64,000 nucleotides of DNA. Source: Paraconexibacter algicola. Its GTDB lineage: Bacteria; Actinomycetota; Thermoleophilia; Solirubrobacterales; Solirubrobacteraceae. The stretch lies in NCBI RefSeq assembly GCF_003044185.1, contig NZ_PYYB01000005.1:1-64000 (forward strand), in the 5' to 3' direction. Numbering within the stretch: position 1 is the first letter of the stretch; every line of letters starts with the position of its first letter. The notes below the pieces were generated by a model, which saw only the letters and a program-made list of their open reading frames with translations, made no database searches and was not told the DNA's origin. Below, in pieces: positions 1 through 64,000 of the stretch. Both the position numbers and the translations under genes were made by a program.

Positions 1-45
1 GCACGTCTGAACATCCTTCCCGCTGCGCCAAACGGCACAGCCATC

Positions 46-137
46 AGATGTCCATCAAAGCGGGGGAACTCCATTTCGTTTCGGCTCGCGTGATCGCGAG
101 GTAGATGAGTTTGGTGGCGGCTTGCTCGTCGGGGAAG
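46..137 (-). pseudogene. IS256-family transposase C-terminal remnant
   Basis: Read on the minus strand this stretch encodes about 30 residues beginning FPDEQAATKLIYLAI and ending KWSSPALMDI before a TGA. The FPxxxAAxKLIYLAI block is the typical near-C-terminal segment of IS256/Mutator-type transposases. The rest of the gene is missing: the upstream side is cut by the end of the IS3 element at 138, and the usual C-terminal tail after the conserved K-W is replaced by an unrelated short end. It is a non-functional relic. The family call rests on one short motif, so it is only moderately secure. Confidence 0.5.
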
Positions 138-163
138 TGGCGTGGACCCCGTGCGTGTTGTCA
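138..163. repeat. IS3 element terminal inverted repeat, orfB side
   Basis: The sequence begins TGGCGTGGACCCCG and ends GTGTTGTCAC. It matches the reverse complement of 1489-1517 over the outer 14 bases and again over the inner GTGTTG block, with a 2-3 base difference in the middle. The orfB stop codon (161-163) lies inside it. Confidence 0.75.
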
Positions 164-1044
164 CTTAGGCCGCTGGGATAGCTGGTTGTCGTGATCCTGC
201 CAGGTGCCGGCGACCTGCGCCGGCGTCTTGTAGGCGAGCCCGGAGTGGGGCCGGTGGTGGTAGGCCTCGATGTAGGCGCCGATCTTCGCTCGGGCTTCGT
301 CGAGGGTCTCGAACTCCTCGCGCCAGACGCAGCGGAGCTTGAGCTTGCCGAACCAGGACTCGATACCCCATGCGGGGCACAGGTGAACGCCTGGGACTCC
401 GGGTCGCGGTAGCCGCCACGGCGGTGCGTGATCTCGTGCTGCGCGAGCCGCGCGCGGAACCGCTTGCTCGTGAACGCGGTCCCGTTGTCCGTGCCGAGCG
501 TGAGCGTTCCCGCGGGAACGCCCCGGGTGGCGACGGCGGCGTCGATGACGGCGATCGCCTCGTCGGCGCGACAGCGAACGTCCAAGGCCCAGCCGGTGAT
601 CTCCCGGGTGCAGCAGTCGATCATCGCGTTGAGGTAGGTCCAGCCGTGCTCGGCGACCCAGATCGAGGTCATGTCCAGGTGCCAGAGCTCGTCTGGGCGG
701 GTGACCTCGAAGTAGCCCGGGCGCTTGCGGCGGCCCTCGGAGCGCTTGGGCTGCAGCAACCGGTGCTCACGCATCAGCCGCTGCACCCGCTTGCGATTGA
801 CCGGCTGCTCGTTCAGGCGCTGCGCCGTCAGAGCAGCGACCATGCGGGTGCCGTCGGTCGGGTTCTCCCGCGCGACCTCGAGCACCGCGCGGTCGACCTC
901 GTCCAGCGGCCGGCGCTCACCTTTCGGCGGTCGGGTCGGCCGTCGGTAGATCGCCTGCCGGCTGATCTGCGCGACCCTCGCGACCAGGGCGGCGGGGCGG
1001 CCTTGCGCGACGAACTCGCGGGAACGGGCGACGCGCATGCTCAC
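161..1044 (-). pseudogene. IS3-family transposase OrfB (DDE integrase), frameshifted
   Basis: The intact frame starts at GTG 1044, overlapping the native orfA stop as GTGA. It runs through an HTH_21-like N-terminus (AQISRQAIYRRPTRPP) and an rve integrase core with the first Asp in WHLDMTSIW and the second in LGTDNGTAFTS. At residue context RDPESQAF a 20-bp insert (364-383) shifts the frame. Beyond it the proper frame resumes with IESWFGKLKLRCVWREEFET, which contains the catalytic Glu, and ends QLSQRPK at 161. Without the insert the protein would be 287 residues, normal for this family. As it stands, translation passes into unrelated sequence and runs out of the element to a stop at 55, so the Glu of the DDE triad is lost. 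Confidence 0.85.
364..383 (+). repeat. 20-bp hairpin insert, copy 2 (in orfB)
   Basis: The insert is TACCCCATGCGGGGCACAGG on the plus strand. It has the form CCCC-N4-GGGG followed by CACAGG. Deleting exactly these 20 bases restores the OrfB frame (QAF-IESWF), which defines its limits. It shares 15 of 20 positions with the insert at 1070-1089, which lies in the opposite orientation; nearly all differences fall in the 4-base loop. Confidence 0.85.
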
Positions 1045-1360
1045 TCCGATCCCCGCAAGAGTTCCCCCGCCTGTGCCCCGAACGGGGTGCGACCTCGACC
1101 TCCATCGTCTTGCGCCCGAGCGCGCGTTCGAGCTTGGACACCTGCGAACGCAGCTCGTCCAGCTCGGTGCGCTCAGCCTTGGCCGACAGACGCTGCGCGC
1201 CGGCCGCGAGGAACTGCTCACGCCAACGGCGCAGCAGCGTCTCGGAGATGTCGTGCTCGCGGCACAGCTCCGCGATCGTCTTCTGGCCCCGCAGCGACGC
1301 GAGCACGAGCTCGGTCTTTTGCTGCGCGGTGAACTTCCGGTACTTGCGGGTCTCGCCCAT
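1041..1360 (-). pseudogene. IS3-family transposase OrfA, frameshifted near its 3' end
   Basis: The start is ATG 1360, preceded by a good GGAGG ribosome site 5 bases upstream. The product begins MGETRKYRKFTAQQKTELVL and carries the HTH_Tnp_1 segment (TIAELCREHDISETLLRRWR) followed by a heptad-like coiled coil (ELDELRSQVSKLERAL). A 20-bp insert at 1070-1089 breaks the last codons. Taking it out gives MEVEVAGELLRGSE and a TGA at 1041-1043 that overlaps the orfB GTG, the normal IS3 arrangement, for a 99-residue protein. In the present sequence the frame instead runs on to a stop at 917, adding an unrelated tail. The DNA-binding part is intact, so a truncated product could still act as a repressor of the element. 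Confidence 0.85.
1070..1089 (-). repeat. 20-bp hairpin insert, copy 1 (in orfA)
   Basis: On the minus strand the insert reads CACCCCGTTCGGGGCACAGG. Removing these 20 bases restores the native orfA end (EVEV-AGELLRGSE) and the orfA/orfB overlap. It is the same CCCC-N4-GGGG-CACAGG unit as at 364-383 with a different loop (GTTC instead of ATGC), in the reverse orientation within the element. Confidence 0.85.
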
Positions 1361-1488
1361 CAGGTCCTCCTCGGAGGGGTGTCGGGCGGCCATGCTGCGA
1401 GGTGCGCCGGACGGGATCGCCACTCGGCTCGGCCTACGGCCTCGCCTTCGTGACGACCCCGTCCGGGGGCTCATTCCTCACAGCTCAG

Positions 1489-1517
1489 GTGTCAACACGA
1501 TCTCGGGGTCCACGCCA
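1489..1517. repeat. IS3 element terminal inverted repeat, orfA side
   Basis: Read outward to inward on the minus strand it is TGGCGTGGACCCCG, then AGAT, then CGTGTTGACAC. It pairs with 138-163 with a short indel. It marks the outer edge of the element next to the Tn3-type fragment. Confidence 0.75.
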
Positions 1518-2216
1518 AGACCCACCACGGACCGCCCGCAGCTTCGAGATCTCCGTCAGCAACGTGCTCAAGCTGACATTCCCCGGGGCCGAACGGATCA
1601 GCGAGAACACACCGTCGCCGTCATCCGTGCCGCCGAGCAACGCGTCGAGACGATCCTCGGCGTCAGGCCCGATTCGCGTGGTGATCCGCGAACAGAGCGA
1701 GTTCTCCGAGCGATGCAGTGCGGACCGAACCAGACGGTCGACCTGTTTCCTCGAGGGCGGCTCGATCGACTCTGCCAGCATCCGGCCCGCCAGCTCGTCA
1801 CGCACGCGAGAAGGTTCCCGTTCGGCCTCGCACACGCTCACCGCGAGCCAGCCCGCCAGCCGCTCCACGTCGCTCGCCGAGCACTCCCGGAACCCGAGAT
1901 GCGCACGGATCTCGCTGCGGTGTCGCTTCGCCGAGCGGCCCGACCACGCGTACTCGTCAAGCTGCGAAGCCGTCGCGTCAACCTGACGCGCTACGAACTC
2001 CACGATCTCGGAGTCGAACTCCTCGCGGCCGTCCGGAAACCGGCCGTGAGCGAGGAAGAACTTCAGCTGCAGCGCGTAACCGAGCCGCGTGCCCTCGTAC
2101 TTGCCGTCGACGAGCTCGCGCTCCGCCTCCAGCAACGTTCACGTCGCAACAAGCTCGTCAAGGCCACCAAGATCGGACACCTCGCCGATACTGGCGACCG
2201 GGAGCCGGATCAGAGT
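1518..2216 (-). pseudogene. Tn3-family transposase N-terminal fragment (DUF4158), broken
   Basis: On the minus strand the frame gives LGGLDELVAT, an in-frame TGA (2139-2141), then TLLEAERELVDGKYEGTRLG and continues YALQLKFFLAHGRFPDG, DEYAWSGRSAKRHRSEIR, LGFRE and EISKLRAV. This order matches the N-terminal DUF4158 domain of Tn3-family transposases, where LVAxWTL is followed by TRLGFxLxLKFF and later YxWxxRTxKxHRxxIRxxLGFR. The stop sits where the family has a Trp, so TGG to TGA is the likely lesion. The catalytic C-terminal two thirds are absent because the IS3 element abuts the fragment at 1517. It is a relic with no expected activity. Confidence 0.75.
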
Positions 2217-2281
2217 TCAGGCGCCGACGAAATGGCACCAGAATGCACGATCGTTAGTACTGGGCCGACGCCGCCGGCCCG

Positions 2282-3298
2282 TCAGGGCCGCGGGCCGTGC
2301 GTGCGCAGCAGCACGACCGGGCCGCGCCCGTAGCGGCCGCGGCGCGCCGACGCGAGCAGCGCCGCGAACGCCTTGCCGGTGTAGACCGGGTCCAGGTGCA
2401 CGCCGTGCTCGCCGCCGATCGCGATCGCGTTCCCGGCGGCCTCCGTGCCGACGCCGTAGCCGGGGCCGAGCTCGCTGCGGTCGACGACCACGTGGCCGCG
2501 GCCGAGCAGCAGCGGCCCGAGCCGCGCGCCGCGACGGCGCAGCAGCGCGCTTGTGCGCCGCGCGAGCCGCAGCATCTGCGGCTCGTCCAGGCGCAGCGTG
2601 TCGTTCACGACGACGGCGTGGACGCGGGTCCGCAGCCCGGCGAGCGCGAAGCCGAGCGCGAACCCCGCCGCCGTGCCGCCCGTGCCGACCGCGCAGACGA
2701 CGTGCGAGGGCTCGGGCAGCTCCCCGGCACGGACCTGGGCGGCCAGCTCCAGCGCCGCCTCGACGGTGCCGAGCACGCCGACCGGCGAGGAGCCCCCGGC
2801 CGGGAACACGTACGGGCGCCGGCCGCCGGAGGCCGCCGCGTGGTGGGCGAGCACGACCGGCAGGGCCGCGGCGGTGCGGGCCTTCGTGCCGGTCCGGTAG
2901 ACGGACGCCCCCGACCGGCACAGCAGCCCGAACTGGCGCTCGACGTGCTCGTCCAGCGGCTGCTCGACGACGAGGACCGCGGCGCGCAGCCCGAGGTCGC
3001 GGGCGTAGAGGGCGGTCGCCAGGCCGTGGTTGGTTCCCAGCGCCCCGAACGTCACGACGGTGTCGCGGCCGCGGCGCAGCGCGTCGGGCAGCAGCCACTC
3101 GAGCTTGCGGACCTTGTTGCCGCCCCAGCCACCGTCCCCGTAGGCGCCCTCGTCCTTGATCCAGACCTCCGCGCCACCCGCCGCCAGGCCGTCGAGGCGC
3201 CGCACCGCGGTCGGCGCGGACCCGAGCCGCACGTGCGGCAGCGGACCGCCGGCCAGCTCGGGGAAGCGGTCGTGCAGGTGCGGTCCGGTCGCGTTCAC
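2282..3298 (-). CDS. PLP-dependent D-cysteine desulfhydrase / ACC-deaminase family enzyme
   Basis: A 338-residue fold-type II (tryptophan synthase beta-like) PLP enzyme. The motif WIKDEGAYGDGGWGGNKVRK near residue 50 contains the Schiff-base lysine (GNKVRK). It is followed by FGALGTNHGLATALYA, which matches the SNH segment of this family, and by a phosphate-binding glycine loop (VGTGGTAAGF). Known members deaminate 1-aminocyclopropane-1-carboxylate or release H2S, ammonia and pyruvate from D-cysteine; the substrate cannot be fixed from sequence. The GTG start at 3298 overlaps the TGA of the upstream oxidase gene (GTGA), so the two are translationally coupled and were probably selected together. 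Expected to be cytosolic. Confidence 0.8.
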   Translation of the reverse strand: MNATGPHLHDRFPELAGGPLPHVRLGSAPTAVRRLDGLAAGGAEVWIKDEGAYGDGGWGGNKVRKLEWLLPDALRRGRDTVVTFGALGTNHGLATALYARDLGLRAAVLVVEQPLDEHVERQFGLLCRSGASVYRTGTKARTAAALPVVLAHHAAASGGRRPYVFPAGGSSPVGVLGTVEAALELAAQVRAGELPEPSHVVCAVGTGGTAAGFALGFALAGLRTRVHAVVVNDTLRLDEPQMLRLARRTSALLRRRGARLGPLLLGRGHVVVDRSELGPGYGVGTEAAGNAIAIGGEHGVHLDPVYTGKAFAALLASARRGRYGRGPVVLLRTHGPRP

Positions 3299-4593
3299 GG
3301 GCCGAGCACCTGGGCGACGTACGGGTTCGTGAACACGCGCCCGGGGTCGAGCCGGTCCCGCACGGCGAGGAAGCGGTCGAAGTCCGGGTAGACCGGGCGC
3401 AGGTCCTCCGCGGTGCGGAAGTGGCGCTTGCCCCAGTGGGGGCGGCCGTCGAGCTCGCGCATGATCCCCTCGACGCCGCGCAGGAACGGCTCCCACGGCA
3501 TGCCCTCGAAGACGTGCGACGCGATGTAGCAGGTGTCCCGGCCGCCGGCGGGGGAGAGGAACGCGTCGTCGCCGGCGACGAAGCGGACCTCGAACGGGAA
3601 CGACACCGCGTGGCCGCCGTCCTGCACCAGCGCGCGCACACGCTCCAGCGCCGTGCGGCCGTGCTCGCGCGGGATCGCGTACTCCATCTCGGTGAAGCGG
3701 ACGCTGCGCGGCGAGGCGAAGATCCGGTCGCTGCGGTCCACGCGCACGCTGGTGCCCGACGCGCGCGAGACCAGCCGGTTGATCGCCGGGATCCACGACG
3801 GCCGCGCCCGCGCGACCCGGTTGGCGACCCCGAACGCGCGGTTGACGAGCAGCTCGTCCTGCACGAACGCGGCGGCCCGCGACCGGGGCCGGGGCGGCTC
3901 GGTGGTCCGCGTGTTCGTCCGCGTGAGCGCGAGCGGGCTGTGCGGGAAGGTGAAGAACTCGAAGTGCTCGCTGCCGTCGGCGAGCTCGTCGAGCCGGGGG
4001 AGGACCTCGGCCAGCGGCATCGGCGTGTCGACCCCGCGCAGCGTGAACGCGGGCACGACACGCACCGTCACCGCGGTCACGACGCCCAGCGCGCCGAGCG
4101 ACACGCGCGCCGCCCGCCAGCCGTCGGGGTCCGACGCCTCGTCGAGCTCGACGACCTCGCCGTCCCCGCGGACGAGCTCGATCGCGTGCAGCGCGCTGGA
4201 GAGGTTGCGCAGCCGGGCGCCGGTCCCGTGCGTCCCGGTCGCGGTCGCCCCGGCGATCGACTGCACGTCGATGTCCCCGAGGTTCTCGAACGCCAGGCCG
4301 TGGGCGGCGAGCGCCTCGCTGCACGCGTTCAGGGTGATCCCGGCCTCGACGCGCACGAGGCCCGCCTCGCGGTCGACGTCGAGCACGCGGCTCATCCGCT
4401 CCAGCGACAGGAGCGTCCCGTCCGTGACCACGCACGGCGTGAAGGAGTGGCCCGCGCCCGCGACCCGCACGACGCGCCCGGCGGCCGCCGCCTCCCGCAC
4501 GAGCCGCTGCACCTCGGCCACCGAGGTCGGCCGGGCCAGCACCGCGGGGCGGCAGGTGTGCTCCTGCGACCAGCTCGTCCACGTCTCGGACAT
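3295..4593 (-). CDS. FAD-linked aldonolactone oxidase (D-arabinono-1,4-lactone / L-gulonolactone oxidase type)
   Basis: This 432-residue protein has an N-terminal FAD_binding_4 domain (roughly residues 10-150). Its motif RVAGAGHSFT carries the histidine that forms the 8-alpha bond to FAD in this family, and GDIDVQSIAGATATGTHGTG forms the pyrophosphate-binding segment. The C-terminal ALO domain includes HWGKRH near residue 395, the signature of sugar-lactone oxidases. Family members oxidise aldono-lactones with O2 and release H2O2. Related actinobacterial enzymes act on xylitol or other alditols, so the substrate is open. It is the first gene of a two-gene minus-strand unit with the PLP enzyme. 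ATG 4593 starts about 60 bp from the divergent promoter for the lipase-like gene. Confidence 0.85.
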   Translation of the reverse strand: MSETWTSWSQEHTCRPAVLARPTSVAEVQRLVREAAAAGRVVRVAGAGHSFTPCVVTDGTLLSLERMSRVLDVDREAGLVRVEAGITLNACSEALAAHGLAFENLGDIDVQSIAGATATGTHGTGARLRNLSSALHAIELVRGDGEVVELDEASDPDGWRAARVSLGALGVVTAVTVRVVPAFTLRGVDTPMPLAEVLPRLDELADGSEHFEFFTFPHSPLALTRTNTRTTEPPRPRSRAAAFVQDELLVNRAFGVANRVARARPSWIPAINRLVSRASGTSVRVDRSDRIFASPRSVRFTEMEYAIPREHGRTALERVRALVQDGGHAVSFPFEVRFVAGDDAFLSPAGGRDTCYIASHVFEGMPWEPFLRGVEGIMRELDGRPHWGKRHFRTAEDLRPVYPDFDRFLAVRDRLDPGRVFTNPYVAQVLGP

Positions 4594-4627
4594 CCGCCGC
4601 CCAGCGTATCCGGCCGGTGAACCGGCC

Positions 4628-4657
4628 TTGCGCGCGCCGTCGCGCCCGCTCTAGGCT
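4628..4657 (+). promoter_or_regulatory. Sigma70-like promoter of the SGNH hydrolase gene
   Basis: TTGCGC (4628-4633), an 18-base spacer and TAGGCT (4652-4657). The same hexamer pair with the same spacing precedes the first mce operon, and the TAGGCT box recurs before the NYN and tRNA-Cys genes, which supports it as the housekeeping pattern here. Confidence 0.6.
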
Positions 4658-4711
4658 CGCGCCCGTCCGCCGCCCCCCGGGTCGGGGGCGGCCCGTCCCA
4701 GGAGAGCCCGC

Positions 4712-5926
4712 ATGTCCCAGGTCGTCCGCACGCGCCGCCGTGCCGCCCTCGCCGCCGTCGCCCTCGCGCTCGCCGGTCCCGCCGCGGCCGCCCCGTCGGC
4801 GCTCGCCGCCCCCGGGGTCGGCACCCCGACCGTCGTGACGGTCGGCGACTCCTACATCTCCGGCGAGGCGGGCCGCTGGGCGGGCAACTCCAACGCGAGC
4901 GAGAGCCGGCACGACGCGCTCGGCGCCGACGCCTACTGGGACAACGCCACGAGGACCGGGGAGCAGATCGACCGCTGCCACCGGTCCGAGAGCGCCGAGG
5001 CGTTCATCGGCGGCGGCGTGCGCGGGGTCAACCTCGCCTGCTCGGGGGCGCGCACGGCCACCTACACCGACGGCGACGGACGCTTCAAGCCCGGCCTGGA
5101 CTTCTTCCTCTCGGGAGCGAGCAAGGGGCAGGCGCGGATGCTCCAGGAGACCGCGCAGGCCGACAACGTGAAGCTCGTCGTCGTCTCGATCGGCGGCAAC
5201 GACTTCGACTTCGCCTCGATCGTCCAGACCTGCGTCACGAACTGGGCGACCTCGCCGACCTGGTGGAAGGACTACTGCAACGACGACTCGTCGGTCACCG
5301 CGAACTTCACCGCCGCGAACGTCGCCGCCCAGCGGTTGAAGATCCGCAACGCGCTGCTGAACCTCCGCACCGCGATGAGCAACGCCGGCTACAGCGCCTC
5401 GCAGTACACGATCCTCGTGCAGAACTACGGCTCGCCGATCCCGGCGGGCAGCGGCTTCCGCTACGGGGAGAGCGGCTACGGGCGCCAGTCCACCGGCGGC
5501 TGCGGGTTCTGGAACGCGGACGCGAACTGGGCCAACGCCACGGCCCTGCCGACCATCAACGGCGCCGTCTTCGGCGGCGCGGCCGACGCGGGCCTGAGCA
5601 ACCTCCGGACGCTCGACGTGTCGAGCGCGTTCAACGGCCGCCGGCTGTGCGAGAACACCGTCGGGCTGGTCGAGGAGCGGGGCCTGGCGAGCTGGGCGTC
5701 CCCCGGCGCGGTGGACCAGACCGAGTGGGTCAACCAGATCCGCACGGTGTCGACGATCAACTCGAACTACTTCATCCAGGAGTCGCTGCACCCCAACTAC
5801 TGGGGCCAGCTCGCGCTGCGCGCCTGCGTCCGGCTCGCCTACAACGGCGGGACGCCGCGCTCGGGCCGGTGCACCCGCGCCGCGAACGGGCTGCTGGCCG
5901 GCGAGCCGCGGATGGCGCTCGGCTGA
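4712..5926 (+). CDS. Secreted SGNH/GDSL-type hydrolase (lipase/esterase)
   Basis: The 404-residue protein has a signal peptide of about 32 residues (twin-arginine-like RTRRR, a hydrophobic run, cleavage near ALA-AP). Block I is VTVGDSYISGEAG with the nucleophile Ser near residue 47. Block III is VVSIGGNDFDF with the oxyanion Asn, and block V is ESLHPNYWGQ with the catalytic His, followed by a typical C-terminal end. Several cysteine pairs fit an exported, disulfide-stabilised enzyme similar to Streptomyces SGNH esterases. The start ATG 4712 has GGAGAG 6 bases upstream and follows a promoter at 4628-4657. It is monocistronic and convergent with the pabB-pabC fusion. The ester substrate cannot be inferred. 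Confidence 0.85.
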   Translation: MSQVVRTRRRAALAAVALALAGPAAAAPSALAAPGVGTPTVVTVGDSYISGEAGRWAGNSNASESRHDALGADAYWDNATRTGEQIDRCHRSESAEAFIGGGVRGVNLACSGARTATYTDGDGRFKPGLDFFLSGASKGQARMLQETAQADNVKLVVVSIGGNDFDFASIVQTCVTNWATSPTWWKDYCNDDSSVTANFTAANVAAQRLKIRNALLNLRTAMSNAGYSASQYTILVQNYGSPIPAGSGFRYGESGYGRQSTGGCGFWNADANWANATALPTINGAVFGGAADAGLSNLRTLDVSSAFNGRRLCENTVGLVEERGLASWASPGAVDQTEWVNQIRTVSTINSNYFIQESLHPNYWGQLALRACVRLAYNGGTPRSGRCTRAANGLLAGEPRMALG

Positions 5927-5941
5927 GCCCGCGCCGGCCCG

Positions 5942-8038
5942 TCAGTCCCGGGCCGGGCCGAGCACGGCCGGCTCGGCGCCGCGGAGGGCGTTGACGATCA
6001 GGATCTCCGCGGCGTCGCGCAGCTCGCCGAGCGGCAGCGGACGCTCGGCGATCGCCTCGCCGATCTCCTGCAGCTGGCGGATCGAGCGGGCGCGGGCGAT
6101 GCCGGGCAGGATCCGCCCGTCCAGCGGCGGCGTCACCCAGCTGCCGTCGGCCAGGCGCGCGAGCACGCTGGAGCGCGCGGCCTCGAGCACGAGGCCGTCG
6201 AGGTCGACGGCGAGCGGCAGCGACCCGGGGTCGCGTTCGGCGAGCGCGTCCCACAGCCGCCGGTCGGCCCACTTGTGCGGGCCGAACCCGCCGGGCACGA
6301 CGACCGGACCGAGCACGACCGGGGAGGGCGCGGCGGGCGGCAGCGGCGTGCAGACCGCGTGGGAGGCGAGCCGGCCGGTCAGGCCGGGCACGACGTCGAT
6401 CCGCAGCCGGGCCTCGCCGGCGGTGAGCCCCGCGGTCGCGATCGCGGCGCGGGCCGCGGCGACCAGTGGCCGGAACGCCACGGCGTCCCCGTAGAGCTCG
6501 AGCGTGCTGGCGGTCAGGCGCGCGAGGTGCTCGTCGAGGTCGACCGCGGTCCCGTCGCGGACGAGGATCGTCTCGAACACGCCGCGTCCCGGCTCGGGCC
6601 GCGGCAGCGGCACGGGCGCGCGCCGGTCGGGCGCGATCCCCGCGCCCGGGGGCGGGGCGGGCGTCGCGTCGGCCGCGAACGGCGGCGACCCGATCGCCGC
6701 GAGCAGCGGCGCGGCCTTGTCGGCGGCCTCGGTCGCCTCGCCGGCCCCGGTCGAGTCGGCGACGATGCCGCCGCCGACCCCCAGCCAGATCCGCTCGCCG
6801 CGCGCCTCGAACGTCCGGATCGCGACGTTCAGGTCGAGCCCCGCGAGCGGGCCGGCGAGCCCGATCGCCCCGGTGTAGGCCTCGCGCCCGGTGCTCTCCA
6901 GCTCGTGGATCACCTGCATCGCCGCGACCTTCGGGGCGCCGGTCACCGAGCCGGGCGGGAAGGTCGCGCGGACGAGCTCCGCGTCGCCGACGCCGGCGGG
7001 CAGCTCGCCGCGCACGTCGGAGACGAGGTGCCACACGCCCGGGGCCTCGCGCGGCTGCGCGAGCGCGCTCACCCGCACCGTCCCGGTCGCGCACACGCGC
7101 CCGAGGTCGTTGCGGACGAGGTCGACGATCATCACGTGCTCGGCCCGGTCCTTCTCCGCGCTCTCGAGCTCCTCCCGGGCCTCCTCGTCGGCGACCGGGT
7201 CGGGCCCGCGCGGCCGCGTCCCCTTGATCGGGGAGCTCAGGACGCTGCGGCCGTGGCGCTCCAGGTACAGCTCGGGGGAGAGCGAGGCGACGACGCCCCA
7301 CGGCCCCTGGACGTAGGCGGCCTTGGCGGGGCGCAGCGCCGCCCACGCGCGCACGAACACGTCGAGCGCGTCGCCCTCCAGCCGGCCGTCGAGCCGCTGG
7401 CAGAGGTTCGCCTGGAAGAGGTCGCCGTGGCGGATCCGCTCGACGCAGGCGGCGACCGCGGCGGCGTGCCCGGCCGCCGACGGGGTGGCCCGCCAGGTGC
7501 CGGTGCGGACCGGGCGGGGCCCCTCGTCCTGGGCGACCAGGGCGGCCGCTCGCGCGCGCAGGTCCGCGAGGCGCTCCTGCAGCGCCGGCTCGCGGTCGGG
7601 GGTGACGAGCGCCTCGAACCACCAGTCGCCGGCCGCGTCCTGGCGCAGCACGTGATCGTGGTAGGCGAGCGCCGCCCCGGGCAGCGGGACCGGTCGCGGC
7701 GGCGGGCCGCCGACCGGCTCCAGCGCGCGGCCGAGCGGGTAGCCGAGCAGGCCGAACCAGCCGCCGCCCACCGCACCGGCCGGGGCGTCGCCGGCGGCCG
7801 TGACGGCGGGCAGGTCGTCCAGGGCGGCGAACGGCTCGGGCGCGTCGACGGCGACCCGCAGCGGCGGGCCGGGCGCGAGCACCGCGCGGGACCCGCCCGC
7901 CCACGAGCCGAGCAGGGCGGTGGCGCCGGTCCGGCCGCGCAGCAGCAGCGGCGACCGCCAGGTTTCCAGGGCGACGCCGAGCGGGGCGACCAGGAGCTGC
8001 GCCGTCGCGGCGGGACCGGGGGACACGCCGGGCATCAT
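5942..8038 (-). CDS. pabB: Aminodeoxychorismate synthase component I fused to aminodeoxychorismate lyase (PabB-PabC)
   Basis: A 698-residue bifunctional folate enzyme. The N-terminal two thirds are an anthranilate-synthase-I-like chorismate-binding domain with SPIKGTRPRG, whose Lys in PIKGT is typical of PabB rather than TrpE, plus HVMIVDLVRNDLGRV and FPPGSVTGAPK. The C-terminal third, from about residue 490, is class-IV aminotransferase: GVFETILVRDG, the PLP lysine in FGPHKWADRR, and ARSSVLARLADGSW with a late GRILPGIAR. Together they would make 4-aminobenzoate from chorismate if a PabA glutaminase is supplied elsewhere. The start was set at the ATG pair 8038/8035 because upstream residues are low-complexity Arg/Gly; the frame stays open to 8122. 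Convergent with the SGNH hydrolase. Confidence 0.85.
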   Translation of the reverse strand: MMPGVSPGPAATAQLLVAPLGVALETWRSPLLLRGRTGATALLGSWAGGSRAVLAPGPPLRVAVDAPEPFAALDDLPAVTAAGDAPAGAVGGGWFGLLGYPLGRALEPVGGPPPRPVPLPGAALAYHDHVLRQDAAGDWWFEALVTPDREPALQERLADLRARAAALVAQDEGPRPVRTGTWRATPSAAGHAAAVAACVERIRHGDLFQANLCQRLDGRLEGDALDVFVRAWAALRPAKAAYVQGPWGVVASLSPELYLERHGRSVLSSPIKGTRPRGPDPVADEEAREELESAEKDRAEHVMIVDLVRNDLGRVCATGTVRVSALAQPREAPGVWHLVSDVRGELPAGVGDAELVRATFPPGSVTGAPKVAAMQVIHELESTGREAYTGAIGLAGPLAGLDLNVAIRTFEARGERIWLGVGGGIVADSTGAGEATEAADKAAPLLAAIGSPPFAADATPAPPPGAGIAPDRRAPVPLPRPEPGRGVFETILVRDGTAVDLDEHLARLTASTLELYGDAVAFRPLVAAARAAIATAGLTAGEARLRIDVVPGLTGRLASHAVCTPLPPAAPSPVVLGPVVVPGGFGPHKWADRRLWDALAERDPGSLPLAVDLDGLVLEAARSSVLARLADGSWVTPPLDGRILPGIARARSIRQLQEIGEAIAERPLPLGELRDAAEILIVNALRGAEPAVLGPARD

Positions 8039-8079
8039 GCCGCGCCGCGCGGGCCGGCGGCGGACCGCGCCGGTACTGG

Positions 8080-8109
8080 TTGCGTGGCCAGAGTCTCGTC
8101 GGCTAGGCT
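8080..8109 (+). promoter_or_regulatory. Promoter of mce operon 1
   Basis: TTGCGT (8080-8085), an 18-base spacer and TAGGCT (8104-8109), about 75 bp before the yrbE1A start. The downstream leader contains a GAGGGCGGG-rich stretch. No operator palindrome was seen. Confidence 0.6.
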
Positions 8110-8182
8110 CGCCGCGCGCCACGGAGCCCGCCCTCGACCCGAGGGCGGGGGCGCGGGAGAGGGATGTGGGAGAGAAGCGTTC

Positions 8183-8989
8183 ATGGTGCGCGGCCTAGCT
8201 GATCGCGCGTTCCTGCCCCTGCGGGAGTTCATCGAGACGATCGGCTCGATGGGCATCCTCACGGGCAAGACGATCGTCTCGGCGGTCCGCCCGCCCTACC
8301 CCTACGGCGGCGAGTTCGTCTCGCAGTTCCTGTTCGCGCTGCGGCTCTGCTGGTTCCCGATGATCGTCGCGTCGATCGCGTTCACCTACGGGCCGTCCGG
8401 CATCCAGGCCGCGAACTTCCTCAACCTGTTCGGGGCGCTCGACCGGCTCGGCGGGCTGTTCGTCCTCGCCGTCGTGCGCGAGTTCGCGCCGCTGGTCTGC
8501 GCGATCGTCATGGCGGGCGTCGCCGGCACCGCGATGTGCGCCGACCTCGGCGCCCGCAAGATCCGCGAGGAGCTCGACGCGCTCCAGGTGCTCGGCGTCG
8601 ACCCGATCAAGAACCTCGTCGTGCCGCGCTTCCTCGCGCTGATGCTCGCGACCGGCATGTTCAACGTCTACGCGCTGATCTTCGGCACCTTCGGCGGCGT
8701 CCTCGTGACGCTCTCCAACGGCGCCCCGGTCGGCGCGTTCTTCGCCACGTACTTCACGAACGCGACGACGACCGAGCTCTGGGGCTCGCTGCTGAAGACG
8801 ACGCTGTTCGGGGCGATCATCGCGATCGTCTGCTGCTACAAGGGCCTCACCGCCAAGGGCGGCCCCGAGGGCGTCGGCCGCGCGGTCAACGAGGCGGTCG
8901 TCATCGCGTTCCTCGGCATCGGCGCGTTCAACTACGTCTTCACGCAGACGCTGCTGGCCACCCACCCGGAGCTGTCGGCCGTCCGATGA
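8183..8989 (+). CDS. yrbE1A: Mce operon 1 permease YrbE-A (MlaE family)
   Basis: A 268-residue integral membrane protein of the MlaE/YrbE family, with five or six hydrophobic segments and the family signature EFAPLVCAIVMAGVAGTAMCADLGARKIREELDAL, where the E-L-G-A-R-K-I-x-E-E-x-D-A-L segment is the coupling-helix region. In Mce systems two YrbE subunits form the inner-membrane core of an ABC importer for lipids or sterols, and the Mce proteins form the extracytoplasmic conduit. ATG 8183 follows a weak GAGAG element. Its stop overlaps the next start as ATGA. No ATPase gene (MceG/MlaF) is in the window, as is usual for actinobacteria, where it is encoded elsewhere. Confidence 0.9.
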   Translation: MVRGLADRAFLPLREFIETIGSMGILTGKTIVSAVRPPYPYGGEFVSQFLFALRLCWFPMIVASIAFTYGPSGIQAANFLNLFGALDRLGGLFVLAVVREFAPLVCAIVMAGVAGTAMCADLGARKIREELDALQVLGVDPIKNLVVPRFLALMLATGMFNVYALIFGTFGGVLVTLSNGAPVGAFFATYFTNATTTELWGSLLKTTLFGAIIAIVCCYKGLTAKGGPEGVGRAVNEAVVIAFLGIGAFNYVFTQTLLATHPELSAVR

Positions 8990-9774
8990 GGACCCTCAAC
9001 GACCGGATCTTCCTGCCGTTCGGCGTCTGGCTGCGGTTCGCCGGCCGCGTGATGGGCGACGTCTACTCGCTGAAGGTCATGCGCTTCTTCGGCGAGGCGC
9101 TGCGGCAGGCCGGGATCCTCGTCGTCGGCTCGGTGCTGATCGTCCTCGGGCTCGTCTTCATCCTCGGGCTGCAGTGCGGCATCGAGGGCGTCTACGGCAC
9201 CCGCGCGGTCGGGTCGCCGTCGACGGTCGGCGCGTTCACCGCGCTGTGCGACCTGCGCGAGGTCACCCCGTACGCGTTCGGCTACATGATGGCCGCGAAG
9301 GTCGGCACGGGCATGGTCGCCGAGCTCGGCTCGATGCGGATCTCCGACGAGATCGACGCGCTCGAGGTCATGGGCTTCGACTCGATGCTCTACCTCTGCG
9401 CCACCCGCCTGCTCGGGATGTGGCTCGTGCTGCCGTTCGTCTACATCATCGCGGTGGCCGCCGGGTTCCTCGGCTCGTACATCGCGGTCGTCGAGCAGAT
9501 CGCCGAGGTGTCGGCCGGCGGCTACTTCCAGATCTTCTGGCAGTTCCAGAACCCCGTCGACCTCCTGTACTCGGCGATCAAGGGGATGCTGATGGCGACC
9601 TTCGTCGTCCTCGTCGGCGTCTACTACGGCTACAACGTCACCGGGGGACCCGTCGGCGTCGGCCGCGCGACCGCGAAGTCGATGGTCATGAACATCTTCG
9701 GCATCCACATCATCGGGATGCTCGGCACGCAGGTGTTCTGGGGCGGCAACCCTCGAGCCCCGATCGGCGGGTAG
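8986..9774 (+). CDS. yrbE1B: Mce operon 1 permease YrbE-B (MlaE family)
   Basis: A 262-residue MlaE-family permease, second YrbE subunit of the operon. It carries the conserved core MMAAKVGTGMVAELGSMRIS followed by DEIDALEVMGFDSMLYL, plus several hydrophobic helices; the C-terminus GGNPRAPIGG is typical of YrbEB proteins. It overlaps yrbE1A by 4 bp (ATGA) and is followed 9 bp later by mce1A. It should form a heterodimer with YrbE1A in the membrane. Confidence 0.9.
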   Translation: MRTLNDRIFLPFGVWLRFAGRVMGDVYSLKVMRFFGEALRQAGILVVGSVLIVLGLVFILGLQCGIEGVYGTRAVGSPSTVGAFTALCDLREVTPYAFGYMMAAKVGTGMVAELGSMRISDEIDALEVMGFDSMLYLCATRLLGMWLVLPFVYIIAVAAGFLGSYIAVVEQIAEVSAGGYFQIFWQFQNPVDLLYSAIKGMLMATFVVLVGVYYGYNVTGGPVGVGRATAKSMVMNIFGIHIIGMLGTQVFWGGNPRAPIGG

Positions 9775-9783
9775 CGCGGACGC

Positions 9784-11100
9784 GTGCGGGGCCTGCCCAC
9801 CCAGCGCATCGCCGCGGTCGCGGCGCTCGTCATCGCCCTCGCGGTCGCCGCGGTCGTCCTGCTCGGCGGCAGCGGCGACTACGTCGTCAAGGCCCGCTTC
9901 GTCGACGCCGGCCAGCTCGTCAAGGGCAACCTCGTGCAGGTCGCCGGGCGGCCCGTCGGCAAGGTCACCGACATCGACCTGACCGACGACAACCAGGCCG
10001 AGCTGACGCTCACGCTCACCGACGACGGGGTCAAGCCGCTGCACCGCGGCACCGTCGCGCAGATCCGCCTCGTGGGCCTCTCCGGCGTCGCCAACCGCTA
10101 CCTCGAGCTCGACCCCGGCCCGTCGAGCGGCGAGGCGATCCCGGACGGCGGCGTCCTCTCCCAGGACGAGACGCGGCCGGTCGTCGACCTCGACACGCTC
10201 CTCAACGCGCTCGACGCGAAGACCCGCGGCAAGCTCCAGAACATCATCAAGGACGGCAGCGAGATCTTCGAGGGCACCGCCGCCGGGGACGCCAACCGCG
10301 CCACGCAGTACCTGAACCCCGCCGTCGGCCAGGGCCGCGCGCTCGCCGAGGAGCTCGCGTTCGACACGGCGGCGGTCGGGCGGCTCGTCACCACGGGCGC
10401 CGCCGTCACGAAGGTCCTCGCCAACCGCCGCGACGACGTCGGCGCCGGCATCACGACCACGGCGCGGGCGCTGCGGTCGATCGCCGACGAGCGCGGCGCG
10501 CTGCAGGACGCGCTGACCCGCGCGCCCGCCGTCCTGCGTCAGGCGCGCCGCACCTTCGCCACGACCGACCGCACGCTGCGCCAGGTGCGGCCCGCGCTGC
10601 GCGACCTGCGCCCCGCCGCCGCCCCGCTCGCCGACGTCCTGCGCGAGCTGCCCGGCACCGCGCGCCAGGCCCGCCCGGTCCTCGACGACCTCACCGCGCT
10701 GCTGCCGTCGCTGCGCACCGTGCTGCGCGCCGCGCCCGCGCTCGCGTCCGTCGCCGTCCCCGCGGTCGACTCGACGACCACCGCGGTCCGCGGCGCCGCC
10801 CCGATCTTCACCGGCCTGCGCCCGTACACCCCCGACCTCGTGCTCGGCCTCTTCAACGGCCTCGGCGGGCAGGCCGCCACGAGCTACGACGCCAACGGGC
10901 ACTTCGCCCGCATCGGCTTCGCGACCGGCGGGCCGACGCTCACCGGCCTGCTGAGCCCCGGTCCCGGGATGGGGGCGCCCGGCGTGCGCTCCGGCGTCAC
11001 CGCCCGCTGCCCGGGCGCGGCCGCCGACGCCGCCCCGGACGGCTCGAGCCCGTACGTGCCCGACGAGTCGATCTGCGACCCCCGGAGCAGCCGGCCGTGA
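9784..11100 (+). CDS. mce1A: Mce family protein, MceA position (operon 1)
   Basis: A 438-residue protein with one N-terminal transmembrane helix (residues 9-28). An MlaD/MCE domain follows (about 33-110: VKARFVDAGQLVKGNLVQVAGRPVGKV). Next comes a long alpha-helical region rich in Leu/Arg/Ala that forms the needle-like tunnel in known Mce complexes, and then a Gly/Pro-rich tail. MCE subunits assemble as a hetero-hexamer that shuttles hydrophobic substrates from the outer envelope to the YrbE permease. The start is GTG 9784; the stop overlaps the next GTG as GTGA. Confidence 0.88.
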   Translation: MRGLPTQRIAAVAALVIALAVAAVVLLGGSGDYVVKARFVDAGQLVKGNLVQVAGRPVGKVTDIDLTDDNQAELTLTLTDDGVKPLHRGTVAQIRLVGLSGVANRYLELDPGPSSGEAIPDGGVLSQDETRPVVDLDTLLNALDAKTRGKLQNIIKDGSEIFEGTAAGDANRATQYLNPAVGQGRALAEELAFDTAAVGRLVTTGAAVTKVLANRRDDVGAGITTTARALRSIADERGALQDALTRAPAVLRQARRTFATTDRTLRQVRPALRDLRPAAAPLADVLRELPGTARQARPVLDDLTALLPSLRTVLRAAPALASVAVPAVDSTTTAVRGAAPIFTGLRPYTPDLVLGLFNGLGGQAATSYDANGHFARIGFATGGPTLTGLLSPGPGMGAPGVRSGVTARCPGAAADAAPDGSSPYVPDESICDPRSSRP

Positions 11101-12641
11101 GCGCGCTCGCCCGCACGATCGCGGCCGGCACGGGCCCGCGGCGCCTGCTCGCCCTCGGGCTGCTCGCGGCGCTCGCCGCCGTCGGCGTCGCGCTCGCGCT
11201 CGGTCCCGCCCGCTCGGGAGCGGCGGACGGGGCGCAGTACCGCGTCAACGCGATCTTCGACACCGCCAAGGGGATCATCCCGGGACAGGTCGTGAAGATC
11301 GCCGGCGCGCGCGTGGGGACGGTCGACGACGTCACGCTCACCGACGACTACCGCGCGCGGATCGAGATGTCGGTCGACGGCCGCTTCGCGCCGTTCCGCA
11401 GCGACGCCGCCTGCGACATCCAGCCCGAGGGCCTGATCAGCGAGCGGTTCGTGCAGTGCGACCCCGGCTCTCCGGACGGCCGCGAGCTCGGCGAGGAGGA
11501 CGGGGTCCCGACGGTCCCGGTCACGCGCACGAAGGTGCCGGTGGCGTTCACCGACCTCTTCAACATCTTCGACCTCCCGGTCCGGCAGCGGTTCTCGATC
11601 GTCGTCAGCTCGCTCGGGCTCGGGCTCGCCGGCCGGGGCACCGACGTCAACGACGTGCTGCGCCGCGCGAACCCGACGCTCGGGCTGCTGCGCCAGGTGC
11701 TCGACCGGCTCGACCGCGACCGTCGCGACCTGCAGGACGCGGTCTCGGCGACCGACCGCGTCGTCGCCGACCTCGCCCGGCGGCCGGAGCGCGTCGGCGA
11801 CTTCGTCGACCGGGCCGCGGCGGTGACGCAGCGGACCGCGAACCGTCGCAGCGAGCTGCAGGAGGGCATCCGCCGCCTGCCCGCGCTGCTGGACGAGACC
11901 GAGCCGACCGTCCGCCGCTTCGAGACCTTCGCGCGTGAGACGACGCCGCTGCTGCGCGAGGCGCGCACGACCGCGCCCGAGCTCGTGCGGCTGCTCGACC
12001 AGATCGCCCCCGCGGCCGCGGCCGGGCGGCCCGCGCTGCGCGCGCTCGGGCAGACCGCGGTGACCGGTCGCACGGCCGTCCGCAGCGCCCGGCCCGTCGT
12101 GCGGCTGCTGCGGACGTTCGCGGCCGCCGCCGGACCGACCGGCACGCAGCTCGCGAGCCTCGTGACGAACCTGCGCGAGCGCGGCGCCACCGAGTTCCTC
12201 GCGAAGTACGCGTACAACGCCGTCGGCTTCACCGGGCGCTACGACTCCTACGGCCACATCGCGCCCGCGCACGCGTTCTTCAACAGCTGCGCGTTCTTCG
12301 CCACCACGCCGACCGAGGCGTGCCGCGCGACGTACACGACCACCACGCCGCAGCGTGCCGCGAAGACCGCGCCGACGCGCGACGGCGCCCGCCGGCCCGC
12401 CGCGCGCCCGCAGACCGGCGAGGCCCCCGCCGCCGCGCCCGCGGCCCCGCAGCCGACCGCGACCCCGAAGCCCACGACGCCCGCGATCGAGCTGCCCGGC
12501 CTGCCGCCGATCCAGGTGCCCGGTCTCGAGAAGCTGCCCGAGCTGCTCCCGGGCATCCTCGGCGGCGGCAAGGGGTCCGGGTCCGGCGGCGGGACCGACC
12601 AGCAGACCACCGAGAGCCTCCTGGACTACCTGCTGGGATGA
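11097..12641 (+). CDS. mce1B: Mce family protein, MceB position (operon 1)
   Basis: A 514-residue MCE protein: a TM helix at about 15-35, an MlaD domain at about 46-135 (RVNAIFDTAKGIIPGQVVKIAGARVG) and a long helical region. It ends in an extended Pro/Ala/Thr-rich tail (about 420-495) and a Gly/Ser linker before LLDYLLG. A Cys pair flanks the MCE beta-strands (ACDIQPE and VQCDPG), as in other actinobacterial Mce proteins of this type, and probably forms a disulfide outside the membrane. GTG 11097 and ATGA at the end couple it to both neighbours. Confidence 0.88.
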   Translation: MSALARTIAAGTGPRRLLALGLLAALAAVGVALALGPARSGAADGAQYRVNAIFDTAKGIIPGQVVKIAGARVGTVDDVTLTDDYRARIEMSVDGRFAPFRSDAACDIQPEGLISERFVQCDPGSPDGRELGEEDGVPTVPVTRTKVPVAFTDLFNIFDLPVRQRFSIVVSSLGLGLAGRGTDVNDVLRRANPTLGLLRQVLDRLDRDRRDLQDAVSATDRVVADLARRPERVGDFVDRAAAVTQRTANRRSELQEGIRRLPALLDETEPTVRRFETFARETTPLLREARTTAPELVRLLDQIAPAAAAGRPALRALGQTAVTGRTAVRSARPVVRLLRTFAAAAGPTGTQLASLVTNLRERGATEFLAKYAYNAVGFTGRYDSYGHIAPAHAFFNSCAFFATTPTEACRATYTTTTPQRAAKTAPTRDGARRPAARPQTGEAPAAAPAAPQPTATPKPTTPAIELPGLPPIQVPGLEKLPELLPGILGGGKGSGSGGGTDQQTTESLLDYLLG

Positions 12642-14071
12642 CCCGCAAGCCCTCCAACACGACGTTCAGCCCGGGCGACCTGTTCGGCAACCCGATCCTC
12701 GTCGGGTCGATGATCCTCATCGTCACGATCATCGGCGTGCTGCTGTCCTACAACGCCAACAAGGGCCTGCCGTACGTCCCCGCCTACCAGATCTCGGCGA
12801 TCGTGCCGGACGCCGCCGAGCTCACCGCGGGGGGCAGCGAGGTCCGGATCGGCGGCGCGCGCATCGGGATCATCAAGAAGATCGAGGCGCTGCCCGCCGA
12901 CGGCCGGCTGCCCGCGCGCGCGAAGCTCGACCTCGAGCTGCAGAAGGACCAGGAGGGCCTGCCGGTCGACTCCGAGGTCCGCGTGCGCCCGCGGTCGATC
13001 CTCGGCGCGAAGTACCTCGACGTCATCCCCGGCCGCTCGGCGCGCGGCATCCCCGCGGGCGGCGAGATCCCGCTGCAGCAGGCGCAGCCGATCGTCGAGC
13101 TCGACGAGGCGTTCAACGTCTTCGACGACGAGACCTCGCGCGGCATCCGCGGCACGATCACCGTGCTCGGGGACGCGCTCGCGGGCCGCGGCACCGCGAT
13201 GAACGAGGCGATCGCGGAGACCGGCGAGCTGCTGCCGCCCGCCCAGCGCGTGCTCGGCGTGCTCGCCGCGCGCGACACCGACCTCGAGGGCCTCGTGCGC
13301 GGCGTGTCCGGCCTGTCGCGCGCGCTGGAGCCGGTCGCGCCGCGGTTCGTGTCGCTGCTGCTGAACGGTGCGACGACGCTCGACGCGCTCGAGGCCGCCG
13401 GGCCGCAGCTCGAGCAGGCGATCGTCGAGCTGCCGCGCACCGAGATCGCCGCGACCCGGGCGCTGCGCGTCTCGCGTCCCGTCCTGGACGACGCCGCCGC
13501 GATCAGCACCGCGCTGCGTCCCGGCACGAAGCTGCTGCGCCCCGCCGCGCGCAGCCTGACCGCGGCGCTGCGCACCACCACCCCCGTGCTGCGGCGCGTC
13601 CCCGACCTCGCCGGACGGCTGCGTACGACGCTCGTCGCGCTGGACCGGCTCTCGCGCGACCCGTCGACGCCCTCCGCGGTCCGCAAGCTCACCACGACCG
13701 TCTCGACGCTCGACGGCACGCTGCAGACGCTGCTGCCCGCCCAGCAGACCTGCAACACGCTCGCGATCGTCCTGCGCAACCTCGGCGAGGTCGTCGCCAA
13801 CGGCAACGCCGACGGCTCCGGCCTCAACGCCCTGTTCATGCTCGGGCTCGACCAGCAGCTGCAGAGCGCCGGTCCCGCCGCGACGCTCAACGCGAACCCG
13901 CGGCCGATCAACGACGCGACCGAGTGCGAGTCCGGCAACGAGCCCTACCGGCCCGGCCGCCACATCGGCAACCCCGAGGGCCGGCAGCCCGCCCGCACCG
14001 AGCTGACCGCCGCCCCGCAGGAGGCGACCGACCGGGCGCGCGCGGCCGGCCTGCTGGAGGTCGAGAAGTGA
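12638..14071 (+). CDS. mce1C: Mce family protein, MceC position (operon 1)
   Basis: A 477-residue MCE protein with an N-terminal cytoplasmic stretch of about 20 residues, a TM helix at about 24-42 (ILVGSMILIVTIIGVLLSY), an MlaD domain at 50-135 (ELTAGGSEVRIGGARIGII) and a helical body. A Cys near 375 and one near 430 lie in the distal part. It overlaps mce1B by ATGA and mce1D by GTGA. Its role is a structural subunit of the lipid-import channel. Confidence 0.88.
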   Translation: MTRKPSNTTFSPGDLFGNPILVGSMILIVTIIGVLLSYNANKGLPYVPAYQISAIVPDAAELTAGGSEVRIGGARIGIIKKIEALPADGRLPARAKLDLELQKDQEGLPVDSEVRVRPRSILGAKYLDVIPGRSARGIPAGGEIPLQQAQPIVELDEAFNVFDDETSRGIRGTITVLGDALAGRGTAMNEAIAETGELLPPAQRVLGVLAARDTDLEGLVRGVSGLSRALEPVAPRFVSLLLNGATTLDALEAAGPQLEQAIVELPRTEIAATRALRVSRPVLDDAAAISTALRPGTKLLRPAARSLTAALRTTTPVLRRVPDLAGRLRTTLVALDRLSRDPSTPSAVRKLTTTVSTLDGTLQTLLPAQQTCNTLAIVLRNLGEVVANGNADGSGLNALFMLGLDQQLQSAGPAATLNANPRPINDATECESGNEPYRPGRHIGNPEGRQPARTELTAAPQEATDRARAAGLLEVEK

Positions 14072-15609
14072 GGCGCTACGGACCGGACCACCGGATCCCG
14101 ACGCCCGTTCTCGGGGCGATCGCGGTCGTGCTGTTCCTCGCGGGCGTGTACGGGGCGTTCACCAAGCGCGTCCCGTTCGTCGAGGGGTACCGCGTCAAGG
14201 CCGTCCTGCACAGCTCCAACGAGCTGCGCAAGGGCTCCCCGGTCCGCATCGCGGGCGTGGACGTCGCGAAGGTCGTCGACCTCGACCACGGGCCCGGGAC
14301 GACCGCGATCATCACGATGGAGTTCAAGGACCGCGGCCGCCCGGTGCACACCGACGCCGAGCTGCGGATCCGCCCGCGCCTGTTCCTGGAGGGCGGCTTC
14401 TACGTCGAGCTCAGTCCCGGCAGTCCGAGCGCCCCGGAGATGCGCGACGGCGGCACGATCCCGCTGAGCGCGACGAAGCTGCCGGTGCAGTTCGACCAGA
14501 TCCTCAGCGGCGCGTTCGACCGGCCCTCGCGCGACGCGCTCGCCGACGTCCTGGACGAGGCGGGGACCGCGCTGGCCGACGGCGGCGCCCGCGACCTCGG
14601 CCGCTCGTTCCGGCCCGCCGTGCCCGCCCTGCGCGACATCGCGATCGTGTCGAAGGCGGCGCGCGGCGAGCGCACCCACGACCTGTCGACGACGATCCGC
14701 TCGCTGTCGCGGATCACCGGCGCGCTGGCCGCCAACGAGGACGCGCTCGGCGGCCTCGTCACCGGCTTCGCCCGCACGTCCGGGGCGCTCGCCGCGGAGA
14801 GCCGCGCGCTCGGCGAGGGCATCCGCGAGCTCGACACCGTCCTGGCCACGGCGCCGCCCGCGCTGCGCGCGATCGACCGGGCGCTGCCGCCCACCGGGCG
14901 CCTCGCCCAGGACCTGCGGCCCGGCCTGCGCGTCGCGCCGCCCGTCCTGCGCGGCACCGTGCGGCTGCTGGACCAGCTCGAGCGCGCGACCCGGCCGGCC
15001 GAGCTGCCGGGCCTGATCGCCACCCTGAGGCCCGCCCTCACCGAGCTGCCGCGGCTGACCGACCGGCTGCAGACCCTGTTCCCGCTCGTGACGCCGGTCA
15101 GCGACTGCGTCCGCGAGCGCGTCACGCCGGTGCTCGAGACGAAGCTCGACGACGGCGCCCTCAGCTCGGGCCGGCCGCTGTGGCAGGACCTCGTGCACGC
15201 GATGGTCGGCCTCAACAGCGCGGCGTCGACCTTCGACGGCAACGGCCACCAGGTCCGCTACCTCGCGGGCATCGGCGACCAGGTCATCGGCAGCGGGGAC
15301 ATCCCCGGTCTCGGGCCGCTGCTGGGTGTCGGGCCGGAGCCGATCCAGGGCGTGCGGCCGCGCTGGAACGGGCCCGGGAAGTTCCCGCCGTTCCGCCCGG
15401 ACCTGCCCTGCCGCGACCAGCCCGCGCCCGACCTGCGCGCCCCCGCCTCCGCGCCGACGGCGATGACCGCGCGGTCCGCCACCGGGGCCGAGCTGCGCCG
15501 GGCCGCGGCCGCCCGTCGCGCCACGCGCCGCGCGACGCCGACCCAGCTGCGGCGCACCGAGCAGCGGCTGCGCCGGGCCGCGCAGACGCGGCGGGAGGCG
15601 GGACGATGA
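14068..15609 (+). CDS. mce1D: Mce family protein, MceD position (operon 1)
   Basis: A 513-residue MCE protein: a TM helix at about 13-31, an MlaD domain with NELRKGSPVRIAGVDVAKVV and FLEGGFYVELSPG, a helical region, and a strongly basic C-terminal tail (about 455-513) rich in Arg/Ala that is predicted helical. The GTG start at 14068 overlaps the mce1C stop. The Arg-rich end is longer than in the other subunits and could contact the envelope or a partner; that is inference. Confidence 0.88.
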   Translation: MRRYGPDHRIPTPVLGAIAVVLFLAGVYGAFTKRVPFVEGYRVKAVLHSSNELRKGSPVRIAGVDVAKVVDLDHGPGTTAIITMEFKDRGRPVHTDAELRIRPRLFLEGGFYVELSPGSPSAPEMRDGGTIPLSATKLPVQFDQILSGAFDRPSRDALADVLDEAGTALADGGARDLGRSFRPAVPALRDIAIVSKAARGERTHDLSTTIRSLSRITGALAANEDALGGLVTGFARTSGALAAESRALGEGIRELDTVLATAPPALRAIDRALPPTGRLAQDLRPGLRVAPPVLRGTVRLLDQLERATRPAELPGLIATLRPALTELPRLTDRLQTLFPLVTPVSDCVRERVTPVLETKLDDGALSSGRPLWQDLVHAMVGLNSAASTFDGNGHQVRYLAGIGDQVIGSGDIPGLGPLLGVGPEPIQGVRPRWNGPGKFPPFRPDLPCRDQPAPDLRAPASAPTAMTARSATGAELRRAAAARRATRRATPTQLRRTEQRLRRAAQTRREAGR

Positions 15610-16877
15610 GGCGCCAGCTGGAGCGCTACGGCCGCTGGCTGATCGCGATCGGCGTGCTGATGGCGATCGCCGCGGTGTGCGCCGGCTACATCCTCGTGAA
15701 CCAGCGGCTCAGCCTGCCGTTCCGCGACACGTACACGGTCAAGGTCGAGATGGCGACCGTCCCCGGGCTGGCCCCCGGACTCGGCCAGCCCGCGAACGTC
15801 GCCGGGGTGCGCGTCGGCATGATCAAGGGCGTCGAGTTGCGCAACGGGCGCGCGATCGTCGCGCTGGAGATCGAGCGCGACAAGCTCCCGCGGGTCTGGG
15901 ACAACGCGTTCGCCACGATGGTCCCGAACTCGCCGCTGAAGGACCTGCAGATGGAGCTGTTCCCGGGCCGACCGCCCGCGAAGGAGCTCCCCGACGGCGG
16001 TCTCGTGCCGATCGCGCGGACGTCCCCGCCGATCGACAGCGACGAGCTCACCAACGCGCTGGACCTCGACACCCGCCGCTTCTTCAACGTGCTCGTCGCC
16101 GGCTCCGACGAGGGGCTCGCGGGCCGCGGGGAGGACCTGCGCCGGCTGTTCGCGTCGCTCGGGCCGACGGCCGAGGACCTGCGGACCGTCAGCGGCGCGC
16201 TCGCCGAGCGGCGCCGCCAGCTGCGCCGCCTGGTCGGCAACCTCGCGATCCTCACCCGCCGCGTCGGCGAGCGCGACGTCGAGCTCGCGAAGCTCGTCGA
16301 GTCCGGCAACGCGACGGTCACGGCGCTCGCCGCCGAGGAGCGGGCGCTGCGCGCCTCGGTGCGCAAGCTCCCCGCGACCCTGCGCACCACGCGGCGCGCG
16401 CTGGACTCCGCACGGGACTTCAGCGCCGAGCTCGAGCCGGCCGCCCGCGCCCTCGGGCCCGTGGCGGCGCGCGCACCGGGGGCGCTGAAGGCCGCCGAGC
16501 CGCTCGTCCGCGAGGCGGTCCCGATCCTGCGCGACCGGCTGCGCCCGCTCGTGCGCGAGGCGCAGCCCCTGGCCCGGGACCTGGCGCCCGCGACCCGCTC
16601 GCTCAGCGCCGTCACGCCGTCCCTGACCACCGCGTTCCGCGGCCTGAACTACATCGTCAACACGCTCGCCCACAACCCGGAGGGCAAGGACGAGGGCTAC
16701 CTGTTCTGGATCGCCTGGTTCGCCCACAACGGCATGTCGTTCATCAGCAACGAGGACGCCAACGGCGCCGCCTGGCGCGGGATGCTGCTGTTCGACTGCG
16801 CCACCCTCTACGCGTTCGACGGCATCGGGCCGCTGCTGTCCCAGCTCGGCGACCTCGCCCCCTTCTGCCCGAAGTAG
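15606..16877 (+). CDS. mce1E: Mce family protein, MceE position (operon 1)
   Basis: A 423-residue MCE protein with an N-terminal membrane segment (about 12-31, containing AAVCAG, a possible but not convincing lipobox, as MceE proteins of mycobacteria are often lipoproteins). The MlaD domain includes LGQPANVAGVRVGMIKGV and the helical body carries long Glu/Arg/Leu heptads. The C-terminal part (YIVNTLAHNPEGKDEGYLFW onward) resembles the tail conserved between equivalent Mce subunits. It overlaps mce1D by ATGA and is 3 bp from mce1F. Confidence 0.87.
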   Translation: MRRQLERYGRWLIAIGVLMAIAAVCAGYILVNQRLSLPFRDTYTVKVEMATVPGLAPGLGQPANVAGVRVGMIKGVELRNGRAIVALEIERDKLPRVWDNAFATMVPNSPLKDLQMELFPGRPPAKELPDGGLVPIARTSPPIDSDELTNALDLDTRRFFNVLVAGSDEGLAGRGEDLRRLFASLGPTAEDLRTVSGALAERRRQLRRLVGNLAILTRRVGERDVELAKLVESGNATVTALAAEERALRASVRKLPATLRTTRRALDSARDFSAELEPAARALGPVAARAPGALKAAEPLVREAVPILRDRLRPLVREAQPLARDLAPATRSLSAVTPSLTTAFRGLNYIVNTLAHNPEGKDEGYLFWIAWFAHNGMSFISNEDANGAAWRGMLLFDCATLYAFDGIGPLLSQLGDLAPFCPK

Positions 16878-16880
16878 CCC

Positions 16881-18296
16881 ATGGGAACCCGACCGCCAGC
16901 CCTCTCGCAGATCGCCATCGCCGTCGTCTTCGCGCTCTCGGTGTTCGGCTTCACGCTGTTCGTCTGGAAGAGCTTCGGCGGCACCGTGCCGCTGGAGCCC
17001 AAGGGCTACGAGGTGCAGGTCCTGTTCGGCCGCGACGCCGCGCAGCTGACCTCCAACGCGTCGGTGCGGATCGCGGGCGTCCCCGTCGGCCGCGTCGTGC
17101 GGACCGAGCCGGTCGGGACCCGGATCCGGGCGACGATCGACCTCGAGCGCCGCTACGCGCCGCTGCCCGCCGACGCGCGCGCGATCGTCCGGGCGAAGAC
17201 GCTGCTGGGGGAGACGTTCATCGAGCTGACCCCGGGCACGAAGGGCCGCACGCCGGTCCCCGACGGCGGCACGCTCCCGGCCGGCAACGTGCAGGCCGCG
17301 GAGGGCCTGGACGACGTCCTGGCGAGCTTCGACGCCCCGACCCGGCAGGCGCTCAAGGACTTCCTGGGGGACGTCGACACCGCGCTCGACGGCCGTGCCG
17401 ACGACATCAGCGCGGTCCTCGGCAACGCCGCCCCGGCGGCGCGCGACCTGCGCCGCACCCTGGACGTGCTCGACGCCCAGCGTCCCGCGCTGCGCGCCCT
17501 GATCCGCGACTCGGCGACGACCCTGCAGACGATCGCCGACCGCGAGGGCGACCTGCGCGAGCTCGTCGTCGCCGGCGACGAGGTCCTCGACGCGACCGCC
17601 GACCGCAACGCGCAGCTGACGGCGACCATCCGCGAGCTCCCGGGGTTCCTGCGCGACGTGCGCAGCTTCTCCGGGGCGGTGGAGGACACGGCGCGGGAGG
17701 CGGCGCCGACGCTGCGGACCCTGCGCCCGGTCGCTCGGCAGCTGCGCCCGTCGCTGCAGGAGGCGATCCGCCTCGGGCCGAGCCTGCAGCGCCTCGCGCG
17801 CGGCATCGACCCCGTGGTGACCGCCGCCCGGCGCGGCCTGCCCGCCCTGACCCGGGTCGTGGACGCGGCGCGCCCGCTCGTCGGGGTGCTCGACCGCGCC
17901 GGGCGCGACCTCGTGCCGGTCGTCCGCTTCGTCGACGCCTACCGCGAGGACCTCGTGGCGGGCGCCGCGACGGTGGCGGCCGCGACGAACTACACGGTCC
18001 CCGGTCCGGGCGGCCGCCCCAACCGGGCGCTGCGCGTGCTCTCCCCGATCTGGAGCGAGGGGCTGCTCGGGGCCGAGAAGCGCTCGCCGACCAACCGCTA
18101 CAACCCGTACCACGTGCCCGGTGGGCTCGGGAAGATCATCGACGGGCCGCTGGCCTCGTTCAGCTGCAAGCACACGTCCAACCCGGCGAACGCCCAGTCG
18201 GCCGGTGCCCAGGCCGCGCCGTGCCTGCAGTCCGAGCCGTGGACGGTCGACGGGCGGACGTCGCAGTTCCCGCGGGTCGAGCCGCTGTCGAAGTAG
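16881..18296 (+). CDS. mce1F: Mce family protein, MceF position (operon 1)
   Basis: A 471-residue MCE protein, last gene of the operon. The TM helix is at about 9-29, the MlaD domain at about 42-120 (LTSNASVRIAGVPVGRVV and LLGETFIELTPG), and the helical coiled region runs to about 365. The distal domain contains NRYNPYHVPGGLGKIIDGPL and two Cys (SFSCKH and APCLQSE) that could form a disulfide. It completes the canonical two-YrbE, six-Mce set. Only 30 bp separate it from the convergent START-like gene. Confidence 0.88.
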   Translation: MGTRPPALSQIAIAVVFALSVFGFTLFVWKSFGGTVPLEPKGYEVQVLFGRDAAQLTSNASVRIAGVPVGRVVRTEPVGTRIRATIDLERRYAPLPADARAIVRAKTLLGETFIELTPGTKGRTPVPDGGTLPAGNVQAAEGLDDVLASFDAPTRQALKDFLGDVDTALDGRADDISAVLGNAAPAARDLRRTLDVLDAQRPALRALIRDSATTLQTIADREGDLRELVVAGDEVLDATADRNAQLTATIRELPGFLRDVRSFSGAVEDTAREAAPTLRTLRPVARQLRPSLQEAIRLGPSLQRLARGIDPVVTAARRGLPALTRVVDAARPLVGVLDRAGRDLVPVVRFVDAYREDLVAGAATVAAATNYTVPGPGGRPNRALRVLSPIWSEGLLGAEKRSPTNRYNPYHVPGGLGKIIDGPLASFSCKHTSNPANAQSAGAQAAPCLQSEPWTVDGRTSQFPRVEPLSK

Positions 18297-18326
18297 CGCG
18301 TGCGGGGCCGGCGACCCGGCCGCGCG

Positions 18327-18767
18327 TCAGGGGGCGAAGACGCGCGCCAGCGCGTCCAGCGTGCCGTCGAGCACGCGGTTGCGGACCTGGTCGACGACCG
18401 GTCCGCGGGCGAGCAGCCCGAGCGTGCGGCCCGGGTCGACCGCGAGGTCGTAGCGCACGCGGCAGCCGCTCTCGGTCGGCTCGACGGTGAAGCTCCCCTC
18501 GAGCTTCTTCACGTCGCTGCCCTTCTCGGAGGTCCAGCTCAGCGCGCGGGGCGCGTCGTAGCGGTAGCGGAGGTTCACCGACACCGTGCGGACCTTCGCG
18601 TCGATGGTCTGACGGGTCGCGAGCGGGCGCCCGTCCGGGCCGGTCTCGCGGACCTCCACGGCGCGGACGGTGCTCTGCCAGTCCGGGAAGCCGGCGGCGT
18701 CGGCGAGGTGCTCGTAGACGGCCGTCGCGTCGGCGGCGATCTCGATCGTGCGGGAGCCGGTGATCAC
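18327..18767 (-). CDS. SRPBCC / START-like polyketide-cyclase family protein
   Basis: A 146-residue single-domain protein of the SRPBCC helix-grip fold, starting MITGSRTIEIAADATAVYEH and continuing DAAGFPDWQSTVRAVEV, the usual opening of small actinobacterial START-like proteins. The fold makes a hydrophobic pocket for lipids or aromatic ligands. Sitting tail-to-tail with a lipid-import operon it might carry an imported lipid, but no co-transcription supports this. ATG 18767 is close to the HPt stop at 18777, so it could be the third gene of the HPt unit. Confidence 0.8.
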   Translation of the reverse strand: MITGSRTIEIAADATAVYEHLADAAGFPDWQSTVRAVEVRETGPDGRPLATRQTIDAKVRTVSVNLRYRYDAPRALSWTSEKGSDVKKLEGSFTVEPTESGCRVRYDLAVDPGRTLGLLARGPVVDQVRNRVLDGTLDALARVFAP

Positions 18768-18776
18768 AGGCGCAGC

Positions 18777-19121
18777 CTACGCCAGGCGGGCGCGGGTCGC
18801 GGCCCACGCGTCGCGCAGCACGGCGGCCGCGTGCGCGGGATCGACGCCGGCCCGGGCCGTGCGCTCGAGGTCGTACGCGGCCTGCTGCAGACGGGTCGCC
18901 CCGACGAGCATCGCCCCGCCCTTCACGCCGTGCGCCTCGCGCACGAGCGTCTCGTCGATCGTGCCGGCCGTGACGGCGGCCACGATCGCACCGAGCTGCC
19001 GGTCGGTCTCCTGCACGAAGCCGTCGACGATCTCGCGGGCGCCCTCCGGGCCGAAGTCCGCCTCGAGCTCGCCGAAGCGTCCGTCGTCGAGGACCGGGAG
19101 CCCGGCGATGTCCTGGGTCAC
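18777..19121 (-). CDS. HPt (histidine phosphotransfer) domain protein
   Basis: A 114-residue helical bundle with LVREAHGVKGGAMLVGATRL; the His in E-A-H-x-x-K-G-x-A-x-x-x-G is the phospho-accepting residue of HPt domains. It would relay phosphoryl groups between a hybrid kinase and a response regulator, neither of which is in the window. The GTG start (19121) overlaps the stop of the upstream 85-residue ORF as GTGA, so both are likely translated together. Confidence 0.8.
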   Translation of the reverse strand: MTQDIAGLPVLDDGRFGELEADFGPEGAREIVDGFVQETDRQLGAIVAAVTAGTIDETLVREAHGVKGGAMLVGATRLQQAAYDLERTARAGVDPAHAAAVLRDAWAATRARLA

Positions 19122-19375
19122 GCGTGGCGCTCGCGGTCGGCCTCGCCGTAGACGTCGGGGTCCAGGGCCGCGGCGGCCTCGTCGCTGCGGCCGGCGTGCC
19201 GGCCGATCTGCGAGGTCGTGTGCTGGTCGCCGTGGCTGGCGTGCTCCACGAGCAGCGCCTCGGCGAGCTCGAAGCCCTCGGCCTCGCCGCCGCCGGCCTC
19301 CTCGACCGCGCGCCGCTCCTCGCGGCGGCGGGCCTCCAGGGCGTCGGACACCCCGCTCATCGGATGCTCGGTCAT
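19118..19375 (-). CDS. Small hypothetical protein upstream of HPt
   Basis: An 85-residue acidic ORF beginning MTEHPMSGVSDALEARRREE, with a charged helix, then an EAEGFELAEALLVEHASHGD segment and a His/Asp/Glu-rich end (QIGRHAGRSD... EADRERHA). I do not recognise a family. Support for it being real is the 4-bp GTGA overlap with the HPt gene and its position at the head of that unit. An internal ATG at 19360 is an alternative start. No strong ribosome site is seen for either, and transcription could begin near 19,400. No membrane or signal segment. Confidence 0.5.
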   Translation of the reverse strand: MTEHPMSGVSDALEARRREERRAVEEAGGGEAEGFELAEALLVEHASHGDQHTTSQIGRHAGRSDEAAAALDPDVYGEADRERHA

Positions 19376-19607
19376 GGGGGGAGTCAACCGTGCCGGGGCG
19401 CCGGGTGCAACCGCGGGCGTCCACCCGCCGGAAACTGCGTCCGGCGACGCGGGTTTGGTCGCCCTGGCGAGCGGGAAACCACGGAGCGACCGGCCGATAC
19501 GCCCGAGGGGGCGGGGCGCCGGCGGCCCTCGGAACGGTGTGCGCCCGGACCGGCGGGTGCGCCGGCGCCCCGCCCCCTCCCGCGTGCGCCGCGTCGGACC
19601 ACGCGCG

Positions 19608-21452
19608 ATGATGGGCGCCGTGCTCCGCGGCCCCGCCCTGCGCTTCACCCTGCTCGTCCTCGCCCAGCTGCTCGTCTTCGCGGCGGACGTGGTGATCGAC
19701 GCGCCGGTGGTGCTGACGGGCGTCACGAGCGTCCCGGTGCTCGTGATGGCCCTGCTCGGCGGCCCGCGCGCGACGTTCGCGCTGGGGGCGATCGCGGTCG
19801 TGCTGATCCTCCTCGGGGGCGCGGTCGACGGCACGTTCCTGGAGGCCTCCAACGTCGTCCGGGCGGCGACCGTGACCGCGGTCTGCGTGCTCGCCGGCTT
19901 CGCGTCGCAGGCGCGGATGCGCCTCGAGGAGGACGTCGCGCGGCTCGCGCTGCTGGCGGCGGTCGGCGACGCCCGGCCCGGGGACGGCCCCCAGTCGGCG
20001 GCGGGCGTGCTGCTCGAGGCGCTCGCCCCGTCCTACGCCGACCTCGCGCGCGTCACGCTCGTGGAGACCGCGACGACCGGCACGACCCGCACGGTGGTGG
20101 AGCGCGGCCGGAGCCCCGACGACCCGGGGCCGACGCTCGTGCTGCCGCTGTCGGCCGCCGGGAGGCACGTCGGCACGCTCGAGCTCGTGCGCGGCGGCCG
20201 CCGCGCGCGCTTCGGCCGCGCCGACCAGCGGTTCGGCCGGGCGCTCGCCGCCCGCGCCGCGCTCGTGATCGAGAACGCCCGCCTCGTCGGCCAGCTGACC
20301 GCCGCGGAGGCCGAGCAGCGGCACGTCGCCCAGGCGCTCCAGCACAGCCTGCGCCCGCCCGAGGTGCCGGACATCCCCGGCGCGCAGGTCGGCGCCTACT
20401 ACCGGGCGGTCGGGGCCGCGACGCAGGTCGGTGGCGACTTCTACGACGCCTACCCGCTGCAGGACGGCTGGCTGCTGGTCATCGGCGACGTCACCGGCAA
20501 GGGCGCGGCGGCCGCGTCCGTGACGGCGCTGGCGCGCGGCGCCCTGGAGGCGGCGGCCACCCAGACGGGCTCGGCGCTGCAGGCGGTCGCGCGGCTCGAC
20601 GCGCTCCTCGGGCGCCGGGAGGAGCTGTCGCTGTGCTCGGTCGCGCTCGTGCACCTGCGGCTCTGCGACGCCCGCCGACGCGCCGAGGTGCTCCTGGCGG
20701 GGCACCCGCCCGTGCTGCTCGTGCGCGACGGGGCGGTCCGGCCGGTCGGGCACCCCGGGTCGCTGCCCGGCGCGTTCCCGGATCCGCGCTGGCGGGTGGA
20801 GGAGGTCGGGCTGCGCGAGGGCGACGCGCTCGTGCTGCGCACCGACGGCGTGACCGACGCGGTCGGCGCCGACGGGCGCCTGGGGGAGGAGCGCCTGCAC
20901 GCCGCCCTGGAGGGGCTGCGTCCGGCGTCCGCCGACGCGGTGCTCGACCGCGTCCGGGCGGCGATCGACGGCCACACGGTGGGCACGCAGCGCGACGACA
21001 CCGCGGTCGTCGCCGTGGTCGTCGGGCCGGGGCCGGCCGCGACGCCGCCGCGCCCGCGGCCGCTCGGGCCCGACGACCTGCAGCTCGTGCTCGACGGCAC
21101 GCCGAGCTCGGTCGCGGCGGCCCGGCGCGCGGTCGAGGCGCACCTCGGCCCGCGGCTGACCGACGCGGAGCTCGCGGACGTGCGGCTGCTCGTCAGCGAG
21201 CTGGCGTCCAACGCGGTCCGCCACGGGGGGCGGGGGCCGACGGAGCTGACGCTCGGCTGCGACACGCGCGCGGTCCGGGCGATCGTCGTCGACCCGGGGA
21301 GCGGCTTCCTGCCTCCCGACCGCGACCTCGACGCGCCGGTCGAGGAGCCCACCGAGGGCGGCTACGGGCTCGCGCTCGTCGCGCGCCTGGCCTCCCGCTG
21401 GGGCGTCGACCGCGACGGCGGCACGCGGGTCTGGTTCGAGCTCGACCGCTGA
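19608..21452 (+). CDS. Membrane-anchored SpoIIE-type PP2C phosphatase with GAF-like and HATPase domains
   Basis: A 614-residue protein. Residues 1-100 hold three or four hydrophobic segments (MASE-like anchor). About 115-225 resembles a GAF sensor. About 245-455 is a SpoIIE/PP2C phosphatase (QVGGDFYDAYPLQDGW with the metal-binding Asp, VIGDVTGKGAAAAS, LRTDGVTDA, RDDTAVVAV). About 480-614 is an RsbW-like HATPase_c (LLVSELASNAVRHGG as N-box, DPGSGF, EGGYGLALV). Such proteins dephosphorylate STAS anti-anti-sigma factors and can also inhibit them, controlling an alternative sigma factor. Two STAS proteins and an RsbW-like kinase lie just downstream on the other strand. The start is the first of two ATGs, 19608. 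Confidence 0.85.
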   Translation: MMGAVLRGPALRFTLLVLAQLLVFAADVVIDAPVVLTGVTSVPVLVMALLGGPRATFALGAIAVVLILLGGAVDGTFLEASNVVRAATVTAVCVLAGFASQARMRLEEDVARLALLAAVGDARPGDGPQSAAGVLLEALAPSYADLARVTLVETATTGTTRTVVERGRSPDDPGPTLVLPLSAAGRHVGTLELVRGGRRARFGRADQRFGRALAARAALVIENARLVGQLTAAEAEQRHVAQALQHSLRPPEVPDIPGAQVGAYYRAVGAATQVGGDFYDAYPLQDGWLLVIGDVTGKGAAAASVTALARGALEAAATQTGSALQAVARLDALLGRREELSLCSVALVHLRLCDARRRAEVLLAGHPPVLLVRDGAVRPVGHPGSLPGAFPDPRWRVEEVGLREGDALVLRTDGVTDAVGADGRLGEERLHAALEGLRPASADAVLDRVRAAIDGHTVGTQRDDTAVVAVVVGPGPAATPPRPRPLGPDDLQLVLDGTPSSVAAARRAVEAHLGPRLTDAELADVRLLVSELASNAVRHGGRGPTELTLGCDTRAVRAIVVDPGSGFLPPDRDLDAPVEEPTEGGYGLALVARLASRWGVDRDGGTRVWFELDR

Positions 21453-21471
21453 GCGCCCGGCGCGCGGGCCC

Positions 21472-21816
21472 CTAGGCGGGCGGCGCGTCGACGAGCTCGA
21501 GGTGCGCGGCGACGCCCGTGGTCTCGAGCAGCTCGCGGACCGGGCGCGACCCGGCGACGCGGAACGGGACGCCCTGCGCGGCCCCGTGACGGTGCGCCTC
21601 GACGAGCACGCGGATCCCCGAGGAGTCCAGGAACGACGTGCCGAGCAGGTCGAGCACGAGGGCGGTCTCCCCGTCCTGGCGGGCGCCGAGGGCCTGCTGC
21701 ACCTCCGGGGCGGTCGCGAGGTCGATCTCGCCGCGGACGGTGACGACGCGACTTCCGTCCTGGGCGCGGCGCTGCTCGAGGGAGAACGGGGGCGGTTCGT
21801 GCGGCGGCAGGGACAT
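21472..21816 (-). CDS. STAS-domain anti-sigma-factor antagonist
   Basis: A 114-residue STAS protein of the SpoIIAA/RsbV type: VVTVRGEIDLATAPEVQQAL, then LVLDLLGTSFLDSSGIRVLV, where the Ser in D-S-S-G is the usual phosphorylation site. When unphosphorylated it would sequester an RsbW-like kinase and free a sigma factor. It is convergent with the SpoIIE-type phosphatase and follows a second STAS gene, so both could be alternative substrates of that phosphatase. Confidence 0.85.
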   Translation of the reverse strand: MSLPPHEPPPFSLEQRRAQDGSRVVTVRGEIDLATAPEVQQALGARQDGETALVLDLLGTSFLDSSGIRVLVEAHRHGAAQGVPFRVAGSRPVRELLETTGVAAHLELVDAPPA

Positions 21817-21900
21817 CGGTCGAGCGCGCGGGCGTCCGGTGCCCGCCGGGCGAGCATAGCGGGGACCCGGACGGTCGGCGGTCCGCGCCGGTGACGGCGC

Positions 21901-22326
21901 TCAGGCCTGCGTGGCGCGCAGCTGCTCGAGCGCGAGGTCGCGCGTGGGGACGACCGACAGCACCCCGTCAAGCCCGGTGATCGCGAACGTGCTCGCGGTC
22001 GTGGGCTCCGTGTTGACGATCGCGACGTCACCGCCGGCGGGCCGGACGCGCTTGGCGATGCCGATCAGCACGCCGAGACCGGTGGAGTCCAGGAAGCGCG
22101 TGTCGGTGAGGTCGATGACGATGCGGCGGGCGCCGCCCTCGATCGCCTCGGCGGCCGCGTGCTTGAGGTCGGGAGCGGTGAAGAGGTCGATCTCCCCGGC
22201 CACGGCGAGCACGTGGACGTCGTCGGGGAGCACCTCGGAGCGGAGGGCGAAGTCGAACATCGGACCGCCCCGACCTACCCGAGGGGCGGCAGGGGCAAAC
22301 CGGGTGTCGGCGGGCTGCGCGCTCAT
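21901..22326 (-). CDS. Second STAS-domain anti-sigma-factor antagonist
   Basis: A 141-residue STAS protein: HVLAVAGEIDLFTAPDLKHA and IVIDLTDTRFLDSTGLGVLI, with Ser/Thr in D-S-T-G as the predicted phospho-site. The N-terminal 25 residues are extra. I keep ATG 22326 because it overlaps the kinase stop as ATGA, the usual coupled arrangement, although MFDFALRSE at 22260 is a possible shorter start. It is the antagonist partner of the kinase encoded immediately upstream. Confidence 0.85.
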   Translation of the reverse strand: MSAQPADTRFAPAAPRVGRGGPMFDFALRSEVLPDDVHVLAVAGEIDLFTAPDLKHAAAEAIEGGARRIVIDLTDTRFLDSTGLGVLIGIAKRVRPAGGDVAIVNTEPTTASTFAITGLDGVLSVVPTRDLALEQLRATQA

Positions 22327-22745
22327 GCCGCGAGCTGCGCCGGATGCAGGCTGAACGCCATGTGGACCTCGGTCGCGCCGTCCCGGCGGGTGATGTCGAA
22401 CCGCTGGGCCATCGCGCCGATCAGCCGCAGGCCGGCGCCGAGGCCCGCCCCGGGAGAGTCCGGGCGCAGCCCGCCGCCCTCGTCGCGGATGACGACGTCG
22501 ATCTCGTCGGCGTCGGCGGTCGCGTGGACCTCCATGAGGCCGACGCTGTCCGTGTGGTCCGTGTAGGCGTGCACGACGACGTTCGCGACCGCCTCCGTGA
22601 CCGCCAGGGCGATCGCGCCGCGGGTGCGCTTGTCGGCGCCGCGGGTGGCGGCCATGCCGCCGAGCGCGTGGCGCACGACCGGCACGTTCTCGGGCACGGC
22701 ACGGAGCCGCATCTCGAGATCGTGGTCGCCGACGGGTCGTTGCAC
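22323..22745 (-). CDS. RsbW/SpoIIAB-like anti-sigma serine kinase (HATPase_c)
   Basis: About 140 residues of the GHKL ATPase fold: ALAVTEAVANVVVHAYTDHT is the N-box with its Mg-binding Asn, VIRDEGGG the G1 box and GAGLGAGLRLIGAM the G2 region. These small kinases bind a sigma factor and phosphorylate the cognate STAS protein, here probably the coupled gene at 21901-22326. The reading frame is open far upstream, but homology starts near LEMRLRAVPENVP. GTG 22745 is chosen, with ATG 22712 possible. The divergent HU gene begins 188 bp away. Confidence 0.8.
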   Translation of the reverse strand: MQRPVGDHDLEMRLRAVPENVPVVRHALGGMAATRGADKRTRGAIALAVTEAVANVVVHAYTDHTDSVGLMEVHATADADEIDVVIRDEGGGLRPDSPGAGLGAGLRLIGAMAQRFDITRRDGATEVHMAFSLHPAQLAA

Positions 22746-22932
22746 ACCCTCGGGATTCCCCCTGCGAGCGGCCCCAAACCCGCGAAAGTGCCGATGGCGC
22801 CTGCCTTTCCGGGACGTGGTCCGTCCGCGGAACGGTCTAGGGTGCTCCACCGGTCCCGGCCAGACGGGATTTCCACGCACACACCCTGGGCACCAATCTG
22901 GCGCAGGGAACCCATCAGCAGGAGGAAGAAAC

Positions 22933-23211
22933 GTGAACAAGACTGAGCTCGCGCAGCACCTGGCGGAGAAGACCGACCTGGGTGCGGGCGACGCCAAGGC
23001 GGCGGTCGACGGCCTGACCGCGATCCTGTCCGAGACGCTGGCCCGCGGTGGCGAGGTCAACATCGCCGGCTTCGGGAAGTTCACCGTCGCCGAGCGTGGT
23101 GCCCGCACGGGTGTCAACCCGGCCACCGGCGAGAAGATCCAGATCAAGGCCTCCAAGGCGCCGAAGTTCACGGCCGCCAAGGCGCTGAAGGACGCGGTCA
23201 ACGGGCGCTAG
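22933..23211 (+). CDS. hup: HU-family nucleoid-associated DNA-binding protein
   Basis: A 92-residue protein starting MNKTELAQHLAEKTDLGAGD, with [20 protein letters not shown] and NPATGEKIQI, the DNA-clamping beta-arm signature of HU/IHF proteins. It bends and compacts DNA as a dimer. GTG 22933 has a strong GGAGGA site ending 5 bases upstream. A TAGGGT -10-like element lies near 22,839, giving a leader of roughly 90 bases. Unlike mycobacterial HupB it lacks a long basic C-terminal tail. A strong terminator hairpin follows. Confidence 0.93.
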   Translation: MNKTELAQHLAEKTDLGAGDAKAAVDGLTAILSETLARGGEVNIAGFGKFTVAERGARTGVNPATGEKIQIKASKAPKFTAAKALKDAVNGR

Positions 23212-23234
23212 TCCCCCGTCGTACCGCGGTTCCG

Positions 23235-23268
23235 CGGGGCCGTCACGCCGTCGTGCGTGGCGGCCCCG
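23235..23268 (+). terminator. Hairpin terminator after hup
   Basis: A 14-bp stem with one G-T wobble: CGGGGCCGTCACGC pairs with GCGTGGCGGCCCCG around the 6-base loop CGTCGT. There is no long T-run (GTCGCGTTT follows), as is common for high-GC terminators. Confidence 0.65.
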
Positions 23269-23304
23269 TCGCGTTTCCGGACGTTCCGACCGGCTAAAAC
23301 AACA

Positions 23305-23331
23305 CAAACTCGACATGTTTTGTAGAGTTTG
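23305..23331. promoter_or_regulatory. AT-rich inverted repeat in the promoter of the SBP56-like gene
   Basis: CAAACTC (23305-23311), 13 bases, then GAGTTTG (23325-23331). The spacer contains the palindrome ACATGT (23313-23318). It stands out in a GC-rich genome and lies about 65-90 bp before the gene, where a regulator would bind. A -10-like TAGAGT overlaps the right arm, so binding would probably repress. Confidence 0.45.
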
Positions 23332-23393
23332 CGCCCGCGGTCCTGGGAGGGACCGCTTCACCACATCTCGGAACCCCCAGGAGACGTTCGCAC

Positions 23394-25724
23394 ATGGCAG
23401 GGAACATCCCCGCACGACGCGGGAGACGATGGGCCGCGGCTGCCGCCGCCGTCCTCGCCGCCGGCGTCCTCGTCCCGTCGACTGCGTCCTCGCAGCTGAC
23501 CGGCGACAACGATCTGCCGATTAACCCCCAGTGGCTCGCCAACACCCTCGGCAACGCCACGAACATCGGCCAGGTCAAGAACAACACGATCCCCGGCGCC
23601 ATCGAGCGCCGCGACAAGGCCGTGGCCGAGTGGAAGGCCGCGCAGGCCGCGTTCGAGCAGGGCAAGGGCAAGCAGCCCAGCCCGCTGGCCAAGCCGACCT
23701 ACAACGTCGTCTGGTCGTCCAAGCAGAACGTGGCCGACGTCCACGCCGACGTCATCAGCAAGCTCGTCACCAACGCGACGGTCAACCCGCAGGGCCTCGC
23801 CGACCTGCTCAACCCGCAGTTCCTGCCGGGCCTCGACGGCTTCCAGGTCATCGACACCCGCAAGATCAACCTCGACGGGTCGGAGAACCCCGATTACGGC
23901 AGGGTCGTCAACTTCGTCCAGCTCCCGCTGCCCTGGGGCCTGGAGAACGAGGCGCACCACATGCAGTACGAGTGGGAGGACGGGGACCCGATCCTCGCCG
24001 GCTCGCTGTTCATCGGCACCACGCACGTCCTCGGCGCCGACGACATCCCGAACCTCAAGCTGCTCAACGAGATCGCGCCCACGGAGTACCCGGGCGGCAC
24101 GATCGCCGACGCGTACGAGAAGGGGCCCGACGGCCGCTTCCTGCTGACGCTCATGGGCGGTCCGCTCGCGAACTTCGGCGGCTCCCCGGGCCAGCTCGTC
24201 ACGTTCAAGCCCGACAAGGAGAAGGGCGTCGTCGTCGAGTCCGCGGTCTCCGCCGGCAACATCGGCGGCGTGCTCTCCGGCAATGCCGGTGGCGTCCCGG
24301 AGCCCTGCTCGGTCCGCGAGGCCCGCCCGCTGGGCACCTGCGCCAACCCGCACGGCATCCAGATCCGCAACGACCTCGGCTGGGGCCTGACCTCCGACTA
24401 CGCCGAGCCGCGCGAGATCGTGCTCGACCCGGTCAAGACGGTCGACAAGTACGCGTTCCGCCCGACGATCCGCTCGTGGGACACCTCGAAGGCCGGCTCG
24501 CCGGTGCTCAAGGGCGTCGCCAACGTGCCGGACGGCCCGCTCGAGCCCGCCAACCGCGCGCACGAGCAGTACGGGATCATGGAGAACGCCAAGACCTACC
24601 CCGACGCCAGGAAGAAGTACGGCGGCATCGACTCCAAGGGCTTCTTCGCGGGCTCGATGTGCGGTGGCGGCGTGTTCTTCGTCCCGGACATCACCAAGGC
24701 GAAGGGCGACTTCTCCGACCAGGTCGTGCAGGTCTGGAACGACGGTCTGTCGATCATCCGCAGCGGTGACGGCGGCAACCAGAAGTTCTCCGACGAGCCC
24801 GGCGGCTGCGCCGGCGGTGCGTGGCACCAGGTGACCCCGAACAACAAGCTGCTGTTCCGGGCCGTCCAGGGCCGCAACCCCGCGTCGGACAACTACTTCG
24901 ACCAGGGCCAGGCCAAGCTCATCTACGACATCGACATCTCGCCGGTGATCGAGTCCGCGCAGGACGGCACCGTCGAGTGCGACCTGTCGCGGGGCATCAA
25001 GCGCCTGAACCTCACGGGCATCCAGGTGTTCAACAAGCTCGCCAAGGGCGAGGTCGTCGCCGACTGCCCGAAGTTCGTCGACGCGCTGAAGGTCAACGAC
25101 GTGACGTCCGGCGGCCCGCACTGGGCGGCCTTCGACAACCACTCGATCGACCAGAACGGCGTCCCGTGGCGTCTCACGTTCTCGAACTACTTCGTGTCGC
25201 GGACGGGCGTCGACGGTGACCACCGCCTCTACGCGGTGGACGTCTCGCCGGAGGGCAAGCTCTCCTACGACGACGCCTGGCGGGACGAGAAGACCGGCGC
25301 CCTGGGCGTCAACTTCAACCGCCGCAACTGGCCCGGCAACCCCGACGCGGGCTTCTACAAGCCGCACTCGGAGATCTGGGTCTGCCCGCCCGGCATCTGC
25401 CCGACGGACGCCAAGCCGGCCGTCCGCGCTGTCGCTGCCGCGAACACGAAGTCCTGCGCCAGCCGCCGGAACTTCACGATCCGCCTCGACAAGGTCAAGG
25501 GCCACCGCGTCCTCGGCGGCACCGTGACGGTGGCCGGGAAGAAGGCCAAGGCGGCCAAGCGCAACGCGAAGACCGGTCGCTACACGACCACCGTCGACCT
25601 GCGCTCGACCACGAAGAAGAAGGTCAAGGTCACGCTGCGGATCAAGGTCCGCAACCTGAAGACCGGCAAGACCCGGACGATCACCCGCACCCGCACGTAC
25701 ACCACGTGCGCCGTGAAGAAGTAG
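23394..25724 (+). CDS. Secreted SBP56 / methanethiol-oxidase-like beta-propeller protein
   Basis: A 776-residue exported protein with a signal peptide (about 1-33, ARRGRR then an Ala-rich core). Residues 100-665 follow the order of SBP56-family motifs: NEAHHMQYEW (188-189 HH), TCANPHGIQI then LTSDYAEP (His320), NRAHEQYGIMEN (His390), AWHQVTPNNKLLF (His478), GPHWAAFDNHS (His576, His583), and a terminal HSEIWVC that parallels the family's C-terminal SDIWI. Relatives bind copper and oxidise methanethiol to formaldehyde, H2S and H2O2. A Lys/Arg/Thr-rich tail of about 100 residues with two Cys follows. Copper-uptake-type genes lie 16 bp downstream. The family call is by motif order, not alignment, so the enzyme activity is an inference. 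Confidence 0.6.
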   Translation: MAGNIPARRGRRWAAAAAAVLAAGVLVPSTASSQLTGDNDLPINPQWLANTLGNATNIGQVKNNTIPGAIERRDKAVAEWKAAQAAFEQGKGKQPSPLAKPTYNVVWSSKQNVADVHADVISKLVTNATVNPQGLADLLNPQFLPGLDGFQVIDTRKINLDGSENPDYGRVVNFVQLPLPWGLENEAHHMQYEWEDGDPILAGSLFIGTTHVLGADDIPNLKLLNEIAPTEYPGGTIADAYEKGPDGRFLLTLMGGPLANFGGSPGQLVTFKPDKEKGVVVESAVSAGNIGGVLSGNAGGVPEPCSVREARPLGTCANPHGIQIRNDLGWGLTSDYAEPREIVLDPVKTVDKYAFRPTIRSWDTSKAGSPVLKGVANVPDGPLEPANRAHEQYGIMENAKTYPDARKKYGGIDSKGFFAGSMCGGGVFFVPDITKAKGDFSDQVVQVWNDGLSIIRSGDGGNQKFSDEPGGCAGGAWHQVTPNNKLLFRAVQGRNPASDNYFDQGQAKLIYDIDISPVIESAQDGTVECDLSRGIKRLNLTGIQVFNKLAKGEVVADCPKFVDALKVNDVTSGGPHWAAFDNHSIDQNGVPWRLTFSNYFVSRTGVDGDHRLYAVDVSPEGKLSYDDAWRDEKTGALGVNFNRRNWPGNPDAGFYKPHSEIWVCPPGICPTDAKPAVRAVAAANTKSCASRRNFTIRLDKVKGHRVLGGTVTVAGKKAKAAKRNAKTGRYTTTVDLRSTTKKKVKVTLRIKVRNLKTGKTRTITRTRTYTTCAVKK

Positions 25725-25740
25725 TCCCCGTCGCACCCTG

Positions 25741-28584
25741 ATGGTCCGACGCCTCGTCGTCGGCACGCTCGCCGCGCTCGGTGCCCTCATGGGCACCGGG
25801 CCGGCGACGGCGCTGGCGCATCCCCTCCTGCTGCAGTCCGCCCCCCAGGCCGGACTCGTCAGCCCCCAGGCTCCCGACGCGATCCGTCTCGCGCTCAGCG
25901 AGTCCGGCGTCGCGCGCGGCTCCCGCATCGAGCTGCTCGACGCCCGCGGACGCCGCGTCCCCACCTCGCCGGTGGTCGCCTCCGCCGGCAACCGCACCTT
26001 CTCCGTCACCCCCCGTCGCACGCTGCCCAGCGCCGTCTACACGGTCCGCTGGAGCGTCCTGGGCAACGACGGCCACCTCGTCCGCGGCACGTTCGACTTC
26101 GGCGTGGCCGGGGCCGGCGGCGCCGCCCCGCCCGGAGCCGAGAAGCTCGGCGGCACCGGCGCCGGCGGCCGCGGCGGCGAGAACGCCGTCAGCGACGGCG
26201 TCGTCGCCGTCCTCGGCCGCTGGCTCGGCGTCGCCGCCGCCGCGCTGCTGCTCGGCGCCTTCGTGCTGCTGGCGCTCCTGCGCCGCCGCGAGGACCCGTC
26301 CCTCGACGCGGCCCGCGCGCGTGTCCGCGCCGCCGCGCCGCTCACCTGGATCCTCGTCGGCTTCGCGGCCGTCGAGGGCGTCCTGGCCGCCGCCACCTCC
26401 GGCACGGGCGGCGAGGTCGACCTCGGGCTGCTGACCGCCGCCCCGACCGCGCGCGCCGACCTGCTGCGGCTCGTCCTCTTCGCGCTCGTCACCGTGGCGC
26501 TGCTCGCGCTCGGCGAGCGCCGCGACCCGCTCCGCGGCCGGCTGCTCGCCGGCGGCGCCGTCGCGATCCTGCTCACCTACGCGCTGTCCGGGCACGTCCT
26601 GTCCGACCCGTCGGCGTGGACCGTGCTGGACCAGACCGTGCACGTGCTGACCGCGAGCCTGTGGCTCGGGGGCGTGCTGGCGATCGTGCTGCTCACCGTC
26701 CGCAGCGCGGTCCCGGCGGTCAGCGCCGCGCGGGCGTTCGCCCCGGTCGCCGCCGGGGCGCTCGGCGTCGCGATCGTCACCGGTGTCCTGGCCGCCGTGC
26801 GCGAGGTCGACGCCTGGTACTTCCTGCGCTGGTCGGACTACGGGCGCGTCGTGCTCGTGAAGTCCGCGCTCGTCGCGCTCGTCGCGGTCGCCGGTGCCGT
26901 CGTCTTCTGGCGCGCGCGCCGCGCCGGGGCCGCGCCCGCGGGGCGCGGCCCGCGGCTCGTGCGCGTCGAGGCGGTCGGCGTCGTGGCGATCGTCGGGCTC
27001 GCCGCGGCGCTCTCGGGCATCGCCCAGGGCCGCGGTCAGCCGCTCCCCGCCGAGCGTGGCACGCTGTTCGCCGGTCCCGCGTTCGGGACGGCGCTGCTGG
27101 CCGACGGCGGCGCGCAGCTGACGCTCGCGCCCGCGCGGCGCGGGAGCAACGTGCTCACGACGATGCTCCCGCCCGAGGAGCGCACCCCGCAGCGCATCAG
27201 CGTCCGCCTGGCGCGCGCCGGGGCTCCCGGCAAGGACATCCGCGTCACGCTGCGCCGCGGCGACGGGCCGGCCTGGTCGGCGCCCGTCGAGCTGCCGCAG
27301 GACGGCACCTGGTTCGCGTACGTGACCGTCGACGGGGACGCGTCGACCTCCCCGGTCCAGCTCGGGGTCGGCGTGCCGCAGGCGCCCGGCTCGACGCCGC
27401 TGGACGTCGTCGCCGTCGCCGACCTCAGCGGTCCCGACGCCGAGCGCTGCCGTGCGCACGTGCTCGGCACCGGCCTGGCGATCGCCCGGCTCAACGGGGA
27501 GGGCGGGCTCGACGGTGGCCGCAAGGTGGCGTCGAAGGTCCTCGACAGCGGCGGCGATCCCGCCCGGGCCGTCGCGCTCGCGCGCGGGGCCGTCGCCGAC
27601 GGGCGGCGACCCCTGGCCGCGGTCGGCAGCTGCGGCAGCGGCGGCGAGCGGGCCGTCCGCGTGCTCCAGCGCGCCGGCGTCCCGGTCGTGATCGGCGACC
27701 CGACCGTCGGGCCGGTCGCCGGCTCCGGCGTCTTCCGCACCGCCGCCGACCCGTACGCGCAGGGCATCTCGTTCGCGCAGATCGTCACGCAGCGCGTGCT
27801 GCCCGCCGCCCCGGTCGGCGTCCGTCGCATCCCGGTGATCCTCGGCAGCGACCAGGCGTCGCAGCGGCTCCTGGCCGGCCTGCGCCGCGGCCTCGCCGGC
27901 AGCGAGGCGCGGCTCGACGTCCGGCGACCCGGGGACCTCGCGCGACGGTCGCTCGACGACCGCGAGGACGCGATCAGCCAGCTCGAGGTGCTCGCGACGG
28001 TGATCGACGTGCCGTCGACCGAGCGCCGCGACGTCGACGCGCTCACCGCGCTGGGCCGCGACCGGGAGGGCATCGTGCCCGCCCCGGTCCTGCTGTCCGA
28101 GCGGGTGCTGTCCGAGCGCGTCATCCGCTCCGCCGGGTCGCTCGGCCGGATCGGGGCGCTGCAGGGCGTCAGCGAGGTCTCGCCGACGACCGCCGACGGG
28201 ATTCTCTACCGGCAGTCCGTGCCGCTGCTGTACCGCGGTGACCTCGCCTCGCTCGACGGCCTGCGCGGCTACGTCAGCGGCCTGGCGCTGCGCGACGCGG
28301 TCCGCCGCGGCGGGATCGGGGCGGACGGCGTGATCGACGCCTTGCGCGACCCGGGCGTGTTCACCAGCGCCCTGCTCGCGCCGTGGACCGCACGGCAGCC
28401 CGGGGCCGGCTCGCCGGCCACGCTGGCGGTGCAGCCGCTGTTCCTGTCGCCGACCGTCACGCCGCCGTCCGCGGGCGGCACGCCGCGCGCCGCGGCGTAC
28501 TTCCCGGACGGCACGTGGACCGCGACGTCGGGCCTGCTCGGCGTCGGCCCGCAGACCGGGCCGGCCCCGCAGCTGGCCCGCTGA
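25741..28584 (+). CDS. CopC-CopD fusion carrying a periplasmic substrate-binding-protein domain
   Basis: A 947-residue protein. After the signal peptide the mature N-terminus would be His27 (ALA-HPLLLQSAPQ). Residues 27-123 are a CopC domain whose Cu(II) ligands correspond to His27 and His112 (NDGHLVRG). About 155-425 is a CopD-like membrane domain with around eight helices. About 450-540 is an extra beta-rich segment. About 545-900 looks like a type-I periplasmic-binding fold (VVAVADLSGPDAERCRAHVL, LNGEGGLDGGRKV, VGSCGSGGERAVR, VPVVIGDPTVG). CopC-CopD pairs take up copper; fusion to a binding-protein fold is unusual. It starts 16 bp after the SBP56-like gene, so the two are probably one transcript. 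Confidence 0.75.
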   Translation: MVRRLVVGTLAALGALMGTGPATALAHPLLLQSAPQAGLVSPQAPDAIRLALSESGVARGSRIELLDARGRRVPTSPVVASAGNRTFSVTPRRTLPSAVYTVRWSVLGNDGHLVRGTFDFGVAGAGGAAPPGAEKLGGTGAGGRGGENAVSDGVVAVLGRWLGVAAAALLLGAFVLLALLRRREDPSLDAARARVRAAAPLTWILVGFAAVEGVLAAATSGTGGEVDLGLLTAAPTARADLLRLVLFALVTVALLALGERRDPLRGRLLAGGAVAILLTYALSGHVLSDPSAWTVLDQTVHVLTASLWLGGVLAIVLLTVRSAVPAVSAARAFAPVAAGALGVAIVTGVLAAVREVDAWYFLRWSDYGRVVLVKSALVALVAVAGAVVFWRARRAGAAPAGRGPRLVRVEAVGVVAIVGLAAALSGIAQGRGQPLPAERGTLFAGPAFGTALLADGGAQLTLAPARRGSNVLTTMLPPEERTPQRISVRLARAGAPGKDIRVTLRRGDGPAWSAPVELPQDGTWFAYVTVDGDASTSPVQLGVGVPQAPGSTPLDVVAVADLSGPDAERCRAHVLGTGLAIARLNGEGGLDGGRKVASKVLDSGGDPARAVALARGAVADGRRPLAAVGSCGSGGERAVRVLQRAGVPVVIGDPTVGPVAGSGVFRTAADPYAQGISFAQIVTQRVLPAAPVGVRRIPVILGSDQASQRLLAGLRRGLAGSEARLDVRRPGDLARRSLDDREDAISQLEVLATVIDVPSTERRDVDALTALGRDREGIVPAPVLLSERVLSERVIRSAGSLGRIGALQGVSEVSPTTADGILYRQSVPLLYRGDLASLDGLRGYVSGLALRDAVRRGGIGADGVIDALRDPGVFTSALLAPWTARQPGAGSPATLAVQPLFLSPTVTPPSAGGTPRAAAYFPDGTWTATSGLLGVGPQTGPAPQLAR

Positions 28585-28608
28585 CGGCCGCGGGGTACCC
28601 TCGCAGGC

Positions 28609-29379
28609 GTGCACGCGACCGCACGCCTGCGAGGTCACGGCCTCGTCCTCACCCCGCGAGCGCCGTTCGTGCTGCGCCGGATCGGGGACGGCCGTGACGA
28701 TCGCGTCGCCGTCCAGCACGGGGACGTCGCGGCGACGCTCGACCCGCGCGCGCCCGGGTCGCCGGAGCTCGAGGCGGTGGCGGAGCTGCTGCTCGCCGAC
28801 GGCCCGACGCCCGACGGCTGGCTCGTCGAGATCCCGGGCGCCGCGTCCGGCGGGTCGTTCGCGGTGCGCTGGCCCAACCACCACGCGCTGGCCAGCTCGG
28901 AGCTGCCCGGGGTGCCGTTCGAGCTCTGGGGGCCGGACGGGTCGTCGCTGTTCGTGCAGGGCCCGTTCGACCCGCCGCCCGCCGAGGGGCAGATGGTCGC
29001 CCCGGGGCAGGCGGTCGCCGATCGCGGCGACGCGGGCGGCGCGCACTGGCTCGAGCTCGCCTACGCGGACCCGCAGGGCGCCACCTGGCGTCAGCGCCAC
29101 CACATCCTCCCGTTCGGCCTCGTCGTCAGCGCGCAGGCCCCGGCGGCGGGTGCGGACGCCGCGATGGTGGTCGCCGCCACCCTGGTCGGGGAGCTGCTGG
29201 ACCACTGCCCGTGCACGGTCGAGGTCTCGTGGCGCAGCGCGGACGCGGGCCCGACGACCGACGGGACCGCCCGGATCTGGCGCTGCCCGACCTGTGGCGG
29301 CTACTGGCGCGGCGCGACCCGCGAGCGCGCCCGGCGCCTCAGCCCGCAGCACGCCGCCGCGGACCTCGGCCTGATCTGA
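28609..29379 (+). CDS. Hypothetical protein with a C-terminal CPxCGG knuckle
   Basis: A 256-residue protein that I do not recognise. It has no signal peptide or membrane helix. The middle contains PFELWGPDGSSLFVQGPFD, and near the end there are two Cys clusters, DHCPCTVEVSW and WRCPTCGGYWRG, which could form a small metal site. The GTG start (28609) lies only 7 bases after a TACCCT -10 box (28596-28601), so the mRNA is probably leaderless, with its own promoter despite following the copper gene by 24 bp. It is convergent with the MFS gene. Confidence 0.55.
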   Translation: MHATARLRGHGLVLTPRAPFVLRRIGDGRDDRVAVQHGDVAATLDPRAPGSPELEAVAELLLADGPTPDGWLVEIPGAASGGSFAVRWPNHHALASSELPGVPFELWGPDGSSLFVQGPFDPPPAEGQMVAPGQAVADRGDAGGAHWLELAYADPQGATWRQRHHILPFGLVVSAQAPAAGADAAMVVAATLVGELLDHCPCTVEVSWRSADAGPTTDGTARIWRCPTCGGYWRGATRERARRLSPQHAAADLGLI

Positions 29380-29380
29380 G

Positions 29381-29400
29381 CCGGGCCCGGGCGCCCGGGC
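29381..29400. terminator. GC-only palindrome between convergent genes
   Basis: A run of C/G containing GCCCGGGC twice in a row, in the 28-bp gap between the hypothetical gene and the convergent MFS gene. It can fold into a tight hairpin and may act as a bidirectional terminator; there is no T-tract. Confidence 0.3.
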
Positions 29401-29407
29401 GCCGCGC

Positions 29408-30571
29408 TCAGGCCAGCGTGCGGGCCCGCACCGTCGCGACGAGCGCGGCGGCGAGCCCGGCGGCCGCCGCGAGGCCGAACGCGGTGCCGGCGCCGGCCTG
29501 GTCGGCGACCGTGCCCGCGGAGACGGCGCCGAGCGCGGCGCCGACCGCGACCGCGGTGTTCAGGCAGGCGAACGCCTCGGTGACGGTCCCGGCGGGGGTG
29601 GCCGCGTCGACCATGCTGAACACGGTTGCGAACATCGGGGCGATCAGCGCGCCGCCGAGCGGCAGGACGAGGCCGAGTGCGAGCAGGTTGCCCGACGCCC
29701 CGGCGAGCGCCAGGTGCCCGACGGTGAGGACCGCGAGGATGACGGCGAGGCCGGCGGCCGTGCGCGCGCCGCCGCCGAGCCGGGCGGCGACGAGGCCGCC
29801 GAGCAGCGAGCCCGCGCCCCAGATGCCGAGCAGGACCCCGGAGACGCCGGGGTGGCCGAGCTCGTCGGCCGCGGCGACGACCGACACCTCGACGGAGCCG
29901 AACAGCCAGCCGGCGGCGAACAGCACGAGCGCGAGCGTCTGCATGCCGGGGCTGCGCATGGCCCCGCCCGCGGGCCGCGGCTGCCCGGTGGGGCGCCAGC
30001 CGCGCGAGGCGGGGTGCGCCGCGAACAGGGTGGTGCCCGCGAGCAGCACGAGCCCGGCGAGGGCCATCGCCCCGCCGGTGGACCAGGCGGAGCCCAGCAG
30101 CAGGACCAGCGGCGGGCCGGCGATCCAGGTGACCTCGAGGATCGCGGACTCGGCGGCGTAGGAGGCGCGGACCGACGCCTCGTCGGGCAGCACGGTGGGC
30201 AGCAGCGCGCGCAGGCAGGCGCCGACCGGCGGGAACGCGAGGCCGAGCGCGGCGGCGAGCGCCACCAGGGCGCCGAGCGGGGCGGAGGCGGGCAGCGCGG
30301 CGATCGTCAGCAGCGCGCCGCCCGCGATTGCGGCACCGGCGAGCAGCACGCGCGTCTGGCCGCGGCGGTCGATGACGCGGCCGAGCAGCGGGGCGCCGAT
30401 GCCGTTGCTGGCGGCGAACGTGCCGGCGACGAGGCCGGCGGGGGCGAGGGAGCCGGTGAGCCCCTCGACGTGGACGAGCAGCCCGACGCTCATCATCGCG
30501 AGCGGCAGCCGGGCCAGGAGGGAGAGGGCGAAGAGGCGCAGCGCGCCCGGGGACTGGGTGATGACCTGCAT
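29408..30571 (-). CDS. MFS transporter
   Basis: A 387-residue major facilitator with 11-12 predicted helices and the loop 2-3 motif GRVIDRRGQTRVLL. The overall make-up resembles small-molecule or sugar exporters of the MFS_1 type. ATG 30571 was chosen because translation upstream of it is low-complexity. A winged-helix regulator gene diverges from it with only about 60 bp between the starts, so the transporter is probably repressed by that regulator until its ligand appears. Substrate unknown. Confidence 0.8.
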   Translation of the reverse strand: MQVITQSPGALRLFALSLLARLPLAMMSVGLLVHVEGLTGSLAPAGLVAGTFAASNGIGAPLLGRVIDRRGQTRVLLAGAAIAGGALLTIAALPASAPLGALVALAAALGLAFPPVGACLRALLPTVLPDEASVRASYAAESAILEVTWIAGPPLVLLLGSAWSTGGAMALAGLVLLAGTTLFAAHPASRGWRPTGQPRPAGGAMRSPGMQTLALVLFAAGWLFGSVEVSVVAAADELGHPGVSGVLLGIWGAGSLLGGLVAARLGGGARTAAGLAVILAVLTVGHLALAGASGNLLALGLVLPLGGALIAPMFATVFSMVDAATPAGTVTEAFACLNTAVAVGAALGAVSAGTVADQAGAGTAFGLAAAAGLAAALVATVRARTLA

Positions 30572-30618
30572 GCGCTCAGGGTGCGACACGCCCTGCGAGT
30601 CGCGTGAGTGATTCGCTC

Positions 30619-30624
30619 TAGACT
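30619..30624 (+). promoter_or_regulatory. -10 box of the ArsR-type regulator (leaderless)
   Basis: TAGACT ends 9 bases before the GTG start at 30634, so transcription should begin at or next to the start codon. It sits in the 60-bp divergent region shared with the MFS gene. Confidence 0.45.
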
Positions 30625-30633
30625 GAATCCAAC

Positions 30634-31602
30634 GTGTTCCGGTACCGCTTCGGCCAGGACGACCTGCTGCGCACGCGCTTCGCGATCGCCCCGCTGATGG
30701 AGCTCGCGGGCGCCTACGACGCCGTCCGCGACCCGCGCCGCTACGCCGTCCACGCCCCGTGGGCGGCCCGCGTCGCACCGCGGCTGACCGGCGTCGACCT
30801 GTCGCTGCTCGAGGCCGCCGTCCCGCTGGAGAGCGACTGGCACCCCGACTTCGTCTCGCCGCCGCCCAACGCCCCGCACGCCGTCCTCGCCGAGGAGCTC
30901 GACCGCGTATGCCGCACCCCGCCGGCCCAGGTCGCGCTCGAGATCGCGCGCGCCTACCCCGACGGCGTGCCCGCCCACGCCCGGCCGCTGATCGACCGCC
31001 CGTCGACCGCGATCCCCGGCCTGGCCGACCAGATGCGCGTGTTCTGGAACCTCGCGCTCGCCGACGTCTGGCCGCGCGTCCTCGCCCTGGTCGAGACGGA
31101 GATCGCCTGGCGCGCCCGGCGGCTGGCGGCCGTCGGACCGCAGGCGGCGTTCGCGGGCCTGCACGACACCGTGCGCTGGACCGACGGGGCCGTCGAGCTC
31201 AGCGGACGCCGCCGCGCGGTCGACCTGCCGCTCGGCGGCCGCGGCCTGCTGCTCGTCCCGGCGGCCTTCTCCTGGCCGGCGGTGTGGCCGCTCGTCGACG
31301 CGCCGTGGCAGCCGACGCTCGTCTACCCGCCGCCCGGGGTCGCGGACCTCTGGGCGCCCGCGCAGACCGACGACGAGGCGCTCGGCGCGCTGCTCGGCCG
31401 CGGCCGCGCCCGCATCCTCCTGGCGCTCGAGCGGCCCGCCGCGACCGACGAGCTCGCGCGCCGCCTGGAGGTCAGCGCCGGCGGCGTCAGCGCGCACCTG
31501 CAGGTCCTGCGCCGCGCGGGGCTCGTGACCGGCCGCCGCGAGGGGCACCGCGTCGTCTACGCGCGCACCGGGCGCGGCGACGTGCTCTGCGGCGCGGCCT
31601 GA
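30634..31602 (+). CDS. DUF5937-type ArsR-family winged-helix regulator
   Basis: A 322-residue protein. The first 240 residues match the layout of actinobacterial DUF5937 regulators (YRFGQDDLLRTRFAIAPLME at the start; HPDFVSPPP; FSWPAVWPLVD). The last 80 form an ArsR-type winged helix: ARILLALERPAATDELARRL, then VSAGGVSAHLQVLRRAGLVT and the wing GRREGHRVVY. It probably binds the intergenic region and controls the divergent MFS transporter. The domain order, effector domain first and HTH last, is usual for this group. The message is likely leaderless from GTG 30634. Confidence 0.8.
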   Translation: MFRYRFGQDDLLRTRFAIAPLMELAGAYDAVRDPRRYAVHAPWAARVAPRLTGVDLSLLEAAVPLESDWHPDFVSPPPNAPHAVLAEELDRVCRTPPAQVALEIARAYPDGVPAHARPLIDRPSTAIPGLADQMRVFWNLALADVWPRVLALVETEIAWRARRLAAVGPQAAFAGLHDTVRWTDGAVELSGRRRAVDLPLGGRGLLLVPAAFSWPAVWPLVDAPWQPTLVYPPPGVADLWAPAQTDDEALGALLGRGRARILLALERPAATDELARRLEVSAGGVSAHLQVLRRAGLVTGRREGHRVVYARTGRGDVLCGAA

Positions 31603-31641
31603 GCCGCTCATGCCCCGCCGCCCGGCTGCCGATGGGCAGGC

Positions 31642-32934
31642 ATGCCGTCCCGTTCCCCGCTCGTCGCGGCGCTCCTCGTCGCCGCGCTGCTGCCCGCCGC
31701 CGCGCCCGCGCGCGAGCTCGTCGGCGGCTACGGCAGCCAGACCCTCACCGGGGGCCCGGGCCCCGACCGCCTCGACGGTCGGTCGGCCGACGACGTCCTG
31801 CGCGGTGCGGCGGGCGACGACGTCCTCGACGGAGGCACCGGGAACGACCGCCTGTCCGGCGGGGCCGGGCACGACTGGCTCGACGGCGGTGACGGGGACG
31901 ACGACCTGCGCGGCGGTGACGGGGACGACCTCCTCCTCGAGCGCGGCTTCGGCGACGACCGCCGGCTCGACGGCGGGGCCGGCGACGACGTCGTGCTCGG
32001 CGGCCGGGGCGGCGACGCCCTGCTGCTCGGCGGCGCCGGCGACGACGTCCTCGGCGGCGGGCGCGGCCCGGACGTGCTGGCGGGCGGCGACGGCGACGAC
32101 CTCCTGGACGCCGGTCCCGGGACCGACCGCGTGACGGGGGGCGCGGGAGCGGACCTCCTGATCGGCGGCAGCGGCGCGGACGTCCTCGACGGCGGCCCGG
32201 GGGACGACGCGATCTGGCTCGGCCGCACCGTGCAGACGGTGGTGTGCGGCCCGGGCACCGACACCGTCTACTGGCCCTACCACGGCGCTCGCGCCGTCGG
32301 CACCCCGGCCGAGGTGCTCGGCGGGCACGGCGCGCGCTTCGCCGACTGCGAGCGGCTCGTCGCCCGGCGGGTGGCCGGCGCCCCGTGGATTGAGGCCGGC
32401 GACGTGGTGCGCGCCAGGGTCAACGCCGGGCTGCGTCGGGCGCCGGCGGCCGCGCTCGCCGCGATCGAGGCGATCCGGGGGGCGGACGGCATCACCTCGA
32501 CCCCCTGGGCGACCCTGGGGGACGACTACCTCAGCATGACCGCCCTGCGCGCCGCCGGGTACGTGGGGCCGCTGCACGGCCGCGACGGCGCCGACCACCT
32601 TGAGGGGTCCGCGGTCGGGGACTGGCTCGACGGCGGACCGGGCGCCGACCGGCTCGAGGGGCGCCGCGGCGACGACGTGCTGCTCGGCGGCGACGGCGAC
32701 GACCGGCTCGAGGGCGCCCGCGGCGACGACGCCCTCGACGGCGGCGCGGGCCGCGACGCGCTCACCGGCGGCTACGGCGCCGACGTGCTCCGCGGCGGCC
32801 CCGGCGACGACCTCCTGCGCAGCGTCGACGGCGAGCGCGACGTGGTCGACTGCGGCCCGGGACGCGACCGCGTCGAGGCCGACCGCCTCGACGTCGTCCG
32901 CGGCTGCGAGCGCGGGCGCCGCGCCGCCCGCTGA
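31642..32934 (+). CDS. Secreted RTX (GGxGxDxLx) calcium-binding repeat protein
   Basis: A 430-residue protein: a signal peptide (about 1-24), a block of some 17 nonapeptide repeats at 30-195 (GGAGDDVLDGG type), a non-repeat middle of about 125 residues with two Cys (VVCGPGTDTV, FADCERL), and a second repeat block at 310-400. RTX repeats wind into a calcium-bound beta-roll. Type I secreted RTX proteins lack a signal peptide, but this one has a Sec-type signal, as in many actinobacterial surface RTX proteins, and no ABC exporter is nearby. A catalytic domain was not recognised; the middle region could be an adhesion or structural module. Confidence 0.8.
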   Translation: MPSRSPLVAALLVAALLPAAAPARELVGGYGSQTLTGGPGPDRLDGRSADDVLRGAAGDDVLDGGTGNDRLSGGAGHDWLDGGDGDDDLRGGDGDDLLLERGFGDDRRLDGGAGDDVVLGGRGGDALLLGGAGDDVLGGGRGPDVLAGGDGDDLLDAGPGTDRVTGGAGADLLIGGSGADVLDGGPGDDAIWLGRTVQTVVCGPGTDTVYWPYHGARAVGTPAEVLGGHGARFADCERLVARRVAGAPWIEAGDVVRARVNAGLRRAPAAALAAIEAIRGADGITSTPWATLGDDYLSMTALRAAGYVGPLHGRDGADHLEGSAVGDWLDGGPGADRLEGRRGDDVLLGGDGDDRLEGARGDDALDGGAGRDALTGGYGADVLRGGPGDDLLRSVDGERDVVDCGPGRDRVEADRLDVVRGCERGRRAAR

Positions 32935-32941
32935 CCGCGGC

Positions 32942-34228
32942 TCAGGGCAGCTCGGCGGGGCGCAGCCGCGGGGTCTGGCCGCGCTCGTAGGGGCGGTTGT
33001 CCGCCGCGTCCCCGGGCTGCGGGTAGGCGTTGGTCGGCAGCGAGGACCGCTGCGACAGCAGCTGCGCCGGGTCGGCGAAGATGAAGAACCGCGCCCACCG
33101 GCCCTTCGCGTCGCCGTTGCGCCCGAGCGCCGCGGTGTTCGCGAACCAGGCGGCGATCGCGTCCTTGCGCGGCTCGAGATAGCGCACGGCGGTGACGACG
33201 TTGCGCAGCGTCGGGTCGAGCCGACGGGCGGCCGGCCGGGCGGCGGCGATCACCGGTCCCGCGGCGCGCAGCAGCGGCAGTGCTGCGGCGCGTACGGGCG
33301 CGGCCCGGTCGAGCACGGCGCGCAGGTCCTGGGCGGCGGCCGGGAGGGCGTCGAGCGCCCCGGTGAGCGGCCGCGCGGTCGCGCGCAGGTCGGCGACGAG
33401 CGGGCGCGCCTGCGTCAGCAGCGGCCGGGCGCTGCGCAGCGTCCGGTCGGTGGTGGCGAGCAACCGCGGCGTCTCGGTGAGCGTCGCGCGCAGCGCGCGG
33501 TCGCGCCGCGCGGTGGCCTGCAGCGTCGTGCGGGCCCCGGTCACCAGACGGCGCAGCTGCCCGTCGCGGACGGCGAGCTCGCCGACGACCCGGCGCCCGG
33601 CCCCGACCGACGCGGCGATGTCCCCGGTCTGGTCGCGCAGCGTCGTGCCGAGCACGTGCAGCTCCTGCACCGTGCGGTGCAGCTCCCCGAGCGTGCCCGA
33701 GACCCGCTCCGCGGTCTCGGGTGCCGCCGCGCCATGGCCCGCCTCGCGCACCGTGGCGGCGAGGTCCTCGCGGGCCCGGGGGCCGAGCGCGGCGAGCGCC
33801 TCGTCGACCTGCACCGTGTCGCGGACCGCGCTCGCCGGCAGGGTGGCGCCGGACGGCAGCCGCGAGGCGCCCGCGGGACCCGGGACGAGATCGACGTACG
33901 CCTCCCCGAGGAGCGTCTTGCTGCCGACGCGCACGGTGGCGCCGCGGTGCACGTCGACCGGCTCGGCGTCGAGGACGAGGCGCGCGCGAGCGACGCCGCC
34001 GCGCACGCGCAGCCCGGTGACGCGGCCGACCTTGACCCCGCGCACGAGGACGTCGCTGCGCTCCGTGAGCCCCTGGGTGTCGCCCAGCGTCACGCGCAGC
34101 TCGTACGGATCGTCGAGCCGGATCGACGGACCGCCGAAGCGCGCGGTCAGGATCAGCAGGATCGTCACGGACGCGACGACGAAGGCGACGAGGGCCAGGG
34201 CGCCGCCGCGCGGGATCTCGAGGTTCAC
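32942..34228 (-). CDS. mce2F: Mce family protein, MceF position (operon 2)
   Basis: A 428-residue MCE protein, last gene of operon 2. It has a TM helix at about 10-31 and an MlaD domain at about 42-125 (DTQGLTERSDVLVRGVKVGR and LLGEAYVDLVPGPAG). The long Ala/Arg/Leu helical body follows and the tail reads FANTAALGRNGDAKGRWARF. The GTG start (34228) overlaps the previous stop as GTGA. It is part of the lipid-import channel with YrbE2A/B. Sequence similarity to mce1F is only at domain level, so the two operons are old paralogues rather than a recent copy. Confidence 0.87.
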   Translation of the reverse strand: MNLEIPRGGALALVAFVVASVTILLILTARFGGPSIRLDDPYELRVTLGDTQGLTERSDVLVRGVKVGRVTGLRVRGGVARARLVLDAEPVDVHRGATVRVGSKTLLGEAYVDLVPGPAGASRLPSGATLPASAVRDTVQVDEALAALGPRAREDLAATVREAGHGAAAPETAERVSGTLGELHRTVQELHVLGTTLRDQTGDIAASVGAGRRVVGELAVRDGQLRRLVTGARTTLQATARRDRALRATLTETPRLLATTDRTLRSARPLLTQARPLVADLRATARPLTGALDALPAAAQDLRAVLDRAAPVRAAALPLLRAAGPVIAAARPAARRLDPTLRNVVTAVRYLEPRKDAIAAWFANTAALGRNGDAKGRWARFFIFADPAQLLSQRSSLPTNAYPQPGDAADNRPYERGQTPRLRPAELP

Positions 34229-35640
34229 GGCCGGTCCTTCCGGGGCAGCGCGCCGAGCGGGTCGGCGGCGGTGCGGACGGCCCCGGGCAGGCCGGGGACG
34301 AGGTAGCGCACGAGGCAGGCGAGCGGGTTGTGCTCGGCGCAGACCTTCGTGAGCGCCGCGACGACCTGCATGCCGGCGCGCAGCCGGGCGGCGGGGGTCG
34401 TGGCGCTGAAGCCGAAGTTCGCCGGGTTGAACGTCTCGAAGAAGCCGAGGCCGCGGAGGATCGGGCCGTTGACGTCGTTGGTCGAGAAGATGCCGGTGAA
34501 GCGCTCGCCGAGCAGGCCGATCCCGTCGCGGTTGCGGTCGATCGCCGCCACGGTCGGGGCCGCGTCGCGGACGGCGGGCTCCAGGGCGGTCGCGGCCGGT
34601 CCGAGGCGCTGGAGGGTCACGCGCAGCGTGCGGGAGGCGGTGCGGGTCTGCCGGGCGGTGCGGCGCAGCTCGCCGAGCAGGGCGCGCGTCGCCGGGGTGC
34701 TGTCCCGCAGCGCGTCGAGCGCCCCGGGGATGGCGCGGGCGACCGGGCGCAGCCGCTCGAGCGCCGGGTCGAGCGGGTCGGCGAGCCGCTGGACGCCGTC
34801 GAGCGCCGCCCGGACGTCCGCGAGCGTCCCGGGCAGCCGGTCGACGGCGGCGGCGATCTCCGCGTCGCGGGCGGCGCTCACCGCGACGGTCCGGCGGCCC
34901 GCGCCGACCGCGCGCTCGAGCGCGTCGGCACGGGCGGCGAGCGCCCCGGTGAGCGTGTCCAGGCCGCCGACGAGACGGCGCAGCAGCACGCGGCGCTCGG
35001 CGAGCGTGCGCGCGACCCGCCCGCCGGAGACGCGCACCGGGTCGAGCTGGCGCAGGGCGGCGGCGACGCGTCCGCCCCGGGCGTCGCCGAGGCCCTCGTC
35101 GAGCCCGGCGAGGAGCAGCTGCAGCTGCGAGCGGGTGTCGGCGTCGAGCGTCTCGAGGACCTGGTCGAGCTGCGTGGCGCCGGCCGCCCGGGCCACCGGG
35201 ATGCGGTCCCCGTCGAGCAGGGCGGGGGCGTCGAGGCGGCCGGGGGTGAGGTCGAGCACGAGGTCGTTGAGCGCCGAGCGCGGCTGCACGGTCGCGCGGG
35301 CCCCGGCGTGCAGGCGGCCGGCGGTGTCGCCGTCGAGGCGCAGGGTCGCCACGGCGACGCCGCGCTCGGGGTCGTGGCGGACCTCGTCGACCCGTCCAGC
35401 GGGGACGCCCGCGATGGTCACGCGGTTGCGGTCCTCGGTCGACAGGCCCGAGGCGTCGCGCAGCTCGACGCGGACCTCGTAGGAGTCGTCCCACGGCATC
35501 CGCGGGTCCTGCTGGGCGAGCAGGAAGGCGGCGAGCGCGAGGGCGACGACGGCCTGCAGCACGACCGCCAGGCGGCCGAGCCGCGGGCGCGGCCCGGCGA
35601 GCGCGCGGCCGGCGGGGACGGGACGGCGACGGCGGCTCAC
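34225..35640 (-). CDS. mce2E: Mce family protein, MceE position (operon 2)
   Basis: A 471-residue MCE protein: an Arg/Pro-rich cytoplasmic start, a TM helix at about 22-42, an MlaD domain (RVELRDASGLSTEDRNRVTI, AGVPAGRVDEV) and a helical region. The tail includes FTGIFSTNDVNGPILRGLGF and a Cys pair (KVCAEHNPLACL) likely to be disulfide-bonded. The GTG start 35640 overlaps the mce2D stop by 4 bp, and its own stop overlaps mce2F. Confidence 0.86.
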   Translation of the reverse strand: MSRRRRPVPAGRALAGPRPRLGRLAVVLQAVVALALAAFLLAQQDPRMPWDDSYEVRVELRDASGLSTEDRNRVTIAGVPAGRVDEVRHDPERGVAVATLRLDGDTAGRLHAGARATVQPRSALNDLVLDLTPGRLDAPALLDGDRIPVARAAGATQLDQVLETLDADTRSQLQLLLAGLDEGLGDARGGRVAAALRQLDPVRVSGGRVARTLAERRVLLRRLVGGLDTLTGALAARADALERAVGAGRRTVAVSAARDAEIAAAVDRLPGTLADVRAALDGVQRLADPLDPALERLRPVARAIPGALDALRDSTPATRALLGELRRTARQTRTASRTLRVTLQRLGPAATALEPAVRDAAPTVAAIDRNRDGIGLLGERFTGIFSTNDVNGPILRGLGFFETFNPANFGFSATTPAARLRAGMQVVAALTKVCAEHNPLACLVRYLVPGLPGAVRTAADPLGALPRKDRP

Positions 35641-36935
35641 GGCGTGCACGCTCCCGCGGTGGCGAACGCGTCGGCGAGCTCGGGGCGCAGGCGCTCGAGG
35701 AGCGTGCACGGCGCAGCGGGCAGGCCGATCCCGGTGAGGAAGCGGAAGCCGAAGCGCATGAAGTGCCCGGCCCCAGTGCTGCCGCCCTGCGCCGGGGTCT
35801 GGAAGGCGCGCGACGCGCCGCCGCCGCCGGCGAACATGTTCAGGAACGCGCGGTAGGCCGGGATGCCCAGGCCGGTCTCGCGCAGCAGCGCGGGCAGCAG
35901 GGTCGCGTCGAGCGTGCGCAGCGTCGGCGTCGTGGTGCGCAGGACACGCCGGGTGGGCGTGGCGGCGCGGCGACCGGCGGGCAGTGCGACCCGCAGGTCG
36001 GCGACGAGCGGCCGGGCGGCCACGAGCGCGCTCGACGCGTCGCGCAGCAGCGGGCGTGCGGTCCGCAGCGTCGGGGCCAGCCGCCGGGCGCCGGGCCGCA
36101 GCGCGGCGGCGACGGGCTGCAGCCGCGCGACGGTGCCGTCGAGGCGGCGGCCGCCGTCCCGCAGCGCGACGGCGGTGGCGGGCAGGGCGGCGATCGTGCG
36201 GCGCAGCGCGGCGCGGCCGGTGGCCACCCGCCCGCGCAGCGCGGCCGCGGTGGCGGCGGTGTCGCGCATCAGCGGGGCGAGGTCCCGCTCGCGGGCGGCG
36301 AGCGCCGACGTGGTGGTCGCCAGTTGCGTGACGGTGCGCTGCAGCGCGGCCGGACGCGGGCCCTGGGCGGCCTCGGTCACCCAGGCGGTGTCGCGCAGCA
36401 GGGCGGGTGCGTCGCCGAGCAGGCGGTTGACGGCGGCGCGCGCGCCGGGCTCCAGCGCGCGGGCCAGGCCGGCGGCGGTCCCGCGGACGCGTGCGCGGGT
36501 CGGGGCGTCGGCGAGCCGCAGGACCGTGTCCAGCGAGGTGAAGGTCGTCGTCCGCGCCAGCGGCAGGACGCCGTCGCCCAGCGGCGCGGACCGCGGGCCG
36601 CCGGGCTGCAGGTCGATGAAGGCGGTGCCCTCGAACGCGAGCCGCGGGCGCAGCTGCGCGGTCGCGTCGCGCCGGACGGTCCCGGCGGCGTCGTCGAGCT
36701 CCATCGTCACCTCGGCGACGGCGCCCACGCGGCGCTTGCCGGTCACCCGGCCGACGGGCGTGCCGGCCATGCGGACCTCGGCGCCGATGAGCTGGAGCGC
36801 CCCGGCGTCGGCGAACACGGCGCGGACCTCCGTCGGGTCGGCGAACGGGTTCGGGCGCAGCCACGCGAGCAGCACGCCGGCGACGAGCAGCAGGGCGACG
36901 AGGGCGCCGCGCAGGGCGGTGCGGGTCAGCGGCAC
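35637..36935 (-). CDS. mce2D: Mce family protein, MceD position (operon 2)
   Basis: A 432-residue MCE protein with a TM helix near residues 8-26, an MlaD domain (ADAGALQLIGAEVRMAGTPV, FEGTAFIDLQPGG), an Ala/Arg-rich helical body and a tail with GHFMRFGFRFLTGIGLP and two Cys (PCTLLERL, GACTP). It overlaps the upstream mce2C by 10 bp at ATG 36935. The composition is exceptionally rich in Arg and Ala even for this family. Confidence 0.86.
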   Translation of the reverse strand: MPLTRTALRGALVALLLVAGVLLAWLRPNPFADPTEVRAVFADAGALQLIGAEVRMAGTPVGRVTGKRRVGAVAEVTMELDDAAGTVRRDATAQLRPRLAFEGTAFIDLQPGGPRSAPLGDGVLPLARTTTFTSLDTVLRLADAPTRARVRGTAAGLARALEPGARAAVNRLLGDAPALLRDTAWVTEAAQGPRPAALQRTVTQLATTTSALAARERDLAPLMRDTAATAAALRGRVATGRAALRRTIAALPATAVALRDGGRRLDGTVARLQPVAAALRPGARRLAPTLRTARPLLRDASSALVAARPLVADLRVALPAGRRAATPTRRVLRTTTPTLRTLDATLLPALLRETGLGIPAYRAFLNMFAGGGGASRAFQTPAQGGSTGAGHFMRFGFRFLTGIGLPAAPCTLLERLRPELADAFATAGACTP

Positions 36936-38206
36936 GGTGCCTCCTGCGTGAGCGCCTCGCCGGGAGCCGGGTAGGCGTCGCGGGCGCGGTGGCAGGTCAG
37001 CACCATGCTGAAGCGCACGGCGCGCGCCCCCGACGCCTGCCCCTCGGCGAAGCGGAACCCGCCCCAGGTGGTGAAGCCCTCCGGGGCGAGGAGGATCTCG
37101 CGGCGGTACGGGACGAGGTGTGTGGCAAGCGAGCCCAGCGGCGTGGCGAGCGGGCGCAGGAGCGCGGTCGGGACGCGCAGCTCGCGCAGCAGCGGGGCGG
37201 CGGCGCGGAGCACGGGCGTCGCGGCCCGGCCGACGCGCGCGAGGTCGTCGAGTGCCTCGTCGCGGCGCAGCGCCGCGCGCAGCGACGGGACGGCGCGGCG
37301 CAGCGAGACGGCCGCGGGGCGCAGGTCGACCGCGGCGACCCGGAGGTCCTCCAGGAGCTGGTCGGCCTGCGGGAGGACGGTGGCGACGGTGCGCTCCGCC
37401 GCCGGCAGGGTGCGCAGGGTCGCGTCGACGGCGGGCGACGGGACGGCGTCGAGCGTGCGGCGGGCGGCGGGCACGGCGTCGGCGAGCGCGCCGTCGGCGT
37501 CGGCCGCCCGGACCGTGGTGCCGAGGTCGCCGAGCAGCGCGGCGAGCTCGCCCGGGCGCGGCGTCGTCGCGCGGGCCAGCGGCGTCAGGCGCGCGGCGGC
37601 GGGACCGAGGGTGGCGACGGTCTCGCCGAGCTCGCGCCCGCGGCCGGCGAGACCGCCGCCGAAGCCGGTCAGCGCCGAGCGGCTGGCCGCACGGGTGGCC
37701 GCGTCGAAGGTCTCGACGACGTCCGCGAGATCGGGTGCGGCGCTGGCGGCGGTGTCCGGGAGCCGGGCGGGGGAGGGCAGCACCGGTCCGGTCCCGGGGT
37801 CGAGGTCGAGGTAGGTGGCGCCCGCCAGGCCGCGGATGCGCACGCGCACGGTGGCGTCGCGGGCGACGCCGCGACCGACCGCGCCGTCGAGCGCGAGCGT
37901 GAGCCGCGCGCCGGTCGGGTCGGCGCGGTCGACCTCGACGCGGCGCACCTCGCCGGCGCGCTGCCCGCCGATGCGGACCTCGTCGCCGTCCTTCAGCGGC
38001 GGCGCGCCCGGGGTGGCGGCGTCGACGCGCAGCTGGACCTCGTAGGCGCGCTCCAGCGGTCCGCCGTCGATCGCGACGGTGGAGAGGTACGCGACGAGTG
38101 CGACGAGCGTGACGACGACAAGCCCGAGGGCGAGCAGGCCGTTGCCGCGGGGGGCCTCGTCGTTGACGGCCAGGTGGCCGCGCAGGCGGGTGCGTCGGCG
38201 GCTCAT
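36926..38206 (-). CDS. mce2C: Mce family protein, MceC position (operon 2)
   Basis: A 426-residue MCE protein: a cytoplasmic N-terminus of about 22 residues (MSRRRTRLRGHLAVNDE), a TM helix at about 24-44, an MlaD domain with PPLKDGDEVRIGGQRAGEVR and LAGATYLDLDPG, a helical body, and a conserved-type tail (LLAPEGFTTWGGFRFAEGQA) with two Cys. ATG 38206 overlaps the mce2B stop as ATGA. Confidence 0.87.
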   Translation of the reverse strand: MSRRRTRLRGHLAVNDEAPRGNGLLALGLVVVTLVALVAYLSTVAIDGGPLERAYEVQLRVDAATPGAPPLKDGDEVRIGGQRAGEVRRVEVDRADPTGARLTLALDGAVGRGVARDATVRVRIRGLAGATYLDLDPGTGPVLPSPARLPDTAASAAPDLADVVETFDAATRAASRSALTGFGGGLAGRGRELGETVATLGPAAARLTPLARATTPRPGELAALLGDLGTTVRAADADGALADAVPAARRTLDAVPSPAVDATLRTLPAAERTVATVLPQADQLLEDLRVAAVDLRPAAVSLRRAVPSLRAALRRDEALDDLARVGRAATPVLRAAAPLLRELRVPTALLRPLATPLGSLATHLVPYRREILLAPEGFTTWGGFRFAEGQASGARAVRFSMVLTCHRARDAYPAPGEALTQEAPCR

Positions 38207-39633
38207 GGGCGCAGCAGCTCCTGAAGCGTGGAGCCGGTCCGCGACGACGGGCCGAGCAGGTCCTGCAGCGCCTCGCGGACGTCGGGCAGCAGCGACGGCA
38301 GGAGCGGGCCGGGGGCGGCGGCCGGGCGGTCGCCGTCGGCGGGCGTGGGGGTCACGGCCGCGGGGACGGTCGGGGCCGGGGTGCGGTCGCGCTGCGGCCG
38401 GGCCGTCGTGCGCGTCCCGTCGCCGGCGGCGCCGCCGAGGAAGCGGGTGAGGCAGCCGGGCGCGACCTTGACGCCGAACGCCTCGCAGGAGAGGACGGCG
38501 GCGCCGCGCCAGTAGGTGCGCCGCGGGTCGGCGAACGGGTCGAACGGCTGCCTCCCGGATTCGGAGCCCTGGTCGGCGAAGTTCACGAAGAACCCCTCGG
38601 AGATGTCGGGCGCGGCGTCGCGCGCGATCGCGGCGAGCTCCCGGACCTGCGGGGCCACCGTGGTCAGCGCGCCGAGCCCGGAGGCGAGCGAGCGCAGCGC
38701 GGGGGTCCCGTCGCGCAGGGTGCTGCGCAGGGCGGCGAGCGTCGGGGTGAGGTCGCGCGCGGCGGTCCGCAGGCCGCGCAGGAACGGGGGCAGCTCGGTG
38801 AGCGCCCCGGCGACGCCGGGGGCGGCGTCGCGCAGCTCGCGGGCGAGCGGCACGGCGGCGGTCGCGGTGGCGTCCAGCCGCCGGGCGGTGCCGGAGATCC
38901 GGGTGAGCGTGGCGGGCAGGTCCTGCAGGCCGCGGTCGAGGTCCCGTCCGCGGCGGTCGGTGGTGGCGAGCAGGCGGTCGAGCCCGTCGACGGTCCCGGC
39001 GACGTCGCCGCGGCGCGCGGCGAGCGAGCCGACGGCGCGGTCGGCGTCCTGCACGAGCGCGCCGAGCGCCGCGTTCTGGGCGTCGAGCTCGCGCAGGACG
39101 CCGTCGCTCGCGCGCAGGGCGGGACGCAGCTCGATGGCGGCGCGCCCCAGCTCGGCCCCGCGGGCGCCGAGCGTCCGGCCGGACTCGGCCAGCAGCGCGC
39201 GCAGGCCGGCGCGGACCGGGGCGTCGAAGGTGGAGAGCAGCTCGTCCAGGCGCGGCGCGTTGCTCGTCCGGGCGACCGGGATCGGGCCGCGCAGCGGCTC
39301 GGTCGCGGTGCCGGGCGTGAGCTCGACGTACACGTCGCCGAGCAGGTCGACGGGCCGGATCGCCGCGGTGGCGTCGGCGCGCAGGGCGGGCAGGCCGTCG
39401 TGGAGGTCGAGGTCGACGCGCGCGGTGCCGCGGTCGGTCAGCTCGATCGCCGCGACCGACCCGGCGGGCGCGCCGCCGAGCCGCACCTCGGCGCGGGGGA
39501 CGAGCCCGCGGGAGCTCGTGAACTCGGCGCGGACGTCGACGTCGGGGCCGCCGCGCAGCAGCAGGACGGCGGCGACGGCCGCGGCGGCGCCGAGGAGCAG
39601 GAGGGTGGTGGCGGTGGCGGCGCGGCGGCTCAT
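38203..39633 (-). CDS. mce2B: Mce family protein, MceB position (operon 2)
   Basis: A 476-residue MCE protein: a TM helix at about 8-26, an MlaD domain (FTSSRGLVPRAEVRLGGAPA, LLGDVYVELTPG) and a helical body. The distal segment includes EGFFVNFADQGSESGRQPFD with two Cys (VLSCEAF, PGCLTRF), followed by a Pro/Ala/Thr-rich linker and a short terminal helix SLLPDVREALQDLLG. The Pro-rich tail plus terminal helix mirrors mce1B of operon 1, supporting the positional equivalence. It overlaps both neighbours by ATGA. Confidence 0.87.
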   Translation of the reverse strand: MSRRAATATTLLLLGAAAAVAAVLLLRGGPDVDVRAEFTSSRGLVPRAEVRLGGAPAGSVAAIELTDRGTARVDLDLHDGLPALRADATAAIRPVDLLGDVYVELTPGTATEPLRGPIPVARTSNAPRLDELLSTFDAPVRAGLRALLAESGRTLGARGAELGRAAIELRPALRASDGVLRELDAQNAALGALVQDADRAVGSLAARRGDVAGTVDGLDRLLATTDRRGRDLDRGLQDLPATLTRISGTARRLDATATAAVPLARELRDAAPGVAGALTELPPFLRGLRTAARDLTPTLAALRSTLRDGTPALRSLASGLGALTTVAPQVRELAAIARDAAPDISEGFFVNFADQGSESGRQPFDPFADPRRTYWRGAAVLSCEAFGVKVAPGCLTRFLGGAAGDGTRTTARPQRDRTPAPTVPAAVTPTPADGDRPAAAPGPLLPSLLPDVREALQDLLGPSSRTGSTLQELLRP

Positions 39634-40889
39634 CGGCCGTCCCCGCCGACGTAGCTGTCGCGGTAGTCGGTCCACGGCTCGTCCTGCAGGACGCCGGGCT
39701 CGCGCACGAACGGGGCGCGCAGGTGGCCGGCGGCGTTCGTGCTGCCGTCGATCTGGTTCAGCGGCGCGGGCGGGAGGACGAGCCCGACGCGGGCGGCGTG
39801 CCCGTTGGCGTCGAAGTTGCTCGTGAAGTCCGCCCAGCCGGAGAAGAACGAGAAGAAGTCGGGGAGCCGCACGCGGGTCTCGTCGAGCACGGGCCCGGCG
39901 ACGCGCAGGACGTCGTCGAGCCGCGGCAGGACCTTGCGGGCGGTGGGCAGGACGGCGCGTAGGGCGTCGAGGTCGCCGGGGGCGGTGCGGGTCAGCGCGG
40001 CGGCGTCGCGCAGCACCGGGCGGGCGTCGCGCAGCGCCGTGGCGAGCTCGGGGGCCGCGTCGCGCAGCTCGCGGGTGCCGGGGCGCAGCTCGCGCACGAG
40101 AGCGCGGAGGGTCGGGGTGGCGGTGCGGATACGCTCGAGCGCGCGTCGGGGGGCGGCGAGCCCGGCGGGCAGACCGGCCAGGGCGTCGCCGAGGGCGGCC
40201 TGCTCGGCGGCGGTGTCCGCCAGCAGCGCGGCGACCTCGTCGACGGCGGCGCCGGTGGCCCCGGGGTCCGCGGCGAGCGCGCCGGTGACGCGCCGGCCGG
40301 AGCGGACGAGCTCCTGCAGGGCGCGGCCGTCGGCGGTGACCTCGCCGAGCGCGGCGGCGGTGCCCTGCAGCGCGCGGGTGCTGCGTCGCAGGGCGCCGGC
40401 GAGCGCGTCGCCGCGGCCGTCGGTGGCGCCGCGCAGGCCGGTCAGGACGGCGCGGACCTCGCCGCGGGTGCGGGGGTCGAGCGTGGAGAGGACGTCGTCG
40501 ACCTCCACCGGCTGGTCGGTGCGGGCGAGGCCGAGGGTGGCCCCGTCGGCGAGCAGCGGCCCGTCGCCGGGGGTGACGGCGACGTAGCGGTTGACGGTGC
40601 CGCTGAGCGAGCCGAGCCGCAGGTCGGCGCGGGCGCCGCGGCGCAGGCGCACGTCGTCGTCGAGCCGCAGCGTGACGCGGGGCCGGCCGTCGCGCAGCGC
40701 GATGTCCTGGACGCGCCCGACCCGCAGTCCGCCCATGCGGACCTCTGCGCCGCGGACGAGTCCGTTGACGCCGTCGAACACCGCGACGACGCGCTGCCCG
40801 TCGGCCCCGCCGCCGGGGCCGAGCAGCAGCACGGCGACGGCGAGCACGGCCGCTCCGAGGGCGGCGGCGGCGAGCGACCGGCTGCTCAT
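39630..40889 (-). CDS. mce2A: Mce family protein, MceA position (operon 2)
   Basis: A 419-residue MCE protein with a TM/signal-anchor helix at about 6-24, an MlaD domain (FDGVNGLVRGAEVRMGGLRV, GSLSGTVNRYVAVTPG), a helical region, and a tail with DFFSFFSGWADFTSNFDANG that parallels the equivalent ANGH segment in mce1A. ATG 40889 overlaps the yrbE2B stop (ATGA). Confidence 0.87.
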   Translation of the reverse strand: MSSRSLAAAALGAAVLAVAVLLLGPGGGADGQRVVAVFDGVNGLVRGAEVRMGGLRVGRVQDIALRDGRPRVTLRLDDDVRLRRGARADLRLGSLSGTVNRYVAVTPGDGPLLADGATLGLARTDQPVEVDDVLSTLDPRTRGEVRAVLTGLRGATDGRGDALAGALRRSTRALQGTAAALGEVTADGRALQELVRSGRRVTGALAADPGATGAAVDEVAALLADTAAEQAALGDALAGLPAGLAAPRRALERIRTATPTLRALVRELRPGTRELRDAAPELATALRDARPVLRDAAALTRTAPGDLDALRAVLPTARKVLPRLDDVLRVAGPVLDETRVRLPDFFSFFSGWADFTSNFDANGHAARVGLVLPPAPLNQIDGSTNAAGHLRAPFVREPGVLQDEPWTDYRDSYVGGDGR

Positions 40890-41689
40890 CCCACCGGGAT
40901 CCGCGGGTTGGCCGACCAGAAGATGAGCGTCCCGGCCATCGAGATGACGGTGACGCCGATGATCGAGACGCCCATCGAGCGGGCGGTGGCGGCGCCGACC
41001 TCGACGGGGCCGCCCCGGACGCCGTAGCCGAAGTACAGCGAGACGAGCAGCACCCACGCAGCGATGACCGTGCCCTTGACCATCGAGTAGACGAGGTCCC
41101 AGCCGTCCTGGAAGGTGAAGAAGAACAGCGACCAGGTGCCGGGGGACACGTCGCCGAAGCGGACGACCGACATGAGGTAGGCGGCGGCGTACGCGGCACC
41201 GATGCTGAGCAGGTAGGCGAAGGGCAGCACGGCGACGCAGGCGAGCAGCCGCGTGACGCCGAGGTAGGCGAGCGAGCGGACGCCCATCGACTCGAGCGCG
41301 TCGATCTCCTCCTGGACGCGCATGGCGCCGAGTTCGGCGACGAAGCCGCAGCCGACCTTGGCGGCGAGGATGTAGCCGAAGACGAACGGGACGACCTCGC
41401 GCAGCGAGCACCAGGTCGAGAAGCCGCCGGCGATCGGGTCGAAGCCGAAGCTGCGCGCCAGCGCGGTGGACTCCAGGCCGCACGAGCCGCCGGCGAGGAA
41501 CGCGACCGCGACGATCACGAGCGTCGAGCCGGTGGCGATCATCGCGGCCTGGCGGGCGGCCTCGGCGAGGTAGCGGCGCACGTCGGGCGTGGCCCGGGCG
41601 AGGGCGCGGGCGAACGACGCGAGCTCGCCGAGCAGCTCGAGCGGGCCGCGGGCGGCGGGGCGCTGGTTGCGGGAGGCGAGGCGGCTCAC
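40886..41689 (-). CDS. yrbE2B: Mce operon 2 permease YrbE-B (MlaE family)
   Basis: A 267-residue MlaE-family permease: ILAAKVGCGFVAELGAMRVQ then EEIDALESMGVRSLAYLGVT is the conserved coupling region, and the end FWSANPRIPVG matches YrbEB C-termini. GTG 41689 is used; the region upstream to 41,800 is low-complexity Thr/Arg/Pro. It heads the contiguous part of operon 2, but its expected YrbEA partner lies 2.9 kb away beyond the chemoreceptor gene, which reads in the opposite direction. Confidence 0.88.
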   Translation of the reverse strand: MSRLASRNQRPAARGPLELLGELASFARALARATPDVRRYLAEAARQAAMIATGSTLVIVAVAFLAGGSCGLESTALARSFGFDPIAGGFSTWCSLREVVPFVFGYILAAKVGCGFVAELGAMRVQEEIDALESMGVRSLAYLGVTRLLACVAVLPFAYLLSIGAAYAAAYLMSVVRFGDVSPGTWSLFFFTFQDGWDLVYSMVKGTVIAAWVLLVSLYFGYGVRGGPVEVGAATARSMGVSIIGVTVISMAGTLIFWSANPRIPVG

Positions 41690-41856
41690 GAGGGACGGGC
41701 GGCCCGGGGTGCGTGCGGCCGGCGCGTGGCGGGTGCGCGCGTCGTGGTCGTGGGGCGGTGCCCACGGGCGGTGGTGGTCCCGGAGGAAGGCGTGGTCATG
41801 CGCGGGGAGCGGCGCCGCGGACCCCTGCCCGGACGCCTAACTCGATAATGCCAGTA

Positions 41857-41873
41857 GAGATTACATGCTTTTG
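41857..41873. promoter_or_regulatory. Shared AT-rich motif, copy upstream of yrbE2B / chemoreceptor
   Basis: AGAGATTACATGCTTTT. The core ATTACATGCTTT (41860-41871) is identical to 45418-45429, and on the minus strand both read GCATGTAAT-N-TCTA. It lies about 170 bp upstream of yrbE2B and about 180 bp upstream of the divergent chemoreceptor gene, so it may be an operator or promoter element for either. Confidence 0.5.
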
Positions 41874-42053
41874 GGTCGAGGGCCGCGTCAGCGGCGCCCC
41901 GGTGGTCGCGATCCGGGCTGTCTCACCCTCAGGTAGAGGGTGAACATGGACGGATGTCCGGGGGCGGACTCCGTAGTTCGCCCCCTGCGGACCGCTCCCC
42001 GGTGGCCGACGACCCCGGGGGACTTCCCCGTTCACGACCAAGGAAAATCGCGC

Positions 42054-44504
42054 ATGTTCTCCTCAGACACGATCGCCGGGCGGCTGCGCCGCGGGTTCGG
42101 TGCCGTCGTGGTGCTGTTCGTTCTCGCCATCGCGGCGACGATCCTCTTCGGCGCCCGCTCGGGCTCGGCGTGGTCCGACGCCGACCGCGCCTCCAGCGCC
42201 CTCTCCTCCGCCCAGACCCAGACCGAGGGGACCCGCCGCCAGATGGCCGCGCAGGCCTCCTACGCCGAGACCGGCGACGCGCGCTACGTCCGCGAGTTCG
42301 AGCGCGGCGTCGCCATGGCCGAGCGCGGCGCCGCCAGCGTCGAGGCGTTCGGCGACCCCGAGGCGACGCGGATCGCCGCGGGCGCCAACAAGGCCGACCA
42401 GGCGCACGACGCCTCCGTGCGGACGGAGCTCTTCCCCGCGGTCCGCGAGCGCGCCGGCATCGCCGCGATCCGCACCGCGTTCGAGAAGGCCGAGCGCATG
42501 GCCGAGCAGGTGCTCGCCGCCGCGGTTCGCACGCAGCAGCGCTTCGAGACGCTGCGCGGGCAGTCGGAGGACTCGGCGCGGTCCGCGAGCCGCACGGCGA
42601 CGATCGCCGGGCTCCTCGCTGCGCTCCTCGCGGTCGCCGTCGCGCTGCTCGTCTCCCGCCGCATCAGCCGTGACGTCAGCTCCGCGGTCGGCGAGGTCCG
42701 CGAGCGGCTCGGCCTCGTCCGCGACCAGGCGGTCGACGGGCTCGCCGAGGGGCTGCGGGCCCTCGAGCGCGGCGACCACGCACACGAGGTCGCCTTCGAC
42801 ATCCCGCCGATCGACTCCGACGCCCGCGACGAGATCGGCGATCTCTGCCGCGCGGTCGACGACATCCGCGCCCGCACGATCGAGTCGGTCGCCGCCTACG
42901 ACGCGCTGCGCGCCGAGCTGGCCGACGCGCTCGGGACGCAGTCCTGCCTCACCGACCTGCGCGCCCGTCTGGAGAGCCTCGACGGGCACTGCCTCACGGC
43001 CCTGGAGGACGGCCTGCAGGCGATGAGCGCCCGCGGCGACCTGACCGTGACGGTGACGCCGGTGACCACGCCGCTGGTCGCCGCCGACGGTGCCGACGTC
43101 GGACGGCTGGCCGAGATCTTCAACGCCATGCTCGCCAAGGCCCAGACCTCGATCGAGGCGTACAACGCGATGCGGGAGGACCTGCGCGTCGCGCTGGGCG
43201 ACCACTCCTGCCTCGCCGACCTGGAGGATCGCCTGGGAAGCCTGAGCACGAACTGCCTGGCGGACCTCGAGGCGGGGCTGCAGGCGATGAGCGGACGGGG
43301 CGACCTCGGGGTCGAGGTCCGCGAGCGCACGACCCGGCTGAGCGCGCAGGAGGGCACCGAGGCAGGCACGCTCGCCGGCATCTTCAACGAGATGCTCGAG
43401 CGCGCGCAGTCGTCGATCGCGGCCTACAACGACATGCGCGAGGACCTCGCCCGCGTGGCGGACACCGCGTCCGCGGTCGCGGCCGGTGACCTGCGGGTGC
43501 AGGTGACGAGCAAGGGCGACGCGGACACGCTCGGCAACGCCTTCGCGGAGATGACCGAGCGGCTCTCGGGCCTCGTCGGCGAGGTCGCCCGGATGGCCTC
43601 CGAGCTGACCGTGGCGTCCCAGACGATGGCCGGCTCCTCCGACGAGACGGGCCGGGCGATCGGCGAGATCGCGACCGCGATCGGCGAGGTCGCGCTCGGC
43701 GCCGAGCGGCAGGTCCGCGCGGTGGAGTCCGCACGCGCGGCGACCGAGGAGATGGCCCGCGCCGGCGAGTCGAGCGCCCGCAGCGCCCAGGAGGCGTCCG
43801 ATGCGGCCGTCGAGGCCCGGCAGGTCGCCGAGCGGGGCGCCCGGACCGTGGTCGAGGCGACCGAGGCGATGACGACGGTGCGCGCGGCGTCGGCCGACGT
43901 CTCGCAGGCGATGGACGGGCTGACCCAGAAGTCCGGCGAGATCGGCGGGATCGTCGACACGATCACCGGGATCGCCGAGCAGACGAACCTGCTCGCGCTG
44001 AACGCCGCGATCGAGGCCGCCCGGGCGGGTGAGCAGGGCCGCGGCTTCGCGGTCGTGGCCGACGAGGTCCGCAAGCTCGCCGAGGAGGCGCAGGACGCCG
44101 CCGCCACGATCGGCTCCCTGATCGAGCAGATCCAGCACGAGACCTCCCGGGCGCGCGAGGTCGTGCTCGACGGGGCGCGGCGCACGGAGGTCGGCGTCGG
44201 GACCGTCGAGGAGGCGCGCGAGAGCTTCGTGGCGATCGGCCGGTCGGTCGAGCACCTGGGGGCGCGCGTGGAGGCGATCACCGACGAGGTGGCGCGCATC
44301 GCCGAGGGCTCGCAGCGGCTGCACACCGACATCGCCGACGTCGCGAGCGTCGCCGAGCAGTCCTCGGCGGGGGCGCAGCAGGTCTCGGCGTCGACCGAGC
44401 AGACGACGGCGTCCGCGCACGAGATCGCGATGGCCGCGCAGCAGCTGGCGGGCCGGGCGGACGCCCTCGAGGCGGTCGTCGGGCGCTTCCAGCTCGCCGC
44501 CTGA
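42054..44504 (+). CDS. Methyl-accepting chemotaxis protein with tandem Cys-containing HAMP-like modules
   Basis: An 816-residue receptor. TM1 is at about 15-35, with a periplasmic helical sensor, and TM2 at about 183-203. A HAMP-like region follows, then two tandem modules of about 88 residues (about 282-455), each with SCL..L...L..L...CL..L..GLQAMS.RGDL. After these come a further HAMP ([11 protein letters not shown]) and the MCP signalling domain with its hairpin tip [20 protein letters not shown] and [20 protein letters not shown]. It would signal to CheA/CheW, none of which is in the window. ATG 42054 has AAGGAAAA as ribosome site. It lies between the two parts of mce operon 2 on the opposite strand. 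Confidence 0.9.
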
Positions 44505-44543
44505 CCCGGCGGTCGGCGTGGTCCGCCGGGTCGCCGTGGCGGC

Positions 44544-45365
44544 TCAGCGGAACACGCCGACCTCGGGGAACTCCGCGAGGAACCACTGCGTGTACAGGAG
44601 GTTCACGAGGAAGATCGCCACGACCGATCCGACGACCGCGTCGTTGACGGCGCGGCCGACGCCCGCGGCGCCACCGGAGGCGGTCAGCCCGCGGTAGCTG
44701 CAGATGACGCCGATGAGGACGCCGAAGAGCCCGACCTTCAGCACGCTGGCGGCGAGGTCGAGGAACGTGGCGTTGGCGAAGAAGCTCGTGACGAACCCGC
44801 CGGTGGTGCCGCCGAGGACGCCGACCGCGGCGACATAGCCGCCGAGCACGCCGCACAGCAGCGCGAGCACGTCCAGCAGCATCATCATCAGCGCGAGGGC
44901 GAGGATGCGCGGGGCGACGATCGACGCGATCGGATCGACGCCGAGGGTGCGCAACGCGTCGAGCTCGCCGCGTACGCGACGGGCGCCGAGCTCGGCGGTG
45001 ATGGTGGTGCCGACGACACCGGCGACGACGGTCGCGGTGACGAACGTCCCGAACTCGCGGACGATGGCGACGACCATGAAGCCGCCGGCCCGGTCGATCG
45101 AGCCGAAGGTGACGAGGAAGTTGCCGGCCTGCAGGCCCGGGCCGCCGAAGCCCCAGGCGGCCACGCTGATGGCGATCGGCAGCGCGGCGACGCGCAGGAT
45201 GAAGATGCTGTGCAGGACGAACTCGGTTCGCCAGGTGGGGAAGCGCGCGGGCGAGGCGAGGACGCGCACGCTGGCGGCGAGCAGGGCGAGCATGCCGCCG
45301 AGGCGCTCGAGGCGCGGGCGCGCGGGGCCGGTGGCGGCGCTGAGGATCGCGAGGGGGGAGGTCAC
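44544..45365 (-). CDS. yrbE2A: YrbE-A-type MlaE permease, detached from mce operon 2
   Basis: A 273-residue MlaE-family permease: TVVAGVVGTTITAELGARRV then RGELDALRTLGVDPIASIVA is the conserved coupling segment, and the end FLAEFPEVGVFR is like YrbE1A of operon 1. The start is set at GTG 45365; an ATG at 45419 is in frame but lies inside the AT-rich motif that looks like promoter DNA. It is convergent with the chemoreceptor (39-bp gap). Operon 2 otherwise lacks a YrbEA, so this is the likely missing subunit. Confidence 0.85.
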   Translation of the reverse strand: MTSPLAILSAATGPARPRLERLGGMLALLAASVRVLASPARFPTWRTEFVLHSIFILRVAALPIAISVAAWGFGGPGLQAGNFLVTFGSIDRAGGFMVVAIVREFGTFVTATVVAGVVGTTITAELGARRVRGELDALRTLGVDPIASIVAPRILALALMMMLLDVLALLCGVLGGYVAAVGVLGGTTGGFVTSFFANATFLDLAASVLKVGLFGVLIGVICSYRGLTASGGAAGVGRAVNDAVVGSVVAIFLVNLLYTQWFLAEFPEVGVFR

Positions 45366-45413
45366 GGTGTGGTGTGCCGGACCACCCGTTCGAGCAATCC
45401 CAACAAATGAGAT

Positions 45414-45430
45414 AGACATTACATGCTTTG
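45414..45430. promoter_or_regulatory. Shared AT-rich motif, copy upstream of yrbE2A / sulfur genes
   Basis: AGAC-ATTACATGCTTT-G. The 12-bp core (45418-45429) is identical to 41860-41871. It lies about 53 bp upstream of the yrbE2A start on one side and about 195 bp before the GATase-metY-metX genes on the other. Immediately after it comes TTTGTGCTACGGT, which resembles the promoter in front of the tRNA-Cys gene (TTTGTGCTAGGCT). Confidence 0.5.
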
Positions 45431-45625
45431 TGCTACGGTGGTCTCGTGCCGGCTCCCACCGACACCTCGCTCACGATCGGGACCCGCCCCGCCCTCCCGG
45501 GCGCGGCGCGATGTCCCGCGCCGTCGCGGCTCCCCGCCGCCTGACCGGCCCCACGCCGGACCGACACGGCGCCCACGCGCGCCGCCCGCCCCCGTCGCCC
45601 GCTCCCCGGAAGGACACCGCGTCCC

Positions 45626-46345
45626 GTGAGACCCCCTGCCTCGATCCTCGTCGTCCAGCACGACGACCGCCTGCCGCCCGGCCTCCTGGGCGAGTGGGCG
45701 CCCGACCGCGACGTCGCCCTGCACGTCGTGCGCGCCGACCGCGGCGAGCTCGCCGCCGTCGACCCGTCCCGCCACGACGCCGCGGTCGTGCTCGGCGCCG
45801 ACGCCTCGGCGGCCGACCTGCACGTCCCGTGGGTGCGACAGGAGCTCGCCTGGCTCGCCGCCGCCGCGCCGCGGCTGCCGCTGCTGGGCATCGCCTACGG
45901 CTCCCAGGCGCTCGCCGTCGCCCTCGGGGGCCGCACCCGCCGCGCCGCGACGCCCTGGATCACCTGGGGCGTCGGCGTCACCGGTGCCGACGCCCCGATC
46001 CCGGCCGGGGCGTGGCTGTGCTGGCAGCACGAGCTCGTCGTGCCGCCGCCGGGCGCGACGATCCGCGCGCGCGGCCTGCGCGGCACGCTCGCCTACACGC
46101 ACGGCCGCCACCTCGGCGTCCAGTTCCACCCGGAGGTCCTGCCGTGGATGGTCGACTGGTGGCTGCACCCCGAGCACGGTCGCCCCGGCGCTCCCGGGCC
46201 GCGCGCCGGCGTCCTGCGCGCCCTCACCCGCGAGCGCGCCGCCGCCAGCGCGACCGCCGGCCGCACGCTCTTCGACCTCCTCCTGGCCCGCGCCGGACGC
46301 GGACCCGCCCCCCGACCCCTCACCCCGAAGGAGCCCCATGTCTGA
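45626..46345 (+). CDS. Class I glutamine-amidotransferase-like protein without the catalytic Cys
   Basis: A 239-residue GATase1-fold protein. The nucleophile elbow, normally G-x-C-x-G, reads [10 protein letters not shown], so the catalytic cysteine is Ala90. His168 and Glu170 of the triad remain in GVQFHPEV. It therefore should not hydrolyse glutamine; it may bind a ligand or regulate. The start is GTG 45626 after a roughly 190-base GC-rich leader in which I recognise no riboswitch. It overlaps metY by 8 bp, which ties it to sulfur-amino-acid synthesis. Confidence 0.75.
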
Positions 46346-47645
46346 TCCCGCCGCCCTGCGTCCCGAGACCGTCGCCCTCCACGGCGGCCAGTCGCCCGAC
46401 CCGGCCACCAACGCCCGGGCCGTCCCGATCTACCAGACCTCGTCGTTCGTGTTCGACGACACCGACCATGCCGCCGACCTCTTCGCGCTGAAGACGCCGG
46501 GGAACATCTACTCGCGGATCATGAACCCGACCTGGGACGTGCTCGAGCAGCGCCTGGCCCAGCTCGAGGGCGGCGTCGGCGCGGTCGTCACCGCCTCCGG
46601 TCAGGCGGCCGTGACCTACAGCGTCCTGAACATCGCGCGGGCCGGCGACAACATCGTCTCGGTCTCCCAGCTCTACGGCGGGACGTACAACCTCTTCGCC
46701 CACACGCTGCCGCAGTACGGCATCGAGGTGCGCTGGGTCGACGCCGACGACCCGGCCTCGCTGGCGCAGCACGTCGACGAGCGCACCCGCCTGGTGTTCG
46801 GCGAGACGATCGGCAACCCGCGGCTCAACGTCCTGGACGTGCCCGCGTGGGCGCAGGCGGCGCACGAGCACGGCCTGCCGCTGATCGTCGACAACACCGT
46901 CGCGACGCCGATCGGCGCGCGCGTGCTGGACCTCGGCGCCGACGTCGCGGTCCACTCGCTGACGAAGTTCATCGGCGGCCACGGCACGTCGATCGGCGGC
47001 GCGGTCGTCGACGCCGGGCGCTTCGACTGGGTCGCCCACGGCGCCCGCTTCCCCGGCCTCACCCAGCCCGACCCCAGCTACCACGGCGTGGTCTGGTCCG
47101 ACGCGCTGGGCCCGGCCGCCTACATCGGCCGCGTGCGCACGGTCCTGCTGCGCAACACCGGGGCGGCGCTGTCGCCGTTCAACGCGTTCCTGTTCCTGCA
47201 GGGCATCGAGACGCTGCCGCTGCGGATCGAGCGCCACAACGCCAACGCGCTGGCGATCGCCCGCTGGCTGAAGGAGCACCCGGCGGTCGCGTGGGTGTTC
47301 TACCCGGGCCTCGAGGACGACCCGAACCACGAGGTCGCGGGTCGCGTGCTGCGCGGTGGCCACGGGGCCCTCGTGACCTTCGGGGTGGAGGGCGGCCACG
47401 ACGCGGGCCGCACCTTCATCGAGTCGCTCGGGCTGTTCAGCCACCTGGCGAACATCGGCGACGCGAAGTCGCTGGCGATCCACAACGCCTCGACCACGCA
47501 CTCGCAGCTCTCCGAGGAGGAGCTCGCCGCCGCGGGCGTCACGCAGGACACGGTGCGCCTGTCGGTCGGCATCGAGCACGTCGAGGACCTCATCGCCGAC
47601 CTCGACCAGGCGCTGGCCGCCGCGCGGCAGCCCGCGCACGCCTGA
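46338..47645 (+). CDS. metY: O-acetylhomoserine sulfhydrylase (PLP, Cys/Met metabolism family)
   Basis: A 435-residue Cys_Met_Meta_PP enzyme: [20 protein letters not shown] at the start, [34 protein letters not shown] for cofactor binding, [10 protein letters not shown], and the PLP lysine in [16 protein letters not shown]. The length and the insert near residues 225-260 match O-acetylhomoserine aminocarboxypropyltransferases rather than the shorter cystathionine enzymes. It makes homocysteine from O-acetylhomoserine and sulfide. ATG 46338 has GGAG upstream. metX follows after 15 bp, completing the direct sulfhydrylation route. Confidence 0.93.
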
Positions 47646-47660
47646 CCCGGGACCGGGGCC

Positions 47661-48746
47661 GTGGGCTCAGCGCTCACCGCGACCCGGCGGGTCGTCCTCT
47701 TCACCGAGGACGACCCGCTGGTGCTCGCCTGCGGGCGCCGGCTGGCGCCGGTGGAGGTCGCCTACGAGACGCACGGACCGCTGGCGCAGGACCGCTCCAA
47801 CGCGGTGCTCGTCTGCCACGCCCTGACCGGGGACGCCCACGCGGTCGCCCCGGACGGCTGGTGGCGCGAGCACGTCGGGCCCGGGCTGGCGATCGACACC
47901 GAGCGCTTCCACGTCATCACGCCGAACCTCCTGGGCGGCTGCGCCGGGACGACGGGGCCGTCGTCGACGGACCCGCGCACGGGGCGCCCGTACGGCCTGG
48001 ACTTCCCGCCGCTGACCGTCGGGGATCTCGTCGCGGTGCACCTGCGCCTGCTCGACCACCTGGGGATCGACCGGCTGCACGCGGCCGTCGGCGGCTCGCT
48101 CGGCGGGATGCAGGTGCTCGAGCTGCTGCTGGAGCACCCGCGGCGCCTGGCGCGCGCCCTGCTCGTGGCGACGACCGCGCGGCTGACGGCGCAGAACGTC
48201 GCGCTCTCCGCGGTGGCGCGCGCGGCGATCCTCGCGGACCCGGCGTTCGGCGCGGGACGGCCCACGCGCGACCCCGACGTCGGGATGGGGGTGGCGCGAC
48301 GGCTGGGGCACGTGACCTACCTCTCCGAGCAGGGCCTGGAGGCCCGGTTCGGGGAGCACCGTCGTGCGGCCGCGCCCGACCCGGACGCGCGCGCCTGGCT
48401 CGCGACGCGGCACCCGGTGGAGCGGTACCTCGACCGGCAGGCGGCGGCGTTCGTCGCGCGCTTCGACCCGTGGAGCTACCTGTACCTGTCGCGGCTGATG
48501 GACGACCTCGACCCGTTCGGGGCGAGGCCGCGGGTGGTGTCGCCGCAGGTGCAGTGCACGGTGCTGAGCTTCTCCTCGGACTGGCGCTTCGGCCCCGACC
48601 ACGCCCGGCGGCTGGCCGCGGCGCTGCGGGCCGGCGGGGGACGGGTGCGCCGCGAGCTGGTGCTCGACAGCGACCACGGCCACGACGCCTTCCTGTTCGA
48701 CGTCCCGGGGTACGCGCGGGAGCTCGCGGACGCACTCGACGCCTAA
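47661..48746 (+). CDS. metX: Homoserine O-acyltransferase
   Basis: A 361-residue alpha/beta hydrolase of the MetX family: VLVCHALTGDAHAVAPDGWW, DTERFHVITPNLLGGCAGTT GPSS, the nucleophile in AVGGSLGGMQVLE, the Asp in FSSDWRFGP and the His in SDHGHDAFL. It acylates homoserine with acetyl- or succinyl-CoA. The acyl donor is not decided here, although pairing with metY favours O-acetylhomoserine. GTG 47661 is used. It is the last gene of the metY-metX unit; the tRNA-Cys promoter begins 13 bp after its stop. Confidence 0.92.
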   Translation: MGSALTATRRVVLFTEDDPLVLACGRRLAPVEVAYETHGPLAQDRSNAVLVCHALTGDAHAVAPDGWWREHVGPGLAIDTERFHVITPNLLGGCAGTTGPSSTDPRTGRPYGLDFPPLTVGDLVAVHLRLLDHLGIDRLHAAVGGSLGGMQVLELLLEHPRRLARALLVATTARLTAQNVALSAVARAAILADPAFGAGRPTRDPDVGMGVARRLGHVTYLSEQGLEARFGEHRRAAAPDPDARAWLATRHPVERYLDRQAAAFVARFDPWSYLYLSRLMDDLDPFGARPRVVSPQVQCTVLSFSSDWRFGPDHARRLAAALRAGGGRVRRELVLDSDHGHDAFLFDVPGYARELADALDA

Positions 48747-48758
48747 AGCCTATAAAGT

Positions 48759-48788
48759 TTGTCGAGATTATTGAGTTTGTGCTAGGCT
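48759..48788 (+). promoter_or_regulatory. Promoter of the tRNA-Cys transcript
   Basis: TTGTCG (48759-48764), an 18-base AT-rich spacer containing GATTATTGAGTTTG, then TAGGCT (48783-48788). It is an isolated AT-rich island directly after the metX stop and about 150 bp before the tRNA. Confidence 0.6.
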
Positions 48789-48887
48789 GACCGGGCCGTG
48801 ACCAGCGGGGGCACGTCCGGGACTGGCGTGCCGTGACCCTGCAGGGGTGTTCGGACGTCGTGTCGTTCCTGCGCGACGCCCGGCCCG

Positions 48888-48922
48888 GGTGGTGCGGCGG
48901 TCGAGGGGACCGTCGCACCACC
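48888..48922 (+). ncRNA. 15-bp hairpin in the leader of the tRNA-Cys transcript
   Basis: GGTGGTGCGGCGGTC pairs with GACCGTCGCACCACC around the loop GAGGG, with one G-T wobble. It ends 13 bases before the 5' end of the tRNA. It could be an RNase-processing signal or an attenuator. There is no T-run, so it need not stop transcription. Confidence 0.5.
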
Positions 48923-48935
48923 GACTCCTGCACCT

Positions 48936-49005
48936 CGCCCGGAGGCCATCGGGGCACAGCGGTCTGCAACACCGCGATCCGTGGGTTCGACTCCCACCCG
49001 GGCGT
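48936..49005 (+). tRNA. tRNA-Cys (GCA) with a shortened D-arm
   Basis: The cloverleaf is clear outside the D-arm. The acceptor stem is CGCCCGG/CCGGGCG (7 bp) and the anticodon stem GCGGT/ACCGC with loop CTGCAAC (anticodon GCA at 48966-48968). The variable loop is GATCC, the T-stem GTGGG/CCCAC with loop TTCGACT, and position 73 is T, the discriminator typical of tRNA-Cys. The D-region is only 16 bases between acceptor and anticodon stems and can form at best a 3-bp GCC/GGC stem with a 5-base loop. Position 8 is A rather than T, and the first pair is C-G instead of the common G-C. CCA is not encoded. Whether it is the cell's main tRNA-Cys or an extra variant cannot be told here. Confidence 0.7.
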
Positions 49006-49064
49006 TCCGCGCCATCCCACCAGGGAGGGGACGCGGCGGTTCTCCGCCAACGGCCCCGACCGCG

Positions 49065-49089
49065 GACCCTCGACCATGGGTCGAGGGTC
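49065..49089 (+). terminator. Hairpin downstream of tRNA-Cys
   Basis: A perfect 11-bp stem GACCCTCGACC / GGTCGAGGGTC with loop ATG, 60 bases after the tRNA. It is probably a transcription terminator or 3' processing site. The arm sequence is partly repeated at 49151-49177. Confidence 0.5.
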
Positions 49090-49150
49090 GCTGCGACGGT
49101 CACGCGGCCAACAACGGTCGGTGATCTCGGGGTCGTCGGCCGCCCCGCGA

Positions 49151-49177
49151 CGACCCTCGACCCAGGCTCGAGGGTCG
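49151..49177. terminator. Second GACCCTCGA hairpin before the NYN gene
   Basis: A 10-bp stem CGACCCTCGA / TCGAGGGTCG with loop CCCAGGC. Its arm is the same GACCCTCGA as in the hairpin at 49065. The two hairpins bracket a 60-base spacer with nothing recognisable in it. Confidence 0.45.
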
Positions 49178-49234
49178 GGTCCGGGCGGCGTCCAGGTCGA
49201 CAGAACCCCGGGACCGGCCCGCTAGGCTGGGGGC

Positions 49235-49801
49235 ATGACCGCCCGCGAGACCTTCCTGCTCGTCGACGGCGAGAACATCGACGCCACGCTCGGCGGCAGC
49301 CTGCTCGGACGACGCCCGACCCCCGAGGAGCGCCCGCGCTGGGACCGCGTCTTGGACCACGCCCGCGCGCTCTGGGAGCAGCCCGTGCGCGGACTCTTCT
49401 TCCTCAACGGCAGCGGCACGCTCCCGATGTCCTTCGTCCAGGCGGTCACCGCGATCGGCTACCGGCCGGTGCTCCTGTCCGGTCCCGCGGACGTCAAGGT
49501 CGTCGACGTCGCGATCCAGCGCACGCTCGAGGCGCTCGCCCAGCGCGACGGCGGCGACGTCCTGCTGCTCAGCCACGACGGCGACTTCGCGCCCGCGCTC
49601 ACGCCGCTCGTGCGCGACCCCAGCCGCCGGACCGGCGTCGTCGGCTTCCGCGAGCTCGTCAGCACGCAGCTCGCCGAGCTGACCGCCGAGGGCCTCGAGC
49701 TGCTGGACCTCGAGGACGACGTGCGCGCCTTCACCGTCCCGCTGCCGCGCGTGCGCGTGGTGCCGATCGACCGCTTCGACCCCTGGACCCTCCTGGACTG
49801 A
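49235..49801 (+). CDS. NYN-domain protein (predicted PIN-like ribonuclease)
   Basis: A 188-residue protein. TFLLVDGENIDATLGGSLLG supplies the first acidic residue and Asn of the NYN active site. SGPADVKVVDVAIQRTLEAL and VLLLSHDGDFAPALTPL give the remaining conserved aspartates. NYN proteins are metal-dependent RNases of the PIN-like superfamily. The ATG lies 7 bases after a TAGGCT -10 box (49223-49228), so the mRNA is probably leaderless. selO begins 3 bp after its stop, which suggests co-transcription. Confidence 0.8.
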   Translation: MTARETFLLVDGENIDATLGGSLLGRRPTPEERPRWDRVLDHARALWEQPVRGLFFLNGSGTLPMSFVQAVTAIGYRPVLLSGPADVKVVDVAIQRTLEALAQRDGGDVLLLSHDGDFAPALTPLVRDPSRRTGVVGFRELVSTQLAELTAEGLELLDLEDDVRAFTVPLPRVRVVPIDRFDPWTLLD

Positions 49802-49804
49802 CCG

Positions 49805-51256
49805 ATGGCCGCCACCGCACCACCGCTGCCGTTCGCCGACGGCACCTACGTCGCCGACCTCGAGGGGCTCTACACCCCGTGGGAGGCCGACGCCGTCCCC
49901 GACGCGCGCCTGCTCGTCCTCAACACCGCACTCGCCGCCGCGCTCGGCCTCGACGCGGACGCGCTCGCCGGTCCGGACGGCCTCGCCGCGCTGAGCGGCC
50001 GCGCGCTGCCCGAGGGCCTGCGCAGCGTCGCCCAGGGGTACGCCGGCCACCAGTTCGGGGGCTTCTCGCCGCGGCTGGGCGACGGACGCGCCGTCCTGCT
50101 CGGCGAGCTCGTCGACCCCACCGGCCGTCGCCACGACGTGCACCTCAAGGGCTCCGGGCGGACGCCGTACTCCCGCGGGGGCGACGGCAAGGCCGCCGTC
50201 GGCCCGATGCTGCGCGAGCACCTGATGGGCGAGGCGATGCACGCGCTCGGCATCCCGACGACACGGGCGCTCGCGGTCCTCGCCACCGGCGAGACGATCG
50301 CGCGCGAGGTCCCGCTCCCGGGGGCCGTGCTCGTGCGGATCGCCGAGAGCCACCTGCGCGTCGGCACGTTCGAGTACGTCACCACCACGCTCGACGACCG
50401 CGACCTCCTGCAGCGGCTCGTCGACCACGCGATCGCCCGCCACCACCCGCACGCCGCGCAGGCCGACAACCCGGCGCTCGCGCTGCTGGAGGCCGTCGCC
50501 GACGTGCAGGCCGACCTGCTCGCCCGCTGGCAGCTCGTCGGCTTCGTGCACGGCGTGATGAACACCGACAACACGACGATCTCCGGCCAGACGATCGACT
50601 ACGGCCCCTGCGCGTTCATGGAGGGCTACGACCCGCGCACGGTCTACAGCTCGATCGACCACGCCGGCCGCTACGCCTACGGCCGCCAGCCGCAGGTCCT
50701 CCAGTGGAACCTCGCGCGCCTCGCCGAGGGCCTGCTGCCCCTGCTGGCCGACGACCCGCAGGACGCGGTCGCGCTCGCCACCCCGGTCCTGGACCGCTTC
50801 CGCGACCGCTTCACCGACGCCTGGGGGACGGGGATGGCGCGCAAGCTCGGACTGGATGCCGTGCCGCAGGACGGCCTGCTCGAGGACCTGCTCGAGCTCC
50901 TGACCGCCGACGCCCCCGACTGGACCGGCCTGTTCCGCGACCTCGCCCGGACCGCGCGCGGCGACGCGACCGCCGCGCGCGCCCACGTGCTCGACCGGGA
51001 GGCCTTCGACGCGTGGACCGCCCGCTGGCTGGCGCTGGGTCCCGACGCGGACGCGATGGACGCGGTCAACCCGCTGTACATCCCGCGCAACGCGCTCGTC
51101 GAGGAGGCGCTCGCCGCCGCCACCGCCGGGGACCTCGGACCCTACGAGGCGCTGCTGGAGGTCGTCACCGACCCCTTCGTCGTGCGCCCGGGCCGGGAGC
51201 GCTACACGCGCGCCGCGCCCCCCGGGGACCGCCACGTCACCTTCTGCGGCACCTGA
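49805..51256 (+). CDS. selO: Protein adenylyltransferase SelO (YdiU family pseudokinase)
   Basis: A 483-residue SelO protein: [20 protein letters not shown], the ATP-site lysine in [40 protein letters not shown] with the catalytic Asn/Asp, and [20 protein letters not shown]. SelO transfers AMP from ATP to Ser/Thr/Tyr of proteins, linked to redox stress. The C-terminus is TFCGT, with a Cys three residues from the end, the place where eukaryotic SelO has selenocysteine. The start ATG 49805 follows the NYN stop by 3 bp. Confidence 0.92.
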
Positions 51257-51277
51257 TCGCCGCCACGGCGCCGCGCC

Positions 51278-54200
51278 TCAGACGTAGCGGCGGACCTGCA
51301 CGACCGGGACCGCCGGGTCGCCCTCGAGCCGGCCGCGCAGCACCTGCGCCTGCGCGCGGAACCGCTCGACGCTCGCGAGCTTCACGTCCTCGTAGCCGCG
51401 CACGACGTCCGGCAGCGCCGCGAGCTCCACGACCGTCGCGTGCGTGTGCGGCGCCAGGTGCGCCAGCGCGTCGCGGACGAGGCCGAGGTACTCGTCGACG
51501 ATCGCCCGCTCGGTGCGGCGGACCGCCGCGCGCCCGAACGGGTCCAGGGGCGTACCGCGCAGCCGCCGTCCCGCCCGCAGGCCGCGCAGCGCGGGCGTGA
51601 ACCACGGGCCGAGCGACAGCTTGCGGCGCAGGCCGAGCGCGCGCAGCGCGGGCGGGTGCAGCTGCAGCGCGACGCGCGCGCCGGGGCCGAACTCCGCCTC
51701 GATCCGCGCCCGCTCCTGCGGCAGCAGGTGCAGCCGGGCGACCTCGTACTCGTCCTTGTAGGCCATGAGCTTGAACAGCCCGTCGGCGAACGCCGCGGTC
51801 AGCTCGAGCCGGCCCGGGGTCGCGGCGCGCTCGGCGGCCGCCACCTCCGCCACCGCCGCCTCGTAGCGCTGCGCGAGCCGGCGCGACTGGTAGGCGACGA
51901 GCTCGGCGGCGCGGCGGGCGACGAGCTCGTCGACCCGCTCGGGGGTGGGCATCGCCGGGGCGTGCGCCCCCGGGACCGGCGCGTCCGCGTCGGCGGCGAG
52001 CGCGGCGACGGCGTGCGGGTGGGCGACGCACGCCCGGCCCCACGCGAACGCGCGCAGGTTCTGCTCCACGCCCGCCCCGTTGAGCCGGAAGGCCTGCTCC
52101 AGCGACTCCTGCGCAAGCGGCAGCGCCCCGAGCTGGAAGGCGGCGCCGACGACGATCGCGTTGGCGGGCATGTGGTCGCCGAACAGGGCCTGGGCGAGCG
52201 CCTGCGCGTCGAGGTACGCGTTGCCGTCGGCGCCCGTGGCGGTCTCGATCGTGCGCAGCAGCCCGGTCAGGCGCGGGAACGGCGTGCCGGGGTCGACGAC
52301 CATCCGGCCGGTCGGCACGGCGCTGGTGGACACGACCGCGGTGGTCCGGTCCGGGGCGGCGACGAGCAGGTTCTTCGGCGTGGCGGTCCCGAGCACGTCG
52401 AGGCCGAGCAGGACGTCGGCGGTGCCGCTGCGCAGCTTGCCGACGCCGTCGACCGGCGCGGGGGAGAGGACGAGATCGCTGACGACCTGGCCGCCCTTCT
52501 GCGCGAGCCCGGTCATGTCGAGCGCGGCGAGGTGCAGACCGTCGAGCATCGCGGCCATCCCGATGATCTGCGCGACGGTCACGACGCCGGTCCCGCCGAC
52601 CCCGACGAGCCGCACGTTCGTCGCGCCGCTGCGCGCGCGGCGCGGCGGCGCGGGCAGCGCGGGCGGCTCGGGCACGGCGGGCCGCGCGGCGGCGGGCGCG
52701 GTCGTGGCCGCCGCGCGGCGGCGGCGGGCGGGCCGGACGGTCACGAACGACGGGCAGTCGCCCTCCAGGCAGGAGAAGTCCGTGTTGCAGGAGGCCTGGT
52801 GGATGCGGGTCTTGCGGCCGTACTCGGTGTCGACGGGCAGGACGCTCAGGCACGAGCTCTTGCTGCCGCAGTCGCCGCAGCCCTCGCAGACCCGCTCGTT
52901 GATCGCCACCCGGAACGGGGCGGGCGCGAGCTTCCCGCGCTTGGTCAGGCGGCGCTTCTCGGCCGCGCACGCCTGGTCGTGGATCAGCACGGTGACGCCG
53001 GGCTCGCGGGCGAGCTCCTCCTGGACGGCGAGCAGGTCCTCGCGCGGGCGGACGGTCGTCATCGGCGCGAGCGTCGCGTCGGCGAAGCGCGACGGGTCCT
53101 CGGTGGTGATCACGATCCGCCTGACGCCCTCGAGCGCGAGCCAGCGCGTCAGCTCGGGCACGGCCATGCGGCCCTCGATGTCCTGCGCGCCGGTCATCGC
53201 GACGGTGCCGTTGGACAGGAGCTTGTAGGTGACCGGCAGCCCGGCCGCGACGGCCGCGCGGATCGCCAGCGACCCCGAGTGGTGAAAGGTGCCGTCGCCG
53301 AGGTTCTGGAGGAAGTGCCCGGTCGCGGTGAACGGCGCCATCCCGATGAACTGGGTCCCCTCGCCGCCCATCTGCGTGATGCCCGCGACCTCGCCCTTCC
53401 CGTCGGGGTTCAGCAGGACCATGGTGTGGCAGCCGATGCCGCCGCCGACGACCGCGCCGTCGGGTGCCTGGGTGGAGCTGTTGTGCGGGCAGCCGGAGCA
53501 GAAGAACGGCGTGCGTCCGGCGGTCCCGAGCGCGGGGACGGCGCCGGCGCGCTCACGGGCGGCCTCGATCCGCGCGACGCGCGCGGCGACCGACGGCGGC
53601 TCGATCCCGCGGGCGCGCAGCCGGGCGGCGACGACGAGCGCGATGTCGTCGGCGTCGAGCTCGCCGTGGGCGGGGAGCAGCGGGGCGCCGCGCTCGTCGG
53701 TCTTGCCGATGACGCGCGGCGCCGCGGCGCCGTAGAGGACGGCCTTGACCTCGCGCTCGAGGAACGCCTGCTTCTCCTCGACGACGAGCACCTCGTCGAC
53801 GCCGCGGGCGAGCTCGCGCGTGATCGCGGGCTCCAGCGGCCAGACCATGCCGAGCTGCAGCAGTCGGATCCCGGCCTGAATCAGCGCCCGGTCGGACAGC
53901 CCGAGGTCGGTGAGCGCCTGGCGGACGTCGTGGTAGGTCTTGCCCGCGGCGACGATGCCGAGCCACGCGTCGGCGGTCGGGAGGGTGATGCGGTTGAGCC
54001 CGTTGCGGCGCGCGTACTCGACGGCGAGCGGCAGCCGGATCCCGTGCAGGGACGCCTCGAGGTCGGTGGAGACGGGGGCCAGCAGTCGCGCGGTGGGGAC
54101 GTGGTGGTACGGCCGCCCGTCGACCTCCGCGACGGGCCGGTCGATCCGCAGCCGGTCGGGGTGGACCTCGGCGGTCCCGGCCCCGTCGGCGACGTTCGTG

Positions 54201-54859
54201 ACGACCTTCAGGCCGGCCCAGAGGCCGCTGGCCCGGGAGAGCTCGTAGCCGTGCCGCGCGAGGTCGAGGGTCTCCTGCACGTCGCCGGGGTAGAGGACGG
54301 GCACGTGCAGGGCGGCGAGGAGCGGCTCGCTGGCGCTGGGCAGGGTGGAGGACTTCGACCCGGGATCGTCGCCGGCGAGGGCGAGCACGCCGCCGCTGGG
54401 GGAGGTGCCCGCGAGGTTCGCGTGGCGGATCGCGTCGGAGGCCCGGTCGACGCCGGGGGCCTTGCCGTACCAGGTGCCCACGACCCCGTCGACGCGCGGC
54501 CCGGGCAGCTGCGTGGCGAGCTGGGAGCCCATGACGGCGGTCGCCCCGAGCTCCTCGTTGAGGCCGGGCCGCAGGTGCAGGTCGAGCTCGGCGGCGAGCG
54601 CGTGCTGGCGGGCGAGCTCCTGGTCCAGGCCGCCGAGCGGGGAGCCCTGGTACCCGGAGACGAAGCCGCCGGTCCGCAGGCCGGCGCGGCGGTCGGCGCG
54701 CAGCTGGTCGAACGCCGCGCGGATCAGCGCCTGCACGCCGCTGAGGACGATGCGGCCCTCGTCGAGCCGGTACTTGTCCTCGAGGGTGACCGTGCGACCG
54801 ACCGCCCGGGAGGGCGCTCCGGTCGGCGTCCGCGGCGTGCTGATCGTCGGTCCAAGCAT
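51278..54859 (-). CDS. Indolepyruvate:ferredoxin oxidoreductase, fused alpha-beta type
   Basis: A 1,193-residue enzyme. The N-terminal half contains GFVSGYQGSPLGGLDQELAR (pyrimidine-binding part), followed by the TPP-binding half with FFCSGCPHNSSTQAPDGAVV, GGGIGCHTM and GGEGTQFIGMAPFT. Cys-rich segments (CEGCGDCGSKSSCLSV, CNTDFSCLEGDCPSF) would bind Fe-S clusters. The C-terminal third is a gamma-type domain (VGVGGTGVVTVAQIIGMAAM) plus an extra helical tail. It oxidatively decarboxylates aryl- or branched 2-oxoacids to acyl-CoA. A short Pro/Ala linker (about residues 710-745) joins the Fe-S and gamma parts. The ATG lies inside a possible operator, and a FadR-type gene diverges upstream. Confidence 0.9.
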   Translation of the reverse strand: MLGPTISTPRTPTGAPSRAVGRTVTLEDKYRLDEGRIVLSGVQALIRAAFDQLRADRRAGLRTGGFVSGYQGSPLGGLDQELARQHALAAELDLHLRPGLNEELGATAVMGSQLATQLPGPRVDGVVGTWYGKAPGVDRASDAIRHANLAGTSPSGGVLALAGDDPGSKSSTLPSASEPLLAALHVPVLYPGDVQETLDLARHGYELSRASGLWAGLKVVTNVADGAGTAEVHPDRLRIDRPVAEVDGRPYHHVPTARLLAPVSTDLEASLHGIRLPLAVEYARRNGLNRITLPTADAWLGIVAAGKTYHDVRQALTDLGLSDRALIQAGIRLLQLGMVWPLEPAITRELARGVDEVLVVEEKQAFLEREVKAVLYGAAAPRVIGKTDERGAPLLPAHGELDADDIALVVAARLRARGIEPPSVAARVARIEAARERAGAVPALGTAGRTPFFCSGCPHNSSTQAPDGAVVGGGIGCHTMVLLNPDGKGEVAGITQMGGEGTQFIGMAPFTATGHFLQNLGDGTFHHSGSLAIRAAVAAGLPVTYKLLSNGTVAMTGAQDIEGRMAVPELTRWLALEGVRRIVITTEDPSRFADATLAPMTTVRPREDLLAVQEELAREPGVTVLIHDQACAAEKRRLTKRGKLAPAPFRVAINERVCEGCGDCGSKSSCLSVLPVDTEYGRKTRIHQASCNTDFSCLEGDCPSFVTVRPARRRRAAATTAPAAARPAVPEPPALPAPPRRARSGATNVRLVGVGGTGVVTVAQIIGMAAMLDGLHLAALDMTGLAQKGGQVVSDLVLSPAPVDGVGKLRSGTADVLLGLDVLGTATPKNLLVAAPDRTTAVVSTSAVPTGRMVVDPGTPFPRLTGLLRTIETATGADGNAYLDAQALAQALFGDHMPANAIVVGAAFQLGALPLAQESLEQAFRLNGAGVEQNLRAFAWGRACVAHPHAVAALAADADAPVPGAHAPAMPTPERVDELVARRAAELVAYQSRRLAQRYEAAVAEVAAAERAATPGRLELTAAFADGLFKLMAYKDEYEVARLHLLPQERARIEAEFGPGARVALQLHPPALRALGLRRKLSLGPWFTPALRGLRAGRRLRGTPLDPFGRAAVRRTERAIVDEYLGLVRDALAHLAPHTHATVVELAALPDVVRGYEDVKLASVERFRAQAQVLRGRLEGDPAVPVVQVRRYV

Positions 54860-54878
54860 GGTCAGGTGCTTTTACCAT
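54858..54878. promoter_or_regulatory. ATGGT-N11-ACCAT repeat at the IOR/FadR divergent region
   Basis: The inverted repeat ATGGT (54858-54862) and ACCAT (54874-54878) brackets a T-rich spacer and covers the IOR start codon. GntR/FadR regulators often bind TGGT...ACCA sites, so it is a candidate operator for the neighbouring regulator. The spacing is longer than the classical site. Confidence 0.4.
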
Positions 54879-54948
54879 TGGCGGGAGGCCGCGTGCAAGG
54901 GCGATGTCGCGATGACCGACGGGTTTCCGGTCAGGGATACTCACCGGC

Positions 54949-55719
54949 GTGGAGTTCCGTCCGGTCCAGACACGCAAGACGTTCGAGGAGGCCGTCGCCC
55001 AGATCGCCGAGCGCGTCCGCCACGGCGAGCTGCGGGTCGGCGACCGCCTGCCGTCGGAGCGTCTCGTCGCCGAGCAGATGGGCATCAGCCGCCCGACGCT
55101 GCGCGAGGCGGTCCGGGTCCTGGTGAAGGCCGGGGTCCTGGAGGTCCGTCCCGGGTCGGCGGGCGGGATGTTCGTCGTCGGGGACGTCGTCCCGCGCGAG
55201 CTCGTCCACCGCACCCAGCAGCTGCGCCTGGGGGAGATCGGCGGCGTCCTCGAGGCTCGCCGGCTGTTCGAGCCGCGCGTCGCGCAGCTCGCCGCCGCCT
55301 ACGCGACCGAGGACGACTTCGCCGCCCTGGAGGAGACGATCGAGCGCCAGCGCGCGCTGCTGCGCGACGACCGCATGCCGCAGTCCGCGGAGGACCGCTT
55401 CCTGCAGCTCGACCTCCAGTTCCACCTCGGCATCGCCAGCGCCACCCGCAACCGCTCGATCATGAAGCTCATGCGCTCGCTGCTGCGCGACCTCGAGATC
55501 GCCCGCGACATGACGCTGCACGAGCCGCTCGCCCCGGCGTGGTCGGTCGAGGTCCACGAGCGCACGCTCGCCGCGATCCGCTCCGGCGACCTCGACCGCG
55601 TCGAGGCCGTCATGGACGAGCACCTCGGCGGCCTCGAGCGGACGTGGGAGCGCGAGTCGGGCCGCTCGATGGTCCGCCCCGTCCCGGAGTTCCTGCGCCC
55701 GGTGGCGGACCGGGGATGA
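54949..55719 (+). CDS. FadR-subfamily GntR transcriptional regulator
   Basis: A 256-residue protein: an N-terminal winged helix (about 10-80, HGELRVGDRLPSERLVAEQM, GISRPTLREAVRVLVKAGVL, RPGSAGGMFV) and a C-terminal FCD domain (about 95-240) whose metal/acid-binding residues lie in DLQFHLGIASATRNRSIM and VEVHERTLAAIRSGD. It diverges from the 2-oxoacid oxidoreductase gene and probably represses it, with an acyl or aryl acid as effector. GTG 54949 lies 7 bases after GATACT (54936-54941), so the transcript is likely leaderless. Confidence 0.87.
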   Translation: MEFRPVQTRKTFEEAVAQIAERVRHGELRVGDRLPSERLVAEQMGISRPTLREAVRVLVKAGVLEVRPGSAGGMFVVGDVVPRELVHRTQQLRLGEIGGVLEARRLFEPRVAQLAAAYATEDDFAALEETIERQRALLRDDRMPQSAEDRFLQLDLQFHLGIASATRNRSIMKLMRSLLRDLEIARDMTLHEPLAPAWSVEVHERTLAAIRSGDLDRVEAVMDEHLGGLERTWERESGRSMVRPVPEFLRPVADRG

Positions 55720-56594
55720 GCGCGCGGCTGCGCATCCTGGTGGCCGCTGTCACCGCCCCGCTGCTGACCATGTACCTGGGAACGCTGCTGGCCCAGGCCG
55801 GCGGCAGCGGTCTGCTGCTGATCGCCGTCGGCGTGCTCGCGGGCCCCTATGTCGACGTGGTCGCCGGGCGCCACCCGCGCGGCGCCCGCCGGGACGAACC
55901 GCGCTGGCTCGGCTGGCTGGGCTTCGGACTGGCGTGGCTCCTGGGCATCGGCGGTGCCCTCGTCGTCGAGGCGGCGGTCGGCCTGCCGCCGGGGCTCCTC
56001 GGCGCAGATGCCGGCCAGCTCGTGTGGCTCGTCGGCGTCCTCGTGGCGCTGCAGTCCGGCGCCGACGCGGTTCGGGCGGTCCTCGGCCGGCTGCCGGACG
56101 GCAGCGCCGACCCGCGCGGGCCGCTCGAGCCGTTCGTCGCCGTGGGACGGGTCGCCGACCGCCGGCCGACGGCCTACCGGGAGGACCGGGACGGGGACGC
56201 CCTCATCGGGCTGCTGGTCCTTGCGGCCCTGCTGTGGGGCCTCGCCGCGGCGATCGTCGACGACGGACCGCTCGTCGAGCGCCTGGTGATCGGGACCTTC
56301 TGCGGCGGAACGGCCGCCATGCTCGTCGCGCTGCTCGTGCGCGGCGGGCGCGGTTCCTCCTTCGCGGTCGGCCCGTCGGGCCTCGTCGTGGACGACGCGG
56401 CCCCTCTGCCCTGGTCCGAGATCACGCACTACGCCGTGCGTGGCACCAGCGTGACCCTCACGAACGCCGACGGTCGCGAGGCGCGGCTCGACGCCGACGC
56501 CTACGAGCTGTCCGTCGAGCGCCTCGTCGAGGTGCTGCGCGCCTGGGCGCCGCCGACCCCCGACCCCGTCGAACAGGGAGTTTCTCCCCTCTAG
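55716..56594 (+). CDS. Hypothetical multi-pass membrane protein with C-terminal PH-like segment
   Basis: A 292-residue protein not assigned to a named family. Hydrophobic segments lie at about 5-25, 31-45, 68-90, 100-120, 163-182 and 190-210. The last 70 residues (FAVGPSGLVVDDAAPLPWSE, ITHYAVRGTSVTLTNADGRE) look like the bacterial PH-type fold found at the ends of small actinobacterial membrane proteins. ATG 55716 overlaps the regulator stop as ATGA, so it is in the regulator's transcript. Its last codons form one arm of a perfect inverted repeat. Confidence 0.6.
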   Translation: MSARLRILVAAVTAPLLTMYLGTLLAQAGGSGLLLIAVGVLAGPYVDVVAGRHPRGARRDEPRWLGWLGFGLAWLLGIGGALVVEAAVGLPPGLLGADAGQLVWLVGVLVALQSGADAVRAVLGRLPDGSADPRGPLEPFVAVGRVADRRPTAYREDRDGDALIGLLVLAALLWGLAAAIVDDGPLVERLVIGTFCGGTAAMLVALLVRGGRGSSFAVGPSGLVVDDAAPLPWSEITHYAVRGTSVTLTNADGREARLDADAYELSVERLVEVLRAWAPPTPDPVEQGVSPL

Positions 56595-56616
56595 GCCGAA
56601 GAACTCCCTGTTCGAC
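56568..56616. terminator. Perfect 15-bp inverted repeat over two convergent gene ends
   Basis: GTCGAACAGGGAGTT (56568-56582) and AACTCCCTGTTCGAC (56602-56616) are exact reverse complements around a 19-base loop. The loop contains both stop codons: TAG of the membrane protein (56592-56594) and TAG of the convergent MFS gene (56591-56593 on the minus strand). The arms therefore encode the C-terminal residues of both proteins. It is probably a bidirectional terminator. Confidence 0.7.
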
Positions 56617-57760
56617 CGCGGGCGGGGGTGCGGGCGGCGAGGACGCCGAGGGCGGCGGCGATCACGGCGCACGCGGCGGCGACGAGGAAGGCCTCGGTGT
56701 AGCCGGTCAGCGACGCGATGGCGCCCGCGAGCGGGCCGCCGACGCCCACGCCGATGTCGAAGAACGCGGTGAACGCGCCGAGCGCGGCCCCGCGCCGCTC
56801 CGGCGGGTTGGCGGAGATCGCCACCAGCGCGAGGGCGGGGAAGAGCAGCGAGAAGCCCAGCCCCATCACCAGGGCGCCCGCGAACGCGACCGGCAGCGAC
56901 CCGGCGAAGGCGATCATCGTCAGCCCGGCGGCCTCCAGCCCGCCGGCGCCCAGGGCCGCGGGCCGGGCGCCGTAGCGGTCCGGGACGCCGCCCAGGAGCA
57001 GACGACCGATCACGACGGCGACCGCGAACGCCACGAACGCGGCCGAGCCGTGCCCGATGCCCTCCGCGTCGAGGTGCAGGACCATGAACCCGGCGAACGC
57101 GGCGTAGCCGATGTTGCCGAGCAGCAGGGCGCTGCCGGGCAGCACGACGCCGGGCGGCAGCCACCCGCTGCCGCGCGGTGGCGGCGGGGCCGGGGCGCGC
57201 TGCACCTCCGGCAGCCGGGCGACCATCGCGGCCGCGATCAGCGGCGTCGCCGCGGCGAACGCCCAGACCGCCTCGTAGGAGCCGATCGAGAGCAGCAGCT
57301 CGCCGAACAGCGGGCCGAGCGACAGCCCGCCCCAGATGGCCATCCCGAACATCGCGATGGCCTGCCCGCGCCGCTCCTCGGGCGCGAGGTCCACGATCCA
57401 GGTCGCGGACGCCGTGTACACCCAGCCGTCGCCGAGGCCCAGGACCAGCCGCGCGAAGACGATGCCGGCGACCCCGAACGGCAGGTAGTACAGGCACGCC
57501 GCCGCGGTGCACAGCGCCATCCCGACCAGGATCACCGGCTTGCGTCCCCAGCGGTCGGCGAGCCGGCCGCCGACCGGCCGGCCGACGACCGCGGCGATCG
57601 CGAACGCCCCGGTGACGATGCCGACGGCGATGTCGCCGCCGTCCAGCGGCCCCTGCACGTAGCGCGGGAGGATCGGCAGGACCGCCCCGATCGCGAGGAA
57701 CGCCACGAGCGTCGCGGCGAAGACGCCGGCGAAGGCGGCGCGTCGCGGCGACCCGAGCAT
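56591..57760 (-). CDS. MFS transporter (drug/multidrug-type)
   Basis: A 389-residue major facilitator with 12 predicted helices. It has the loop 2-3 motif GGRLADRWGRKPVILVGMAL, RLVLGLGDGWVYTASATWIV in helix 4-5, and the second-half equivalent GGVPDRYGARPAALGAGGLE. The sequence layout is that of MFS_1 exporters of small organic compounds. ATG 57760 begins MLGSPRRAAFAGVFAATLVA. It overlaps the convergent membrane-protein gene by 4 bp at the stop codons. Substrate unknown. Confidence 0.82.
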   Translation of the reverse strand: MLGSPRRAAFAGVFAATLVAFLAIGAVLPILPRYVQGPLDGGDIAVGIVTGAFAIAAVVGRPVGGRLADRWGRKPVILVGMALCTAAACLYYLPFGVAGIVFARLVLGLGDGWVYTASATWIVDLAPEERRGQAIAMFGMAIWGGLSLGPLFGELLLSIGSYEAVWAFAAATPLIAAAMVARLPEVQRAPAPPPPRGSGWLPPGVVLPGSALLLGNIGYAAFAGFMVLHLDAEGIGHGSAAFVAFAVAVVIGRLLLGGVPDRYGARPAALGAGGLEAAGLTMIAFAGSLPVAFAGALVMGLGFSLLFPALALVAISANPPERRGAALGAFTAFFDIGVGVGGPLAGAIASLTGYTEAFLVAAACAVIAAALGVLAARTPARGRTGSSSA

Positions 57761-57874
57761 GCCGCGAGAGTACGGCTCCGGACGCGGACTCGACCGGGTG
57801 GACAACCGCGCCCGCGGAGGTTCCGACGAACGCACAGCGTGAGCGACCCCGTTCCCGGGCATGATGGTCAGCGC

Positions 57875-59491
57875 GTGAACGAGCCGACGATCCTGAGAGA
57901 GCCCACCGTCTACCGTCCGTCCGGCGGCTTCATGGACGAGGTCTTCGGTCCGGGCGGGGTGCCGCACCCCGAGCTGGTGCCGCTCGTCGCCGAGCTCGCC
58001 CGGCTGGGCCCGGAGCAGCTCGCCGCCGCCGGGCGCCGTCGCGACGCGATCTTCATGCAGCAGGGCATCACCTTCGACGCCACCGGCGAGGACGGTCCCG
58101 TCAAGGACCGTCCGTTCCCGCTGGACCTCGTCCCGCGGGTGATCCCGGCGACCGAGTGGACCCACATCAAGCGCGGCCTGGCCCAGCGCATCCGCGCGCT
58201 GAACCACTTCGTCGACGACGTGTACCACGGCCGCGAGATCGTCCGCGACGGCATCGTGCCGTGGAAGCTCATCGTCAGCCGCTCGCACTTCGCGCGCGCG
58301 GTCCACGGCGTGCGGCCGCCCGGTGGCGTGTACTGCCACGTCGCGGGCTGCGACATGGTGCGCGACAGCGACGGCTCGTGGAAGGTCCTCGAGGACAACG
58401 TCCGCACGCCGTCGGGCATCTCCTACGTGCTCGAGAACCGGGTCGCGATGACGCGCCTGGTCCCGCAGCTGTTCCAGCACTACCGCGTGCGGCCGGTCGA
58501 CCACTACCCGCAGCTGCTGCTCGCCGCCCTGCGCGCCGTGGCCCCGTCGACCGACGACGAGGCGACCGTCGTCGTCTGGACGCCGGGTCCGATGAACAGC
58601 GCGTACTTCGAGCACGCGTTCCTCGCCCGCCAGATGGGCGTGGAGCTCGTCGAGGCGAGCGACCTCGTCGTGCGCGACGACGTGCTCTACATGCGCACGA
58701 CCAGCGGCCTGCAGCGCGTGCACTCCGTCTACCGCCGCCTCGACGACGACTTCGTCGACCCGCTGGAGTTCCGGCCCGACTCGCTGCTCGGGGTCCCCGG
58801 CCTCGTGCGCGCCTACCGGGCGGGCAGCGTCGCGATCGCCAACGCGTTCGGCACCGGTGTCGCGGACGACAAGGCGGTCTACCACTACGTCCCGGAGATG
58901 GTCCGCTACTACCTGTCCGAGGAGCCGATCCTCCAGAACGTCAAGACGTACCTGCTGACCGACCCCGAGCAGCTGCACCACGTGCTCGGGCGCCTCGACG
59001 AGCTCGTCGTCAAGCCCACCGGCGAGTCCGGCGGCAAGGGCGTGGTGATCGGGCCGTCGACGCCGAAGGCGGAGCTCGAGAAGGTCGCGAAGTACGTGCA
59101 GGCCGAGCCGGAGCGCTACATCGCGCAGGAGATCGTGAAGCTCTCGACGGTCCCGACCGCGGGGGTCGACGGCACCGTCGCCCCGCGCCACGTCGACCTG
59201 CGCCCGTTCGCCGTGTTCGGCGAGACGATCAAGATCATCCCCGGGGGGCTGACCCGCGTCGCGATGGTCGAGGGGTCGATGATCGTCAACAGCTCCCAGG
59301 GCGGCGGCTCGAAGGACACCTGGGTGCTGGAGGACGGCACCGACGCCGAGCGCGAGGAGCCGACGATCCCGGCGCCGCTGCCGCCGACGATGCCCGACCT
59401 GCGCTACGGCGGCTGGACCGGCCAGGCCCAGCAGCAACAGCAACAGCAGCAGCAGGCCCCCGCCCCGACGACCGCGGGGGAGGACGCCTAG
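57875..59491 (+). CDS. Circularly permuted ATP-grasp protein (DUF404/DUF407 type)
   Basis: A 538-residue protein of the CP_ATPgrasp family: FDEVFGP-like FMDEVFGPGGVPHPELVPLV at the start, RVIPATEWTHIKRGLAQRIR, FVDDVYHGREIVRDGIVPW, WKVLEDNVRTPSGISYVLEN, and the ATP-binding VVKPTGESGGKGVVIGPSTP. These proteins are encoded with alpha-E and transglutaminase-like proteins and are thought to make or modify a small peptide. The C-terminus carries a run of nine Gln (from CAG/CAA codons near 59,430) in a disordered tail. GTG 57875 is chosen; a CATGAT element just upstream suggests a very short leader. Confidence 0.87.
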   Translation: MNEPTILREPTVYRPSGGFMDEVFGPGGVPHPELVPLVAELARLGPEQLAAAGRRRDAIFMQQGITFDATGEDGPVKDRPFPLDLVPRVIPATEWTHIKRGLAQRIRALNHFVDDVYHGREIVRDGIVPWKLIVSRSHFARAVHGVRPPGGVYCHVAGCDMVRDSDGSWKVLEDNVRTPSGISYVLENRVAMTRLVPQLFQHYRVRPVDHYPQLLLAALRAVAPSTDDEATVVVWTPGPMNSAYFEHAFLARQMGVELVEASDLVVRDDVLYMRTTSGLQRVHSVYRRLDDDFVDPLEFRPDSLLGVPGLVRAYRAGSVAIANAFGTGVADDKAVYHYVPEMVRYYLSEEPILQNVKTYLLTDPEQLHHVLGRLDELVVKPTGESGGKGVVIGPSTPKAELEKVAKYVQAEPERYIAQEIVKLSTVPTAGVDGTVAPRHVDLRPFAVFGETIKIIPGGLTRVAMVEGSMIVNSSQGGGSKDTWVLEDGTDAEREEPTIPAPLPPTMPDLRYGGWTGQAQQQQQQQQQAPAPTTAGEDA

Positions 59492-60457
59492 ATGCTCGCG
59501 CGCATCGCCCACGAGCTGTTCTGGCTGGGGCGCAACCTCGTCCGCGCCGAGCACACCGCGCGGATGCTCGACGGCGTCTTCCAGGCCGACGTCCAGGGCC
59601 GCCCGGACGACCCGGCGGGCGTGACGCTCGGCTGGGGCTCGATCCTCGCGATCATGGGCGCCAACCCGGAGGGGCTCCCGGCCCGGCGCGACGACGTGCT
59701 CGAGCGGCTGACGCTCGACGCCGACGACCCGGCGAGCGTCGTCTCGTGCGTCGCCCGCGGCCGCGAGGGTGCGCGCACCGTCCGCGACGTCATCAGCGCG
59801 GAGATGTGGGAGGCGGTCAACACCACGAACCTCACGCTTCTGGAGGGCGACCTCTCCGCCCGGCTGCGCACGGGCCCCTACTCCTTCTACCAGTACGTGA
59901 AGGAGCGCTCGGCGCTGTTCTGGGGCCTCACGCGCCGGACGATGCTGCGCGACGACGCGAGCGCGTTCCTCATCGCCGGCGGTCGGATCGAGGCCGCCGA
60001 CATGGTGCTGCGGATGCTGCGCGTCGCGCTGCCGGTCGCCGACGCCGACGACACCGCCGCGCGCGACGGACAGGCGCTCGCGCTGCTGCAGGCGGTCGGC
60101 GGCTTCCAGGCGTTCCGCCGCGCCGTGCCGGGCCCGCCCAACGCGCAGCCGGTCGCGCGGTTCCTGCTGTTCGAGCGCGCCTACCCGGACAGCGTCGCCG
60201 CCTCGGTCGAGTCGCTGCTGCAGTCGATCGAGCAGGCCGACCTGAACCCGCGCAACAGCGAGCCGGTCCTGCGCCTCACGCGCCTCGGGGCGGACCTCGA
60301 GTTCCGTCGCCGCTCGGAGATCGCCGGCGTCGGGGGCCTGCACGGCACGTTCGAGTTCATCCAGTCGGAGCTCGCGCAGGTCGACCAGGACATCGCCGAG
60401 CGCTACTTCGCCGGGGCGGCCGCGCCGGGCGTCGTCGCGACCCACGTGAACGCATGA
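59492..60457 (+). CDS. Alpha-E domain protein (DUF403)
   Basis: A 321-residue all-helical protein starting [20 protein letters not shown], with [16 protein letters not shown] and [20 protein letters not shown], the usual markers of the alpha-E family. Its biochemical role is unknown. It is found next to circularly permuted ATP-grasp and transglutaminase genes, as here. It starts one base after the ATP-grasp stop and overlaps the transglutaminase start by ATGA. Confidence 0.87.
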
Positions 60458-61326
60458 ACTTCCAGATCCGCTACCTCACCGAGTACCGCTACGACGGGCC
60501 GGTGTCCGACAACCTCAACGCGCTGCGGGTGCGTCCCGCGACGACGAGCACGCAGCGCTGCGACGACTTCCAGTTCCGCACCGATCCGGAGACGCGCGTG
60601 CAGAGCCACCGCGACTACTTCGGCACCGAGGTCATCGAGTTCGGGATCCCCAAGATCCACGACCACCTGACGATCGACGTGCGGGCCCGGGTCGTGACCT
60701 CCGAGCCGGCCGAGCCGCCGGAGTCCTCCTGGGAGGCGCTCGGGACGCCCGCCTACGAGGAGGCGGCCGGGGAGTTCCTGCTGCCCGGCCCGGCGGAGCC
60801 GCCCGAGGGCCTGCTGGACGGGCTCGTCGAGACGACCCGCGCCACGACCCCGCTGGCGACGCTGAAGCTCCTGTGCGAGCTGATCCCCGACCGCTTCCGC
60901 TACGACCAGACCGCCACGTACGTCGGCTCCACGGTCGAGGACCTGCTGCGCGTCGGCGGCGGCGTCTGCCAGGACTTCGTGCACCTCGGGCTGCTGCTGC
61001 TGCGCCGCCACGGGATCGCGGCGCGCTACGTCAGCGGGTACCTCTGGGCGGCCCCGGCGGACGGCAGCCTCGACTCGATGGAGGTCCACACGCACGCGTG
61101 GCTCGAGGCGCTGCTGCCGACGGAGGAGCGCGGGGAGCCCGTGTGGGTCGGGGCGGACCCGACGAACCGCCGGCTCGCGGGGGAGACCCACGTGAAGATC
61201 GGGCACGGTCGCCACTACGTCGACGTGCCGCCGATCAAGGGCGTCTATCGCGGCGTCGCGCAGGCGACCTACGAGGCGTCGGTGAAGCTCACCCGCCTGG
61301 ACCCGGCCACCAGCGCGCGGGCCTGA
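60454..61326 (+). CDS. Transglutaminase-like cysteine protease family protein
   Basis: A 290-residue protein with an N-terminal beta domain ([33 protein letters not shown]) and a transglutaminase core. The Cys is in [20 protein letters not shown], the His in [14 protein letters not shown] and the Asp in [20 protein letters not shown]. Members of this cluster are predicted peptidases or amide-bond enzymes acting with the ATP-grasp and alpha-E proteins. Coupled to the upstream gene by a 4-bp overlap. A promoter and hairpin for the ribosomal-protein operon follow. Confidence 0.87.
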
Positions 61327-61360
61327 GCGCCACGGCGCCGCGCCCGCGGACGCCGCACGC

Positions 61361-61366
61361 TATCCT
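61361..61366 (+). promoter_or_regulatory. -10-like box before rpmG
   Basis: TATCCT, about 90 bases upstream of rpmG. No convincing -35 hexamer is visible at the right spacing. Confidence 0.35.
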
Positions 61367-61383
61367 CCCGGGTCGACTCGCTC

Positions 61384-61408
61384 CCGGGCGGGTTCTTTTT
61401 TCGCCCGG
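61384..61408 (+). other. Hairpin with a T-rich loop in the rpmG leader
   Basis: CCGGGCG and CGCCCGG pair as a 7-bp stem with the 11-base loop GGTTCTTTTTT. The loop's T-run is unusual in this genome. It could be a leader control element or a terminator for the transglutaminase transcript. Confidence 0.4.
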
Positions 61409-61454
61409 AAGCCCGTCGCAGCCTGTCCAACATTCTTCCTCTGGGGAACGCCAC

Positions 61455-61619
61455 ATGGCCCGCGGAGACGTGCGCATCGCCATCACCCTCGCCTGCGAGG
61501 ACTGCAAGCGCCGCAACTACCAGACCAACAAGTCCAAGCGCAACAACCCCGATCGCATCACGCTGCGGAAGTACTGCAAGTGGTGCCGGTCGCAGACGTC
61601 GCACAAGGAGACCCGCTAA
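61455..61619 (+). CDS. rpmG: 50S ribosomal protein L33 (zinc-binding form)
   Basis: A 54-residue protein: [20 protein letters not shown] and [16 protein letters not shown]. The two C-x-x-C pairs form the zinc ribbon of the C+ type of L33. It is part of the large ribosomal subunit near the E site. The position ahead of secE-nusG is the normal bacterial order. ATG 61455 has GGGGAACG upstream. Confidence 0.96.
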
Positions 61620-61634
61620 CCGCGGGACGCCGAC

Positions 61635-61949
61635 GTGGCGCGCGACGACGAGCACGAGCAGGAGCAGGACGCTCCCGACGAGCGCGAGCTCGAGCAGCAG
61701 GCCCTCGCGGCCGCGCCGAGCGGTGCCCCGCGGGAGCAGAGCCTGCCGGGCCAGTCCACCAAGGGCGGGCCGGCGCGGTTCGGCCGGTTCCTGAAGGCGT
61801 CCTGGGCCGAGCTGCAGCGCGTGCAGTGGCCGGACCGCCGCCAGGTCGGGCAGGCCACCGCCGTGGTCCTCGGCTTCGTCGTCGTCGCGGGGGCCTACCT
61901 GGGTCTCGCGGACGTCGCCGCCGAAAACCTCGTGGACCTCGTCCTCTAA
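61635..61949 (+). CDS. secE: Preprotein translocase subunit SecE
   Basis: A 104-residue protein with an acidic, Glu/Gln-rich N-terminal extension of about 45 residues. The SecE core follows: RFLKASWAELQRVQWPDRRQ (amphipathic helix) and one TM helix, GQATAVVLGFVVVAGAYLGL. It stabilises SecY in the translocon. GTG 61635 is 15 bases after rpmG and lies within the same operon. Confidence 0.94.
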   Translation: MARDDEHEQEQDAPDERELEQQALAAAPSGAPREQSLPGQSTKGGPARFGRFLKASWAELQRVQWPDRRQVGQATAVVLGFVVVAGAYLGLADVAAENLVDLVL

Positions 61950-61976
61950 TCGTCTTTCCGTCAGTCAGGTAACGCC

Positions 61977-62498
61977 ATGTTCCGCTGGTACGTCGTCAAC
62001 ACCTATTCCGGGCACGAGAACAAGGTCAAGCAGAACCTCGAGCACCGCTCGGTCTCGCTGGGCCAGAAGCGCTTCATGCGCCAGATCGTCGTGCCCACGG
62101 AGACGGTCTCCGAGGTCAAGGACGGCGAGAAGAAGACCAAGGAGCAGCGCACCATGCCGGGCTACGTGCTCGTGAACATGGAGCTCAACGAGGACTCCTG
62201 GCAGCTCGTGAAGGGCACGCCGGGCGTCACCGGGTTCGTCGGCGCGTCCAACGAGCCGGTCCCGCTCACGCAGGTCGAGGTCGACCGGCTGCTCAAGCGC
62301 GAGGTCGCGCAGAAGGTCCAGACGAAGGCGCAGTTCAGCATCGGGGAGTCCGTGAAGGTCGTCAGCGGTCCGCTGTCGGACTTCTCGGGCGAGATCTCCG
62401 AGATCAACCAGGACGCGCAGAAGCTAAAGGTCCTGGTCTCCATCTTCGGCCGGGAGACCCCGGTCGAGGTCGGGTTCGACCAGGTGAAGAAGATCTAA
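61977..62498 (+). CDS. nusG: Transcription termination/antitermination factor NusG
   Basis: A 173-residue protein with the NGN domain ([60 protein letters not shown]) and a C-terminal KOW domain ([20 protein letters not shown]). The length is short, without the long acidic N-terminal extension seen in Streptomyces and Mycobacterium NusG. It binds the RNA polymerase clamp and links to Rho or ribosomal S10. ATG 61977 follows AGGTAACG. Confidence 0.95.
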
Positions 62499-62519
62499 GC
62501 AATCCGCTACGACCACTCC

Positions 62520-62536
62520 CACCGGCGCCGCCGGTG
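62520..62536 (+). other. Hairpin between nusG and rplK
   Basis: CACCGGC-GCC-GCCGGTG, a 7-bp stem with a 3-base loop in the 57-bp gap ahead of rplK. It could partly terminate or protect the transcript; L11-L1 autogenous control normally acts in this part of the operon. Confidence 0.4.
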
Positions 62537-62555
62537 CAGTGGCAGGAGACACCGC

Positions 62556-62978
62556 ATGGCAAAGAAGGTCCTCACCCAGATCAAGCTGCAGGCCGCCGGC
62601 GGCCAGGCCAGCCCGGCTCCGCCGGTCGGCCCCGCCCTGGGTCAGCACGGCATCAACATCATGGAGTTCTGCAAGGCGTTCAACGCCCAGACGCAGCAGG
62701 ACTCGGGGACGATCATCCCCGTCGTCATCACCGTGTACGAGGACCGCTCGTTCACGTTCGTGACGAAGACCCCGCCGGCCGCGATCCTGATCAAGCAGGC
62801 CGCCGGGATCGATTCGGGCTCCGCTGAGCCCCACCGCGTCAAGGTCGCGACGCTGACCGAGGCGCAGGTCCGCGAGATCGCGGAGAAGAAGCTGGCCGAC
62901 CTGAACGCCCACGACGTGGACCAGGCGGCGAAGATCATCGCGGGGACCGCCCGCTCGATGGGTGTGGAGGTCGTCTAG
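62556..62978 (+). CDS. rplK: 50S ribosomal protein L11
   Basis: A 140-residue protein: [40 protein letters not shown] (the proline-rich switch helix) and [11 protein letters not shown] at the end. It forms the GTPase-associated centre with 23S rRNA. ATG 62556 has GGAG 9 bases upstream. It is two bases from the L1 gene start. Confidence 0.97.
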
Positions 62979-62980
62979 CC

Positions 62981-63706
62981 ATGGGCAAGCACAGCAAGAG
63001 CTACAGCGACGTCAAGTCGCAGGTCGACCGCTCGCGGGACTACTCGCCGGCCGAGGCCGTCGCGCTGGTCCAGCAGCTGAAGCGCGCGAAGTTCGACGAG
63101 TCCGTCGAGATCCACGTGCGCACCGGCCTGAACGTCCGCCACGCCGACGAGCAGCTCCGCGGCACGATCGCGCTGCCGCACGGTCTCGGCAAGGAGGTCA
63201 CGATCGCCGTCTTCGCGCAGGGCCCGAAGGCCGCCGAGGCCGAGGCCGCGGGCGCGGACATCGTCGGCGCCGACGACCTCGCCAAGCGCGTCGAGGAGGG
63301 CTTCACCGACTTCGACGTCGCCATCGCGACCCCGGACATGATGCCGCTCGTCGGCCGTCTCGGCCGCGTGCTCGGCCCGTCCGGCAAGATGCCGAACCCG
63401 AAGGTCGGCACCGTGACGATGGACGTCGCGAAGGCCGTCGAGGAGGCGAAGGCGGGCAAGGTCGAGTACCGCACCGACCGCACCGCGATCGTCCACCTCG
63501 TCATCGGCAAGACGAGCTTCCCCGCCGAGCACCTGCTCGAGAACTACGCGGCCGTCATCGACGAACTCGTCCGCGCGAAGCCGTCGGCCGCGAAGGGCAA
63601 GTACCTGAAGACCATCACCATGGCGTCCACGATGGGCCCGGGCGTGAAGGTCGACGCCACCCGTACCCGCGACATCCTCGGGGAGGCCGCGCCCACCGCC
63701 GCCTAG
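62981..63706 (+). CDS. rplA: 50S ribosomal protein L1
   Basis: A 241-residue protein: [40 protein letters not shown] and [20 protein letters not shown], all standard for L1. It forms the L1 stalk and in many bacteria represses translation of the L11-L1 mRNA. ATG 62981 is 2 bases after the rplK stop. Confidence 0.97.
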
Positions 63707-63803
63707 GCGACCCGGACGCTCCTCACCTACCAGTCGCGCCACCGAAGACCCCTGGCCGGACCCCGACGAGGATCGGGGTCCACAAGCCCAGGACAGGAGG
63801 CCC
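63707..63803 (+). promoter_or_regulatory. Probable L10 leader ahead of rplJ
   Basis: The 97-base gap before rplJ contains a 9-bp hairpin, GGACCCCGA / TCGGGGTCC with loop CGAGGA (63758-63781), followed by the GGAGG ribosome site. An L10(L12)4-binding leader regularly occupies this position in bacteria and controls rplJ-rplL translation. I assign it by position and hairpin, not by a full match to the consensus. Confidence 0.5.
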
Positions 63804-64000
63804 ATGAACAGGGAACAGAAAGCCGCGGTGATCGACGAGATCGCCGCCGACATCCAGGAATCCGAGGCGATCTTCGCCGTGGACTACCGCGGGATCACGG
63901 TCGCCCAGGTGGCCGAGCTCCGCGGGAAGCTGCGCGAGTCCGACGCCACGTTCCGGGTCGTCAAGAACACGCTGACGGAGCGTGCCGCCGACAAGGTGGA
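63804..64000 (+). CDS. rplJ: 50S ribosomal protein L10 (5' part, cut by window end)
   Basis: The first 65 codons: MNREQKAAVIDEIAADIQES, AIFAVDYRGITVAQVAELRG and RVVKNTLTERAADKV, the typical N-terminal rRNA-binding domain of L10. ATG 63804 has AGGAGG 6 bases upstream. The rest of the gene and the expected rplL lie beyond the window. Confidence 0.93.
   Translation, partial: MNREQKAAVIDEIAADIQESEAIFAVDYRGITVAQVAELRGKLRESDATFRVVKNTLTERAADKV

What the first reader, a model, noticed from the sequence alone, without database searches (positions are those of the whole stretch)
364..1089. Two near-identical 20-bp hairpin inserts break both ORFs of one IS3 element
Seen directly: orfA and orfB of the same IS3 copy each contain exactly 20 extra bases, TACCCCATGCGGGGCACAGG (plus strand, 364-383) and CACCCCGTTCGGGGCACAGG (minus strand, 1070-1089). 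Removing each restores an intact, family-typical protein end (AGELLRGSE; QAFIESWF), so the limits are precise. The units share CCCC-N4-GGGG-CACAGG, differ mainly in the 4-base loop, and lie in opposite orientation, so they probably act as DNA rather than RNA. Two independent hits in one 1.3-kb element suggest a very small dispersed insertion unit: a tiny MITE, an excision footprint of a larger element, or the product of a site-specific enzyme. I know of no described family of this form.
Basis: seen in the sequence. Interest (0 to 1): 0.72.

Follow-up and report, generated by a model that had tools for sequence, protein, structure and literature searches.

The report
Tiny hairpin insertions in bacterial genes
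Two 20-letter hairpin inserts that break one jumping gene belong to a scattered family of very short hairpin sequences, which in related bacteria also sit inside conserved genes, a ribosomal intron and other palindromes, so they look like a very small spreading DNA unit moved by an unknown process.

Summary
An IS3-family element (window 138-1517) carries two clean 20-bp inserts, 364-383 (+) and 1070-1089 (-); five related Solirubrobacter stretches lack them at every site they cover. The home genome has one copy of this IS and no further convincing unit. In its family the exact 19-letter pattern gave 12 hits in 5 of 146 genomes, against 1 for the reversed control. Wider searches suggest a family of about 18-21 bp: pyrimidine-A, short C:G stem, loop like (R)TNC, tail CACASG. 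Flanks are purine^pyrimidine in 35 of 48 units and candidates. Clean gains are shown in typA (20 bp plus one base; absent from 18 of 18 other typA genes aligned) and at a hemA start codon (21 bp). UvrD and FolD genes carry larger in-frame inserts around a unit. Other units sit in a group I intron in 23S rDNA and inside other palindromes. They resemble REP and Rickettsia palindromic elements but lack the GTAG/CGTC tags and long stems; a Y1 transposase was found in one of seven carrier genomes. The mobilising enzyme is unknown.

The parts
138..1517 (-). IS3-family element that carries both inserts; orfA and orfB read on the minus strand
   Evidence: identical 14-bp inverted repeats at 138-151 and 1504-1517; Pfam HTH_Tnp_1, HTH_21 and rve
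364..383 (+). 20-bp hairpin unit TACCCC-ATGC-GGGGCACAGG in orfB
   Evidence: absent from L011, L012, L018, L019, L026; model R1 33.5 bits
1070..1089 (-). 20-bp hairpin unit CACCCC-GTTC-GGGGCACAGG near the end of orfA
   Evidence: absent from L011, L012, L018, L019; model R1 35.7 bits
1091..1360 (-). orfA up to the insert
   Evidence: Pfam HTH_Tnp_1 2.6e-15
385..1038 (-). orfB part upstream of its insert, with the integrase core
   Evidence: Pfam rve 1.1e-20 and HTH_21 2.3e-7; 80% protein identity to Solirubrobacter soli

Best explanation
The two inserts are copies of a non-coding, very short palindromic insertion unit, 20 bp here and about 18-21 bp in relatives: pyrimidine-A, a C:G stem of 3-5 bp, a loop of 3-5 nt of the type (R)TNC, and an unpaired tail CACASG. 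Shown: clean gain of 20-21 bp at four sites (two in this IS, typA, hemA); recurrence in several genomes of the family; both orientations; sites in genes, a ribosomal intron and other palindromes. Inferred: it spreads as DNA, copied into new sites by an enzyme acting in trans with little target choice beyond purine^pyrimidine, in the manner of REP or Rickettsia palindromic elements. Also inferred: this IS met the units in another host where they are commoner and then moved here. Within genes, insertions seem to persist when the net change is a multiple of three; in this IS both 20-bp inserts shift the frame, so the element is probably dead.
For: Clean gaps at both window sites. 12 exact pattern hits in 5 of 146 genomes against 1 control hit. 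28 units in stretches of six genomes, 21 of them aligned with 92% mean identity. typA: 20 bp plus one further base in G111, absent from 18 of 18 other typA genes aligned and from four more read; 7-residue gap against BipA structures. hemA: 21 bp inside the ATG of the start codon in G098, empty site base for base in G104 and G107 (gene named by Pfam GlutR_N). UvrD and FolD of G091 carry extra residues at the unit. Purine on the left and pyrimidine on the right in 29 of 30 selected units and 35 of 48 in all, background 0.267.
Against: Only two copies in the home genome. No enzyme identified. No two strains of one species compared, so recent movement is not shown. 13 of 48 units do not have R^Y flanks: nine of the 28, all nine with the CACACG/CACGCG tail, and four of the 20 weaker candidates. 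Model R1 matched 114 of 146 genomes at E <= 0.1, mostly chance, and 21 of its 23 places of 29 bits or more were its own training rows. The GrpE alignment runs through its unit without a gap, so that site is no proof of gain. The hairpin fold is not unusually stable.
Confidence: 0.8

Rival explanations
1. The units are RAYT-type REP sequences moved by a Y1 (HUH) transposase of the IS200/IS605 kind that recognises the hairpin and its unpaired foot.
For: Short hairpin with an unpaired foot on one side, sites at gene ends and inside genes, as described for REPs. One carrier, G091, has a Y1 transposase.
Against: No PF01797 match in six of seven carriers: G000, G088, G098, G105, G106, G111 (three of these are 58-89% complete). 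No GTAG tag; stem of four in most units.
Confidence: 0.12
2. The units are footprints or end fragments left by a larger element that inserts and leaves.
For: Fixed length and a possible 1-bp target duplication: the first base equals the right flank in 22 of 30, about 16 expected from the base counts (expectation worked out by hand).
Against: No longer element with these ends was met. The 52-bp form in G091 is the unit within an outer palindrome.
Confidence: 0.05
3. The unit is first of all a functional RNA or DNA hairpin (terminator, mRNA end, protein site) kept by selection at gene ends; the copies inside genes are rare accidents.
For: Several units lie next to gene ends: after a stop codon (by eye), 12 bases 5' of a ZTP riboswitch, and in palindrome arrays.
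Against: Copies inside an IS, a group I intron and several conserved genes, in both orientations and different frames, with clean gain.
Confidence: 0.08
4. Assembly or sequencing error at hairpins.
For: Reads were not available.
Against: Same sequence in several genomes; in a sequencing error 20 specific bases would not recur.
Confidence: 0.02

Closest known systems
CGTC-tagged REP repeats, including RPE-4, RPE-6 and dRS3 (PMC3733652, passages read)
   Same: Short hairpin with a 4-5 nt loop, an unpaired tag on one side and a short tail on the other; some inside genes; no dedicated transposase known.
   Different: Read on the other strand the foot here is CSTGTG, not CGTC, TGTC or CCTC (the nearest form, TGTC, differs from TGTG by one letter); stem 3-5 bp of C:G instead of 8-9 bp beginning with A and T; tail TR instead of CCA.
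GTAG-tagged REP repeats with RAYT (PMC3733652, passages read)
   Same: Short hairpins, mostly near gene ends, some within genes such as uvrD.
   Different: No GTAG tag; stem mostly 4 bp against 5-13; Y1 transposase in one of seven carriers.
Rickettsia palindromic elements (PMC3767692 and PMC10969869, passages read)
   Same: Palindromic DNA inserted in conserved protein genes without destroying the frame.
   Different: 100-150 bp in Rickettsia; here 18-21 bp (52 bp when nested in an outer palindrome), another phylum, and in the window the frame is destroyed.
GC clusters of yeast mitochondria (PMC4478555, abstract and start of introduction read)
   Same: Small GC-rich palindromic units, sporadic, non-autonomous, able to merge.
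   Different: Organellar, 42 nt for the best studied; no sequence comparison made.

Membership tests
CGTC-tagged REP | unpaired CGTC (or TGTC, CCTC) tag at one end | tested here: not met
   foot is CSTGTG in the 21 aligned units, except three with one changed letter
CGTC-tagged REP | stem of 8-9 bp with A and T in its first two positions | tested here: not met
   stem CCCC/GGGG; candidates 3-5 bp
CGTC-tagged REP | loop of 4-5 nt | tested here: met
   loop of 4 in the 21 aligned units; 3 and 5 among others
GTAG-tagged REP | unpaired GTAG tag | tested here: not met
GTAG-tagged REP | tyrosine (Y1) transposase gene in the genome | tested here: not met
   PF01797 in one of seven carriers, G091; drafts incomplete
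Rickettsia palindromic element | palindromic insert that keeps the reading frame of a conserved gene | tested here: met
   typA of G111, UvrD and FolD of G091; not met in the window
Rickettsia palindromic element | length 100-150 bp, Rickettsia or Wolbachia | tested here: not met
   18-21 bp; host family near Solirubrobacter
MITE | terminal inverted repeats shared with a parent transposon, target duplication | tested here: inconclusive
   no parent met; at most a 1-bp duplication
IS3 family (the element that carries the inserts) | orfA helix-turn-helix, orfB integrase core, terminal inverted repeats | tested here: met
any of the above | observed transposition | not testable with these tools
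   needs culture or population sequencing

The most novel reading that the evidence does not exclude
A separate class of mobile DNA: an 18-21 bp hairpin unit, among the smallest spreading elements known, placed at purine^pyrimidine sites by an unknown enzyme that is not a Y1 transposase, and able to nest inside a second hairpin system, the perfect 24-bp CATG-centred palindromes of the same genera.
Probability: 0.3. Interest if true: 0.88.

Novelty: new variant of a known kind. Interest (0 to 1): 0.72.

Why it matters
How short palindromes without a transposase of their own spread is open for CGTC repeats. Here the unit is so short that target, unit and junction can be read base by base; clean empty sites exist for conserved genes; and most carriers lack the usual suspect enzyme. 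That makes a search for the enzyme by co-occurrence, and a test of movement in culture, practical. It also shows gains of about 20 bp as a source of protein and start-codon change in Actinobacteria.

Tried and rejected
Plasmid search for the IS: no match. Exact pattern in viral contigs: 26 stretches whose loops and flanks look unrelated by eye, taken as chance. Counts of 12-mers in G088 and G098 stretches gave compositional words only, in the part of the list shown. Class-wide scan with a 17-letter pattern: 5 of 399 genomes, one of them outside the family (G162), where the tail differs; left unproven. GC3 frame test: cannot tell the strands apart, not used. Hairpin preference at target sites: not seen outside the palindromes. 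ClpB and SucD as proofs of gain: alignments stop before the unit; GrpE: alignment runs through the unit without a gap; CTP synthase: alignment breaks at the site. FolD start of G088 (L257): relatives too diverged to place the insert. G093 typA has a deletion at the site of interest, no unit; G112 typA was not read there. Model R1 over the family: 114 of 146 genomes at E <= 0.1, mostly chance.

Rows dropped: one search used 30 of 48 units and candidates; left out were L124, L131-L137, L145, L146, L149 and L243-L246, L249, L254, L259. One search counts all 48.

Papers: passages of PMC3733652, PMC10969869 and PMC3767692; abstract and start of introduction of PMC4478555; all others as search listings only. 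Searches listed no description of this unit that I could recognise; the library lacks most subscription journals.

Full report
What is in the window. An IS3-family element lies at 138-1517, bounded by identical 14-bp inverted repeats, with orfA and orfB domains on the minus strand. Next to it, at 1488-2135, is a reading frame with a DUF4158 domain, which I recall as part of Tn3-type transposases. The home genome has one copy of this IS; six other matches are fragments of 31-49 bp.

The two inserts. Against Solirubrobacter relatives, which are about 80% identical at protein level at best, the alignment shows exactly 20 extra bases at each site. L011, L012, L018 and L019 cover both sites, L026 only the orfB site. 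In the window's own family, matches in G114 (over the orfA site) and G139 (over the orfB site) are 22 and 17 bases shorter than the query stretch; only lengths were compared. The edges can slide by one or two bases because neighbouring letters repeat.

Copies elsewhere. The exact 19-letter pattern occurs 12 times in 5 of 146 genomes of the family: G000 (2), G088 (4), G098 (4), G105 (1), G111 (1); the reversed pattern occurs once. With three mismatches allowed, G088, G091, G098 and G111 stand above their controls. One search finds 28 units in the stretches held: G000 2, G088 7, G098 7, G091 7, G111 4, G105 1; 24 of them are 20 bp long, two 19 and two 21. Aligned units have invariant CCCC, T and C in the loop, and GGGG. 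A model search over the family gave 23 places of 29 bits or more, all in those six genomes, 21 of them its own training rows. I fetched 20 of its weaker hits: twelve are 21 bp, four 18, two 20, one 19, one 17. Each of these alone is less certain.

Units inside genes. In G111 typA, 20 bp stand between CACGGCA and CCGGCT, and one more T follows shortly, so the frame is kept; 18 of 18 other typA genes aligned lack the unit. Of the six other loci, four were read and lack it, one has a deletion there and one was not read. Against solved BipA structures the insert is 7 residues. In G098 a 21-bp unit splits the ATG start codon of a gene with a glutamyl-tRNA reductase domain, leaving GTG; G104 and G107 show the empty site base for base, while the other 11 of 13 relatives do not align cleanly there. 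In G091 the seven units lie in open frames that I chose by the conserved sequence around them: CTP synthase, UvrD-type helicase, FolD, SucD end, Lhr helicase (unit antisense), ClpB end, a hydrolase (families). A gain is shown by alignment for UvrD (17 residues) and FolD (26 residues against 3). In five of the seven the unit lies within a 52-bp palindrome that begins CCGATC. Different frames and both strands are read through, which speaks for insertion at DNA level.

Units outside protein genes. In G098 one unit lies in a loop-like insertion of a group I intron in the 23S rRNA gene; this intron match (42.7 bits, E 5e-9) is below Rfam's cut-off of 50, while another intron in the same gene passes it. 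One unit lies 12 bases 5' of a ZTP riboswitch and one directly follows a stop codon (by eye). In G088 five of seven units lie inside CATG-centred palindromes, one of them imperfect.

The palindromes. They are a system of their own: 24 bp, often in tandem at 24-25 bp, arms unrelated. Among distinct CATG-centred 24-mers in the loci examined, 39 have no arm mismatch, 8 one, 8 two, 19 three, 103 four; thirteen other palindromic centres give 0-2 perfect ones each (ten of the loci were fetched because they score well). A model of them matches 46 of 146 family genomes at E <= 0.01, chiefly in three genera, and not the home genome. In 17 rows chosen for palindromy, 99.4% of cells pair and no G-U occurs.

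Flanks. In 30 units with the usual tail, the left neighbour is a purine and the right a pyrimidine in 29 (background 0.267). Over all 48 units and candidates it is 35; nine exceptions are units with a CACACG or CACGCG tail, whose true end may lie further on, and four are weak candidates. The first base equals the right flank in 22 of 30, a hint of a 1-bp duplication and no more. Outside the palindromes, sites show no clear preference for hairpin loops.

Mechanism. Shown: repeated clean gain of one short unit at unrelated places. Inferred: copying by an enzyme acting in trans. The obvious candidate, a Y1 transposase, was found in one of seven carriers (G106 is counted as a carrier on a 3-nt loop form). 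Because the home genome shows neither further units nor the CATG palindromes, I infer that this IS met the units in another host; no donor copy was found in the family.

Place among known things. It works like a REP or a Rickettsia palindromic element. It fails the tag and stem definitions of both REP super-families as given in PMC3733652 and the size given for RPEs. I file it as a new variant of short palindromic insertion element, with a categorically new mobile unit as the bold reading.

Noticed in passing
L111 4832-4903, L113 9003-9099, L115 18886-18981, L142 9453-9524, L098 12068-12115, L105 14783-14830, L283-L292: Tandem arrays of 24-bp, mostly perfect palindromes with CATG at the centre and unrelated arms; model matches in 46 of 146 family genomes, few imperfect copies. 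By eye several lie between convergent genes. Origin and function unknown.
   Followed up: partly
L111 2133, L115 12556, L118 11463, L123 3226, L124 16328, L128 17364, L130 16179 (all G098): Seven near-palindromes like GSTGTATNACCATGGTNATACASC in one genome, perhaps a regulator's operator.
   Followed up: no
L122 15334-18989: 23S rRNA gene of G098 interrupted by group I introns: one above Rfam's cut-off, two weaker matches.
   Followed up: partly
L146 2494-2560, L145 3885-3938 (G111): Short tandem hairpins CAYACCCC..GGGG ending in CACAGG and followed by CAGG repeats.
   Followed up: no
L117 5401-5450 and L125 9430-9463 (G098): Two units share wider flanks (caaggacg before, GAAATGTGC after), so in that genome the unit may be part of a longer repeat.
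   Followed up: no
window 1488-2135: Frame with a DUF4158 domain next to the IS, perhaps a broken Tn3-type transposase gene (the Tn3 link is recalled).
   Followed up: partly

Follow-up and report, generated by a model that had tools for sequence, protein, structure and literature searches.

What do the two adjoining genes at positions 23394–28584 of the window (the whole 64,000-nucleotide stretch of Paraconexibacter algicola DNA that we analyzed) encode, and could they form a copper-dependent system that oxidizes sulfur compounds outside the cell? A sequence-only reading had proposed as much: a secreted SBP56-type methanethiol oxidase, loaded with copper by a CopC–CopD protein. We re-derived the open reading frames and recovered exactly the coordinates, lengths and spacing given there. 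Gene 1 (23394–25724, + strand) encodes 776 amino acids and gene 2 (25741–28584, + strand) encodes 947; by ORF coordinates, 16 bases separate them. An HU gene lies upstream of gene 1 on the same strand, and scans at the operon found no promoter-like or terminator-like sites. Genes with MlaD/MCE domains occur on either side of the region (one at 16881–18296 on the + strand and several at 32942–41765 on the − strand), and close 3′ of the operon, at 31642–32934 (+), is a gene for a 430-amino-acid protein with nine matches to the RTX calcium-binding nonapeptide repeat.

The N-terminus of the gene 1 protein resembles, as judged by eye, the signal peptide that had been proposed for it (residues ~1–32; RRGRRW followed by AAAAAAVLAAGVLV). 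A helical part (~36–105), the propeller (~105–670) and a C-terminal domain (683–776) follow. The protein alone had no match in Pfam, NCBIfam or a single-sequence search of the PDB. Against the Pfam SBP56 model (PF05694, gathering cut-off 34 bits) it gave no match at E ≤ 1, and its relatives stayed under the cut-off, at 19–24 bits (E 2e-5 to 7e-4) in Streptomyces and 16.6–19.7 bits elsewhere. A profile search of the PDB placed Sulfolobus SBP56 (2ECE) first, but with E 0.016 over 38 residues only. We then compared a profile of 38 gene 1 homologues with 11 canonical SBP56 sequences using hhalign. Results showed a match of 96.2% probability (E 2e-9) over 364 columns. Nitrous oxide reductase (1.5%) and lactonase propellers (0.1%), used as negative controls with the same gene 1 profile, failed, and we therefore regarded the SBP56 match as specific. 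A lactonase propeller was ruled out by this test.

The predicted structure of gene 1 agreed with the profile comparison. Its AlphaFold model, computed from an alignment that left out the plasmid-borne homologues, had a pTM of 0.89 and a mean pLDDT of 82.8, and a Foldseek search with it ranked 2ECE first (E 3.9e-14; next best 5e-9). VIA alignment of the model with 2ECE gave Z 27.2 and rmsd 3.3 over 383 residues, the longest alignment in the table, with generic propellers tying in Z (1l0q, 28.2). Profile search and structure prediction thus made gene 1 an SBP56 homologue over the whole propeller, as had been suspected, and did not place it in another propeller family. We concluded from homology and fold that gene 1 encodes an exported seven-bladed beta-propeller, which belongs to a deep branch of the SBP56 superfamily that had no name before. 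The window's own genome contains no canonical SBP56.

The sequence-only reading had also described six spaced histidine motifs in the SBP56 order. All six histidines (H188, H189, H320, H576, H610 and H658) are invariant in 38 of 38 aligned homologues, but the HxxH and Asp of SBP56 are not kept. Human SELENBP1 needs all four elements (HH, HxxH, Asp and Glu) for its activity (PMC10362175). The HH motif is present in gene 1 as H188–H189 (23955–23960; this and the following codons are on the + strand), a blade motif that aligned with H73/H74 of SELENBP1 in every hhalign mode and with the HH of 2ECE; the Glu is present as the invariant E397 (24582–24584), aligned with E252. In contrast, the HxxH motif (H137/H140 of SELENBP1) is absent, and its columns in the profile alignment hold D239 and E242. 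D239 (24108–24110) is invariant, begins the inner strand of the next blade and aligned with the first His of HxxH. Asp189 of SELENBP1 is not kept either; its column is P319/H320, and H320 (24351–24353), part of an invariant NPHG, aligned with it one residue off. The alignment of homologues adds an invariant Trp at a channel position (W477, 24822–24824), H576 (25119–25121) in an invariant GPHW where SBP56 has GGPQ, H610 (25221–25223) in a DGDHR motif, and H658 (25365–25367) in KPHS of the last blade. The C-terminal His of SBP56 (His412 of Hyphomicrobium MtoX) paired with H658 in the local hhalign mode and with N642 in the global mode. The heptapeptide HSEIWVC, which had been taken for the end of the protein, does occur at 658–664, but ~110 residues follow it.

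In the AlphaFold model, read together with the alignment, the inner strand of each of the seven blades carries one invariant residue set (HH188/189, D239, H320, E397, W477, H576 and H658). From these strand positions we infer that the residues would cluster along the central channel and bind copper, the metal on which SBP56 enzymes depend as thiol oxidases (PMC10362175; PMC5739008). Because gene 1 keeps the HH and the Glu while the HxxH and the Asp are replaced, a metal site is likely, rearranged from yet related to that of the SBP56 methanethiol oxidases. For the same reason, and with a score below the Pfam SBP56 cut-off, the proposal that gene 1 belongs to the methanethiol oxidase family itself was not supported, and on its sequence gene 1 cannot be claimed as a proven methanethiol oxidase.

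The Lys-rich tail that had been offered as a distinguishing feature of the enzyme proved to be common property of this genome. It is a Cys-flanked basic domain of ~85 amino acids (residues ~683–776; 25440–25721, + strand; C-x-S-R-R ... R-Y-R-T-C) that lies outside the enzyme core and has no Pfam match. A profile search found about 18 copies in the genome, at the C-termini of exported and in many cases unrelated proteins, among them a peptidase S15 and a protein with FG-GAP repeats. The domain also occurs across the genus and was noted at twelve loci besides the window's. This distribution marks the tail as a feature of the lineage and not of the gene 1 enzyme; it is possibly a surface-retention domain.

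Gene 2 had been described as a CopC–CopD protein. Both domains scored above their Pfam cut-offs, but the description missed the C-terminal half of the protein, and gene 2 is a fusion of CopC, CopD, a beta-sandwich and a periplasmic-binding-protein domain. The CopC domain (residues 27–122; 25819–26106, +) matched PF04234 with E 1.8e-14 (54.9 bits, cut-off 23.3) and has its copper ligands in place, as claimed: His27, which is the residue expected at the N-terminus after signal cleavage, Asp110 and His112. The CopD-type membrane region (~155–424; 26203–27012, +) comprises hydrophobic stretches with His285 and His301, and matched PF05425 over residues 329–424 (34.4 bits, cut-off 32.1). The beta-sandwich (~445–545; 27073–27375, +) was recognized in the AlphaFold model and sits where YcnJ has its YtkA domain; its match to FixH was weak (E 0.0041; 17.6 bits, under the cut-off of 23). 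No YtkA domain was detected at E ≤ 1e-4 in the window's own genome, and only three of the 60 genomes searched had YtkA matches. The last domain (~552–935; 27394–28545, +) has the type-1 periplasmic-binding-protein fold and matched Peripla_BP_6 over residues 556–684 (50.7 bits, cut-off 31.7). An AlphaFold model of the C-terminal half (pTM 0.91) contained the beta-sandwich and the full binding-protein fold, the latter aligning with 4n03 over 351 residues (Z 33.4, rmsd 3.4).

The pair occurs in many Actinomycetota and is nearly always intact. A 199-genome sample of the window's class had gene 1 homologues in six further genomes, and in a sample of 296 actinobacterial genomes four contained the family, three of which belong to the window's own family; 80 of the loci kept came from named actinobacterial genomes. 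Homologues with 31% identity occur on Streptomyces plasmids. A gene 2 homologue followed the gene 1 homologue in 84 of 89 loci, all in Actinomycetota, and two of the five loci without it were contig ends. Members of the gene 1 family are labelled only 'hypothetical' in annotated Streptomyces records, and the literature we searched held no description of the family, including in combination with CopD, Actinobacteria or YeeE. In one genome (G093; L013/L046), gene 1 appeared as a six-frame match with one internal TGA plus a separate N-terminal piece (L018), possibly a frameshift or a sequencing error.

The composition of gene 2 varied by lineage. A CopC domain occurred in the partners of Thermoleophilia loci and of L061 and L067, on two separate branches of the gene tree. 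Pseudonocardiaceae partners kept the CopD-like membrane part without CopC, and Streptomyces partners were reduced to the C-terminal module with one or two membrane helices. By this comparison CopC is dispensable, and the constant part of gene 2 is a membrane anchor with the C-terminal module. The idea that a CopCD protein in place of SCO1/MauG is the chief difference from known mto operons was thus not supported. Toward the C-terminus, partners lacking a CopC-like N-terminus had a loop rich in Met and His (the terminal 70 residues contained 3.0 Met and 1.6 His, versus 0.2 and 0.4 in partners with it). This trend would fit a swap of one copper-binding device for another, in sequences that are not independent and are confounded by phylogeny. 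Because CopC and even most of CopD were lost in some lineages, the main function of gene 2 may be something other than copper delivery.

The neighborhoods of the relatives pointed to sulfur. Of the 89 loci, 33 (from ten genera) had a YeeE/YedE gene (PF04143) near the pair, in most cases as the adjacent gene; in the gene tree these 33 loci fell in Pseudonocardiaceae. In two Kutzneria genomes (11.6 Mb) and one Amycolatopsis genome (10.7 Mb), the nearby gene was the only PF04143 gene in the searched sequence; a single copy in genomes of that size makes chance an unlikely explanation of the adjacency. In the Frankiales/Acidimicrobiia loci L061, L067, L077 and L120, on two tree branches, an MBL-rhodanese gene lay within a few kb of the pair. 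Rhodobacteraceae methanethiol oxidases release sulfane sulfur, which a persulfide dioxygenase clears (PMC10936201), and by analogy the MBL-rhodanese-type neighbors would fit such release; they score under the NCBIfam cut-off for persulfide dioxygenase and are not equivalogs of that enzyme. The Streptomyces plasmid copies L023 and L025 lay between cysC/cysD/PAPS reductase/sulfonate ABC genes and a sulfite reductase, and L026 adjoined cysD; copy L024 had none of these genes alongside. No sulfur gene turned up next to the operon in the window's own clade. The sulfur role proposed for the operon is nevertheless supported, since four other clades have relatives that adjoin sulfur genes, and the presence of the operon beside sulfur-uptake genes in other lineages probably marks an unrecognized route to extracellular sulfur harvest. 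On contig C3 of genome G000 (192579–193475), far from the operon, the genome's PF04143 match falls in two half-length pieces. Eight Pseudonocardiaceae loci have, downstream of the pair, a gene for a small exported protein whose motif is close to V-DEPDT-x(2)-L ... PLGVPV-x-GL.

On balance we lean slightly toward the operon being a copper-dependent extracellular sulfur (thiol) oxidase system in which gene 2 is the membrane copper/ligand partner. Outside the membrane, the propeller would oxidize a small compound of reduced sulfur (probably a thiol), and would release sulfane sulfur or a different inorganic form of sulfur for import by the cell. Gene 2 would anchor the system to the membrane, its CopC domain would capture Cu(II), and its CopD region and beta-sandwich would hand copper to the propeller; the binding-protein domain might bind substrate or product, or else the propeller, which is the weakest step of the proposal. 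We propose copper delivery by gene 2 because YcnJ (CopC–CopD–YtkA) of Bacillus imports copper for oxidase assembly (PMC13344008); the loading of gene 1 by gene 2 is consistent with the intact CopC ligands here and with the Met/His-rich loop of relatives that lack CopC, but unproven. A bolder reading, which we hold only tentatively, makes the propellers a class of copper oxidases in their own right, a sister group of SBP56 whose metal site is rearranged and which has a dedicated copper-delivery and ligand-binding membrane partner. Their role would be extracellular sulfur acquisition, supplying YeeE-type import in Pseudonocardiaceae and the synthesis of cysteine in Streptomyces. In that equally tentative scheme, the site would differ from that of SBP56 by an exchange of Asp and His between two neighboring blades and by two extra invariant His, and maturation would proceed without a MauG-type enzyme.

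Three other explanations must be weighed against a thiol oxidase. The intact CopC ligands of gene 2, its YcnJ-type architecture with a copper-import role, and the Met/His-rich loops of its relatives would also suit copper homeostasis or buffering, in which the propeller stores or scavenges extracellular copper, the CopC–CopD protein imports it, and nothing is catalyzed. We consider this unlikely: the recurrent neighbors are sulfur genes, Streptomyces keeps the propeller with a partner that has no CopC and only 1–2 TM helices, and the invariant Asp, Glu and Trp at channel positions look catalytic. It is slightly more doubtful that gene 1 is some other oxidase or hydrolase on a propeller scaffold, or a metal-free binding protein, related to SBP56 by ancestry only. 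Such a view could cite the loss of the HxxH, the replacement of the SBP56 Asp and the near-equal VIA Z of generic propellers (28.2 for 1l0q, 27.2 for 2ECE), but six histidines stay invariant in homologues down to 31–33% identity and the control propeller families fail by profile.

The transporter beside the Pseudonocardiaceae copies raises the question of selenium, since its best NCBIfam match was selen_YedE_FdhT, at 128 bits, with the thiosulfate transporter TsuA behind it at 73 bits, and SBP56 was named for selenium binding (PMC10362175). The propeller would then bind or oxidize a selenium compound that the YedE-type transporter imports. Both scores are, however, far under their cut-offs (350 and 400 bits), three of the four Streptomyces copies examined adjoin sulfate-assimilation genes, and selenium binding is unnecessary for SELENBP1 activity (PMC10362175); we judge a selenium role to be improbable. 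If thiol oxidation by the operon is correct, a protein family so far only 'hypothetical' in annotated Streptomyces records would gain a function, copper-dependent thiol oxidation would reach a new branch whose active site differs, and Actinomycetota would gain a route to sulfur from extracellular thiols. The family would also make it possible to test which of the metal ligands are truly required in SBP56 enzymes.

Lastly, we compared the operon with known systems. The nitrous oxide reductase propeller (CuZ), a copper propeller, shares HH and NPHG-like motifs with gene 1 and ranked second in Foldseek (5i5m, E 5e-9), but kinship was ruled out by the profile probability of 1.5%; gene 1 has no cupredoxin domain, and no nos genes were observed. 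Branched-chain amino acid-type binding proteins (Peripla_BP_6, LivJ; 4n03, 3td9) share the fold and the Pfam match of the gene 2 C-terminal domain. They differ in that the gene 2 domain is fused to a membrane copper protein, has no ABC transporter genes beside it in the window, and has a much shortened counterpart in Pseudonocardiaceae and Streptomyces. YcnJ of Bacillus subtilis has, like gene 2, CopC and CopD, intact CopC ligands and a beta-sandwich after CopD, whereas gene 2 adds a whole binding-protein domain, is tied to a propeller gene and has relatives that drop CopC.

The mto operon (mtoX-SCO1/senC-mauG; Eyice et al., PMC5739008) likewise places a propeller gene before a gene with a copper-delivery domain. 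Here, in contrast, the partner is a CopC–CopD–sandwich–binding-protein fusion, there is no TTQ-type maturation gene, and relatives of the pair occur in a sulfur-assimilation rather than a C1 context. The window's genome has no MauG, hence none adjoins the operon, and its SCO1 genes are on other contigs, with no SCO1/SenC beside the operon. Compared with SBP56/MtoX/SELENBP1 (PF05694; 2ECE), gene 1 falls under the Pfam cut-off, has Asp in place of the HxxH and the NPHG His in place of the SBP56 Asp, carries the extra invariant His576 and His610, and adjoins neither SCO1 nor MauG. It shares with these proteins the seven-bladed propeller, profile homology over the whole length, the HH and the conserved Glu, and it resembles MtoX in its export (by its signal, judged by eye) and in its operon with a copper-related gene.
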